A stretch of DNA of 50,157 nt, from assembly GCA_030832905.1 (NCBI GenBank), contig JAURIG010000003.1:1-50157 (forward strand), given 5' to 3'. Below the pieces are notes generated by a model. The model saw only the letters and a program-made list of their open reading frames with translations, was not told where the DNA came from and made no database searches. This DNA comes from Bacteroidota bacterium. GTDB taxonomy: Bacteria; Bacteroidota; Bacteroidia; NS11-12g; UBA955. This document shows positions 1 through 50,157 of this stretch, in pieces. The translations under genes were made by a program, and so were the position numbers. How positions within the stretch are numbered: the stretch's first letter is position 1; every line of letters begins with the position of its first letter.

Positions 1-456
1 TCGACCAGGATTTAAGGCAGACAAAACCCCTAAACCTATACCTAATATTAATGCAACCCCCATTGAAAAAAAAGCCAGTACCACTGACCCTAAAAAAGCT
101 TCAGACAACATTTCTGAAACGGCACGCTTACTTTGATAACTGGTTCTTAAGTAGGGCAACTTAAGCATACAGGTGCTTTGTCCTATAGACATGCCTATGC
201 CTTGGTATTGTGGTTTAATATCGGAACTGATAATAATGGGCGACAAATCTTTGAGGTATAAAATGAATTGTTCAGACTTGGGCAAATCTAAACCCATGTC
301 TTTTCTCATAGCCGCTTTGGTGGCAGCATCTGCTCGTTGGCCTGCTGTTATTTCTTCAGCGGAAGGGAACAACATGAATAAGGTAAAAATCAAAAGCACC
401 ACACCCATTAACACAGACAAGGCACTTAAACATTTTATACCAATCAATCGCATCAT
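1..456 (-). CDS. ABC transporter permease (dipeptide/oligopeptide DppB/OppB-like), partial, runs off window start
   Basis: Reverse-strand reading from ATG at 456 gives MMRLIGIKCLSALSVLMGVVLLIFTLFMLFPSAEEITAGQRADAATKAAMRKDMGLDLPKSEQFILYLKDLSP..., a typical N-terminal TM and periplasmic region of DppB-type permeases. The start overlaps the stop of the upstream gene (ATGA). Confidence 0.75.
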   Translation of the reverse strand, partial: MMRLIGIKCLSALSVLMGVVLLIFTLFMLFPSAEEITAGQRADAATKAAMRKDMGLDLPKSEQFILYLKDLSPIIISSDIKPQYQGIGMSIGQSTCMLKLPYLRTSYQSKRAVSEMLSEAFLGSVVLAFFSMGVALILGIGLGVLSALNPGR

Positions 457-2009
457 TGGCGCTTCATCAATTGTTTGAGTTTTGAAAAGGCTGGCACACT
501 TCTACAACTCCATTTGTCTATGATCACACCTTTGTGCCAAAACATAATGCCCGGATTAGATCTTACCATTGTTTTTAACAAGGTTTCATCGGCATTATTA
601 AACTTAAATGGCAATTGGTGTTCATTCACAAAAGCATCTGCTTCATCGAGTGGAGAAGCGGTAACGGCGTATACAGCCATCCCAGACTTCAATGCCTCTT
701 GACTCATTTGTTGAATCGCCTTCCATGAAGCTTCGTGTGATTTTTCTAAATGCGTTACGACAATTAACACAGCATATCTTTGACTGTTTAGCAAAGAATC
801 TTTGATCTGAACATCGTTGTCTGGTCTTTGAATAAAATCAAAATCATGTATTTTAGATTTCCAGGCAGGAATAATCACTTTATCCACTCTGTTCACATAG
901 GTCCATGAGCTGTCTGGCATATTAGGATAAACAAAAGAATCCACTTGATTCTGTTTGGAATACACAAACACCATAACAGTTGAATCTTTAGCGCGTTCGC
1001 CTTTAGGCACTTCCATCATTTGTTTGATGTTGTTACCGATCTTGTAAGGTAAAAAATCCCAAGCTGGCAAAAACATGTTACAATAAATTGTAAAGATAAG
1101 CGAAGCCAAAGTCGCCACTATCATGGCATTGATACTGAACAAAGGCGAAAACAGAGGCACAATTTGTTTGTGCTTGAATACAATGATCAAAATAAAGAAC
1201 AAGAGTATAATGTCCTTATAAAACGAATGCCAAGGTTTAAGTTTTATAAAATCACCAAAACAACCACAGTCAGTTACCTTATTATAATAAGCACTGTACC
1301 AAGTTAAGAAGGTAAAGAATACAATGACTGCCAACAACAAGTAACTGGTCCATTTCGATTGCCAGCCAATCAACAAAGCAAAACCCAAAACCACTTCAAG
1401 CACACACATGAAAATAGATAAAGACAAAGCATAAGGCTTCATCCCTCTAAAAAAACCAACCCAGAAACTATCTTGATTGACAAATTCATAAACAGCCACG
1501 CGTTCAGAAACTTCATGTTTACTCGTATTAGAAATGGTAAAGGACCAATTTTTATTTAGGCCTTTTGCATCTTTTTGATACTGTTTTGAAGTACTTAAAA
1601 AAATCTGAATGACCGGCAAATAAGATGCAGAATCAATTGTAACACCCTTTTCTAATGGATAAAACATATTGAACAAGACTGTACCATTTTTCAGCACGAA
1701 AATTTCAGAACCATAAGTTGAATCCTCATCACCCTCAAATAATTCCATTCTTGGGGTTGACTGATTGAATTCAATGCTCACAAAACTATCTCTGCTATTG
1801 AACGTGTTTTCAAAACGTTCATCGGAACCAAAATTATCTACAACATGAATGCTCAAAGTGTCTTGTGGCGACTGAAAACTAGACGCAAACACGTCAAAAT
1901 ACTCATTAAATTTTATGCCTGTACCTTTAGGGTCATTGCTTTTAATGATCCCTGAAAAAATAAATAAGCAAGCAACTAAGATTCTTGAAATGTTGGTCAA
2001 TAGTTTCAT
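453..2009 (-). CDS. DoxX-like membrane protein (BT_3928-like family)
   Basis: 518-aa ORF with an N-terminal TM, a four-TM DoxX/MauE-like block with a DCGCFGD motif, and a C-terminal soluble domain. Sits next to a DUF1599 gene and folP. Confidence 0.7.
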   Translation of the reverse strand: MKLLTNISRILVACLFIFSGIIKSNDPKGTGIKFNEYFDVFASSFQSPQDTLSIHVVDNFGSDERFENTFNSRDSFVSIEFNQSTPRMELFEGDEDSTYGSEIFVLKNGTVLFNMFYPLEKGVTIDSASYLPVIQIFLSTSKQYQKDAKGLNKNWSFTISNTSKHEVSERVAVYEFVNQDSFWVGFFRGMKPYALSLSIFMCVLEVVLGFALLIGWQSKWTSYLLLAVIVFFTFLTWYSAYYNKVTDCGCFGDFIKLKPWHSFYKDIILLFFILIIVFKHKQIVPLFSPLFSINAMIVATLASLIFTIYCNMFLPAWDFLPYKIGNNIKQMMEVPKGERAKDSTVMVFVYSKQNQVDSFVYPNMPDSSWTYVNRVDKVIIPAWKSKIHDFDFIQRPDNDVQIKDSLLNSQRYAVLIVVTHLEKSHEASWKAIQQMSQEALKSGMAVYAVTASPLDEADAFVNEHQLPFKFNNADETLLKTMVRSNPGIMFWHKGVIIDKWSCRSVPAFSKLKQLMKRQ

Positions 2010-2014
2010 AGTGT

Positions 2015-2557
2015 TTAATCTTGTTTTTGGTGAATGGTAATCAAGGCAAAAATGGCGTAATTCATCATGTCTTGGTAATTGGCGTCTATCCCTTCGCTCA
2101 CAATAGTGGCGCCGGCATTGTCTTCGATTTGTTTGGTTCTATTGATTTTCATCAATATTAAATCGGTAAAGCTGCTAATGCGCATTTCTCTCCATGCCTC
2201 GCCATAATCATGGTTCTTTTTGATCATGAGTTGTCTGGTGGCTTCGAGTTCATGGTCATACAAATCCATAATCTCTTTAACAGATTTGGTTTCTGTTTGA
2301 CCATAATACTTCAATTGCATTAGGCCTATAATGGCATAGTTGTAAATACCAATGAATTCATCTTCAATCCCCTCTCCAACTTTTGTAACGCCTTTTTCTT
2401 CAAGACTGCGAATTCTAAGCGCTTTAATCATGATTTGATCGGTCACACTTTTAGGTCTAAGTATGCGCCAAGAATCACCATAATCTGTGTTTTTTTTCTC
2501 AAACAGATCTCTGCATTGCTTGATTTCTTGATTGTATTGTTGAAGCGTTATTTCCAC
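2015..2557 (-). CDS. DUF1599 domain-containing protein
   Basis: 180-aa ORF with two repeats of the form 'KKNTDYGDSWRILR...' / 'KKNHDYGEAWREMR...', characteristic of DUF1599. Confidence 0.8.
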   Translation of the reverse strand: MEITLQQYNQEIKQCRDLFEKKNTDYGDSWRILRPKSVTDQIMIKALRIRSLEEKGVTKVGEGIEDEFIGIYNYAIIGLMQLKYYGQTETKSVKEIMDLYDHELEATRQLMIKKNHDYGEAWREMRISSFTDLILMKINRTKQIEDNAGATIVSEGIDANYQDMMNYAIFALITIHQKQD

Positions 2558-2594
2558 GATTAGCCGTTAATGTTTACATTTGCAAATATATCCA

Positions 2595-3446
2595 ATGTTG
2601 TCAGAATACAAACCCCTTTCAATTAAAATAAACCACAAACTACACACCATTGACCAAGCCTGGATAATGGGTATAGTGAATACGGGAATGGATTCTTTTT
2701 ACGATGGTGGCAAATACCATACCATTGATGCCGCTTTGCAATTATGCGAAAAACACATTACTGAAGGGGCTAAAATCATTGACATCGGCGGGCAAAGCAG
2801 CAAACCGGGCGTTCAATTTGCTAGCACAGAAACTGAAATCACAGCCACCGCCCCTGTGATTGAGGCCATCAAGAAGCGATTTCCAAATACGATTGTCAGC
2901 ATTGATACTTTTAGATCTGAAGTGGCCTATGCAGCGATTAATGCTGGTGTAGACATCATCAATGATATCAGTGCAGGAGACGATGATCCTCAAATGCTAG
3001 ACTTAGTAGCTCAACATCAAATGACTTACATTGCTATGCACAAAAAAGGGGTTTCTAGCACTATGCAAGAGCACCCACAATACGAGAATGTGAGCCAAGC
3101 AGTATTTGATTATTTCAAAAACAAAACCAAGCAGTTTAAAGAGAAAGGCATTGATAATTACATCTTAGACCCAGGGTTTGGCTTTGGCAAAACACTTGAG
3201 CACAATTACCAATTGTTTAATCACTGGCCTAAATTAATGGCTTTTAATGCCCCTGTTTTGATTGGGGTATCTAGAAAAAGCATGGTATACAAATTACTTG
3301 AAACCACTGCAGAACATGCCCTCAACGGCAGTTCAGTTTTGCACAGCATAGCCCTTTTACAAGGCGCACATATACTAAGGGTACACGATGTCGCCCCTGC
3401 TCAGGAATGTTTGAAACTGATTCAACAGTTGAGAAATACAGTATAA
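2595..3446 (+). CDS. folP: Dihydropteroate synthase
   Basis: MGIVNTGMDSFYDGGKY, IIDIGGQSSKPG, IVSIDTFRSEVA, DPGFGFGKTLEHN, GVSRKSM motifs. ATG at 2595 preferred over the TTG at 2580 used in the ORF track. Confidence 0.92.
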   Translation: MLSEYKPLSIKINHKLHTIDQAWIMGIVNTGMDSFYDGGKYHTIDAALQLCEKHITEGAKIIDIGGQSSKPGVQFASTETEITATAPVIEAIKKRFPNTIVSIDTFRSEVAYAAINAGVDIINDISAGDDDPQMLDLVAQHQMTYIAMHKKGVSSTMQEHPQYENVSQAVFDYFKNKTKQFKEKGIDNYILDPGFGFGKTLEHNYQLFNHWPKLMAFNAPVLIGVSRKSMVYKLLETTAEHALNGSSVLHSIALLQGAHILRVHDVAPAQECLKLIQQLRNTV

Positions 3447-3464
3447 AAAACTTAAATTTGTTGT

Positions 3465-4298
3465 ATGAATATGAATGCGATCATAGAAGCTTTTAAACAC
3501 CTTGATCCTACCATGCAAGCACTCTTAGCCACAACCTTTACTTGGTTTTTAACGGCTTTGGGCGCCAGCGTCGTATTAGTATTCAAAGACATGAGCCGCA
3601 AATGGCTTGATTGCCTATTAGGATTTACCGGTGGTGTGATGGTGGCTGCCAGTTTTTGGAGCCTATTAACGCCAGCCATTGAAATGTCAGCTGAACAATA
3701 CTCCAAAGCTTGGTCATGGGTACCTGCTGCAGTGGGCTTTATCACTGGCGCAGGTTTTATTTACATCATTGATAAAATCATCCCCCATTTGCACATCCAT
3801 GCTGAAATGGAAGAAAAAGAGGGCTTGAAAACCACTTGGAACAGAACCATTTTGTTGGTACTGGCCATTACCATGCACAACATCCCTGAAGGTTTGGCCA
3901 TAGGCGTATCATTTGGCGCAGTGGCCATGGGAGACCCTCATTTTACTTTAGCGGCAGCAGTCGCTTTAACCATAGGTATAGGCATACAAAATTTTCCGGA
4001 AGGCATAGCTGTAGCAATGCCCTTAAGGCGCCAAGGCATTAGTCCATTAAAAAGTTTTTGGTGGGGCCAATTAAGCGCTATTGTAGAACCTGTAGCTGGC
4101 GTGATTGGTGCTGTAGCAGTTATCTATGCGCAACCGATTCTACCTTATGCGTTATCTTTTGCTGCAGGTGCAATGTTATATGTAGTGGTAGAAGAAGTGA
4201 TTCCAGAAACACAAAGAGATAAGTACGCTGACTTTGCCACTATGGGCTTTGTGCTTGGCTTTGTGATCATGATGGCCCTTGATGTGGGCCTTGGTTAA
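3465..4298 (+). CDS. ZIP family metal transporter
   Basis: 277 aa; HNIPEGLAIGVSFGAV and NFPEGIAVAMPLR ZIP signatures. Confidence 0.88.
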   Translation: MNMNAIIEAFKHLDPTMQALLATTFTWFLTALGASVVLVFKDMSRKWLDCLLGFTGGVMVAASFWSLLTPAIEMSAEQYSKAWSWVPAAVGFITGAGFIYIIDKIIPHLHIHAEMEEKEGLKTTWNRTILLVLAITMHNIPEGLAIGVSFGAVAMGDPHFTLAAAVALTIGIGIQNFPEGIAVAMPLRRQGISPLKSFWWGQLSAIVEPVAGVIGAVAVIYAQPILPYALSFAAGAMLYVVVEEVIPETQRDKYADFATMGFVLGFVIMMALDVGLG

Positions 4299-5656
4299 GC
4301 CTCGCTTTGAGTATCTTGAAACACTATTCCCAAACTACTCAATTCTTTTAAGACTGGTTCGTATATCGATGGGCACATCGGTGCCATAACCCCTCTTTCT
4401 TGAAAGGCTTTTTCGAGGATTAATTTAACCCCAATAGCCAAAGGCAATCCGACTGTTTTAGCCATAGCCGTTCTATGAGCATCTTCTCCTTTTAACACCA
4501 AACTGCTGTAATGATGATAAGCTTTACCATGAAGAGTATATGCCACATCGTGCAGCATAACCACGAGGTCTTTATCTGTTGCTCTCAAGGCCCATTTTTG
4601 GACCAAAATGGCTTCTAAAATATCTGCTGCACTGCCTTGTAATTTAGGCAAGGGCTGATCAGACAAACAACCAATGTACAACAATTGCTTGCACATAAGC
4701 TCATCACCATGAACAAAATTCAACAAGTCCGTTTCTGTTTGTATTGACCAATTGGCCACCTGATGATAGAAATCTCGCAATTTTGAATTGGGGGCAAATG
4801 CATAAATCTTATTGGTATCAGTCAACCCTAAATCTATGAGGGTACTCCAAGCTTTGCAATAGCCCGGTTTTCTAAAAGTGCCTCTTAACAAATCAGTTAC
4901 ATCATCGAGCCCATAAAGGGTTTTATAAGAGACTGAATCCCTGTTGGCATAAGCTTCTAACAAGCCATAACCTGGCACCTCTATTAATTGTATGGTCTTA
5001 AAAACAGCCTGATAGCTTAATGCCTTTTGTTGATGATCTTGTAAGTACAGGGCCTCTCCTCCTTGAGCTGCCAATATCACATTTCTAGGATTCCATGAAA
5101 ATTTATACCGCCAAGGATTATCGCCGTCATCTTCATCTGCAACCAAGCCGCCACAATAACTTTTGAAGCCGGTAATTTTTCCACCTTTTTGTTTAATCTG
5201 ATCAAACAAATGCATGGCACTGATATGGTCTATGCCAGGATCCAAACCCATTTCATTCAAAAAAATCAAATCCTGTTGTTTGACTGCCGCATCCATGGCT
5301 TTCATTTCTGGAGAAATATAAGAGGCAGTAGCCAAATGGGTCTTGTGTTTCAAACAGAGTTTAGCCACTTGAATGTGCAAAAAGGCCGGCAACAATGACA
5401 CCACCACTTGAGCCGATTGGATATATGGCTCAATGGCTGACTCATTTTGTATAGATAACTGTAAATATTGAATCCCTGTTAAATGGCTTAAACTGTGTTC
5501 TATGGCACTGGTATTTTGATCACAGACTAAAATTTGATACGAATGACTTTGGGCATACTGGTGTAAATACTCAATCAAATACAAACTTGAGCGCCCGGCA
5601 CCTATTACAAGTATCTTGTTCACACAACGAATATACTGCCTTTCGGTTGAATTCAT
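4295..5656 (-). CDS. Saccharopine dehydrogenase family protein
   Basis: 453 aa; KILVIGAGRSSLYLIEYL Rossmann start; LNEMGLDPGIDHISAM and GFKSYCGGLVADEDDGDNPWRYKFSWNPRNV motifs of Lys9-like saccharopine reductases. Confidence 0.88.
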   Translation of the reverse strand: MNSTERQYIRCVNKILVIGAGRSSLYLIEYLHQYAQSHSYQILVCDQNTSAIEHSLSHLTGIQYLQLSIQNESAIEPYIQSAQVVVSLLPAFLHIQVAKLCLKHKTHLATASYISPEMKAMDAAVKQQDLIFLNEMGLDPGIDHISAMHLFDQIKQKGGKITGFKSYCGGLVADEDDGDNPWRYKFSWNPRNVILAAQGGEALYLQDHQQKALSYQAVFKTIQLIEVPGYGLLEAYANRDSVSYKTLYGLDDVTDLLRGTFRKPGYCKAWSTLIDLGLTDTNKIYAFAPNSKLRDFYHQVANWSIQTETDLLNFVHGDELMCKQLLYIGCLSDQPLPKLQGSAADILEAILVQKWALRATDKDLVVMLHDVAYTLHGKAYHHYSSLVLKGEDAHRTAMAKTVGLPLAIGVKLILEKAFQERGVMAPMCPSIYEPVLKELSSLGIVFQDTQSEA

Positions 5657-5726
5657 AAAATTCTCTGATCAATATCAGCCATGCTTGAGAACAAGTTTTG
5701 TGTTTAATTGTTAATATTGCAGACGT

Positions 5727-7061
5727 ATGAAAGAAAAAATTGCCATCATTGGGGGCGGATTAAGTGGATCATTATTGGCCATTTGCCTAGCTAAAAGAGG
5801 ATTTACTGTAGACCTTTTTGAAAGAAGAGGCGACATTAGAAAAGGACAAGCAGAAGCAGGCAGATCCATCAACTTAGCCCTTTCTACCAGAGGCATTGAC
5901 GCTTTAGAAAAAGTAGGCTTAGCAGACAAAGTACTCAACGATGCCATTCCAATGAATGGTAGAATGATGCACAGCACTCAAGGGGAATTGACTTACCAAC
6001 CATATGGCAAACAAGGCCAATACATTAATTCTGTTTCAAGGTCTTTATTGAATATTAAATTGTTAGAATTAGCTGATGCTTATGAGAATGTCAATTTGTA
6101 TTTTAAACACAAGTGCACCGATGTTAATTTAAACACCAACACAGCTGTGCTTGTAGACGAAAACAGCAACAGCAAAACCATCACAGCTGATATCATTTTT
6201 GGCTCAGATGGTGCTTGGTCAGCGGTGAGAAATGAAATGCAAAAAACCAATCGTTTCACTTATTCTCAAACCTATGAAAACTATGGTTATAAAGAATTGG
6301 AAATTGTACCAGGACCAAACAGCAGCTTTCAAATAGAAGAAAACGCTTTACACATTTGGCCAAGAGGCGAGTTCATGATGATTGCTTTGCCAAATCCTGG
6401 CGGCAACTTTACTTGCACGCTTTTCTTACCTTACGAAGGGCCTAATAGTTTTGAAACTTTAAAAACAGATGAAACAGTTGAAGCCTTCTTTAAACAGTAT
6501 TTTGCTGATGCGATTAGCTTGATGCCAAACTATATCGAAGACTTTAAAACCAATCCAACTGGCAGCTTAGCCACCATTCGCTGCAACCCATGGGTACACA
6601 AACACTTTGCCCTTATCGGCGATGCTGCTCACGGTGTCATTCCATTTTACGGACAAGGTATGAATTGCAGTTTTGAAGATGTTAAAGAGCTTGACGAAAT
6701 CATTGAAGCACATTACCCAAATTGGGATAACATCTTACAATTATACCAAGAGGCCCGCATTAAAAACGCCAATGCCATTGCTGATTTGGCTTGTAAAAAC
6801 TTTGTTGAAATGAGAGACTTGGTGGGCAGACCAGAATTCATGCGCTTCAAAAAAATAGAACATGATTTGTGTGAATACTATCCAGACTTATACAAGAGTC
6901 AATACGAGTTGGTGTCGTTTGCAAAAACGTCTTACAAATATGCTCAAGACATGGGGTATAAAAACGAAGCTTTGATTGCCCATATCATGCAAAATAATTT
7001 AGACAAAGACCTTCAAAATGCTGAACGCATCAAGCCTTTAATTCAACAATACATCGCTTAA
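5727..7061 (+). CDS. kmo: Kynurenine 3-monooxygenase (FAD-dependent)
   Basis: GGGLSGSLLAICLAKRGFTVDLFERRGDIR, GRSINLALSTRGIDALEKVGL, ALIGDAAHGVIPFYGQGMNCSFEDV; full-length KMO-like. Confidence 0.9.
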   Translation: MKEKIAIIGGGLSGSLLAICLAKRGFTVDLFERRGDIRKGQAEAGRSINLALSTRGIDALEKVGLADKVLNDAIPMNGRMMHSTQGELTYQPYGKQGQYINSVSRSLLNIKLLELADAYENVNLYFKHKCTDVNLNTNTAVLVDENSNSKTITADIIFGSDGAWSAVRNEMQKTNRFTYSQTYENYGYKELEIVPGPNSSFQIEENALHIWPRGEFMMIALPNPGGNFTCTLFLPYEGPNSFETLKTDETVEAFFKQYFADAISLMPNYIEDFKTNPTGSLATIRCNPWVHKHFALIGDAAHGVIPFYGQGMNCSFEDVKELDEIIEAHYPNWDNILQLYQEARIKNANAIADLACKNFVEMRDLVGRPEFMRFKKIEHDLCEYYPDLYKSQYELVSFAKTSYKYAQDMGYKNEALIAHIMQNNLDKDLQNAERIKPLIQQYIA

Positions 7062-7062
7062 A

Positions 7063-7827
7063 CTAGAGGGCCGCCATAACGCCGTCCCAAAGGGCTCTTC
7101 GGCTTTCTAACGCTCTAATAACATAGCGCTCTGCTTCCGCCCATTTTAATGGGTCATTCCCGCATAAATCTTCCGTCATAGCAATTGCTAAATGGCTGTG
7201 GTGATCGCCATCCACTTCAATATGTCTTTCTAAATAGTATTTAAAGACCGCTAATTGATTCGGTAATTTCTCTGACAAATCTTTAACCAAGGCCATGAAC
7301 ATTTCTGGAATAAGGTCTTCGCGACCAAATGTAAACACAGCTGCAATCACATGCGGTTTTTGGCTATTGACCACTTCAAACGTAAAACTCAAAAAAGACT
7401 TAACCGACTCGGGAATATTGGATTCAGACAAGGCCTGATCAAAAGATTTACCGGTTTGTATTGCTTGCATCAAGGCATGAACAGCAGAGGCATCTGCGCC
7501 CACTTGTTGCATGGCTTTAAGATACAATTCAAAATGACTCATTCTCTGACCCTGCTCATCAACATCAGATTCTTCTCCAACAACAATTTCATTGATTAAA
7601 AATCTGGTATTGGCATTGCCAACTGGCCTCCAAGGCAAGCTGGTGCAGGTTAAATGGATTTGTAAGGCTTTTAAAAGTGACATGAAATCCCAAACAGCAA
7701 ACACGTGGTGTTGCATGAGTTTTTGAATATCTTCAAGGCTTTGAACCCTATTGTACAAAGGGTGCTGAACAACGGTTTGTCTGACGGATTGTATATTGTC
7801 TTGTAAGTGTTTAATTTCTGGTGTCAT
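7063..7827 (-). CDS. DUF3050 domain-containing protein (heme-oxygenase-like fold suspected)
   Basis: 254 aa; HHVFAVWDFMSLLKALQ, YYLERHIEVDGDHHSHLA motifs typical of DUF3050. Confidence 0.8.
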   Translation of the reverse strand: MTPEIKHLQDNIQSVRQTVVQHPLYNRVQSLEDIQKLMQHHVFAVWDFMSLLKALQIHLTCTSLPWRPVGNANTRFLINEIVVGEESDVDEQGQRMSHFELYLKAMQQVGADASAVHALMQAIQTGKSFDQALSESNIPESVKSFLSFTFEVVNSQKPHVIAAVFTFGREDLIPEMFMALVKDLSEKLPNQLAVFKYYLERHIEVDGDHHSHLAIAMTEDLCGNDPLKWAEAERYVIRALESRRALWDGVMAAL

Positions 7828-7860
7828 CTGAATTTTGGAACAAAAATAACCCGCATTTGT

Positions 7861-9084
7861 TCAATACAAAGTCTTGATTTTGTCAAAAAAATCTGGAAAA
7901 GATTTGGAGACATCTTCTATGGCATCTAATTGCACTTGACCAATAAAAGCCAATACACTACATGCCATGATTATGCGGTGATCATTAAACGCTTTCACTT
8001 GAAACAATGGATTAGGATTAACCCCATGCGTGACTTTCAAAGTTTGCGCATCTGCAGACAACTCATAGCTTAAACCATAGGGCGCTAAGTTGCTGAGCAT
8101 TGCCTGCAAGCGATTGCTTTCTTTGTGTATCTGATGGGCCAAACCCGAAAACACAACTTGCCTTTGACTAACTGCGCACAAGGCCAACAAGACTGGAAAA
8201 AGATCTGGCGTTGAAGTCAAATCAAAATGCAACAAAGTCGATTCGATAGCAGCGCCTTGGGTTTTGAACACTTTTAAGCCAACTGGTGAATCAGCGCAAT
8301 GTACACCCCAAGCTTTCATGTATTGAGCAATAACGGCATCCCCTTGAGCTGAACTTAAAGATAAATTTGGCAAGCTAATTTCAGCCTGCTCAGATAAGGC
8401 AGCCCAGGCTAAAACAAAAGTTGCTGAACTCCAATCAGCCTCTATGGTTTTGGGCAAGTCATCAGCAAACAGATTTCTGGCAGAGACTTGAATTTGCTCT
8501 GGCTTTATTGGTTCTATTTTGGCTACAGACTTTAAGCACTGTTGAGTTAATTTGGTATAGCTTGATGAAACCGCTTGTCCAATACAGTTAATGACAAGTC
8601 CATGCTCGAAATAAGGCGCAATCAAGAGCAAAGCACTTAAAAACTGGCTGCTCTCATGCAACTCAATTTGAGTGGTTGTGGCTTGCCGATTAACCGCCTT
8701 TTTAACCCTCAATGGCAATTGATAAGCTTGCTCCAAAAACTCAAACTCAGCGCCCAAAATTTCCAGAGATTTCAACAAGGCTTTAATTGGTCTTTCAGAC
8801 AAACGCTTACTCCCCAATATGACCCCATCAATACCTTTAAAAGCGGCATAGGCCAAAAACAACCTTAAGGGAGTGCCGGCATCTTTAAAATCGTATTCGG
8901 TTGATTGATGACTCAGGTGTTGATGCAAACATTTAACATCATTGCTCCAAGCGGCATCATAGGGATATAAAGCCTGCCCCTGCAAAGCTTGTAAAATCAA
9001 TAAACGATTGGCAATACTCTTAGATACAGGCAAGTTCAAACTTCCCTTTAATCGAATAGATGGTATTGGTCCTAAGCTGTACAT
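7861..9084 (-). CDS. aroA: 3-phosphoshikimate 1-carboxyvinyltransferase (EPSP synthase)
   Basis: LPVSKSIANRLLILQAL, DAGTPLRLFLAYAA, SSQFLSALLLIAPY, ADWSSATFVLAWAAL, FNDHRIIMACSVLA. Start moved to the internal ATG (MYSLGPIPSIRLKG); the ORF extends to 9135. Confidence 0.9.
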   Translation of the reverse strand: MYSLGPIPSIRLKGSLNLPVSKSIANRLLILQALQGQALYPYDAAWSNDVKCLHQHLSHQSTEYDFKDAGTPLRLFLAYAAFKGIDGVILGSKRLSERPIKALLKSLEILGAEFEFLEQAYQLPLRVKKAVNRQATTTQIELHESSQFLSALLLIAPYFEHGLVINCIGQAVSSSYTKLTQQCLKSVAKIEPIKPEQIQVSARNLFADDLPKTIEADWSSATFVLAWAALSEQAEISLPNLSLSSAQGDAVIAQYMKAWGVHCADSPVGLKVFKTQGAAIESTLLHFDLTSTPDLFPVLLALCAVSQRQVVFSGLAHQIHKESNRLQAMLSNLAPYGLSYELSADAQTLKVTHGVNPNPLFQVKAFNDHRIIMACSVLAFIGQVQLDAIEDVSKSFPDFFDKIKTLY

Positions 9085-9167
9085 GCAATCACAAAGATAA
9101 AGCAAATCAAGACTGCAGCAGCAAGCCAAACGCATTTGTTAAAAAATATGTATTTTCGCATGTGAGC

Positions 9168-10163
9168 ATGAAGACAATAGGCATAATTGGGAATGGCAGT
9201 TGGGCAACCGCTTTAATCAAAATTCTTTGCAACAACGCGCATTCTAAATCCATCACATGGTGCATGCGATCCGATGCAGATGTTGAATTCATTCAACAAT
9301 ACGGCCACAATCCAAGGTATTTGAGCGATGTCATGATTGACCTCAAAACAGTTCAACTTTGCACTGACATTAACGCTTGCATACAAAACAATGACATCAT
9401 TTTATTGGCAGTGCCCTCAGCCTTTGTGCATGATACTTTAAAAGATTTGCCTAAAGATTGCTTCAAAAACAAAACCTTGATTTCTGCGGTGAAGGGGGTT
9501 ATTCCAGCAACCCATCAAATCATGAGTCATTATTTTGAAAGTGAATGGCAAATGGACGCTAAACAAATTGCTGCCGTGAGCGGCCCCTGCCATGCTGAAG
9601 AGGTGGCTATGGAAAAACTGAGTTATCTCACCATTGCCTCAACTGATCAGAGCACAGCAGACAACATTGCTCAATTATTTGACTGCCATTATATATTAAC
9701 CAAAACCACTAATGATATTTACGGCATTGAATACGCCGCAGTTTTGAAAAATGTATACGCTATTGCTTGTGGCATATGCCATGGCTTAGGGTATGGCGAC
9801 AACTTTCAATCGGTATTGGTCTCGGCTGCATCAAGAGAAACCGAACGCTTCATTGACGCCAGTCATGAAATCCACCGCGACGTTAAAGAGAATGCCTATT
9901 TAGGCGATTTATTAGTGACTGCTTACTCTCAATTCAGTCGCAACAGAACTTTTGGCAACATGCTGGGCAAAGGCTACACTGTAAAAAGCGCACAAATGGA
10001 GATGAACATGGTTGCTGAAGGGTATTATGCCACCAAAACCATGAAAGAAATCAATGACAGCATTCAGGCCTACACCCCTATTTTAAATGCGGTTTACAGC
10101 ATCATTTACGAAAAAGCCAATGCCAAAAACACCATGGCCAAATTGACCCAAGAATTGATATAA
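9168..10163 (+). CDS. gpsA: Glycerol-3-phosphate dehydrogenase [NAD(P)+]
   Basis: MKTIGIIGNGSWATALIKIL, LISAVKGVIP, AAVLKNVYAIACGICHGLGYGDNFQS, GLGYGDN; start ATG at 9168 inside a longer ORF. Confidence 0.92.
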   Translation: MKTIGIIGNGSWATALIKILCNNAHSKSITWCMRSDADVEFIQQYGHNPRYLSDVMIDLKTVQLCTDINACIQNNDIILLAVPSAFVHDTLKDLPKDCFKNKTLISAVKGVIPATHQIMSHYFESEWQMDAKQIAAVSGPCHAEEVAMEKLSYLTIASTDQSTADNIAQLFDCHYILTKTTNDIYGIEYAAVLKNVYAIACGICHGLGYGDNFQSVLVSAASRETERFIDASHEIHRDVKENAYLGDLLVTAYSQFSRNRTFGNMLGKGYTVKSAQMEMNMVAEGYYATKTMKEINDSIQAYTPILNAVYSIIYEKANAKNTMAKLTQELI

Positions 10164-11836
10164 TGCCCATCTTAGACAATAAAGACATTGCCAATTTACT
10201 CAACGAGTACAGCCAATTGTATGAGCTGCATAACGGCAATCCATTTAAAGTCAAATCTATTGCGGCGGCGGCCTTCAACATCAAAAAAATACATGAGCCA
10301 TTGACAGAAATGTCTTTAGAAACGCTCAGCTCTCATCCTCAGATTGGCAAATCCATGGGACCAAAAATCCATGAATTGATTCAAACTGGCCACCTCGCAG
10401 AACTAGACGAACTGATTGCACAAACCCCAGAAGGCGTTAGAGCGATCTTAAGCATCAAAGGTTTAGGCCCTAAAAAAGTTGAAACACTTTGGCGCAATTA
10501 TAATATTTGCAGCATTGCTGATTTACTCGACGCTTGTCGCGAAAACCGTTTAGTTGAAATCAAAGGTTTTGGTTATAAAACACAAGCTCAAATTCAAAGC
10601 AATATTGAATTTAAATTCAACAACGAAGGCAAATTCCACTGGGCTAAACTCCAAGGATTGGTTACCTTTTTAAACGAAGTCTTCGAACACAGCACGCTGG
10701 TTCATCAATACCAAGTTGCAGGCGATTACCGCCGATTAAACGACATTGTTGAAACGCTTGAATACGTGGTTGAATGTAAAGATGGCAAAGCGCTGCTTGA
10801 ACAAATTTGTAGCTCTGAAAACTTTAAAGCTGAATCGGAAAACTCCTCAAGCATTAGCTGTTGGTATATCGACTCTGTTAAAGTCCTCATTCACCTTTCA
10901 GACCGAACACATTTTGCTTACGATTGCATCAAGCACAGTGCCACTGAAGCCCATTTAAATCTAATCCATTTTGAGAAGGCCGAAACCGCAGAAAACGAAA
11001 CGGCCGTATATGCCTCATTAAACCTTCCCTACATTATCCCTGAATGGCGCGAAGGCATAAAGGAATTAGAAAAACTTGAGCTGCAAGACGAGTTGATAAA
11101 AGTGGCTGATTTAAAAGGTTGTATTCACAACCATAGCACCTACAGCGACGGCATTCATACTTTAGAAGAAATGGCGGTATATGCTCAGCATATGGGGCTT
11201 GAATATTTAGCCATTTGCGACCATTCTCAAACGGCTGCTTATGCAGGTGGTCTTAGACCTGAAAAGGTGCTAGAGCAATGGCAAGAAATAGATAAGCTCA
11301 ACCAAAAACTAAGCCCCTTTAGAATTCTAAGAGGGATAGAAAGTGACATCTTAAACGATGGTCAATTAGACTATAACGACGACCTATTAAAACTTTTTGA
11401 TATTGTTGTGGCCAGCGTCCACAGTCCTTTATCAATGAGCCTTGAAAAAGCCAATGCCAGATTAAGCAAAGCCATTGAAAACCCTTACACAGATATTTTA
11501 GGACATCCTACCGGAAGGCTATTGCTCTTGCGCAGTGGTTACCCAATTGATCATGCCTACATCATTGACGCCTGTGTGGCCAATCAAGTTGTAATAGAAT
11601 TGAATGCTCACCCCTACCGCCTTGATTTAGATTGGCGATGGATAGATTACGCCATAAACAAAGGGGCGTTGATCAGCATCAACCCCGATGCCCATCAAAA
11701 AGAGGGCATGAATGACATGGTATATGGGGTTCAAGTGGCGCGCAAAGGCTATCTAACACCAAAGCATTGTTTGAATGCTATGGACTTGAATCAGCTATTA
11801 ACATTTTTAAGCCAAAAAAGACAACGCAGAGCATGA
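10163..11836 (+). CDS. polX: PolX-type DNA polymerase/PHP domain protein
   Basis: 557 aa; N-terminal HhH (SIKGLGPKKVETLW) and C-terminal PHP domain (GCIHNHSTYSDGIHTLEEMA, CDHSQ, HPTGRLLLLR, NPDAHQ). Confidence 0.88.
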   Translation: MPILDNKDIANLLNEYSQLYELHNGNPFKVKSIAAAAFNIKKIHEPLTEMSLETLSSHPQIGKSMGPKIHELIQTGHLAELDELIAQTPEGVRAILSIKGLGPKKVETLWRNYNICSIADLLDACRENRLVEIKGFGYKTQAQIQSNIEFKFNNEGKFHWAKLQGLVTFLNEVFEHSTLVHQYQVAGDYRRLNDIVETLEYVVECKDGKALLEQICSSENFKAESENSSSISCWYIDSVKVLIHLSDRTHFAYDCIKHSATEAHLNLIHFEKAETAENETAVYASLNLPYIIPEWREGIKELEKLELQDELIKVADLKGCIHNHSTYSDGIHTLEEMAVYAQHMGLEYLAICDHSQTAAYAGGLRPEKVLEQWQEIDKLNQKLSPFRILRGIESDILNDGQLDYNDDLLKLFDIVVASVHSPLSMSLEKANARLSKAIENPYTDILGHPTGRLLLLRSGYPIDHAYIIDACVANQVVIELNAHPYRLDLDWRWIDYAINKGALISINPDAHQKEGMNDMVYGVQVARKGYLTPKHCLNAMDLNQLLTFLSQKRQRRA

Positions 11837-12783
11837 AGATTTTGGTGTTAAGATTTAGTTCCATTGGCGACATTGTATTATGCTCTCCTGTTGTACGCTT
11901 ATTAAAAACTGCTCAGGCTGATACCATTGTTCACTTTGCCACTAAAGCCAACTACGCTGCATTACTCAACAACAGCCCCTACATTGATGCCGTTAAGTTA
12001 CTTGACAACAACGAGGCCGCATTTATACAATCGCTAAAAGCTGAAAACTATGATTTAATCATAGACCTTCACCACAATTTAAGGACCTTAAAAATCAAAT
12101 GGGCGCTGGGTGTCAAAGCTTATTCATTCAATAAAATAAACTGGGCAAAATGGCTCATGGTGAATTTCAAAATCAACCGTTTACCCCAACAACATATTGT
12201 TGATCGTTACATAGCAACGCTTAAACCTTTAGGCATTGTTAACGATGGTAAAGGCTTAGATTTTTTCATTCCTGAACAAACGGATATTAGTCAACTCCAT
12301 TTACCAAATCAGTACACCGTATATGCTTTGGGCGGCCAACACGCCACCAAACAATTGCCTTTGAACAAACAAATAGAATGGCTCAACAAACACCCTGAAC
12401 CTATTGTATTAATTGGCGGCAAAGAAGACTTAGCTGCGGCTGAAGCTTTGCGCAATACCTGCTCAACAAGCAAGACCATTGTGAATGTATGTGGTCAAGT
12501 CAATTTGATGCAAAGTGCTAAAATCATAGCAATGGCAGATTTGGTATTAAGCCATGATACCGGCATGATGCACATTGCCGCTGCCCTAAAAAAACCTATT
12601 CACAGCGTTTGGGGCAATACCATTCCAGCCTTTGGCATGACACCTTACTACCCAGAAGGTTCTGAGATTCATCAAAAACAATTTGAAGTGGCCAATTTAG
12701 CCTGCAGACCCTGTTCTAAAATCGGTTTTGCTGCTTGCCCTAAGAAACATTTCAATTGCATGAACATGCAAACTTTTGAATAA
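11833..12783 (+). CDS. Glycosyltransferase family 9 (heptosyltransferase-like)
   Basis: MKILVLRFSSIGDIVLCSPVVRLLK, DLVLSHDTGMMHIAAALKKPIHSVWG; start ATG at 11833. Confidence 0.9.
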   Translation: MKILVLRFSSIGDIVLCSPVVRLLKTAQADTIVHFATKANYAALLNNSPYIDAVKLLDNNEAAFIQSLKAENYDLIIDLHHNLRTLKIKWALGVKAYSFNKINWAKWLMVNFKINRLPQQHIVDRYIATLKPLGIVNDGKGLDFFIPEQTDISQLHLPNQYTVYALGGQHATKQLPLNKQIEWLNKHPEPIVLIGGKEDLAAAEALRNTCSTSKTIVNVCGQVNLMQSAKIIAMADLVLSHDTGMMHIAAALKKPIHSVWGNTIPAFGMTPYYPEGSEIHQKQFEVANLACRPCSKIGFAACPKKHFNCMNMQTFE

Positions 12784-12785
12784 AA

Positions 12786-12815
12786 AAATCCGCTCTTTTC
12801 AGAACGGATTTCATT
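12786..12815. terminator. Bidirectional-looking stem-loop between convergent GT9 and fumC genes
   Basis: AAATCCG-ctcttttcagaa-CGGATTT, A-run upstream and T-rich flank, located directly after the GT9 stop. Confidence 0.6.
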
Positions 12816-12833
12816 ATTGAATAATCAAAAAAC

Positions 12834-14249
12834 TTAAGCCAATGGTTGGATATCGCCTACCATGTCTTCAGGTTTCACCCAAGCATCAAATTGCTCATTG
12901 GTCAATAGCCCTAGATCTAGCGCAGCTTGTCTTAAACTGGTGTTTTCTTTGTGTGCTTTCTTTGCAATTTTAGCAGCGTTTTCATAACCAATATGAGTAT
13001 TTAAAGCGGTCACTAACATCAAAGAATTTTCTAATTTATTTTTGATCTCTGGCAAATTAGGTTCTATGCCTGCTGCGCAATTCACATCAAAACTCAAGGA
13101 AGCTTCACCTATTAATCTAGCAGATTGCAATACGTTGGCAGCAATCATTGGCTTGAACACATTCAATTCAAAATGACCATTAGAACCACCAATGGTAACC
13201 GCAACATCATTGCCCATAACTTGAGCGCATACCATGGTTAAAGCCTCACATTGAGTAGGATTTACTTTACCCGGCATAATGCTACTACCTGGCTCATTGT
13301 CAGGAATTAAAATTTCACCAATACCACTTCTTGGTCCTGAACTTAACATACGGATGTCATTAGCGATTTTCATCAAACTAACCGCCACACGTTTTAAGGC
13401 AGAATGCAATTCAACCATGGCATCGTGAGCAGCCAAGGCCTCAAATTTATTTTCAGCGGTAACAATTGGCAAACCAGATAATTCTGCAATGGTTTTAGCC
13501 ACCAACTCTGAATAACCTTTTGGCGTGTTGATACCAGTCCCTACTGCAGTACCTCCTAAAGCGATTTCGCTGGCAGGCACTAATGCACGGTTAATACAAT
13601 CGATACCATTTTTCAACTGTTGTACATAGCCTGAAAATTCTTGCCCTAAGGTTACAGGTGTGGCATCCATAAAGTGGGTTCTACCAATTTTAATGATGCT
13701 CATAAAGTCTCTTGACTTGTGCTTTAAAGTGGTTTTTAAAGCTTGTAAACCAGGGATGGTATAGTCTATCACTTGCTTATAAGACGCAATGCTCATAGCC
13801 GTTGGGAAAGTGTCATTACTTGATTGTGATTTATTGACATCATCATTGGGATGCAGCACCTTCACTTCGTCTAAAAGCGAACCGCCTTGCATCACATGTG
13901 CTCTATTGGCAATCACTTCATTGACGTTCATGTTACTTTGAGTACCACTACCAGTTTGCCAAATCACCAATGGAAATTGATCGTCTAATTTACCTTCTAA
14001 AATTTCATCGCAAACTGAACAAATCAAATCGCATTTGGTTAAAGACAATACCCCCAATTTGTTATTGGTAATGGCTGCAGCCTTTTTAAGGATAGCAAAT
14101 GCTCTAATGATCTCAATTGGCATTTTTTGATTGCCAATTTTAAAATTTTGAAGTGAGCGTTGGGTCTGAGCACCCCAATAAACATTGGCTGGCACTTTCA
14201 CTTCACCCATGGTGTCGCGTTCGATTCTGAATTCTTGTGCGGTTTGCAT
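12834..14249 (-). CDS. fumC: Class II fumarate hydratase
   Basis: [39 protein letters not shown]..., [16 protein letters not shown] signature. Start at 14249 preferred over the ORF end at 14426. Confidence 0.93.
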
Positions 14250-14368
14250 AATTGAAAAATATGCTGCGAATTTATAGAATTCTAGACTAAAAACCACTGC
14301 AAACTGAGCAAGATTATAAATCATCTCTGCCTCGATTTCATCAGTTTTTTTGATTATGTTTGCGAAAG

Positions 14369-16399
14369 ATGATCGCATTCCAACAAGCTTCGGTATTATG
14401 GGCATTGTGGCTGTTGGCCATACCAATCGTCATTCATCTATTCAATTTCAGGCGTTACAAAAAAATCATCTTCACCAAGGTTGATTTTTTAACGCAAATC
14501 GAACAAAGTAGCCAAACAGGCAATGTGCTCAAAAAACGACTGATCTTATTGAGTCGCTTATTGGCTTTGTCTGCCTTAATTTTGGCCTTTGCTCAACCCT
14601 ATATCCCGCTTAAATCAGTCAATCCGCGCAAAGGACAAACAAGCGTATCAATTGTTTTAGACAACAGCTACAGCATGAACCTCCCTGGCACTGAAGGACC
14701 ATTGCTTGAAGCGGCCAAAAACAGAGCAAGAGCAATTGTAAACGCTTCTGACCGCTCAAGTCAATTCAACATTATAACCGCAGATTTGAATGCTGAGTAT
14801 TTACATTTTACCAATCAAGCGACATGCTTACAATGGATAGATGCCATTAAAATCACCGAAAACAGTTTTCCCCAAAAGCAACTGTTATCTGTTCAAGCCA
14901 ACAGTTTAAAACCTTATGGCAACAATGGTGTAGCCTATTGTATTTCTGACTTTCAAAGCGCTCAAACTCAAAACCTAATGGCTACTGAGTCGAGCATTTG
15001 GATAAAAGTAAACGGCAGTAATAGCAGCAATTTCGCCATAGACACTGTGGCTTTGAGCAATCCAATCATTCAGGCCAATCAGGCCATTGAACTGACTATA
15101 GGGGTAAGCAATTACAGCAATGAGAACAGTCAAGATTTACCTATCGAACTATGGGTAGATGGCAAACCCAAAGGCGTAGCAAGCGCCACAGTGAATCGTT
15201 TTGCCAAAGCCAATACCAACTTACAATTTGTAGTTGAAACGGGTGGTATTCACTACTGCGAACTCAGATTACCTGGCGACCAAATGCCCACAGACGACCG
15301 TTTGTATTTTACGCTAAACCTAAACCAAACCTACAGTGTAGCGAGTATAGAACAAAGCAACTCCCCTAATAATATCAGAGCCCTGTTTTCAAACAACCCT
15401 GGCTTTGATTTTAAAGTATATTCCAGCAACAGCATCCCTTATCAATCTTTTGCTGACCACGACTTGATCCTACTCAATCAATTGGACAAAATCGAAACAG
15501 GCTTTTTATCTGAATTGCTTCGATATATGGGGTCAGGGGGTTCTATTATGGTTTTTCCTCAGCCCAATCAACCTTTCGGCGGCTATAAAGCCTTATTGAA
15601 CAGCCTCGGATCAGATGTCAAAGAGGCAGCTGTCATCAATCCGCAATTGACCCTAGACATTGCTAAAGAGCATCCATTGTTTCAAGGCATATTCAATCAA
15701 AACACACAAAGTAAGCAATGGCCTCAAGTGCAACGTTATTTCGCTTTCAACAGCCAAGCTGCCAGACCAATATTACAACTCTCAGACAAGACCGTTGTAT
15801 TCGCTGATTTCAAACAAGGCAAAGGCCATTGTTATGTATCTGCTCTTCCACTAGACAATAGCTTTAGCGAGCTCCCTAACCATGCCCTCATAGTACCCAT
15901 TTGTTTGAGAGCCGCCATGTTAGCGGCCTATCAATTGCCACTATATTACCAATGCAATACTTTGTCTAATATCGAAACAGGACTGCCTTTTCAAGCCGAG
16001 CAATCTCTCATTTTACAACATCCCAATTACCAAATGATGCCTGAAGTTATTAACAACAACGGGCAATTGTGTCTGAATACCAATGGCGAAATCAAAACAG
16101 CAGGCAGCTACAATTTAAGCACCAAACAAGCCGACACCAAGCTTATGGCTTTGGCCTTTAACTTTGACCGAAGCGAAAGCGACACAAGAGCTTTGAGCGA
16201 TCAAGCCTTTGATGAGCTGACTGAGCGACTTGGTGTAAAATCTTATTTGGGCAGTGCAGAGGCTTTACAAGCTCAGCTTTCAAAACTTGAAAATGGCAAA
16301 CCATTGTGGAAATGGTTAATACTTTTTTCTTTGTTATGTCTGTTGATTGAAATACTTTTGATAAGATTTTTCAAAAACCATGTCAAGCTTTCTGCTTAA
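14369..16399 (+). CDS. BatA-domain / VWA-like membrane protein
   Basis: [41 protein letters not shown] (Bacteroidota BatA N-terminal TM module); [14 protein letters not shown] (VWA-like); C-terminal TM. Confidence 0.82.
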
Positions 16400-17669
16400 G
16401 AATATACAAATCAACGATCTCAATTCTAGCCTTCATGGCCAACTAGGCGACTTAGGTGTTCAAGATGGCGTCATTAAAGCCTTTGGCATTGATGTTAACG
16501 AAGCTGAATACCAACACATCATTGAATTCAGTGGTTGTTATTTAAGCCCAGCTTTTGTTGACCTTAGATGCAACAGCTCAGATCCTGGCTATGAATACAG
16601 GGAAACCAATCAAACTTTAGCGTCTTCAGCATTTGCCGGAGGTTTTAGCCAAGTGGCTGTATTACCCAACAGCTTACCTTGTAGACAAAGCAAAGGCGAC
16701 ATTGAAAACTTAAAACACCAAAGTCAACATTTACCAGTTCAATTATTGCCAATAGGGGCCATCTGCACTGATCTTAAGTCAGATGATTTAACGGAGATGT
16801 ATGACATGAAACAACATGGAGCAGTTGCCTTTTCAAATGCCAACTATGCCATAGCCAATATTGGTACTATGAGCAGAGCCTTACAATACAGCAAAACCTT
16901 TGATGGCCTATTGTACAGCTTTTGCCAAGAAACCGATTTAACTCAGGGCGCTTATGTGGCTGAAGGCCCAATCGCTGTTAGCTTAGGCTTAAAGGGCATG
17001 CCTCAAATGTCTGAGTACTTAATGGTACAGCGCGACATCGAGCTTGCAGATTACCACCAATGCAAATTGCATTTTTCTAAAATCAGCACTGAAAAATCAG
17101 TTGAATTGATCAGACAAGCCAAAGCTCAAGGCATTGCCGTTACGTGTGATGTTGCGGTTATGAATTTAGCCTTAACAGACGAAACCATTATGGATTTTGA
17201 TAGCCATTTAAAACTCAACCCGCCTTTGCGTCAAGCCAATGATGTAAAAGCCTTATGGGAAGGTTTACGCGATGGCACCATTGATGCCATTTGCAGCGAT
17301 CACCATCCACAAGACATAGAACGCAAACAATTGGAATTTGAATATGCTGCGTTTGGCGCCATCAGCATTCAGATAGCCTATTCAATTGCCGTTGAAGGCC
17401 GCAACAGATTTTGCCCTCAACTCAGCGATGATGTATTGTTGAGCAAATTCAATCAAGGCCCAAGAGCAGTTTTAGGCTTAAGCCCTTGCACGATTGCAGA
17501 AGGTCAAAAAGCTGAGTTCACCATCATCAACCCTCAGCACCAAACCATTTTGACCCGCCGCAACAACCGTTCTAAATCAGAAAATACTTACTACATGGAT
17601 AAGCCACTGCCAAATTTCATTGAGGCAACGTTTAATGGGCTGCACCATGTCTTTAACAAAAACAACTAA
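16380..17669 (+). CDS. pyrC: Dihydroorotase
   Basis: 429 aa amidohydrolase; FVDLRCNSSDPGYEYRETNQTLASSAFAGGFSQVAVLPN, DAICSDHHPQDIERK. Confidence 0.82.
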   Translation: MSSFLLKNIQINDLNSSLHGQLGDLGVQDGVIKAFGIDVNEAEYQHIIEFSGCYLSPAFVDLRCNSSDPGYEYRETNQTLASSAFAGGFSQVAVLPNSLPCRQSKGDIENLKHQSQHLPVQLLPIGAICTDLKSDDLTEMYDMKQHGAVAFSNANYAIANIGTMSRALQYSKTFDGLLYSFCQETDLTQGAYVAEGPIAVSLGLKGMPQMSEYLMVQRDIELADYHQCKLHFSKISTEKSVELIRQAKAQGIAVTCDVAVMNLALTDETIMDFDSHLKLNPPLRQANDVKALWEGLRDGTIDAICSDHHPQDIERKQLEFEYAAFGAISIQIAYSIAVEGRNRFCPQLSDDVLLSKFNQGPRAVLGLSPCTIAEGQKAEFTIINPQHQTILTRRNNRSKSENTYYMDKPLPNFIEATFNGLHHVFNKNN

Positions 17670-17670
17670 C

Positions 17671-18633
17671 ATGCTTGATTTATCAATTGTCATTCCTTTA
17701 TTGAACGAAAACGAATCTTTGCCAGAATTGGAAGCATGGATTGTTAAGGTCATGAATGCCCATTCATACAGTTACGAAATCGTATTTGTAGATGACGGCA
17801 GCACAGACAACAGCTGGGAAGTGATTCAAACACTATCGGCTAAAAACCCAAACATAAGAGCCATTCGTTTTAGACGCAACTTTGGCAAATCTGCCGCCTT
17901 AAATATTGGCTTTGCAGAAGTTAAAGGCAAAGTGGTCATTACAATGGATGCCGACTTGCAAGACAGCCCTGATGAAATCCCTGGCCTTTACCAGAAAATC
18001 AAGACCGAGGGCTACGATGTGGTGTCTGGTTGGAAGAAGAAACGCTACGACCCCATCACCAAAACCTTACCGACAAAATTATTCAATTGGGCCACACGCA
18101 AAATGAGTGGCATCTATTTACACGATTTCAATTGTGGCTTAAAAGCTTATAGTCACGCAGTGGTTAAGAACATTGAAGTATATGGCGAAATGCACAGATA
18201 CATTCCGGTGATTGCCAAATCTGCGGGCTTCAAAAAAATTGGCGAACAAGTGGTTGAACACCGTGCACGCAAATACGGCACTACCAAATTTGGTCTTAAC
18301 CGTTTTGTGAATGGCTTACTGGATTTAATGTCGATATTCTTCATGGGCAAATTCGGCAAAAAACCAATGCACTTTTTCGGTTTGTACGGCCTAATTAGTT
18401 TTATCTTAGGCTTTAGCATTGCGATGTATATGTTGGTTGACAAACTCATACACATCATTCAACATGAACGCGCACCATTGGTAGCTGAATCGCCTTTGTT
18501 TTATTTGGGTTTAGTCAGTATGATCATTGGTACTCAACTTTTTTTAGCTGGCTTTTTGGGCGAATTAATCAGTCGTTCGAGTGGAGACCGCAACCAATAC
18601 GCCATAGCTGAAACCATTGGCATCGATGCATAA
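17671..18633 (+). CDS. Glycosyltransferase family 2 (polyprenyl-phosphate sugar transferase-like) with two C-terminal TMs
   Basis: LDLSIVIPLLNENESLPELEAW, EIVFVDDGSTDNSWEVI, VVITMDADLQDSPDEIP; ATG at 17671. Confidence 0.88.
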   Translation: MLDLSIVIPLLNENESLPELEAWIVKVMNAHSYSYEIVFVDDGSTDNSWEVIQTLSAKNPNIRAIRFRRNFGKSAALNIGFAEVKGKVVITMDADLQDSPDEIPGLYQKIKTEGYDVVSGWKKKRYDPITKTLPTKLFNWATRKMSGIYLHDFNCGLKAYSHAVVKNIEVYGEMHRYIPVIAKSAGFKKIGEQVVEHRARKYGTTKFGLNRFVNGLLDLMSIFFMGKFGKKPMHFFGLYGLISFILGFSIAMYMLVDKLIHIIQHERAPLVAESPLFYLGLVSMIIGTQLFLAGFLGELISRSSGDRNQYAIAETIGIDA

Positions 18634-19747
18634 GAAAGTGGTTATAGTGGGCCCTGCCTACCCGCTCAGAGGAGGCTTAAGCACATACAACGAACGCTTG
18701 TGCAAAGGCTTATTAGACCAAGGCCATCAAGCCTCCATATTAAGTTTCTCTTTACAATATCCGAACATCTTGTTTCCGGGTAAAACCCAATACAGCACAG
18801 AGGCTGCCCCAGATGGTTTAGCCATTCATACCGGCATCAATTCTATTAATCCTTTGAATTGGATCAAGATTGGGCAGCACTACAAAAAGGTCAAGCCTGA
18901 TGTAATGGTCTTCAGGTATTGGATGCCTTTTATGGCGCCATGCTTGGGCACTATTGCCAGAATAGTTAAACGCAACGGCCATACAAAAGTCATGGCGATT
19001 GCAGATAACATTTACCCGCACGAAAAACATTTTTACGATCAAATTTGCACCAATTATTTCGTCAACAGCATGGATGCATTTATCACCATGAGCCAGTCTG
19101 TATTAAACGATTTAAAAACTTTGGTGCCGCAAAAACCATCTCAGTACATTGCACATCCAATGTATGATAATTTTGGGGCCTTAATGGATAAAACGGCCGC
19201 CATTAAAGCGCTTGGATTAGACCCTCAATTCAAGTACTTATTATTCTTTGGCTTCATCAGAAAATACAAAGGTTTAGACTTATTATTAAGCAGCTTTGCT
19301 GAAAGTCAATTGGCTCAGAAAGGGGTCAAATTGATCATTGCTGGTGAATACTACGAAGACCCTCAAGCAACTAAAGACCTCATAAAAACTTTGCAACTAA
19401 CGGAAGCCGTTATTGAACGCAATGACTTTATTCCCAATGCAGAAGTGGCTACTTATTTTTCAGCAGCAGACATGGTGGTGCAAACCTATTTGAGCGCGAC
19501 CCAAAGCGGCGTGACTCAAATTGCTTATCACTTTAATAAACCCATGCTGGTAACCAATGTGGGTGGGCTGGCTGAAACAGTGCCTCATAATAAAGTAGGC
19601 TATGTGTGTGAGCAAGACACCACAAGCATTGCCGCTGCCTTGAATGACTTCTACGACAACAATCGTGGCGAAGCCATGAGCCAAGCGGCCAATGATTTCA
19701 AAAAAGCATTTAGTTGGGATACCATTATCAACGCCATTACCGCCTAA
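18626..19747 (+). CDS. Glycosyltransferase family 4
   Basis: KKVVIVGPAYPLRGGLSTYNERLCKGL, LLFFGFIRKYKGLDLLLSSFA, SGVTQIAYHFNKPMLVTNVGGLAETV. Confidence 0.88.
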   Translation: MHKKVVIVGPAYPLRGGLSTYNERLCKGLLDQGHQASILSFSLQYPNILFPGKTQYSTEAAPDGLAIHTGINSINPLNWIKIGQHYKKVKPDVMVFRYWMPFMAPCLGTIARIVKRNGHTKVMAIADNIYPHEKHFYDQICTNYFVNSMDAFITMSQSVLNDLKTLVPQKPSQYIAHPMYDNFGALMDKTAAIKALGLDPQFKYLLFFGFIRKYKGLDLLLSSFAESQLAQKGVKLIIAGEYYEDPQATKDLIKTLQLTEAVIERNDFIPNAEVATYFSAADMVVQTYLSATQSGVTQIAYHFNKPMLVTNVGGLAETVPHNKVGYVCEQDTTSIAAALNDFYDNNRGEAMSQAANDFKKAFSWDTIINAITA

Positions 19748-20839
19748 TTACTTTTGGGCCTTCTTGTAAAGGTATAAGGCCACTAACAAGAAAATAAGGT
19801 TGGGAATCCATACGGCTATCATCGGATAGATTTTACCAGTTGTGCCATAGGTGTTGAAATACTGGATTAAAAACAAATAGAGGAAACTAATAAATATCCC
19901 TATGCCTAAATTAAGGCCTACCCCACCCCTTGATTTTTTGCTCGACACACAAACACCAATTACGGTTAAGATAAAGGTTGAAAAAGGCGCTGAAAATCGG
20001 CGGTATTTATCTGTGATGTAATAATCTAAGTGGTCATTCCCTTTTACTTTTTCCTCAGCAATAAAGGCATTCAACTCAAACAAATCAAAGGATTGAACGT
20101 CGTCTATGCGCCTAAAGAAGTCATCAGGGTTAAAAGGGATCATTGAATCTAAGAATTTACCTCTAGTAATAACTTGACTGCCATCTGCTTTGTAGTCTCT
20201 TATCAGATAATCCTCTAAGCGCCATTTATCGGTTTTATGGTTCCAAGTAATGCGCCTAGCAAATAATTTACTTTGCAATTTGTGTTGCTTGTATTGTTCC
20301 AAAGACACCCCTTCACCTATGCTGTCTGCCTTGCCAAAATACTCCACATAAAAATACATTTCAGGTCGAATTTGGGTATGCACATTATTGGTATAATCAT
20401 CGTTGGTGTTTCGAATGTATTGGTTTTCAAATTCTAATCGCTTCTTATCTGAATGCGGAATAATGAAACCGTTTAAAAAGAAAGACAAAACCGACAAAAG
20501 ACCTGCGGTAATGACATAGGGCCTTAGAAAGCGTTTGTAACTCACACCGGCAGATAAAGTGGCCACAATCTCGCTGCGAGAAGCCAATTTAGAGGTAAAA
20601 AATATAACCGATATAAAAATAAATACCGGACTAAACAGATTTAAAAAGAAAGGCACATAATTGAAATAGTACTTGAAAATGATTTCAGACATCGGAGCTT
20701 CTTTTTGTAAGAAATCATCGAGTTTTTCTGAAATGTCAAATACAATAATGATGATGATGAATAGGCTTAAGGTCACCACAAAAGTGGTTAAAAACTTTTT
20801 GATGATATACCAATCAAATGTTTTTAAAAACCGCATCAT
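19748..20839 (-). CDS. LptF/LptG family LPS export permease
   Basis: 363 aa; TFDWYIIKKFLTTFVVTLSLF, SEIVATLSAGVSYKRFLRPYV, C-terminal TM cluster. Confidence 0.88.
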   Translation of the reverse strand: MMRFLKTFDWYIIKKFLTTFVVTLSLFIIIIIVFDISEKLDDFLQKEAPMSEIIFKYYFNYVPFFLNLFSPVFIFISVIFFTSKLASRSEIVATLSAGVSYKRFLRPYVITAGLLSVLSFFLNGFIIPHSDKKRLEFENQYIRNTNDDYTNNVHTQIRPEMYFYVEYFGKADSIGEGVSLEQYKQHKLQSKLFARRITWNHKTDKWRLEDYLIRDYKADGSQVITRGKFLDSMIPFNPDDFFRRIDDVQSFDLFELNAFIAEEKVKGNDHLDYYITDKYRRFSAPFSTFILTVIGVCVSSKKSRGGVGLNLGIGIFISFLYLFLIQYFNTYGTTGKIYPMIAVWIPNLIFLLVALYLYKKAQK

Positions 20840-21954
20840 AGCCTTTGTTTCAATTGTTGTACCATTTTAGTTTTCCAAGTCGAAAAGGTATTGACCAAGA
20901 TGTGTTCGCGAGCGGTATTTACCAACCACAAATAGAAACTCAAGTTGTGCAAACTGGCCAATTGCGGGCCTAACATTTCGCCGGCCATAAACAAATGTCT
21001 TAAATAAGCCTTTGAATGTTGAGGCAAGTGTATGGGGTCTACAGGACTAAAATCCTTTTCCCATTTTTTGTTCTTAATGTTGATGCTGCCTTCAGAGGTA
21101 AACAACATACCATTGCGACCATTGCGCGTTGGCATTACACAATCAAACATATCTACCCCAAGGGCTATACATTCGAGTAAATTCTCTGGGGTACCAACCC
21201 CCATTAAATACCTTGGTTTATCGGTTGGCAAAATCTGACAAACCACATCGGTGAGCTCATACATGATCTCTGCTGGCTCGCCTACACTTAATCCGCCAAT
21301 GGCATTGCCCACCGCCTCTTTGGAGGCAATGTATTCTGCACTTTCTTGACGCAAATCTTTAAAGGTGCTACCTTGTAAAATTGGAAACAATGCTTGTTCA
21401 TAACCATACAAAGGCTCAGTATTATTAAAGCGTTGTTGGCAACGGCCTAACCAACGGTGGGTTAAATGCATGCTTTTTTTAGCATACTCATAAGTGCTCG
21501 GATAGGGCGGGCATTCGTCAAAGGCCATAATGATATCAGCGCCAATTTGACGTTGTATATCCATCACATTTTCGGGTGTAAATAGATGCCTTGACCCATC
21601 AATATGCGATTGAAACTTAGCGCCTTCTTCAGTCAATTTGCGCCTTTCAGCCAAGGAATACACTTGGTATCCTCCGGAATCCGTTAAAATAGGTTTATCC
21701 CAATTAATGAATTTATGCAAACCACCGGCGGCATTCAAGACCTCTGTACCTGGTCTTAAATACAAATGATAGGTATTGCCTAAAATGATTTGGGCTTTGA
21801 TGTGGTGATTGAGCTGATCAAAATTGATAGCCTTCACACTGCCAATGGTACCCACCGGCATAAAGATAGGGGTTTGAATTAGACCATGATCGGTCTGAAG
21901 GGCGCCTGCCCGAGCCTTGCTATGGGTATCGGTATGTTGTAAATGAAACTTCAA
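20836..21954 (-). CDS. tgt: tRNA-guanine(34) transglycosylase
   Basis: IILGNTYHLYLRPGTEVLNAAGGLHKFINWDKPILTDSGGYQVYSLAERRKLTEEGAKF, DIIMAFDECPPYP, VDMFDCVMPTRNGRNG. Confidence 0.95.
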   Translation of the reverse strand: MKFHLQHTDTHSKARAGALQTDHGLIQTPIFMPVGTIGSVKAINFDQLNHHIKAQIILGNTYHLYLRPGTEVLNAAGGLHKFINWDKPILTDSGGYQVYSLAERRKLTEEGAKFQSHIDGSRHLFTPENVMDIQRQIGADIIMAFDECPPYPSTYEYAKKSMHLTHRWLGRCQQRFNNTEPLYGYEQALFPILQGSTFKDLRQESAEYIASKEAVGNAIGGLSVGEPAEIMYELTDVVCQILPTDKPRYLMGVGTPENLLECIALGVDMFDCVMPTRNGRNGMLFTSEGSINIKNKKWEKDFSPVDPIHLPQHSKAYLRHLFMAGEMLGPQLASLHNLSFYLWLVNTAREHILVNTFSTWKTKMVQQLKQRL

Positions 21955-22643
21955 TTGTGGAATAAAAAGGAAATTTGAAACAATCTGGCTTGAATGCGTT
22001 CAAAAGAACTTGAAAAAATATAAGGATCTGAACTGAGCATATTGGTAATGCTGTTGCTCATTTTGAATTCAGTAGAGATCATAGACCAAATACCATAGTG
22101 GTCATAGCCAAAACCATATTCGTAATAAAACGAATTGGCTTTAAACGCCACCATCGGTAAATTAGGCCCTCTCACAGTGGTTTCGTTGCTTTGAAAATCA
22201 TGCGAGTAACGCAGCCCACCAATAACATAAAAACGGTGGTTTCTGTGTCTTACCGAGTGGTGCTTCAAAAGCAAACATTGGTTCAATGACACCGATTCAG
22301 TTTTAGCCGTTTGCGTTCGGTCTGCAAAAGTGAAGGTGAAATTCCTTTGAGAAAATTCAATTTGCGGCAGGTACCTAACCGTAAAATAACGCCCTATTCT
22401 ATAGTCTGCTATACCGCCAAAATTAAGCCCTGAAAACCCCTCAACTTTAAGGTGTCTTACAGAATCTTTGGCATAAAAATCAGTCGATAAAACATATTTG
22501 GCTTTGGCAAAATTGGGGGTTAAAGAAATCCCAAAATGCCATGGTCTTTGATCGTCATTGGGCCTATGCTCTTGAGCTTGGGCCGAAACAAAGCACATGC
22601 AGGCAAAGGTCAATATTATTTTATACCGGTGTACAAACTGCAT
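21951..22643 (-). CDS. porT: PorT family outer-membrane protein (T9SS/gliding-associated)
   Basis: 230 aa with signal peptide; PWHFGISLTPNFAKAKYVLSTDFYAKDSVRHLKVEGFSGLNFGGIADYRIGRYFTVRYLPQIEFSQRNFTF; adjacent to ubiE and tgt. Confidence 0.78.
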   Translation of the reverse strand: MQFVHRYKIILTFACMCFVSAQAQEHRPNDDQRPWHFGISLTPNFAKAKYVLSTDFYAKDSVRHLKVEGFSGLNFGGIADYRIGRYFTVRYLPQIEFSQRNFTFTFADRTQTAKTESVSLNQCLLLKHHSVRHRNHRFYVIGGLRYSHDFQSNETTVRGPNLPMVAFKANSFYYEYGFGYDHYGIWSMISTEFKMSNSITNMLSSDPYIFSSSFERIQARLFQISFLFHN

Positions 22644-23389
22644 ATACCAAACGATAGCGATTTAACTTTGGTGGTTTTGAAGCCCAATTGGTTTAAGTGG
22701 TTTAAGAAATCTTGTCCGTCAGGGAAGTGTTTCACTGATTCTGGCAAATAGGTATAGGCTGATTGGCTTTTAGAAATCAACCTGCCCCATAATGGCAATA
22801 TGGCACTGAAATAAAATTGGTAAAGTTGCTTGATTGGAAAGGCTTTAGGTTTACTGAATTCTAATACCACCAACATGGCGCCTGGTTTAAGCACACGGTA
22901 AATTTCAGCTAAGCCTTTGTCAAGATTTTCAAAGTTACGCACTCCAAATCCAACGGTACAAGCATCGAAACTATTGTCTTCAAACAATAATTTCTCACTA
23001 TCTCCTTTCACCATACTGATCAAATGGTCGCAACCTTTTTTCTGCATTTTGATTCTGCCCATACTCAACATCCCTTCGCTCAAATCAACGCCCACAATGG
23101 CTGTTGGGTTTAAGCTCAAAGCTTCGAGGGCTAAATCACCCGTGCCAGTAGCCACATCAAGAATGCGTTTAGGTTGCAAGGGTTTTAATTGGGCAATGGC
23201 TTTTTTGCGCCAGCCTTTATCAATCCCTAAAGACAAAAAGTGATTCAAAAAATCATAGCGTTTAGAGATGTTATCAAACATTTCTTCTACTTGTTCTTTC
23301 TTGCTTTTGTCTGAGCTTTGTATGGGTTTTATAGCGGTCAAGGTAAATATGCTTATTTTTGCGGTGATTAAAAAAGCAAAGATAATCAT
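22616..23389 (-). CDS. ubiE: Demethylmenaquinone methyltransferase (UbiE/MenG)
   Basis: VEEMFDNISKRYDFLNHFLSLGIDKGWRKKAI, ILDVATGTGDLALEAL, VGFGVRNFENLDKGL; true start probably a little inside the ORF. Confidence 0.93.
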   Translation of the reverse strand: MIIFAFLITAKISIFTLTAIKPIQSSDKSKKEQVEEMFDNISKRYDFLNHFLSLGIDKGWRKKAIAQLKPLQPKRILDVATGTGDLALEALSLNPTAIVGVDLSEGMLSMGRIKMQKKGCDHLISMVKGDSEKLLFEDNSFDACTVGFGVRNFENLDKGLAEIYRVLKPGAMLVVLEFSKPKAFPIKQLYQFYFSAILPLWGRLISKSQSAYTYLPESVKHFPDGQDFLNHLNQLGFKTTKVKSLSFGICSLYTGIK

Positions 23390-23411
23390 TTCAGCGCTTT
23401 TAACATACTAC

Positions 23412-24017
23412 ATGAAAGCAGAATTCAAAGGGTCCTATCCATCAACCAAAGTGCTTCCAAAAGAAGATTTTCCTGAGTTTGCCTTTATTGGCCGAAGCAA
23501 TGTGGGCAAAAGCTCCCTGATCAATATGCTTTGCAACCATAAAGACCTTGCCAAAACCTCATCAAAACCAGGCAAAACCCAACACATCGTTCGTTTTTTG
23601 GTCGACAATAGCTGGTACTTAATTGACTTACCGGGCTATGGTTATGCGAAAGTATCAAAAGCTTCGAGGGCTGAATTTGGGGAATTGATTCAAAGCTATT
23701 TACTAGAAAGAACTTTTATGCAATGTGTGTTTGTCTTGATTGACTCACGCATACCACCTCAAAAAATCGATTTGGAATTCATAGAATGGTTGGGTGTATC
23801 AGGCATTCCCTTTGCTATGGTCTTTACCAAAACAGACAAACTCAAACCTAAAGACTTAGACAGCCATTTAGCATTGTATCGTGAAACTTTATTAGCATCA
23901 TGGGAAGAACTGCCAACAATGTTTGTCAGTTCAGCCATTGACAAAAAAGGCAAAGAGGAGATTTTAAGCTTTATCTCAGAAGTCAAAACCACTTTTTACA
24001 AAAATTTTTCGGAGTAG
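23412..24017 (+). CDS. engB: Ribosome biogenesis GTP-binding protein YihA/YsxC
   Basis: FIGRSNVGKSSLINML, KPGKTQHIVRF, LIDLPGYGYAKVSK, VFTKTDKLK; ATG at 23412. Confidence 0.93.
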   Translation: MKAEFKGSYPSTKVLPKEDFPEFAFIGRSNVGKSSLINMLCNHKDLAKTSSKPGKTQHIVRFLVDNSWYLIDLPGYGYAKVSKASRAEFGELIQSYLLERTFMQCVFVLIDSRIPPQKIDLEFIEWLGVSGIPFAMVFTKTDKLKPKDLDSHLALYRETLLASWEELPTMFVSSAIDKKGKEEILSFISEVKTTFYKNFSE

Positions 24018-24070
24018 ATGCAACCATTTCAAAAAAGTGCAGTCTAACCCATTAAAACACCAATACATTT

Positions 24071-24727
24071 ATGATGAATTACACTAGAATCCTCCGAATT
24101 GCAACTGTAATTGCCGCTTTTATTTTATTCACAGTTAGCAGTTGCAAAAAAGAAGCAGAAGTTATTGCCACTATAGACAACTACACTGCTGAGTCATTGA
24201 TCAATCAAGCAAACGATCAGTACACTGCCTTAAATTATACCGAAGGCAATGATTCAACCCCATACTATGCAGTTAATGATGGTATGCCTGAATTGTACAC
24301 CTTAACTGAAACTGACATGGACAGTGCAGGATATAAAAGAGCCTTTGAGGAAAAACGTTTCTTCACTTGTATGAAGAAATTAACCTTAACCGATTCACAA
24401 GAACACATGTTAAGAAGAGCCATCAGAGCTTATGAATTGTGCAAACATGCAGATATGCTTGCCCATAAAGAGGCTTATGCTAAATTGTTATTGAAAACAG
24501 AAAATGCGCGTAAAGAATATATTGCACAATTAAAAAATGGCACCATTACCAAAGCGCAATTTGAAACGAAGATGAAAGACCTTAAATCCAGTTTCGAAAC
24601 CGGCCTTAAGTTGATCAAAGATACCTACGCTAAACGTTTGGCAGCCTGCTGCGAAATATTTGTCAGAAAGGTTAAAGAGATTTTAACCAATGACCAATGG
24701 AAAGCGTTTTTAGATTGTTATAAGTAG
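24071..24727 (+). CDS. Putative lipoprotein with charged helical C-terminal region, unknown function
   Basis: 218 aa; lipobox-like ...FTVSSCKKEAEV; C-terminal half helical with LTxxQ-like 'LTLTDSQEHM' and several Cys. Confidence 0.7.
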   Translation: MMNYTRILRIATVIAAFILFTVSSCKKEAEVIATIDNYTAESLINQANDQYTALNYTEGNDSTPYYAVNDGMPELYTLTETDMDSAGYKRAFEEKRFFTCMKKLTLTDSQEHMLRRAIRAYELCKHADMLAHKEAYAKLLLKTENARKEYIAQLKNGTITKAQFETKMKDLKSSFETGLKLIKDTYAKRLAACCEIFVRKVKEILTNDQWKAFLDCYK

Positions 24728-24749
24728 TTGTTTTTTCATAATGTAAATT

Positions 24750-24779
24750 AAAGCCTCTGAGTAATCAGGGGCTTTTTTT
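24750..24779 (+). terminator. Intrinsic terminator
   Basis: AAAGCCTCTGA-GTAA-TCAGGGGCTTTTTTT just after the lipoprotein stop. Confidence 0.88.
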
Positions 24780-24810
24780 ATTGTTAATAGCACAAAGACT
24801 TAAACTTATT

Positions 24811-24839
24811 TTGAAAACCATTTAATTCCCTTAATTTTG
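24811..24839 (+). promoter_or_regulatory. Bacteroidota-type -33/-7 promoter for FKBP gene
   Basis: TTG (24811) ... 18 nt ... TAATTTTG (24832-24839), matches TTTG/TAnnTTTG consensus, ~15 nt upstream of ATG 24855. Confidence 0.6.
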
Positions 24840-24854
24840 CTCTAAGAAAACAAA

Positions 24855-25547
24855 ATGAAAAGCTTATCAATATTAGCAAGTGTTGTTATTTTATCAATGG
24901 CAGCTTGCGGCGACAAATCAGGGTCTAAACCAACCCTTAAAAACATGGACGATTCTTTTGCTTATGCCTTCGGTGGTTACAGCGGTAGCATGTTGCACAA
25001 TTTCAAAATCAAAGAAGTGAATTGGGAAATTTTCAAAGCTGCACTTGAACAAGGTTTGAAAAATGGCGATAGCTCTTTGGCTATGAACAGAGAGACCATT
25101 GGCAAAATCTTAAACGACTACACCATTGAAGCACAATTCGGTGGCAACAAAAAATTAGGCGATGATTTCATCAACAAACGCAAAAGCGATGGTTACTTTG
25201 TTAGCAAAACTGGTTTATTATTCAAACAAATTAAAGCTGGTAACGGTGTTAAACCTAATATCACAGACACAGTTGAAGTGCACTACACCGGCAAATTCAT
25301 TGATGGCAAAATCTTTGACTCAAACGAAGGTAAATCTGCATTCAAAACCGCTTTAAATGCTGGCGCTATCAAAGGTTTCTTAGAAGCATTGAGCATGATG
25401 GAAGAAGGTTCTACAGCAGAAATCATTATTCCTTGGCAATTGGCTTATGGCCAAGAAGGCAGCAGAAACCCATACACTGGTGAAATGAGCATTGAGCCAT
25501 TCACCACCTTGTGTTTCACTCTAACCCTTGACAACATCAAAAGATAA
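24855..25547 (+). CDS. FKBP-type peptidyl-prolyl cis-trans isomerase (lipoprotein)
   Basis: SMAACGDKSG lipobox; VEVHYTGKFIDGKIFDSNEG, IIPWQLAYGQEGSRNPYTGEMSIEPFTTLCFTLTL. Confidence 0.92.
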   Translation: MKSLSILASVVILSMAACGDKSGSKPTLKNMDDSFAYAFGGYSGSMLHNFKIKEVNWEIFKAALEQGLKNGDSSLAMNRETIGKILNDYTIEAQFGGNKKLGDDFINKRKSDGYFVSKTGLLFKQIKAGNGVKPNITDTVEVHYTGKFIDGKIFDSNEGKSAFKTALNAGAIKGFLEALSMMEEGSTAEIIIPWQLAYGQEGSRNPYTGEMSIEPFTTLCFTLTLDNIKR

Positions 25548-25567
25548 TCATCACTTTTAAAAGTATT

Positions 25568-25596
25568 AAAGCCTCTGAGTTTCAGGGGCTTTTTTT
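25568..25596 (+). terminator. Intrinsic terminator
   Basis: AAAGCCTCTGA-GTT-TCAGGGGCTTTTTTT after the FKBP stop. Confidence 0.88.
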
Positions 25597-25600
25597 ATGT

Positions 25601-26089
25601 TCAATATTTAGAGATTTTTTGGACCACAGATTGTCTTCCATTGCTGAGCAATAGCACAAAGACACCTGTTGGCCAGGTGGCTACACTGAGCTGCAGATTT
25701 ACCCGATTGACTGAACTAAACAGTCTTTGTTCTATGACTTTGCCATACAAATCAATGACTTTAAAGTCCATTGACCCAGTCACTAAATCAGGATAAGACA
25801 GGTTGATGTGCAAATCGCTAAAAGGACCAACAGGCACAGGGAACACATCCATATCGAGCCCTGAACACACCCCACTGGTATAGGTTCTTACACCATACAC
25901 ATTAAAGGCTGTACATTCGTTGCGGTAGGTTATTTGGTTGCAACCACAAACAGGGTTGTATACAGGATCATTGCATTGAAACATGGCGTTGATTCTACTG
26001 GAATCTATGCAAGCCGTCCATTGGGCCTTGAGGCCAATTACATTGCCAAAACAAACAATGCTGAGTAATATGTATTTAGATGGTTTCAA
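25601..26089 (-). CDS. Secreted Kazal-type domain protein with T9SS-like C-terminal sorting region
   Basis: Signal peptide, then CIDSSRINAMFQCNDPVYNPVCGCNQITYRNECTAFNVYGVRTYTSGVCSG (Kazal cysteine pattern), then VFPVPVGPFSDLHINL...VFVLLLSNGRQSVVQKISKY. Confidence 0.78.
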   Translation of the reverse strand: MKPSKYILLSIVCFGNVIGLKAQWTACIDSSRINAMFQCNDPVYNPVCGCNQITYRNECTAFNVYGVRTYTSGVCSGLDMDVFPVPVGPFSDLHINLSYPDLVTGSMDFKVIDLYGKVIEQRLFSSVNRVNLQLSVATWPTGVFVLLLSNGRQSVVQKISKY

Positions 26090-27344
26090 AACCCAAATAT
26101 GGGTGTAAACAAGCCGGCATATTGATACTTGTTTCAGTTTGGTTATTCTCCAACAAACAGGCTACAATTCTTGGCAAAGCTAAAGCCGATCCGTTAAGCG
26201 TATGTACCAATTCGTTTTTACCTTCTTTGGTTTTATAACGGCACTTTAAGCGGTTAGACTGGAAGGTTTCGAAGTTAGAGGTTGAACTCACTTCTAACCA
26301 TTTTTGTTGGGCACCGCTCCAGGCTTCAAAGTCATAGGTTAAGGCACTGGCAAATCCCATATCGCCTCCGCACAAACGCAAAATTCTAAATTTCAAACCT
26401 AGTTTTTGCATAAGGCCTTTAACATGTTCCAACATGCCTTCTAAGGCTTGGTAACTGTGTTCTGGCTTTGCTATTTGAACGATTTCAACTTTATCAAATT
26501 GATGCAAACGGTTAAGGCCTCTCACATGGGCGCCGTAACTACCTGCCTCGCGTCTGAAACAAGGGGTGTATCCTACATTTTTTATCGGCAACTCTTCTTC
26601 TTTAAGAATAACGTCGCGGTAGATATTGGTAATAGGCACTTCAGCCGTTGGAATGGCGTAAAGGTTATCAAGAACAGCGTGGTACATTTGCCCTTCTTTG
26701 TCTGGCAATTGACCGGTACCATAACCACTGGCTTCGTTCACAAAAATAGGTGGTTGTACTTCGTAGTAACCTGCCTTTAAGGCTTCATCTAAAAAGAAAT
26801 TGATGAGGGCTCTTTGTAATCTGGCCCCTTTGCCTGTGTATACAGGGAAACCGGCACCAGTAATTTTATTCCCCAATTCAAAATCAACCAAACTGTATTG
26901 GGTAGTTAAGTCCCAATGTGGTTTTGGATCCGATGGCAAAACCGGTTCTTCGCCCCATTCGAATACAACTTCGTTCTCTTCTGGGGTTTTACCGTATTTC
27001 ACTTGAGCGCTTGGGGCGTTCGGAATCTCATATAACTTTTGTAACAATTGTGCTTCAATGCCAGCCAATTGCGCTTCCAACTGTTTGATGTCTTCTTTTA
27101 ATTGAAGCGATACTGCTTTTTGCGCATCTGCTTCGTCTTTTTGACCTGTTTTGTATAGGTCTCCAATGGTTTTAGCCATGGCATTGCTTTGGGCCAACAA
27201 CTGTTCCACTTGGGTTTGAACCGAACGTTTTTCTTCGTCGGTTTTAAGAATATCCTGAATGGCTTCAGACCTGTCAACGCCTCTTTTTGAGAGCCTTTCT
27301 ATGATCTCTTGCGTATTGTTTCTGATGGCTTGTAGTGTCAGCAT
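26076..27344 (-). CDS. serS: Serine--tRNA ligase
   Basis: 422 aa; TGTGQLPDKEGQMYHA, EVPITNIYRDVI, PCFRREAGSYGAHVRGLNRLHQFDKVEIV, ETFQSNRLKCRYK. Confidence 0.96.
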   Translation of the reverse strand: MLTLQAIRNNTQEIIERLSKRGVDRSEAIQDILKTDEEKRSVQTQVEQLLAQSNAMAKTIGDLYKTGQKDEADAQKAVSLQLKEDIKQLEAQLAGIEAQLLQKLYEIPNAPSAQVKYGKTPEENEVVFEWGEEPVLPSDPKPHWDLTTQYSLVDFELGNKITGAGFPVYTGKGARLQRALINFFLDEALKAGYYEVQPPIFVNEASGYGTGQLPDKEGQMYHAVLDNLYAIPTAEVPITNIYRDVILKEEELPIKNVGYTPCFRREAGSYGAHVRGLNRLHQFDKVEIVQIAKPEHSYQALEGMLEHVKGLMQKLGLKFRILRLCGGDMGFASALTYDFEAWSGAQQKWLEVSSTSNFETFQSNRLKCRYKTKEGKNELVHTLNGSALALPRIVACLLENNQTETSINMPACLHPYLGFETI

Positions 27345-27353
27345 GCTTATTGA

Positions 27354-28625
27354 TTACCCTTGTTTATCTTTATTTCTATTTTGTTGTTGGTTATTGTTCG
27401 GATGAGGTCGTCTGTGCTGATTTGGCTTTGGCCCTGAGCCTTGTGGGCCTTTGCCATCGTTAGGTCGGTTAGACGGTCCTTTGTGTTTCTGATACGGTTT
27501 CTTCTTACCGTTGTTATTGGCTTTTTTGTCAAGACGCGTAATGTCGTCACTGGCTAAATCAGCAGCAATGTATGGGGCGGTAAACCCATCTGCATCAATT
27601 TTAGGTTCAACTTGTTCACCCACCAATTCTGGCGCTTTCTGCCCTTTGGCGTTCATTTCTATGTAGCTGTTTATGGTATCAAGCGGCATACAAATCCAAC
27701 TGTGTTTGTCTTCGTACACAAACCAAGTTAAACGTTTCAATATGTCGGTTTTGACCATAATGGCTGTACCCACTTCTGTATCTACCTTAACCGTTTTACC
27801 TTTAGGGAAAGCGTCTAATGCTTCCATATAGGTATCAAGTTCATAGTTTAAACAACATTTGAGTTTGCCACATTGGCCAGACAACTTCAACATGTTGATG
27901 GATAAATTTTGATAACGCGCCGCAGAGGTATTAACCAATTTATAATCGGTTAACCAAGTAGAGCAACACAATTCACGACCACATGAGCCTATGCCGCCTA
28001 ATCTTGAGGCTTCCTCGCGGTAGCCGATCTGGCGCATTTCAATTCTGAGCTTGAATTCTTCAGCAAAGCGTTTGATGAGCTCTCTAAAATCCACACGGCT
28101 TTCTGCAGTGTAAAAGAAAATCACTTTCTTGTTATCGCCTTGGATTTCAATGTCACTGAGTTTCATTTCAAGCTTCATCATGAGGGCAATGGTTCTGGCT
28201 CTTTCAAGCACCTTAACCTCTCTTGATTTGGCTTCTAAATATTTTTCGTAGTCTTTATCAGTAGCTTTTCTAACAATGTTCTTAATGCTATCTGAATTTT
28301 CCTTGATGCCTTTTTTCTTGAGTTGCAAGCGCACCAATTCGCCAGCTATAGAGACTTGACCTACATCGTAGCCCATTTCGGATTCTAACACAACGGTGTC
28401 TCCTGTGTATAATTCCAATCCGTTGGCGTTTCTGAAAAATTCTTTACGACTGCCTTTGAAGCGGATTTCAACCACATCAAAAGGCACATAATGATCTGGC
28501 ATAACCGTATGGCTTAGCCAATTGTATACATTTAATTTATTGCACCCACCACTGCTGCATCCGCCGTTGCTTTTACAACCAGCTGGAGAGCAACCGCCCT
28601 GAGTACCGCAACTTCCACATCCCAT
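27354..28625 (-). CDS. PSP1 domain-containing protein (RicT/YaaT-like)
   Basis: Cys-rich N-terminus MGCGSCGTQGGCSPAGCKSNGGCSSGGC; RIEMRQIGYREEASRLGGIGSCGRELCCSTWL, KLSGQCGKLKCCLNYE. Confidence 0.92.
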   Translation of the reverse strand: MGCGSCGTQGGCSPAGCKSNGGCSSGGCNKLNVYNWLSHTVMPDHYVPFDVVEIRFKGSRKEFFRNANGLELYTGDTVVLESEMGYDVGQVSIAGELVRLQLKKKGIKENSDSIKNIVRKATDKDYEKYLEAKSREVKVLERARTIALMMKLEMKLSDIEIQGDNKKVIFFYTAESRVDFRELIKRFAEEFKLRIEMRQIGYREEASRLGGIGSCGRELCCSTWLTDYKLVNTSAARYQNLSINMLKLSGQCGKLKCCLNYELDTYMEALDAFPKGKTVKVDTEVGTAIMVKTDILKRLTWFVYEDKHSWICMPLDTINSYIEMNAKGQKAPELVGEQVEPKIDADGFTAPYIAADLASDDITRLDKKANNNGKKKPYQKHKGPSNRPNDGKGPQGSGPKPNQHRRPHPNNNQQQNRNKDKQG

Positions 28626-28638
28626 TTTTGAGTTTTAT

Positions 28639-29763
28639 TTAAGGTTTGTTTGCATGAGCCATGGCTGTTTGCAAACAATTTTTGAGCCTCAAAGATACGT
28701 TAATTAAGATTAATTTTACACTGCCATTGCGGTCTATTTCAAAGATGGCTTTATTAAAGGTTTCGTAAAGGGCTTGAATATTGCTTTGATTGACCCATTT
28801 TGATAGCTTTGACACAAATTCTTTTTCGGCTGAATTGAGTTGTAGTTTATCTGAATTTTGTGCCATTAACAAACAGGCTCTGAAAAGTTGAATGCCATAC
28901 AATAAAAAGAGCTTTATGCCCTCTTTGCCTTTTTCCGAGAATTTGTCCATATCGCCAATCACTTTAGTCATATTGCCTTGATAGCAATCCAAGACCCATT
29001 GTCTGAAGTCTTCAAACTGAGGGTTGTCTAATTCTGAGGCGAGTTCTATGGCTTTACTGAGGTTGCCTTCTGCCATGAGCGCAGCATTCTTTGCAATGTC
29101 TGAGGCTATGGCTTTTTGCTCTACTAAAAACCTTTCGATTTCTGGGTAAGTATAGCTTGGAATTCTGGTGTATTGAGTTCTCGAAATAATGGTACTCAAT
29201 ATGGCTTCTTGATTGTCTGTTACCAACAAGAACAAGGTGTTTTGAGGGGGTTCCTCTAATAATTTTAACAGTACATTCCCTTCTTTGCCTAAGTATTCTG
29301 GCAACCACATGACCAACACTTTGTAGCTTGACTCATAAGGCCTCAAGGCTAATTTCTTGATGATGTTTCGACACTCCTTGATGGGAATATTGGGCTTTTT
29401 ATTGTCTGCTTTCAAATAAGCAAACCATTGCCCTAAAGACAACTGTGGGTTGGCAATAAAGGCGGCTCTGAAGTCTTGTATAAAGTCATCGCAAATGGCG
29501 TCTGCTCCAAAGATGGGAAACGAAAAATGCAAATCAGGGTGAATGAGTTGTTGGTATTTTATACAAGATGGACATTGACCACAACTGTCTGAATCAGTAG
29601 GCTGAGCACAAGACAAATACTGAGCATAGGCTGTTGCCATTGCCAAGGCGGAATTACCCTCCTTTCCCACTAAGAGCTGTGCATGTGGCACCCGCCCTTG
29701 TCGAATAGAGGAAGTCCAATTGGCTTTTATGGCACTGTGACCTAAAATCTCCGAAAATTTCAC
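28639..29763 (-). CDS. holB: DNA polymerase III delta' subunit
   Basis: GHSAIKANWTSSIRQGRVPHAQLLVGKEGNSALAMATAYAQYLSC, KVLVMWLPEYLGKEGNVLLKLLEEPPQNTLFLLVT; GTG start. Confidence 0.88.
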   Translation of the reverse strand: MKFSEILGHSAIKANWTSSIRQGRVPHAQLLVGKEGNSALAMATAYAQYLSCAQPTDSDSCGQCPSCIKYQQLIHPDLHFSFPIFGADAICDDFIQDFRAAFIANPQLSLGQWFAYLKADNKKPNIPIKECRNIIKKLALRPYESSYKVLVMWLPEYLGKEGNVLLKLLEEPPQNTLFLLVTDNQEAILSTIISRTQYTRIPSYTYPEIERFLVEQKAIASDIAKNAALMAEGNLSKAIELASELDNPQFEDFRQWVLDCYQGNMTKVIGDMDKFSEKGKEGIKLFLLYGIQLFRACLLMAQNSDKLQLNSAEKEFVSKLSKWVNQSNIQALYETFNKAIFEIDRNGSVKLILINVSLRLKNCLQTAMAHANKP

Positions 29764-29827
29764 AGTTACAAAAGTATTTAATTTTAACTCACTTCTAACA
29801 GTTGTGACTAACTTATTAAAAAGTTCA

Positions 29828-31606
29828 TCACCAATCTGTGGGGTCTTTGAGTGACAAGACCATTTGAGTGAGCGGACATTGTTCCGCTGTTGAGTTTAAA
29901 TACTTGTCGAAAGGACATTTCACAATGGCTTTCACATAGACTGCTTGACCTTGAATATTGAGTCCATTCATAAAGAATTGATACTCCGTAACGTCTGTAT
30001 AAACGGGCTTATTTTTCGAATTGAATTTGGTTTCAGAATAGGAATAGAGGTTGGTGGCGGGCAATCGACCTTTGTATTGTTTTAAGACAGGTAGCCAGAG
30101 GTCTTTGTTTTGAAATTCGGCTGGCAATGTTTTGTCAATTGTCAAAGTAGCTGCACTTAATTGCTTTTGTATGAATTGGTAAAATTGTTTGGTATAGGGC
30201 GAGTTGTCTTCTATCAAAGCTTCACGGAAAAGTTGACTGGGTTGAGGGTCTGCAAAGAGTTTGAATCTGAAGGTTAATTCTGGATGAGTAAAATAGAGTT
30301 GTCGGCAATTTTTAGGCACTTTAACTGTGACTTTATTAACCCCCATTCCGAGAGGAATATCTGTGGGATTATACCAGGCATCAGAGTCATTGAATTCACA
30401 TTTTAGACTGATAGGTTTTTTACTGTAGACGTAAAACGTCATAATGCTGTCAGATAAATAATGAACTGTTGATTTAGGCCCTAAATATTGCAATTGTTGT
30501 GAGCTTTGAACCCTAATAGGTGAATTGACATAATCTAAAATGGATGCCTCTCTTAAATTGGTAAATTTGAAGGCAGGATCATAGGGCATATGGTCAAACA
30601 AAAAATCAAGGGGGTGGCTTAAAAAATAATCAGATTGACCATTCACAGAGTTCCCCACACCTCCAACAGGATCGAGCCAAGTAACATCGAGTAAACGCCA
30701 CTGGCCTTTGACTTTAACAATGTTCCATGCGTGGTTGGTTTTAACCTGATCATAAACCCTGTTTCCCATAAAGTTATCAGCGTAACCACTGATGGTCAAG
30801 CAAGGCAAATTGATGCCCAAGCACATTTCAGTCATAAAATCAGCATACCCTTGACAACGCGTTGCCTTAGCCGTTAATAAAGATTCTGGATCAACAGGCC
30901 CATTTAAATCATAATGAAAGTTCCTGACTATCCAGTTGGCTAATGCCATTACTTTTAAAGAATCGGAATTGAAGTTTTGGGTTAAAGATTTAGCGAGTTG
31001 ATAGATTTTTATTTTACCGGGCGTAGTGGTATTGTATTCCTTTCTGCTGGCTAATTCTTGACGGTACATTGTATCCGCCTGAGCATTGGCTTTTTTGACA
31101 TAAACAGGGTCATAGTGTTGTACCTTATTGTACCAAGAATCATTTCTGGGCAATAATTGAACAGTATAAGTATTTGTTTGTACTAGTGTAGCTTGGATTG
31201 AAGTCACTGAAGTTTTTGTCGATGATGGTTTTGCTTTTTGTTGACGTAAGGAATTAAGCAAAGAGTCATTACTGGGTAGCGTCTTTAGGAGGACAGTGCC
31301 CATATCATCCGTAATGGTTTGACCTTGCAGATAGCAATTGAGCCCAGATAAATCGTGCGCACAACCTATAACAGCATCTGATTGCAACTTTAAAGCTTGG
31401 TGTCGTTTGGAACAGGTATAAGTGCCACTGTCTTTTTTATAACCTTGAGGTTTTTGAATAAAGTAGGCATACGTTTGATTAGGGTACAAAACCAACACAC
31501 TGGCATTGTTCTTTTTGTTGCGAATGAAATACTGAACTGACTGCGCTGAGGCCATAACAGCCCCCATAGTCAAAACCAATAAAATTAAAACCCGCTTGAT
31601 TAACAT
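29828..31606 (-). CDS. Transglutaminase-like domain secreted protein
   Basis: Signal peptide; LAKSLTQNFNSDSLKVMALANWIVRNFHYD, TAKATRCQGYADFMTEMCLGINLPCLTISGYAD, TNHAWNIVKVKGQWRLLDVTW (Cys-His-Asp triad). Confidence 0.83.
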   Translation of the reverse strand: MLIKRVLILLVLTMGAVMASAQSVQYFIRNKKNNASVLVLYPNQTYAYFIQKPQGYKKDSGTYTCSKRHQALKLQSDAVIGCAHDLSGLNCYLQGQTITDDMGTVLLKTLPSNDSLLNSLRQQKAKPSSTKTSVTSIQATLVQTNTYTVQLLPRNDSWYNKVQHYDPVYVKKANAQADTMYRQELASRKEYNTTTPGKIKIYQLAKSLTQNFNSDSLKVMALANWIVRNFHYDLNGPVDPESLLTAKATRCQGYADFMTEMCLGINLPCLTISGYADNFMGNRVYDQVKTNHAWNIVKVKGQWRLLDVTWLDPVGGVGNSVNGQSDYFLSHPLDFLFDHMPYDPAFKFTNLREASILDYVNSPIRVQSSQQLQYLGPKSTVHYLSDSIMTFYVYSKKPISLKCEFNDSDAWYNPTDIPLGMGVNKVTVKVPKNCRQLYFTHPELTFRFKLFADPQPSQLFREALIEDNSPYTKQFYQFIQKQLSAATLTIDKTLPAEFQNKDLWLPVLKQYKGRLPATNLYSYSETKFNSKNKPVYTDVTEYQFFMNGLNIQGQAVYVKAIVKCPFDKYLNSTAEQCPLTQMVLSLKDPTDW

Positions 31607-31715
31607 TTTACCTTCCCTCCTTATCATGCAACGCTGAATAGTTTAATTTTATTATCTGACATTAATTCCAAAATCTATTCAAAGATGAACAAAAAAACTT
31701 GTTAGATTTGTAACT

Positions 31716-32357
31716 ATGTGTAATAAGCTTTTCCACTTTATTGTTTTTTGCTTCCTAACTGGGTTGAGCATCCAAGATATTCAGGCCAAAAAGAAGCCAA
31801 TAAAAACACCTGAGCCCAAAACAATTGAATGGGCAGAATCTAATGCAACGGTTATTAAATTCAGAAATGGAGACACTCTAATTTTCGCAGCAAGTGAAGC
31901 CGCATGGGTTCAAGCTTGCTCAAATAAACAAGCTGCCTATTGCATTTACGAGAACAATGATAGCATTGGCAGAACGATAGGTTATCTGTACAATTGGTAT
32001 GCGATTACTGATACTAGATCTTTAGCTCCTAAAGGTTGGAAAATACCCAATGAGCAAGATTGGAAAACATTTAAGAATCAAATCTACAACTCTGACAGCA
32101 CAATAGTCATTGATTCGCTAATAGGTGAAATTGATGAAATTTACGCTAAAAACGGGTTAACAATTCAATACGGAGGCGACAGATCACATACAGGTGAGTT
32201 TAAAAACTTAGGCAGCCATATGGCTTGGTGGTCAATAGATGCCCCAACATACAACTCTTGGACAAATCATGGATTTGGCGGATATTCTGGTGTAGACACA
32301 GACGAAAACCAAGGTAAATGTGTTGGTCTTTACGTCCGCTTTATAAAAGACAAATAA
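31716..32357 (+). CDS. FISUMP-domain secreted protein
   Basis: Signal peptide; GYLYNWYAITDTRSLAPKGWKIPNEQDWKTF ... CVGLYVRFIKDK (Fibrobacter succinogenes major paralogous domain pattern). Confidence 0.75.
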   Translation: MCNKLFHFIVFCFLTGLSIQDIQAKKKPIKTPEPKTIEWAESNATVIKFRNGDTLIFAASEAAWVQACSNKQAAYCIYENNDSIGRTIGYLYNWYAITDTRSLAPKGWKIPNEQDWKTFKNQIYNSDSTIVIDSLIGEIDEIYAKNGLTIQYGGDRSHTGEFKNLGSHMAWWSIDAPTYNSWTNHGFGGYSGVDTDENQGKCVGLYVRFIKDK

Positions 32358-32396
32358 ACTCCGTAAACAAGATCGAAATAAATGTTTATTAGTGAT

Positions 32397-32415
32397 GGGA
32401 TTACTGCGTGATCCC
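32397..32415. repeat. Copy 1 of GGGATTACTGCGTGATCC direct repeat (partial dyad)
   Basis: GGGATTACTGCGTGATCCC; second copy at 32518; GGGATTA/TGATCCC can pair. Confidence 0.7.
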
Positions 32416-32441
32416 AGAAAAAGGTCCTGCAAAAAAACCAA

Positions 32442-32469
32442 AGCAAAGCACTTGCTTTGCTAACTTTTT
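32442..32469 (+). terminator. Terminator-like stem-loop downstream of FISUMP gene
   Basis: AGCAAAGC-ACTT-GCTTTGCT followed by AACTTTTT. Confidence 0.55.
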
Positions 32470-32517
32470 ACGCCCTTTATAAAACACTCAATGTCTACGA
32501 CAATGGAAGAAAAAACA

Positions 32518-32535
32518 GGGATTACTGCGTGATCC
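32518..32535. repeat. Copy 2 of GGGATTACTGCGTGATCC
   Basis: Exact 18-nt match to 32397-32414. Confidence 0.7.
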
Positions 32536-32562
32536 ACAATGGTGGGCGTCTACTAGCTAAGT

Positions 32563-32596
32563 AAAGGTTTGCTTGGGCGCAAACCGCTTTTTTTAT
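32563..32596 (+). terminator. Intrinsic terminator
   Basis: GGTTTGC-ttgggc-GCAAACC followed by GCTTTTTTTATGC. Confidence 0.75.
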
Positions 32597-32686
32597 GCCT
32601 TCAAAAACTTAAGTAAGAAGACTAAAAAATGAATAGAGACTATACAATTTAAAAAACAACTTAAATATTACTTGGTTTTTTCTTGC

Positions 32687-32720
32687 ATAAAAAAAGGTTC
32701 TCTGAGAACAGAGAACCTTT
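32687..32720 (-). terminator. Terminator of the tRNA-Pro/tRNA-Arg transcription unit
   Basis: Reverse strand AAAGGTTCTCTG-TTCT-CAGAGAACCTTTTTTTATGC; 12-bp perfect stem. Confidence 0.88.
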
Positions 32721-32730
32721 ACTTTGCTAG

Positions 32731-32804
32731 TGATCCCGAAGGGATTCGAACCCCTGACCCACAGATTAGAAATCTGTTGCTCTATCCAGCTGAGCTACGA
32801 GACC
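32731..32804 (-). tRNA. tRNA-Arg (anticodon TCT)
   Basis: Reverse strand GGTCTCGTAGCTCAGCTGGATAGAGCAACAGATTTCTAATCTGTGGGTCAGGGGTTCGAATCCCTTCGGGATCA; complete cloverleaf; anticodon loop TTTCTAA. Confidence 0.96.
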
Positions 32805-32870
32805 TTGTTTAAAAAAAAAGGCAGTCACAATTGATGCAAATTTGCAAACTGTCTACTGCCAATTGTTTAG

Positions 32871-32944
32871 TCGGGGTGGCAGGATTTGAACCTACGACCT
32901 TCTGCTCCCAAAGCAGACGCGATACCGGGCTACGCTACACCCCG
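32871..32944 (-). tRNA. tRNA-Pro (anticodon TGG)
   Basis: Reverse strand CGGGGTGTAGCGTAGCCCGGTATCGCGTCTGCTTTGGGAGCAGAAGGTCGTAGGTTCAAATCCTGCCACCCCGA; anticodon loop TTTGGGA. Confidence 0.96.
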
Positions 32945-33017
32945 AAAAAGGTTTTGTTTTTTAAGAACTGGGCTGCAAAGGTAAGATTATTTTTTTCTTT
33001 TGCAAACTTTTTTGCAA

Positions 33018-33773
33018 CTAAACCACTGGCTGAGCATTGAAACGTTTGAATAAATACCTGTGCAATAAATAAAATGCATAGAAATGAACAAGGATCGCTA
33101 ATTCTAAACCCACAATATACCATGGCCATTCACCGATTACAAATGGATTGTCAGCATTAGGCTTTTGACATAGAAACATATAATTACCATCGCTTAAATG
33201 GTTAATTAGCCCTATAATTGGAATACACAATTGAGTCAATAAAAACACTTTCCACCAGGCGTGTTTGGGCAATTCAATTTTTAAAACCAGTGTGCCATAA
33301 AAAGCAGCCAATATTACTGCTCCATGTGATAAACCATATGTAATTAACTCATAAGTTCCTTGGCCATGTGTTAATTCAGGCGTTATAAAAGCATGAACAG
33401 CGCCTGCACTCCAAAAAACAAGTAATTCAAACAGCAATTGAGAACGTGTTAACAACATACCAATCGCTATGATTTCAGACATCGAACACAAATGAAAAGG
33501 CAGATTGTTTTGAATGTCCCATGTGCCTTTCTGCAAATAATAAATATGGCTATACACACAATTTACAGCAACAATAACAGCCATAATTTTTGCTATTAGC
33601 ATTCGTTTTTCAGGGTGTTTGAAAGCATAGGTAGCTATGATTAATACTATCGCTGCCGCTAATAAGCCTAAATTTAAGGTGAACCAATCTGCAGATCCTG
33701 GTTCTATTGCAAAGTGTAGATGATTTCTGTCCAAAATATTTTGGCAAAATAGCGATAAGTAGAATAAATCCAA
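33018..33773 (-). CDS. TIGR02206 family (YwaF-like) membrane protein
   Basis: 251 aa multi-TM; NNLPFHLCSMSEIIAIGMLLTRSQLLFELLVFWSAGAVHAFITPEL, NYMFLCQKPNADNPFVIGEWPWYIVGLELAILVHFYAFYLL. Confidence 0.8.
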   Translation of the reverse strand: MDLFYLSLFCQNILDRNHLHFAIEPGSADWFTLNLGLLAAAIVLIIATYAFKHPEKRMLIAKIMAVIVAVNCVYSHIYYLQKGTWDIQNNLPFHLCSMSEIIAIGMLLTRSQLLFELLVFWSAGAVHAFITPELTHGQGTYELITYGLSHGAVILAAFYGTLVLKIELPKHAWWKVFLLTQLCIPIIGLINHLSDGNYMFLCQKPNADNPFVIGEWPWYIVGLELAILVHFYAFYLLHRYLFKRFNAQPVV

Positions 33774-33861
33774 GTTTTATTCTCCAACATTGTCGTTTAA
33801 AATCTCTGAATTTTAATTTTGTTTTCTTGAATAAACGATTAATTTTGCATCCCCATAATTC

Positions 33862-33948
33862 GGTGAGGTGACTGAGAGGCCGAAAGTAGCAGTTTGCTAA
33901 ACTGCCGTACGGGAAACTGTACCGAGGGTTCGAATCCCTCCCTCACCG
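33862..33948 (+). tRNA. tRNA-Ser (anticodon GCT)
   Basis: GGTGAGGTGACTGAGAGGCCGAAAGTAGCAGTTTGCTAAACTGCCGTACGGGAAACTGTACCGAGGGTTCGAATCCCTCCCTCACCG; class II variable arm; anticodon GCT. Confidence 0.96.
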
Positions 33949-34078
33949 CTTTAAAACATAAAAAAAAGCCCGCCAAGGGCTTTTTTTTATGCAACAAATT
34001 TTCCTAGGAGGGATAAGAACCCGAGCAGAGGGTTCGAGCCGAGCTTGCGAGACCACGAAGTAATCCCTCCCTCACCGC
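33949..34078 (+). repeat. tRNA-Ser-tail repeat unit U0
   Basis: Terminator hairpin + caacaaattttcctagg + GGAGGGATAAGAACCCGAGCAGAGGGTTCGA[GCCGAGCTTGCGAGACCACGAAGTA]ATCCCTCCCTCACCGC. Confidence 0.92.
33961..33989 (+). terminator. tRNA-Ser terminator (hairpin of repeat unit U0)
   Basis: AAAAAGCCC-GCCAA-GGGCTTTTTTTT. Confidence 0.88.
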
Positions 34079-34203
34079 AATTAAAATTAAAATAAAACCC
34101 GCTAAGGGTTTTTTTTATGCCCATTTCCTTTGGAGGGATAAGAACCCGAGCAGAGGGTTCGAGCCGAGCTTGCGAGACCACGAAGTAATCCCTCCCTCAC
34201 CGC
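34079..34203 (+). repeat. tRNA-Ser-tail repeat unit U1
   Basis: Same organisation; AAAACCC-GCTAA-GGGTTTT hairpin; identical 72-nt GGAGGGAT...CTCACCGC block. Confidence 0.92.
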
Positions 34204-34330
34204 TTTAAGACATAAAAAACAGCCCGCCAAGGGCTTTTTTTATGCAACAAATTTCCCTAGGAGGGATAAGAACCCGAGTAGAGGGTTCGAGCCGAACGAA
34301 ATGAAACAACATTAGCAATCCCCTTGGTTC
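34204..34330 (+). repeat. tRNA-Ser-tail repeat unit U2 (3' part divergent)
   Basis: Same hairpin and AGGGATAAGAACCCGAGTAGAGGGTTCGAGCCGA, then diverges: ACGAAATGAAACAACATTAGCAATCCCCTTGGTTCAC. Confidence 0.85.
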
Positions 34331-34448
34331 ACTTTGTGATTTATTATAAATCTTATAAATATAAGCTTTAAATTATTTAAAATTCATTTTTTACAATAAT
34401 GTAAATTAATTATGAATATGAATTAAAATAAAAAATAAATTACTTTTG

Positions 34449-34478
34449 TTGTTTGTTTATGTAAAATTATTATTTTTG
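34449..34478 (+). promoter_or_regulatory. Bacteroidota-type promoter upstream of the AT-rich cargo genes
   Basis: TTG (34449-34451), 19-nt gap, TATTTTTG (34471-34478); ATG at 34497. Confidence 0.55.
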
Positions 34479-34496
34479 CATAAAATATATTAAAAC

Positions 34497-34954
34497 ATGA
34501 TTAAACAAATTACATTAACTTTATTACTAGTTTTAACGTTTAAAACTTCTCATGCAAGGCCTATTATCAATAAAACAGTTAATGATTGTGGTAAAAACCT
34601 GTTAGGCCAAGTAATGTGTGGTCATGTAAAACAAGAATTAGTTATTTATCAATGTGGAACAGTTGCTGAGCCCAAAAACTGTGAAGGGTGGGTACTAACA
34701 TGTTCTGGCTCAGGAACAACAGCCTATTGATGCAAATTCTCAATCTATAAATGATGCTATTGATGATTATTGGGGTAATTTTCTATTGGACTTAGCCAAT
34801 AATTATATAGACAATAATGTCCTAACTGGAACACATTCGGAAACTGTTGTGATTTCTGATCAAACAGTTAGAATTTATACCGTTGTTTGGAGTATTACTA
34901 TTGATGTGAACGGTAATGCAAACGGTTATGTAAGTGTTTCATGTAATGTCTAAA
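34497..34954 (+). pseudogene. Small secreted protein ORF, probably frameshifted (two overlapping-frame segments)
   Basis: 34497-34730 encodes MIKQITLTLLLVLTFKTSHARPIINKTVNDCGKNLLGQVMCGHVKQ...CSGSGTTAY*; the +1 frame then stays open as ..AQEQQPIDANSQSINDAIDDYWGNFLLDLANNYIDNNVLTGTHSETVVISDQTVRIYTVVWSITIDVNGNANGYVSVSCNV* with no good start codon. Confidence 0.55.
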
Positions 34955-36049
34955 TCATACAATTTTAAATATTGTGTTCTGTTATTGCTTTTTATTGCTT
35001 TTAAAGCAATTGAAAGTCATGCTACACAGAATTTGAAGTTTAAATACAATAAAGAAGATTTATTATACACATTTAAAAATAAGGCGGCTTCATTGACAAA
35101 ATGTATTGATAATAACTTATACATTTTAGAAAGCCAAGAAACGTTAATAGTTAAGGTTTCAAAATTTAACTTTGAAACAACTAAGTTGTCAGAATGGACA
35201 ATTGATTTGAGTCATTTAGAGTATGAAGGTATTATTGATTTTTTTATTGAAGACTCTAAATTCTATTTTCTATGTGACAATGGTACACGAATTTGTTGTT
35301 TTGATTTTGTTCAAAATAAAGAAGTTTTTAATTTTCAAATAGATAATCCTAGTTCAGTGCTTTTTGAATATACGAATATCCATGTTTATGATAAATGCAT
35401 TTACTTAGTCTTCTCGATTGATATTTCAAGTAAATCAACCGATAAACGAAATTTATTTATAGACAAATACGACTTTAAATCAAATCAAATCATTCCCTTA
35501 ATTAAACGTAAATTGAATGCCAATGTTTTTTCTATTACAAATTATTTGAATTATACGTTTAATAAAAACTTACTTTATTGTAATGATGTCTTAACTGGCG
35601 AATTAAACAACTATAATTTATTAGATTCCTTTCCTTGCCCAACAAAGCTATTTGTCAATGAATTTGATTTGAGTTTATATAAAACAAACAGAATTTCTGT
35701 TTTAGAAAATAGTTTTTCAAAAACGAATTCTAATTTATTATTAGATAGTTTAAGGTATTTTTTTGACAATGAAATAACTTCTACTTGGATAAGTACCAAT
35801 AATGGATTTGTTTGCACTCTTGACAAGCATCCATCGGATTCCTGTGTGGCAAGAATTAGAGCTATGGATATCGCAAACAATCAAAAATATTCTGTTATTT
35901 TGAGCGACAGTAATTCGAACTGTATACAACAAAAAGTTTATTTAAATTATCAGTATTTTGATGGAAAGACTTTCATTCAAGTTTATAATTATTTCGATCC
36001 TAAAACTAGTCAATCAAGTTTAAGGTACAAAGTTTTTGCCTCTGATTAA
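34946..36049 (+). CDS. Hypothetical secreted protein, orphan
   Basis: Signal-peptide-like start MSKSYNFKYCVLLLLFIAFKAIESHA; ATG at 34946 overlaps the end of the preceding open frame (AATGTCTAA). No domain recognised. Confidence 0.75.
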   Translation: MSKSYNFKYCVLLLLFIAFKAIESHATQNLKFKYNKEDLLYTFKNKAASLTKCIDNNLYILESQETLIVKVSKFNFETTKLSEWTIDLSHLEYEGIIDFFIEDSKFYFLCDNGTRICCFDFVQNKEVFNFQIDNPSSVLFEYTNIHVYDKCIYLVFSIDISSKSTDKRNLFIDKYDFKSNQIIPLIKRKLNANVFSITNYLNYTFNKNLLYCNDVLTGELNNYNLLDSFPCPTKLFVNEFDLSLYKTNRISVLENSFSKTNSNLLLDSLRYFFDNEITSTWISTNNGFVCTLDKHPSDSCVARIRAMDIANNQKYSVILSDSNSNCIQQKVYLNYQYFDGKTFIQVYNYFDPKTSQSSLRYKVFASD

Positions 36050-36065
36050 ATTTAAATATTGATTA

Positions 36066-36156
36066 AAGATAAAACAGAACCCGCCAAGGGCTTTTTTTAT
36101 GCAACAAATTTTCCTAGGAGGGATAAGAACCCGAGCAGAGGGTTCGAGCCGAGCTT
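36066..36156 (+). repeat. tRNA-Ser-tail repeat unit U3 (truncated), on the far side of the cargo
   Basis: GATAAAACAGAACCCGCCAAGGGCTTTTTTTATGCAACAAATTTTCCTAGGAGGGATAAGAACCCGAGCAGAGGGTTCGAGCCGAGCTT matches U0/U2, then similarity stops. Confidence 0.9.
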
Positions 36157-36289
36157 AACACTTTCTAATTGAAAAATCCATAAAAACCATTCGTATTAGG
36201 GGATTAGTTATACCCCTAAAACTTGTCGATAAATTCAACTGCGAGGGTTTCTTTTAGGGCATTAAAAGCTGTAATATTGTTCATCGATT

Positions 36290-38932
36290 ATGAACATCAA
36301 AGATTGTTTCAAATTCAGAGACATTAAAATTTATGGCAGCACCGAGTGGTTGGCCAACAATGCCAAGCGTTACCGTTCAGTTTTTGACGAACAAGAAGCC
36401 GCATTCATCTATTGCGAATTCTCCTTTTTCAACAAAAAATACGACGAGGAAAATTGGGATATCAGACTGCATTTAAAATGTTTGAATGAACAGGACGAAG
36501 AAATTTGCGATCTAAACTGTGACAGACCAATAGACAAACGCGACAACATCGTATACATACGCGAAGGCTGGGGCGTTAAAACACCCTCTACCTACTGGAA
36601 AGCCGGCACCTACCGTTGGGAGGCCTATCTAAACGAGGAACTCATTGCCACAAAAAGCTTCTACGTAGAACGCCAAGGCTTGGTAAAGAACGGCATCAAC
36701 CCCTACTTCAAAATCGACACCCTCAAATTGTACGAAGGCCCAGACGCCAACCTACAAGAGATCGATAGAAAATATTATATCGGCTTCAATGCCCTCAGTA
36801 CCCGTTACATTTGGATAGAATTCAATGCCAAAAACCTAACGCGTAAAAGCACTGACTGGGCCTGCGAACTCAGCTTCAACTTCAAAACCGCTTCAGGACA
36901 TTTAAAAGGTGCTGCTACAAAACTCTTCTTCATCAAACCTGACGAAGACCAATTCACAACCAGCGTAGGTTGGGGCAGCGACATGCTAGGCACCTGGGCA
37001 AGAGGTCGCTATTACATTGAAATCATTTTCATGGATGAACTCATTGCCAGCGTACCATTCGAAGTAGGCGACGACTATGTTGATGCCATAGAAGAAGACT
37101 TTATGCCACTAGTTCAATCAGGCTTCTACTTTGATGCAGACATGAGCCTTGAGGAAGATGAATTAGACAACATCGCTGCAGAAACCAAAGACTTCAACCC
37201 ACCAGCCAAAGACTCCATAGACAATGTCATGAAAGACCTTGACGATATGATTGGACTTGGCAGCATCAAAGAAAAGGTAAGAGAATACAGCAATTACTTA
37301 AAATTCATAGCCCTCAGAAAAGAGAAAGGGGTATCAGACAACGAACACATCAACCTACACGCCGTATTCAAAGGCAACCCTGGAACAGGTAAAACCACTG
37401 TAGCCAGAATGCTAGGCCGCATATACAAAGAACTAGGCCTCTTAAAGAAAGGCCATGTACATGAAGTAGACAGAGGCGACTTGGTAGCAGAATTCATAGG
37501 TCAAACCGCGCCTAAAACCAAAGAAGCCATTAAAAAAGCAAAAGACGGCATACTCTTTATTGACGAAGCCTACTCGCTTGCAAGAAAAGACGATGACAGC
37601 AAAGACTTTGGCAAAGAAGCCATCGAGATCCTCTTAAAAGAACTCAGTGACGCGCAAGACATTGCCATCATTGTAGCTGGTTACCCAACAGAAATGAACA
37701 CCTTCTTGGAATCTAATCCAGGTTTAAAATCAAGGTTTAACATGACCTATGACTTCCCAGATTATTTACCACAAGAACTCATTAAAATTGCTGAATATGC
37801 TTGCGACAAACGCGGCGTTAAACTCAGCAAAGACGCCAGCGAAGACTTATACAAACACCTCGTTGACGCCTACAGAGACCGCGACAAATTCTTTGGCAAT
37901 GCGCGTATGGTCAATTCCCTAATCGATGAATTCAAAATGAATTTAGGTTTGAGGGTCATGAAAACCAAAGACCCAAAACAACTCACCGTTGAATCACTCA
38001 GCACCATTGAGAAAGACGATATCGAAAAGGCCTACTTGAAACACAAAGGTGACGTTGCAGACATTCCAATTGATGAAGAACTCCTTAAAGAATCAGTTCA
38101 AAAACTTAAAAAGCTTACTGGTTTAGCCCAAGTAAAAGCAGACATAGACGAACTCATCAAACTGGTAAGGTATTACAAAGAAACAGGTAAAAACCCAAGA
38201 GAAATCTTCTCTTTGCACTCTGTATTTACAGGTAACCCAGGTACAGGTAAAACCACTGTTGCCCGCATATTGGCTCAAATCTACAAAGCCCTTGGCATAT
38301 TAGAAAGAGGCCACTTAGTAGAATGCGACCGTCAATCATTGGTGGGAGGATACATTGGGCAAACCGCCATCAAAACAGCTGAGTTAGTTGACAAAGCAAT
38401 GGGTGGTGTATTGTTCATTGACGAAGCCTACGCCCTCACTGAAGGTGGAGGCAACGACTATGGCAAAGAAGCGGTTGAAACCTTACTCAAACGCATGGAA
38501 GATCAACGCGGCAAATTCATTGTTATAGCAGCAGGTTACACCCAAAACATGGAACGCTTCTTAGAAGCCAACCCTGGTTTAAAATCAAGATTCGACAGAA
38601 CCTTCAAGTTTGAAGACTTCAACCCTGAAGAATTATTAGGCATAGCCATACAACAACTCGCTGACCACAACATCACACCAGACGACGCTGCGAAAAACCA
38701 ACTTAAAGCCTACATAGAATACTTGTACAAGAAACGCGACAAGTACTTTGGCAATGGTAGAGCCGTTAGAAAAGTGATTGAGGAAGCTGTAAGAAATCAA
38801 CACTTGCGCCTCAGCGAAATGGCCAAAAGCAAGCGCAGTGCTAAAACCATTGGCACGCTATTGTTTGAAGACGTAAAAGAATTTACCCCAGACAACATCC
38901 CAACTCAAAAAACAGGCATCGGATTTAAATAA
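36290..38932 (+). CDS. Tandem CbbX/SpoVK-type AAA+ ATPase with duplicated N-terminal module
   Basis: 880 aa; Walker A GNPGTGKTTVARMLGRIYKELG and GNPGTGKTTVARILAQIYKALG; Walker B GILFIDEAYSLA and GVLFIDEAYALT; N-terminal ~300 aa carries two GWG...W..G.Y..E....ELIA repeats. Confidence 0.9.
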   Translation: MNIKDCFKFRDIKIYGSTEWLANNAKRYRSVFDEQEAAFIYCEFSFFNKKYDEENWDIRLHLKCLNEQDEEICDLNCDRPIDKRDNIVYIREGWGVKTPSTYWKAGTYRWEAYLNEELIATKSFYVERQGLVKNGINPYFKIDTLKLYEGPDANLQEIDRKYYIGFNALSTRYIWIEFNAKNLTRKSTDWACELSFNFKTASGHLKGAATKLFFIKPDEDQFTTSVGWGSDMLGTWARGRYYIEIIFMDELIASVPFEVGDDYVDAIEEDFMPLVQSGFYFDADMSLEEDELDNIAAETKDFNPPAKDSIDNVMKDLDDMIGLGSIKEKVREYSNYLKFIALRKEKGVSDNEHINLHAVFKGNPGTGKTTVARMLGRIYKELGLLKKGHVHEVDRGDLVAEFIGQTAPKTKEAIKKAKDGILFIDEAYSLARKDDDSKDFGKEAIEILLKELSDAQDIAIIVAGYPTEMNTFLESNPGLKSRFNMTYDFPDYLPQELIKIAEYACDKRGVKLSKDASEDLYKHLVDAYRDRDKFFGNARMVNSLIDEFKMNLGLRVMKTKDPKQLTVESLSTIEKDDIEKAYLKHKGDVADIPIDEELLKESVQKLKKLTGLAQVKADIDELIKLVRYYKETGKNPREIFSLHSVFTGNPGTGKTTVARILAQIYKALGILERGHLVECDRQSLVGGYIGQTAIKTAELVDKAMGGVLFIDEAYALTEGGGNDYGKEAVETLLKRMEDQRGKFIVIAAGYTQNMERFLEANPGLKSRFDRTFKFEDFNPEELLGIAIQQLADHNITPDDAAKNQLKAYIEYLYKKRDKYFGNGRAVRKVIEEAVRNQHLRLSEMAKSKRSAKTIGTLLFEDVKEFTPDNIPTQKTGIGFK

Positions 38933-38933
38933 T

Positions 38934-40070
38934 ATGTTATTCACCTTCCCCTCTATTGTTTCGCTCATTATACTCTCTGTATTGGCATTGCTCATTGGCA
39001 TTCAAGTTTACTTGCATTTCAGATACTATTGGCGCATCATAAAGCATAAAAACCCTAAGATTGATTCCGAACAATGGCCAAGTGTGAGCATTATTATTTG
39101 CGCCCGAAGTGAATATGAAAACCTGCAAGAATTGGTCCCTCAACTCTTGCAAATGGATTATCCCAATTTTGAAATCATACTCATAGATGACGCCTCTTGG
39201 GACGGTTCAACTGATTACATAGAACAACTTCAAAAAACCGAAAGTAAAATCAAAGGTGTCTTTGTAACTGAAGACATTAAGAAAAACCATTTAGGCAAAA
39301 AACTAGCCTTATCATTGGGCATCAAAGCGGCTAAAAACGAAGTCTTGTTACTAACAGATGCTGATTGCAGACCTCAAAGCCAATCATGGATTAAAGCCAT
39401 GGTATACCATTACACTCAAAACCCAAAAATTGAAGTGGTACTGGGGTATTCTCCCTTTTTCAAGCAAAGCAAATTGGTCAACTTAGTTGCCCGTATGGAA
39501 AACATCTACACCGGCTTAAACTACCTCGGATTTGCGCTCAGACAAAACCCCTATATGGGCGTTGGCAGAAACCTCAGTTATAAAAGAGATTTATTCTTTG
39601 CTCACAAAGGCTTTGCCAGTCATTTGCACATTGCCTCAGGAGACGACGACCTCTTCATTAACCAAGTTAGCACTGCTCAAAACACAGCAGTATGCTTGAA
39701 CCCAGAAGGCTTTGTATACAGCTATTCAAAAAACAGTTTCTCTGAGTGGTTCAAACAAAAGAAAAGACATATTGCAGCTGGTAAATACTACAAAAGCCAG
39801 CACAAACGCGCCTTGGCATTCTATGCCTTCACCCATCATTTTTTGTGGATCAGTTTTGCACTCAGCATGTGCTTTGCCGATGCAAGACCTTATGGTTTAA
39901 TAGCGCTGGGCATTTATTGGCTATTCAAATGGCCTATTATGACCACAGCATTTAAGCGCCTTAAACAAGGTGGCTCAGCCTTTTGGATTCCATTCTTTGA
40001 TATCTTGTATTGGCCATATTGTATTTTCATTGCCTTGATTAGCTATTCAAAAAAACAAAGATCATGGTAG
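38934..40070 (+). CDS. Glycosyltransferase family 2, membrane-associated
   Basis: WPSVSIIICARSEYENLQELVPQLLQMDYPNFEIILIDDASWDGSTDYIE, LLLTDADCRPQSQSW, C-terminal TMs. Confidence 0.88.
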   Translation: MLFTFPSIVSLIILSVLALLIGIQVYLHFRYYWRIIKHKNPKIDSEQWPSVSIIICARSEYENLQELVPQLLQMDYPNFEIILIDDASWDGSTDYIEQLQKTESKIKGVFVTEDIKKNHLGKKLALSLGIKAAKNEVLLLTDADCRPQSQSWIKAMVYHYTQNPKIEVVLGYSPFFKQSKLVNLVARMENIYTGLNYLGFALRQNPYMGVGRNLSYKRDLFFAHKGFASHLHIASGDDDLFINQVSTAQNTAVCLNPEGFVYSYSKNSFSEWFKQKKRHIAAGKYYKSQHKRALAFYAFTHHFLWISFALSMCFADARPYGLIALGIYWLFKWPIMTTAFKRLKQGGSAFWIPFFDILYWPYCIFIALISYSKKQRSW

Positions 40071-40690
40071 ATTCTAGCATCATACAAACGTATTTTCCTA
40101 ATCTCACTGCCCATCAAATTCAACAGTTTGACCAACTCTATCCCTTGTATGCTGAATGGAATGAAAAAATCAATGTGATCTCCAGAAAAGACATTGATGA
40201 ACTCTATACCAGACATGTTTTGCACGCTTTAGCATTGGCCAAGTGCATTGACTTCAAGCCCATCAAAACCGTTTTAGACATTGGTACAGGGGGCGGATTT
40301 CCGGGTATACCCCTCGCCATATTGTTCCCAGAAATACAATTTCATTTGGTGGATTCTATTGGCAAAAAAATCCAAGTGGTTCAAGCCGTTGCAGAAGCAT
40401 TAGGTTTAAAGAATGTTAAGGCAGAACAAGCCCGAGCAGAGAGCATTACTGGTAAATATGATTTAGTGACTTGCAGAGCGGTTACCCAACTGGTAGACTT
40501 CTATACTTGGATTGTTAAAAACCTAAAACCAGACGCTGAAGTTGCCTGTTTAAAAGGCGGCGACTTAGTGCAAGAAATCATTGATTTCAAAGCCAAATTC
40601 ATCAGAAGAAAGGTCAAGACATTTGAGTTGCATAGCATCTTCCCGCTCCCCTTCTTCGAAACTAAAAAAGTATTGAGAATTACCCATTAA
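40064..40690 (+). CDS. rsmG: 16S rRNA (guanine(527)-N(7))-methyltransferase
   Basis: YAEWNEKINVISRKDIDELYTRHVLHALAL, VLDIGTGGGFPGIPLAILFPEIQFHLVDSIGKKIQVVQ, CRAVTQL. Confidence 0.93.
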   Translation: MVDSSIIQTYFPNLTAHQIQQFDQLYPLYAEWNEKINVISRKDIDELYTRHVLHALALAKCIDFKPIKTVLDIGTGGGFPGIPLAILFPEIQFHLVDSIGKKIQVVQAVAEALGLKNVKAEQARAESITGKYDLVTCRAVTQLVDFYTWIVKNLKPDAEVACLKGGDLVQEIIDFKAKFIRRKVKTFELHSIFPLPFFETKKVLRITH

Positions 40691-42006
40691 TGGGTTTGTT
40701 CCGTTTTGGCAGTAGCCGCTGGAATATGCACTGTATCAGGTGTCCATTTGGCGACGCCTATCATGATCATAAAGCCAATCACGTAGGCTAAGATCACATG
40801 CCAACCATTTTTTACCCAAGCCCCTACCGACTTAGCTTCAGGAAAGATATTTGACAACGCCACACCGGCAGATGACCCAAACCAAATCATACTACCTCCG
40901 AAACCAACAGCAAAGGCTAATACGCCCCAGTCATAGCCCCCTTGCGTTAAGGCCAATTTGGTTAAAGGAATATTATCAAACACTGCAGACACAAAGCCTA
41001 AAGACATTGCTATTGGCCATGAAGCAGCTGGCAATGAGTCCACTGGCATCATACTTGCCGCAATCACCAAACTCAATAAAAACACTGACCCACTAATGGC
41101 ATGTTTTGATTCTGCCCATGGCGTTTTGGTAAAACTGGCCGCTAATAATATGGCTACCCAAACCCCTAAGGCCGGAAAATCAAACAAGAAATTGGTGACA
41201 ATTGTGCCCACTAAAATCAGCAAAACCGCTAACAAACGTTTGTAATCCACTTTTGCATTAGCAGGCGCATCTTTAGTAATGGCTTGGTAGGCGTGTTGTT
41301 GTTTAGCTGCAATGATACCAAAAACAATAATTGCAGGAACAGCCGCTATGAAAGACTTCAATACTTCAGTGGCTGGCACACCGGCAATCCATATCATGGT
41401 AGTAGTAGTATCTCCCACCACAGAGCCAGAGCCACCTGCGTTACTCGCTGCTACTATGGCCGCTAAATACCCAATATGCACTTTGCCTCTGAACACAGTG
41501 GCAGCAACTGTACCACCAATCATGGCAGCAGCAATATTATCTAAGAAAGAAGAAATGATTGCGATTAAAACCAATAACACAAAACCACCAACCCAATTGT
41601 CTGGCAAATATTTAGGCAAAATTTGAGGGATACCACTCTCTTCAAAATGTTTAGCTAAGATGGCAAAGCCCAATAGCAATCCAATCAAATTAAGGATAAC
41701 AGCCCATTCACCTTGACGCATGTCTTTGTGAATGATTTGGTCCATGATGGCATTCGTACCGAAAAAATGTTCACCTATTAAAAATCCTTTTGCAACAAAC
41801 AATTCCCAAATCAAAATGACCCCCAAACCAGCGAGTGCAACCTGCATGGTATGGTTATGGAAAATAGCTACCGCGACTAAAGTCAAGGCAAACAAAATAA
41901 ACTCCATGCGAACAGGACCAATAGAAGGGCCATCTGTATGACCATGTGCCATTGCCATGAACGGCAACACAAAAACCAAAGCCAATAATGCTATTTTCTT
42001 CAACAT
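40687..42006 (-). CDS. NhaD-type sodium:proton antiporter (IT superfamily)
   Basis: 439 aa, many TMs; SFLDNIAAAMIGGTVAATVF, SAVFDNIPLTKLALTQGGYDW, FGGSMIWFGSSAGVALSNIFPEAKSVGAW. Confidence 0.8.
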   Translation of the reverse strand: MLKKIALLALVFVLPFMAMAHGHTDGPSIGPVRMEFILFALTLVAVAIFHNHTMQVALAGLGVILIWELFVAKGFLIGEHFFGTNAIMDQIIHKDMRQGEWAVILNLIGLLLGFAILAKHFEESGIPQILPKYLPDNWVGGFVLLVLIAIISSFLDNIAAAMIGGTVAATVFRGKVHIGYLAAIVAASNAGGSGSVVGDTTTTMIWIAGVPATEVLKSFIAAVPAIIVFGIIAAKQQHAYQAITKDAPANAKVDYKRLLAVLLILVGTIVTNFLFDFPALGVWVAILLAASFTKTPWAESKHAISGSVFLLSLVIAASMMPVDSLPAASWPIAMSLGFVSAVFDNIPLTKLALTQGGYDWGVLAFAVGFGGSMIWFGSSAGVALSNIFPEAKSVGAWVKNGWHVILAYVIGFMIMIGVAKWTPDTVHIPAATAKTEQTH

Positions 42007-42073
42007 ACTTTTATGAATTTTAAAACGAAATTAAGGCCTCAGCACTTGAATCACCTCATTGCCTTTTCCACAA

Positions 42074-42577
42074 TTACTTGCGTTTGTACAGTGGCACAGT
42101 ACTGCAGGGTTCTCCAAACATTAATGATTGTACCAAAGGCGTTAATTTTTCAGTCAAGTAAACATAAGCACTTACAGGAACTGGAACATGGCTACAACCT
42201 TTTACCACTATTTTTTGATCAGCGTATTGGCTCAAATCTAATGCATCAATTTGTTTGACAAACCAAACATCTTCTAAAACAGACAAGGATCCAAAAACCA
42301 CCAACTTGGCTATCCCGCTCAGTTTATTGGCCATTAACATATAGGCCCAAGTTGGCACTATGGCATCGTTAGAACAACCAATGGCTAGCAATTGACCTTG
42401 GTATTGCGTCCAATCATGGTCTTTTATAAAGGCTCTAAACTCTTTTTCTTTCAACATCAAGCCCATGTACAATTGGTCCTTAATATCAATAAAACAGCGC
42501 TTTTCAGTACCATACAGCTGTTCTAAATCTATTTGAACCAACCCACTTTGATCGACTTTGTTGATGATCTCTTCCAT
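42074..42577 (-). CDS. DUF2480-like family protein
   Basis: MEEIINKVDQSGLVQIDLEQLYGTEKRCFIDIKDQLYMGLMLKEKEFRAFIKDHDWTQYQGQLLAIGCSNDAIVPTWAYMLM; conserved Bacteroidota family. Start at the internal ATG. Confidence 0.7.
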   Translation of the reverse strand: MEEIINKVDQSGLVQIDLEQLYGTEKRCFIDIKDQLYMGLMLKEKEFRAFIKDHDWTQYQGQLLAIGCSNDAIVPTWAYMLMANKLSGIAKLVVFGSLSVLEDVWFVKQIDALDLSQYADQKIVVKGCSHVPVPVSAYVYLTEKLTPLVQSLMFGEPCSTVPLYKRK

Positions 42578-42659
42578 ACCTTGAGCAAATTTAAACAAAC
42601 CTTTGAAAACGCGTTAATTAATTTTTCTGATGCCATCATAAAGCACTTTTATTTTTCGT

Positions 42660-42667
42660 TACTTTTG
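42660..42667 (+). promoter_or_regulatory. TAnnTTTG -7 element upstream of the SGNH/MBOAT cluster
   Basis: TACTTTTG at 42660-42667, 20 nt before ATG 42688; no clear -33 TTTG. Confidence 0.45.
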
Positions 42668-42687
42668 CACACATAGCTAAAAAAGCA

Positions 42688-44127
42688 ATGAAACCACAAA
42701 AGGTCCTTCTGTTTTTAATCATTACACTTTGCAGCCTGGGCATTGCCTCTAAACTATTGCCTTTATTGCACATTCAAATCGGTGATACCAAGATAGAAGC
42801 ATTGCCAGATTTCACTGAAAAATTTGATACTAAGATCGACTCTAGTGCATACTTTGCTGAGATAAAAGCTCAGGAAGCCAAAATGAGTTTACAAGAAAAA
42901 AAAGAAGCCATCTTAAAAAAACCACATAAATCAACCCAAGACACCCTCATTTTAATGCAAGTGGAGGCCATGGAAAGTCCGGCTAAATTTTATTTCGCCA
43001 ATGACGACCATTCTGCCATGGATAAATTCTTTGCCGCATTAGAACAAGCTCAAGCAGATAACACCACCTTTAGAATGATACACTACGGTGACTCTCAAAT
43101 TGAAATGGACAGAATCAGTTCCTTCATCAGAGAGCAGTTGCAAAAGCAATACGGTGGCAGCGGTATGGGCTTGTTGCCGGCTTTAGAAGTCACTCCTAAA
43201 TACACGGTGGCCGTTCAATCACAGGGCTCATGGAACCGCAGACTAACCTTTGGCGGCAATGAAAATCGCGCTAAACACAACCGTTATGGACCAATGGCCT
43301 ATTTCTGCAAAAAAGAATCATCAGAGGCCAGTGTGACCATTACCGCTCGCGAGAACACCTCCTTTAAAAACAGACATTTTACACAATGTCGCTTATTAAT
43401 AGGCGCAATAGACCAAGCCCTGACTGTGCAATGTGAATACGTTGGCAAAACCATAAGCAACACAATTAATCCATCGAGCACAGAGCAATTAATCGTCTTC
43501 AAAACTGATAGCGCTCAAGGCAAAATCACTTTGAAGTTCAGCGGTGCCAATGCCGATGTATTGGGCATAGCATTGGATGGTCCTAATGGTGTAAGTGTAG
43601 ACAACATTCCTATGCGTGGTTGCTCAGGCACAGTGTTCAGAAGAATCAATGCAGAAACCTTAAAACGCAGTTATCAATTGCTTGGGGTGAAAGCTTTGAT
43701 TTTACAATTTGGCGGCAATGCTTTACCCGGCATGACCAAACCAAGCAGCGCTGAAGCTTACGGCAAAAAATTCTACGAAGAAATTCGCTACCTAAAATCC
43801 ATAGACCCGAATTTATTTGTATTTGTGATTGGCCCCGCGGATATGAGCATCCGTCAAAATGGGCAATGGGTAACCCATCCTCAACTTGAAAATGTTAGAA
43901 ATGCGCTTAGAAAAGCGACGCTTGATAATGGCGGTGTATTTTGGGACATGTACGAAGCCATGGGTGGCAATGGCAGTATGGTAGAATGGGTGAACAATAA
44001 ACCAGCCTTGGGCTCTCCAGATTACATCCATTTTAGTCAAAGAGGTGCCGATAAAATTGCTCAAATCTTTTATCAATCCTTGTTGAAGGAACAAGACATG
44101 TATCAACTGCGCAAAAAAATCCAATAA
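42688..44127 (+). CDS. SGNH/GDSL-like hydrolase domain protein (envelope-anchored)
   Basis: N-terminal TM; MIHYGDSQIEMDRI (block I), LILQFGGNALPG (block III-like), PDYIHFSQRGADKIAQ (block V). Confidence 0.8.
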   Translation: MKPQKVLLFLIITLCSLGIASKLLPLLHIQIGDTKIEALPDFTEKFDTKIDSSAYFAEIKAQEAKMSLQEKKEAILKKPHKSTQDTLILMQVEAMESPAKFYFANDDHSAMDKFFAALEQAQADNTTFRMIHYGDSQIEMDRISSFIREQLQKQYGGSGMGLLPALEVTPKYTVAVQSQGSWNRRLTFGGNENRAKHNRYGPMAYFCKKESSEASVTITARENTSFKNRHFTQCRLLIGAIDQALTVQCEYVGKTISNTINPSSTEQLIVFKTDSAQGKITLKFSGANADVLGIALDGPNGVSVDNIPMRGCSGTVFRRINAETLKRSYQLLGVKALILQFGGNALPGMTKPSSAEAYGKKFYEEIRYLKSIDPNLFVFVIGPADMSIRQNGQWVTHPQLENVRNALRKATLDNGGVFWDMYEAMGGNGSMVEWVNNKPALGSPDYIHFSQRGADKIAQIFYQSLLKEQDMYQLRKKIQ

Positions 44128-44132
44128 GCCGA

Positions 44133-45416
44133 TTGACCTTTAAACCCTTGACATATCTCCTTTTGTTGTTTTGCTATTTTGCGACTCAATCAGCTGCTTA
44201 TGCTCAAGAAGGTGCTGTTGACATTAAGCCCTACCCTTTTGTGAACTACAGTTTAAACCAAGTGGAGTTTTACAAAGACAGCATGGATTTTTATGGCTTT
44301 TATAGAAAGCTCGACGCGTTGATCACTACTGGCAAAGGCAAAATCAATATTGTGCATTTTGGAGGCTCTCACATTCAAGCGGATATTTGGTCTGGTAGAA
44401 TGCGTGAGAACTTCAATCAGTTTATCAATCAAAAACAAGCCGCCAGAGGTTGGGTATACCCGTTCAAAATGGGATTCAGTAAAAACAATAACCCTTATAA
44501 TTACACCTTCACCTACACGGGAAAATGGGATGGTTGCAAGGCCTTAAGCAGTTCATGCACTGGCAATATTGGCATGAATGCCTACAAAACCAGCACAACA
44601 GATAGCAATAGCAAATTTGTAATCACCATGCTCAACAACAACAAAACAGAGTACGCCTTTGACCGCGTTAAAGTGTTTTATGAGCCATCTCAAAACAGTT
44701 ATGAAATCGCTTTGGATTCTCCTTATACAGCCAAGCAAGTCATAGACAACAAAGCTGGCGGTTACAGAGAATTTGTTTTTGAGCAAGCTATGGTGCAAGT
44801 TGGTTTCCGCTGCGTCAAAACCGATTCACTTCAAAATACGTTTACCTTATTTGGACTGTATTGCGACCTAGATGCGCCAGGTATCAATTACAATGCCATT
44901 GGCGCCAATGGGGCCTCTGTTCCCACCTACTTAAAGGTCAATTTAATGGAACAACAATTGGCGGCCATCAAACCAGATTTGATCATATTCTCTGTTGGCA
45001 TTAATGATGCCTTTGATCCTCATTTTTGTCAGAGTTGTTATGAAAACAATTACCGCTCATGGCTTGCTACAGTTAAAAAAGTGGCGCCCAATGCGGCCAT
45101 ATTATTTACCACCAATACGGACAGTTACAAACGCGGACGCAAAGGCAAATATTACCAAAACCCAACAGGGCTAGAAGTCAAATCTGCCATGCGCAATTTA
45201 TCTTATGATTACAACACAGGCGTTTGGGACTTATTTTCTATCATGGGTGGCTTGGGCAGTATTGAATTCTGGATCAGGAATCAAATGGCGGCCAAAGACC
45301 ATGTCCATTTATCAAGCACCGGTTATAAATTAGTAGGCGACTTAATGTTCAACGCCTTTATTCACAAGTACGAAGATTATTTAAAACACCCTATCGCAAA
45401 ACTGAAACATGATTGA
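44133..45416 (+). CDS. SGNH/GDSL-like protein with GGS block I
   Basis: Signal peptide; NIVHFGGSHIQADIWSGRMR, LIIFSVGINDAFDPHFC, KDHVHLSSTGYKLVGDL; alternative start codon (TTG). Confidence 0.78.
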   Translation: MTFKPLTYLLLLFCYFATQSAAYAQEGAVDIKPYPFVNYSLNQVEFYKDSMDFYGFYRKLDALITTGKGKINIVHFGGSHIQADIWSGRMRENFNQFINQKQAARGWVYPFKMGFSKNNNPYNYTFTYTGKWDGCKALSSSCTGNIGMNAYKTSTTDSNSKFVITMLNNNKTEYAFDRVKVFYEPSQNSYEIALDSPYTAKQVIDNKAGGYREFVFEQAMVQVGFRCVKTDSLQNTFTLFGLYCDLDAPGINYNAIGANGASVPTYLKVNLMEQQLAAIKPDLIIFSVGINDAFDPHFCQSCYENNYRSWLATVKKVAPNAAILFTTNTDSYKRGRKGKYYQNPTGLEVKSAMRNLSYDYNTGVWDLFSIMGGLGSIEFWIRNQMAAKDHVHLSSTGYKLVGDLMFNAFIHKYEDYLKHPIAKLKHD

Positions 45417-47079
45417 TCAACTGAGCCATATGGTCGCTGAGTTTTTTGTGTTCAACGCAAAACACCCCGTTATTTTTACTGAAATTTCTTTCTGGATATT
45501 CTTCACGTTTGTTTACGCCATTTTTACGGTTATTCATAAACAATACACCCTCAGAAATTTGTTTTTGTTTTTGATATCGGTCTTCTTTTACTACAAAACC
45601 AGTGGTTTCTTTTTTGGCCTTTTATTGTTTACCATAGCCAACGAATATTGGGTTGCTATTGTCCTTGAACGCTCTCAAAAAAACCTGAAACGAAAACTCT
45701 TGGTCTTATACAGCATACTCATTAACATTGGGCTATTGTGTTACTTTAAGTACGCTTATTTTTTTACAGATAGTTACAATCAGATTTTCCATACCCAACA
45801 CCAAGTCATTAATCACTTCGCACATTGGAGCAACGGCTTTTTCAATACCCGTTTCAATGTCGACAAGATCTTGTTACCAGTTGGGATTTCCTTTTATACT
45901 TTTCACACACTGAGTTATACCATAGAAGTATACAGACGCAAAATGTCTGCAGTGAACAATTTCTTTGACTTTGGTTTTTATGTGGCCTTTTTTCCTGTCT
46001 TATTAGCCGGCCCTATTGTAAAGGCAAAAGACTTTATTCCCCAATTAAGACAACCCTTTAAACTCAATCAATATCAATTTGGTTTGGCTTGGTTCATGAT
46101 CATTAATGGCTTAATCAAAAAATTAGTCATAGGCGACTACATTGCCATCAATTTCATTGACCGTGTGTTTGGCAATCCGATGTTGTTTTCAGGGGTTGAA
46201 AATGTGTTGGCGGTTATTGGTTACTCTCTTCAAGTTTACCTTGATTTTTCTGGATATACAGACATCGCCATTGGTGTTGCCCTTTTGATGGGTTATAAAA
46301 TTAAAACGAATTTTAATTCCCCTTACAAAGCGCAAAGTGTGGCTGAATTTTGGAAGCGCTGGCACATCTCCTTATCTACTTGGCTTCAAGAATACCTTTA
46401 CATTCCGCTTGGAGGCAACAGACAAGGCACGTTTGCCTCATACTTAATCATTGCTGTTTTAACAGCCTTTATCGCCCTCTTGCTCGACGCTAGCTTCATC
46501 TTATGGATAGTGGGTGCCATTGCCTTAATTTTAGCAATTTTAGCTAAGCTATCTGAAAAAGTCAAACACGCTGTCAACACTAATATCAACCTCATGGTAA
46601 CCATGTTATTAGGCGGATTGTGGCATGGCGCAACTTTGAATTTTATTATTTGGGGCGGGCTGAATGGTCTAGGTTTGGTCATTTATAAATTCTGGAAGAA
46701 AATTAGTCCTTACCAAAGTCTTAAATCTTTACCAGTTAGGTTTTGGAAAATCACCATTACATTTTTATTCATCTCCTTTACTAGAATTTATTTTAGAGCA
46801 GAAGATATGAACCAAGCCAACGAAGTCATTTTTAAAATGTTTGGCGACACCCATTGGGGTATATTGCCAGACATTCTATACAACTTCAGAGAGGTCTTTA
46901 TTTTGATGGGCATTGCCTTTATTGTGCATTGGTTACCTATCGAGATCAAATGGTCCTATAAGAAAGCCTTTATCAAGCTCCCTGCATGGGGTAAAGTGCT
47001 AGTCTTAATTGCCACTTGTATCTGCATCTACCAAACCATGTCAAGTGAAATGAAACCCTTCATTTATTTTCAGTTCTAA
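45409..47079 (+). CDS. MBOAT family O-acyltransferase (AlgI/DltB-like)
   Basis: 556 aa; VGISFYTFHTLSYTIEVYRRK, LDFSGYTDIAIGVALLMGYKIKTNFNSPYKAQSVAEFWKRWHISLSTWLQEYLYIPLGGNRQG, LLGGLWHGATLNFIIWGGLNGLGL. Confidence 0.95.
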   Translation: MIDQLSHMVAEFFVFNAKHPVIFTEISFWIFFTFVYAIFTVIHKQYTLRNLFLFLISVFFYYKTSGFFFGLLLFTIANEYWVAIVLERSQKNLKRKLLVLYSILINIGLLCYFKYAYFFTDSYNQIFHTQHQVINHFAHWSNGFFNTRFNVDKILLPVGISFYTFHTLSYTIEVYRRKMSAVNNFFDFGFYVAFFPVLLAGPIVKAKDFIPQLRQPFKLNQYQFGLAWFMIINGLIKKLVIGDYIAINFIDRVFGNPMLFSGVENVLAVIGYSLQVYLDFSGYTDIAIGVALLMGYKIKTNFNSPYKAQSVAEFWKRWHISLSTWLQEYLYIPLGGNRQGTFASYLIIAVLTAFIALLLDASFILWIVGAIALILAILAKLSEKVKHAVNTNINLMVTMLLGGLWHGATLNFIIWGGLNGLGLVIYKFWKKISPYQSLKSLPVRFWKITITFLFISFTRIYFRAEDMNQANEVIFKMFGDTHWGILPDILYNFREVFILMGIAFIVHWLPIEIKWSYKKAFIKLPAWGKVLVLIATCICIYQTMSSEMKPFIYFQF

Positions 47080-47082
47080 GCC

Positions 47083-48051
47083 ATGCGCATTCGATACATC
47101 AGTTACGGCGTTCATGAAACAGGTGGATCAAGACATGAAAAATTTTTATTTGACCAAGCGGTAGAATTTTATGCTCAAACCCAGGCGGTTAAGCCAGAAC
47201 AGATTCGCAAAAACAAATATTTCCAAACGCCTTTGGCCCATTTAGAATTGCTTATTTGGAGCTTTTTTAAAAGCCAAGCTGAATTGAATATCGTTACAGC
47301 CAAAACTGCTTTAATGGCGCTACTGCGCAATTGGTTTAACCAAAAAAAAGTTTGGATTGTGATGCACAACTTTAACGAAAACGATTGGTCAAGTCCAAGG
47401 TTGAGTTGGTATTACAAAACCTTATTCAAATTACTGCGCAAAAAAAATGACAACAAGTTTAAGGTCATTGTAGTGGCCCCTTTTTGGTCTCATTACTTTA
47501 AACAAACTTTGCAATTGCCCAATGTGCATTTATTCCCTAATTTTTTCAAAACCAATTGGTACCAAAGCTATTGTAATGAACCTAAAACCAAGCTTATCCA
47601 TTTGGGCCAATGGAGCAGTAAAAACGACCCTGCTATTTTTAAATTAGCAAAACACTTGAGTCAAAAAGGTTGGCAGTGTTATTTCACTACCCTTCAGCCA
47701 AAGCAAACACAATTAAGCAGTGCCCACTACCAAATCAAATACTTCGAACACTTCAAGGATTATATTGACGCCATGGCAAAATCTGAGTACACACTGGCCT
47801 TAAGTGGCATTCCCGAAGGCTGGAACCGAATAGCCCATGAAAGCTTATTGGTTTGCACGACAGTGATAGGATATAACAAGGGCGGTTTGGGAGACTTACT
47901 AAAAGAAAGTAAAAGTTATATTGTGAACTCCACAGAGGAAGCCATTCATTTGATAGAAACCAATCAAAAAGCTTGTGCCAGTTCTGAATTCATTCACAAA
48001 TACGATCTTAGTCAAGCCGAAAAATACATGATTAAACTATGCATGGATTAG
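47083..48051 (+). CDS. Glycosyltransferase (GT-B-like)
   Basis: VWIVMHNFNENDW, LALSGIPEGWNRIAHESLLVCTTVIGYNKGGLGDLL (C-terminal GT4-like signature). Confidence 0.65.
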   Translation: MRIRYISYGVHETGGSRHEKFLFDQAVEFYAQTQAVKPEQIRKNKYFQTPLAHLELLIWSFFKSQAELNIVTAKTALMALLRNWFNQKKVWIVMHNFNENDWSSPRLSWYYKTLFKLLRKKNDNKFKVIVVAPFWSHYFKQTLQLPNVHLFPNFFKTNWYQSYCNEPKTKLIHLGQWSSKNDPAIFKLAKHLSQKGWQCYFTTLQPKQTQLSSAHYQIKYFEHFKDYIDAMAKSEYTLALSGIPEGWNRIAHESLLVCTTVIGYNKGGLGDLLKESKSYIVNSTEEAIHLIETNQKACASSEFIHKYDLSQAEKYMIKLCMD

Positions 48052-48992
48052 TCTCTATATTAATTCCTGTATACAATTCAGCAAAATCCTTAGAACGCTG
48101 TATTGCCTCTTGTTTGGCGCAAGACTATTCGCCCATCGAAATCATCATTATCAATGATGGTTCTACCGAAGGCGACTATCGTTTTTTAGCGCAATACGAC
48201 ACTTCTATTGTTCACTATTATTCAGAAGCTGAGCATCGAGGCATAGCGGCCACGAGAAACCAATTATTACAATTGGCTAAAGGGGAATTCATAGCCTGGA
48301 TTGATGCAGACGACTTCATGTTACCATCACGCATCAAAACCCAAGTGTCGTTTTTAACCACTCACCCTAATATCGATATTGTGGGATCTTATCTTACTGA
48401 TACCAAAGCGCCTTATCAAACTTATACCTGTCCACAAAAACATGCCGCCATAAAAGCCTGCTTGAAATACAAAAACTGCTTATTTCAACCCAGTATTTTA
48501 AGCCGACATTTTTACACAAAAGAAGGTATTCAATACGATGAGTCTTATGGCAACATTGCCGAAGATTATGCGCTTTGGCAAGTTTGTGTTGCGCGTAAAA
48601 CATTGGCCAATCTACCAATACCACTCACCGCTTATGACCACCCTAGCAATGAACGATTAGACAGCAAACGAACCGCTAATCAATTTGAAGAAAAGTCTTT
48701 GAGATTGCATGCTAGCCTTTGGGCGGAGAGTCAATTAAGTGGAGAGGAAACCAAGGCCTTGCATCATTTTTTATATCCAACATTAGACAATACTGCGATA
48801 GATTTTGAAAGCACTTTGAGTGCCCTTGAAAAACTAAATCGCGATGCGCAGTCAGATGATGAGCGCATTGTGAATGCTTATTACACCTTTTTACTTTGGG
48901 TAAAAGCACCACTTACTTATCAGTTAAATCATATATCTCACATGTTGAAGATAATAGCCTATAGGCAATACAAACAATGGTTTAAAGCTTAG
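48039..48992 (+). CDS. Glycosyltransferase family 2
   Basis: LVSILIPVYNSAKSLERCIASCLAQDYSPIEIIIINDGSTEGDYRFL, FIAWIDADDFMLPSRIKTQ. Confidence 0.92.
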   Translation: MHGLVSILIPVYNSAKSLERCIASCLAQDYSPIEIIIINDGSTEGDYRFLAQYDTSIVHYYSEAEHRGIAATRNQLLQLAKGEFIAWIDADDFMLPSRIKTQVSFLTTHPNIDIVGSYLTDTKAPYQTYTCPQKHAAIKACLKYKNCLFQPSILSRHFYTKEGIQYDESYGNIAEDYALWQVCVARKTLANLPIPLTAYDHPSNERLDSKRTANQFEEKSLRLHASLWAESQLSGEETKALHHFLYPTLDNTAIDFESTLSALEKLNRDAQSDDERIVNAYYTFLLWVKAPLTYQLNHISHMLKIIAYRQYKQWFKA

Positions 48993-50040
48993 TCTAATTG
49001 CTTAAAAGCCAATGCCGCAATACTTTTACCTATCGCTAAAGAGCTTGTAGCTGCTGGGCTTGGCGCATTCAATACATGGATTTGACCAGGCAATTCTCTG
49101 ATGGCAAAATCATCAATTAAGCCCCCAGTTTTATCGCAAGCTTGAGCCCTTACACCAGCACCTCCAACAACTAAATCACTGGCTTTGATATTGGGCATCA
49201 ATTTTTGTAAAGCTTTGGTAAAAGCCGCCTTACTGAAAGATCTGTACATTTCACCAAAACCTGTGCGCCAGTATTTTTTGAATACGGCAATGAATCCTGA
49301 CCAAGTCAAAGACTCTATCAATTCTTTTAAATTGATTTGAGATTTCTTATACCCTTCTCTTTTAAAGGCTAAAACAGCATTTGGGCCAGCTTCAATTTCA
49401 CCGTCTATGCGGCGGGTAAAATGCACCCCTAAAAATGGGAAGTTGGGATCTGGAACAGGGTAAATCAAATGCTTAACCATTTGTCTTTTCTCATGCTTCA
49501 AGGCATAATACTCGCCTCTGAATGGAATGATTTTAATATCGAGATCTGGGATGGTCATGGCGGCCACCTTATCGGAGTATAGTCCTGCGCAGTTCACCAT
49601 CAAACGCGTTGTAAAACTTTGTTGATTGGTTTTAACTTGTATTTCATGAGCTTGAGCATTTACCGCCACTACTTTTTGATTGTACATCAATTCGCCGCCT
49701 AAGGATTGATATACTTCAGCATACTTATTGGCCACAACTTTGTAATCGACTATACCTGTTTGAGGCACTACCAATCCTTTAACCCCATAGGTTTCAGGTT
49801 CAATGGCTTTGATCTCTTCAGAATTGATATAGCGCAAACCTGTTAAACCATTTTCAACCCCGCGCTTATAGATATTATCAAGCGCCGTTAATTCAGACTC
49901 AGAGGTCGCTACAATGATTTTACCACACAATTCAAATGGAATTTGATGCACTTTACAAAACTCAATCAACAGATGATAGCCTTCAATGCAATTCAGGGCT
50001 TTTAAACTCCCCGGTTTGTAATAAATACCACTGTGAATCG
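48989..50040 (-). CDS. lhgO: L-2-hydroxyglutarate oxidase-like protein (partial; N-terminus replaced by anomalous sequence)
   Basis: IHSGIYYKPGSLKALNCIEGYHLL, GEIEAGPNAVLAFKREGYKK, LIYPVPDPNFPFLGVHFTRRIDGE, GAGVRAQACDKTGGLIDDF. The expected N-terminal FAD-binding GxGxxG and HQTGHNSGV segment is absent; sequence beyond ~50040 looks foreign. Confidence 0.82.
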
Positions 50041-50157
50041 TGCGGTCATGGTTGGCGTGACGGGCCACCAGGTCCGGGTGATTATCAGCCTCGTATTTGG
50101 TTTTGGCCCCCACCTGGGTCTTGTCCTGTGTGTCACGAACCTGATATGTGTCAAAGG

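Follow-up and report, generated by a model that had tools for sequence, protein, structure and literature searches.

The tRNA-linked repeats (TLRs) of Escherichia coli K-12 comprise 22 copies at ten loci (Egan and Landy 1978; Rudd 1999; reviewed in PMC8144298) and are defined by an 18–19-bp 3' end that exactly repeats the 3' end of the tRNA or rRNA located upstream. They are without known function, and an early role in the stringent response was withdrawn (PMC8144298). The rRNA-linked members RrA, RrB, and RrF (RrA/B/F) lie between the T1 and T2 terminators. Read-through produces their transcripts, which undergo processing and bind Hfq and CsrA, and their tail was put forward as an RNase E site (PMC8144298). 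The structure of RtT, the repeat at E. coli tyrT, has been discussed (PMC8250186), some Enterobacterial attenuator candidates were linked to rtT (PMC2965389), and RtT was reported to be cold-induced in Thioalkalivibrio (PMC8092127). Our literature search for TLRs outside Enterobacterales found only this RtT in Thioalkalivibrio and no account of Bacteroidota members.

In the window (the whole 50,157-nt stretch of Bacteroidota DNA that was analyzed), repeat units follow tRNA-Ser(GCT) in the same way as TLRs, i.e., they lie 3' of a tRNA or rRNA gene, occur in one to several copies per locus, and share their 3' end with the upstream RNA. Compared to the K-12 TLRs, they differ in their phylum (Bacteroidota), their position behind tRNA-Ser, a 16-nt tail (no CCA is encoded), and a 25-nt insert. 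The array is probably a Bacteroidota set of TLRs, belonging with the RtT repeats of E. coli tyrT and made of tail-bounded modules that turn over by recombination. The TLR class is already named, and Bacteroidota is a new phylum for it. All four units of the window are located 3' of tRNA-Ser(GCT) and are given below with two paired regions, P1 (the inverted arm paired with the tail) and P2 (the same arm paired with the 5' copy of the T-arm), and with scores of R1, a covariance model built from 15 units that include E. coli RtT and none from Bacteroidota.

33862–33949, + strand: intact tRNA-Ser(GCT) (ARAGORN; Rfam tRNA, 55.6 bits)
33934–33949, + strand: tail ATCCCTCCCTCACCGC of tRNA-Ser(GCT), source of the unit tail copies
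33957–33991, + strand: intrinsic-terminator-like hairpin between tRNA-Ser and unit 1 (15-bp perfect inverted repeat with T8)
34007–34078, + strand: body of unit 1 (R1 42.8 bits, E 5.1e-6 for the whole genome; RF00391 26.2 bits, below cut-off)
34007–34014, + strand: P1 5' strand of unit 1, GGAGGGAT
34017–34022/34030–34035, + strand: P2 of unit 1, GAACCC/GGGTTC
34038–34062, + strand: 25-nt insert of unit 1, GCCGAGCTTGCGAGACCACGAAGTA
34063–34078, + strand: tail copy of unit 1, exact ATCCCTCCCTCACCGC
34094–34112, + strand: unit 2's own terminator (terminator scan)
34132–34203, + strand: body of unit 2 (R1 43.1 bits, E 4.3e-6)
34163–34187, + strand: 25-nt insert of unit 2, GCCGAGCTTGCGAGACCACGAAGTA
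34188–34203, + strand: tail copy of unit 2, exact ATCCCTCCCTCACCGC
34221–34235, + strand: unit 3's own terminator (terminator scan)
34260–34332, + strand: unit 3, diverged (R1 31.8 bits, E 0.0017)
34291–34317, + strand: 27-nt insert of unit 3
34318–34332, + strand: tail of unit 3, ATCCCCTTGGTTCAC
34333–36061, + strand: DNA between units 3 and 4 (~1.75 kb with genes)
34497–34730 and 34786–34953, + strand: small secreted-protein ORFs
34934–36049, + strand: lineage-specific 371-aa ORF (no Pfam match)
36062–36156, + strand: unit 4, truncated, with spacer, terminator, P1 5' strand, P2, and first insert bases GAGCCGAGCTT and without tail (100% over 49 nt versus unit 1; R1 26.7 bits, E 0.024)

The earlier note had described much of this array correctly: its coordinates and sequences hold, ARAGORN finds its tRNA-Ser(GCT), the 25-nt insert recurs at both of its positions and splits the T-arm copy at one point, the terminator scan places hairpins 5' of units 1–3, an outer stem and GAACCC/GGGTTC can pair, and the third unit has a different insert and tail. 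It missed unit 4, a further copy on contig C195, the 371-aa gene, and the known TLR/RtT class (RF00391, PMC8144298). All three breaks in units 1–3 fall at one T-loop point, i.e., between TTCGA and ATCC in the tRNA and between A and ATCC in the units, and the 5' strand GGAGGGAT..GAACCC pairs with ATCCCTCC and GGGTTC. The cores of units 1 and 2 are identical, with tails that reproduce 16/16 bases of the encoded end of tRNA-Ser(GCT), and units 1, 3, and 4 have a common spacer type, with another in unit 2. Counted from tail to tail, the units are 33934–34062, 34063–34187, and 34188–34317. Unit 4 shows the order terminator, GGAGGGATAAGAACCCGAGCAGAGGGTTCGAGCCGAGCTT, and then a break.

Among 59 related genomes, the 371-aa ORF has one clear relative (32%), and the secreted-protein ORF at 34497–34953 looks frameshift-split. 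Compared to three sister genomes (L015, L016, and L021), tRNA-Ser and the array are inverted (region 33862–38932) relative to a double-AAA ATPase gene (36290–38932) and the Pro/Arg tRNAs, and the break in unit 4 may be the inversion point. The antisense strand of tRNA-Ser (33897–33948) scores 48.9 bits with RF04351 (Plastid-psbl-rps4), a family that probably contains antisense tRNA-Ser.

When R1 was searched against the whole 1.95-Mb genome, five copies were the only matches at E ≤ 10 (43.1, 42.8, 31.8, 26.7, and 24.3 bits). The fifth lies on contig C195, 3' of tRNA-Ser(TGA), and is truncated at GAGCCGAGCTT like unit 4. Because this independent model matches only the window units and the C195 copy genome-wide, the array is more than a chance resemblance. 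The R1 matches show the body features of RtT in the window units (P1, P2, GAGC..GCGAG, and the junction between A and ATCC). By E-value, Rfam gave weak matches at the locus apart from the tRNA, and RtT looked chance-like until the E. coli alignment; in the genome search with RF00391, units 1 and 2 were the sole matches at E ≤ 10 (26.2 and 21.9 bits, under the Rfam cut-off of 45). A plain tRNA pseudogene and a simple attachment-site duplication, both of which the earlier note had already doubted, were ruled out: only the T-arm, the 3' end, and an inverted copy are present and ARAGORN sees no tRNA there, and the T-arm copy is split by the insert, with no obvious integrase among the ORFs listed around the array and no Pfam match for the 371-aa ORF. 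The genome is a 242-contig bin (85% complete), as an assembly artefact of a fragmented metagenome-assembled genome would have it, but the recurrence of this anatomy in complete genomes of E. coli and in numerous independent assemblies leaves that reading a negligible probability.

Comparison among units supports P1 and P2 as a putative conserved structure with stems that covary with the tRNA. The two stems form standard pairs in 91% of alignment cells, with changes on both sides in 9/14 pairs and a covariation (0.186 vs. 0.110) that was reached by 0/500 shuffles, in an alignment that was fitted to the model and favors structure, although the change of P1 with the tail between tRNA types is still visible by eye. 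When partners are shifted by one column, pairing falls to 59–71%. The structural support is comparative, because the folding energy of one unit as a single sequence is unremarkable (z −0.75, RNA). In the predicted RNA fold of tRNA-Ser with unit 1, the inverted arm could also pair with the tRNA's own T-arm. One long shot is that this arm (GGAGGGAT..GAACCC), whose sequence complements the T-arm on both sides of the junction of GGGTTCGA and ATCCCTCC, is a guide, and that TLRs are minimal mobile elements that pair with tRNA T-loops, with an enzyme acting in trans and a guide adapted to each tRNA. An intrinsic terminator was present 5' of 25 of the 61 distinct units examined, and P1 retains 7.24/8 pairs in terminator-preceded units versus 6.94/8 in the others; terminator-preceded units with intact P1 fit either read-through RNAs or a DNA-level role or origin.

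To survey other bacteria, we scanned one genome per GTDB species for the exact pattern GAACCC N3-8 GGGTTCGARCCGA. Of 67 stretches, about a third lie directly 3' of tRNA genes in Gammaproteobacteria, Verrucomicrobia, Lentisphaerae, Kiritimatiellae, and Bacteroidota, others lie behind tmRNA, and the remainder look like chance matches within genes. The pattern occurs in 7/111 genomes of the order and R1, run on Bacteroidota and 17 other genomes, has matches in 14/398 Bacteroidota genomes, frequencies that are lower bounds given this search scope and the exact pattern. Some of the carriers (several metagenome bins) may have been assigned to the wrong phylum, and the Gemmatimonadetes cases are supported by the pattern and a tmRNA-like tail, not by R1. 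Marinobacterium and Neptuniibacter units match RF00391 at 60–88 bits (cut-off 45), and the scanned units share their anatomy with the tyrT/tyrV repeats of E. coli K-12.

Rather than lying at random sites with no tRNA-end match, the outcome that the earlier note had named as counting against its reading, 67/73 R1 units have a same-strand tRNA or tmRNA ≤1.5 kb upstream, and two of the other six lie past an island inserted in the array. The upstream genes of the 67 units are of 12 kinds and include Ser (four anticodons), Tyr, Arg (CCG, TCT), Glu, Lys, SeC, Thr, Val, and tmRNA. As that note had also supposed, 3' ends match the neighboring tRNA: the mean match to the own neighbor's tail is 13.28/14 bases compared to 8.61/14 for tails of other tRNAs (67 units), with a slight bias to ATCCC-type tails among the selected units because R1 includes the tail consensus. 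The neighbor's tail outscored every sufficiently different control tail in 60/67 units, and the exceptions are mostly outermost units with decayed tails, as seen in the window and at two further loci (L094 and L106). The insertion junction is the same across all 12 kinds, and units from different phyla and behind different tRNAs have similar bodies, a hint of transfer of some kind. Insert length ranges from 25 to about 80 nt, and in an empty-site comparison within genus g5 the spacers differ.

A second repeat type was found at the same tRNA-Ser genes in L014, L016, L021, and L023 (same genus) and L155, L158, and L159 (same family). It consists of a long inverted repeat around the terminator, followed by CCTCCCCTTTAGGGATCACGAGCGAAGCGAGTA joined to ATCCC, with only the ATCCC of the tail kept in outer copies, and looks like a reduced RtT relative.

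Turnover is visible in E. coli, where a near match to the RtT unit is present in 4,703/5,426 genomes and 723 are without one. The tyrT loci of 15 strains contain 0–6 units, with tyrV present or absent, and every junction lies inside the 18-bp tail, at ATCCTTCCCCCACCACCA. The outer flank past the last tail is of two kinds with only small base changes within each, and between tyrT and tyrV a single 175-bp unit is cleanly absent in DX6 and present in K-12. Because all junctions fall in the tail and the outer flank stays put, units are gained and lost as whole tail-bounded modules, and the tRNA gene is left intact every time. Apart from unit number and tyrV, this locus (L194, L195, L198, L199, and L200–L209) varies in a 7-kb desaturase/F390-synthetase-like operon before narI.

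Each module begins at one copy of the tRNA tail and ends at the following copy (tail, spacer/terminator, inverted arm, 5' copy of the T-arm, and insert), and we propose that arrays would grow and shrink by recombination or slippage between identical tails. Such an exchange would always leave one intact tRNA 3' end beside the tRNA body; because the 3' end is always restored, proximal tails, which become or replace the tRNA's own 3' end, would stay exact, and the outermost units would decay. Tail recombination does not explain how a unit first reaches a tRNA, and the E. coli turnover may not hold for Bacteroidota. If the terminator were read through, 3' processing at the tRNA-like tail would release a small structured RNA, a scheme already proposed for E. 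coli RrB, and turning-over modules would then possibly yield processed RNAs.

It is conceivable, if doubtful, that the units are instead kept as small regulatory RNAs co-transcribed with the tRNA, with the tail as processing signal and P1, P2, and the insert as the active fold. Compensatory changes in the conserved stems would suit this role, as would the annotation of E. coli RtT as processed from the tyrT transcript, the transcription and protein binding of RrA/B/F, and the reported cold induction, but it fits poorly with the many E. coli genomes without a near match (and strains that, read directly, have no tyrT units), the terminators ahead of 25/61 units, the variable insert length, and the withdrawal of the stringent-response role.

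Of the three proposals in the earlier note, a structured RNA gained support from the covariation and a recombination target from the tail-bounded junctions of the E. coli strains, whereas autonomous mobility gained no direct support: no unit contains an integrase or transposase, the unit pattern is absent from 2.9 million viral contigs (pattern scan), and BLASTN of the array against phages and plasmids returned nothing relevant. We therefore consider it unlikely that units are mobile elements that enter the T-loop between TTCGA and ATCC with their own copy of the tRNA 3' end, repairing the gene and leaving the newest copies beside the tRNA. Such elements would account for the one fixed junction in 12 kinds of tRNA/tmRNA, the clean present/absent pairs (K-12 vs. 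DX6 and L124 vs. L130), the patchy distribution (7/111 genomes), and the decayed outermost tails; however, tail recombination yields the same pairs, and the crossover shares just 2–3 bases, unlike a tyrosine integrase overlap. L124/L130 was downgraded as an empty-site pair because its shared flank is the end of a P4-type integrase island. The attR-like overlap identity of only 2–3 bp led us to reject a tyrosine-integrase reading, and no supporting enzyme was found for serine-integrase, integron attC, or IS200/IS605-like readings.

Islands do occur at these tRNA genes. In Neptuniibacter pectenicola, a 5.4-kb island (L189 1368 onward, L094 1–5880) lies within the TLR array at tRNA-Arg(CCG), ends in a contiguous 41-bp tRNA-Arg fragment, and carries a unit on the island side; its genes are a UvrD-like helicase and three unknown ones, and no integrase was seen in it. 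The closely related N. marinus carries a single unit and then the same outer flank, and therefore islands can carry units along, which we infer to be one possible route of spread. In G341, a P4-type integrase island with integrase, AlpA-like, and primase/helicase-like proteins (L160 15100–18989) is located directly 3' of tRNA-Ser(GCT), its far end showing neither another tail copy nor another unit within 30 kb, and in G199 the truncated start of a G341-type integrase is fused to the left half of a unit. The N. pectenicola and G341 islands would be expected if units were scars (attR remnants) of integrative islands targeting tRNA 3' ends. This reading is already disfavored and very improbable, since the attR-like copy of the island is an unbroken 41 bp, the unit T-arm is split by an insert with an inverted copy ahead, and the unit body is conserved and covarying.

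The function of TLR/RtT repeats has been unassigned since 1978, and they were known mainly from E. coli and relatives. The same anatomy now extends to Bacteroidota, Verrucomicrobiota-type lineages, and other Gammaproteobacteria and to at least 12 kinds of upstream tRNA/tmRNA genes. Nearly every well-formed unit has a tail that agrees with its local tRNA, and the stems covary with that tRNA. E. coli strains provide a natural copy-number series (0–6 units at tyrT); therefore, the choice between regulator and recombination debris is directly testable in laboratory strains.

Among the known systems, RtT RNA (RF00391; E. coli tyrT/tyrV, rttR) shares with the window units P1 with the tail, the P2 hairpin, GAGC..GCGAG, the junction between A and ATCC, and the tail-to-tail module, whereas the window units are compact, lack insert hairpins 2 and 3, and are preceded by intrinsic terminators. 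P4-type integrase islands at tRNAs likewise create a second copy of the tRNA 3' end while the tRNA stays intact, but with a contiguous duplicate and an encoded integrase, neither of which units have. RrA/RrB/RrF (rrnA, rrnB, rrnD) are of the TLR class, lie behind the first terminator, and copy the 3' end of the upstream RNA (5S) like the window units, but have no P1/P2 arm; by eye, they have only a GTTGC..GCAACGGCCCG.AGGG stretch in common with RtT. R1 does not match rrnB, and TLRs may include more than repeats with the RtT body, since these tail-sharing repeats escape the model. The E. coli rrnB T1-T2 region (L213 290–480), a widely used terminator cassette, has GTTGCGAAGCAACGGCCCGGAGGG, a hairpin pair that also occurs in the RtT insert, together with the 5S tail repeat. 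The window order of tRNA, terminator, unit, terminator, and unit resembles rrnB T1-TLR-T2, and low-level read-through transcripts are therefore plausible.
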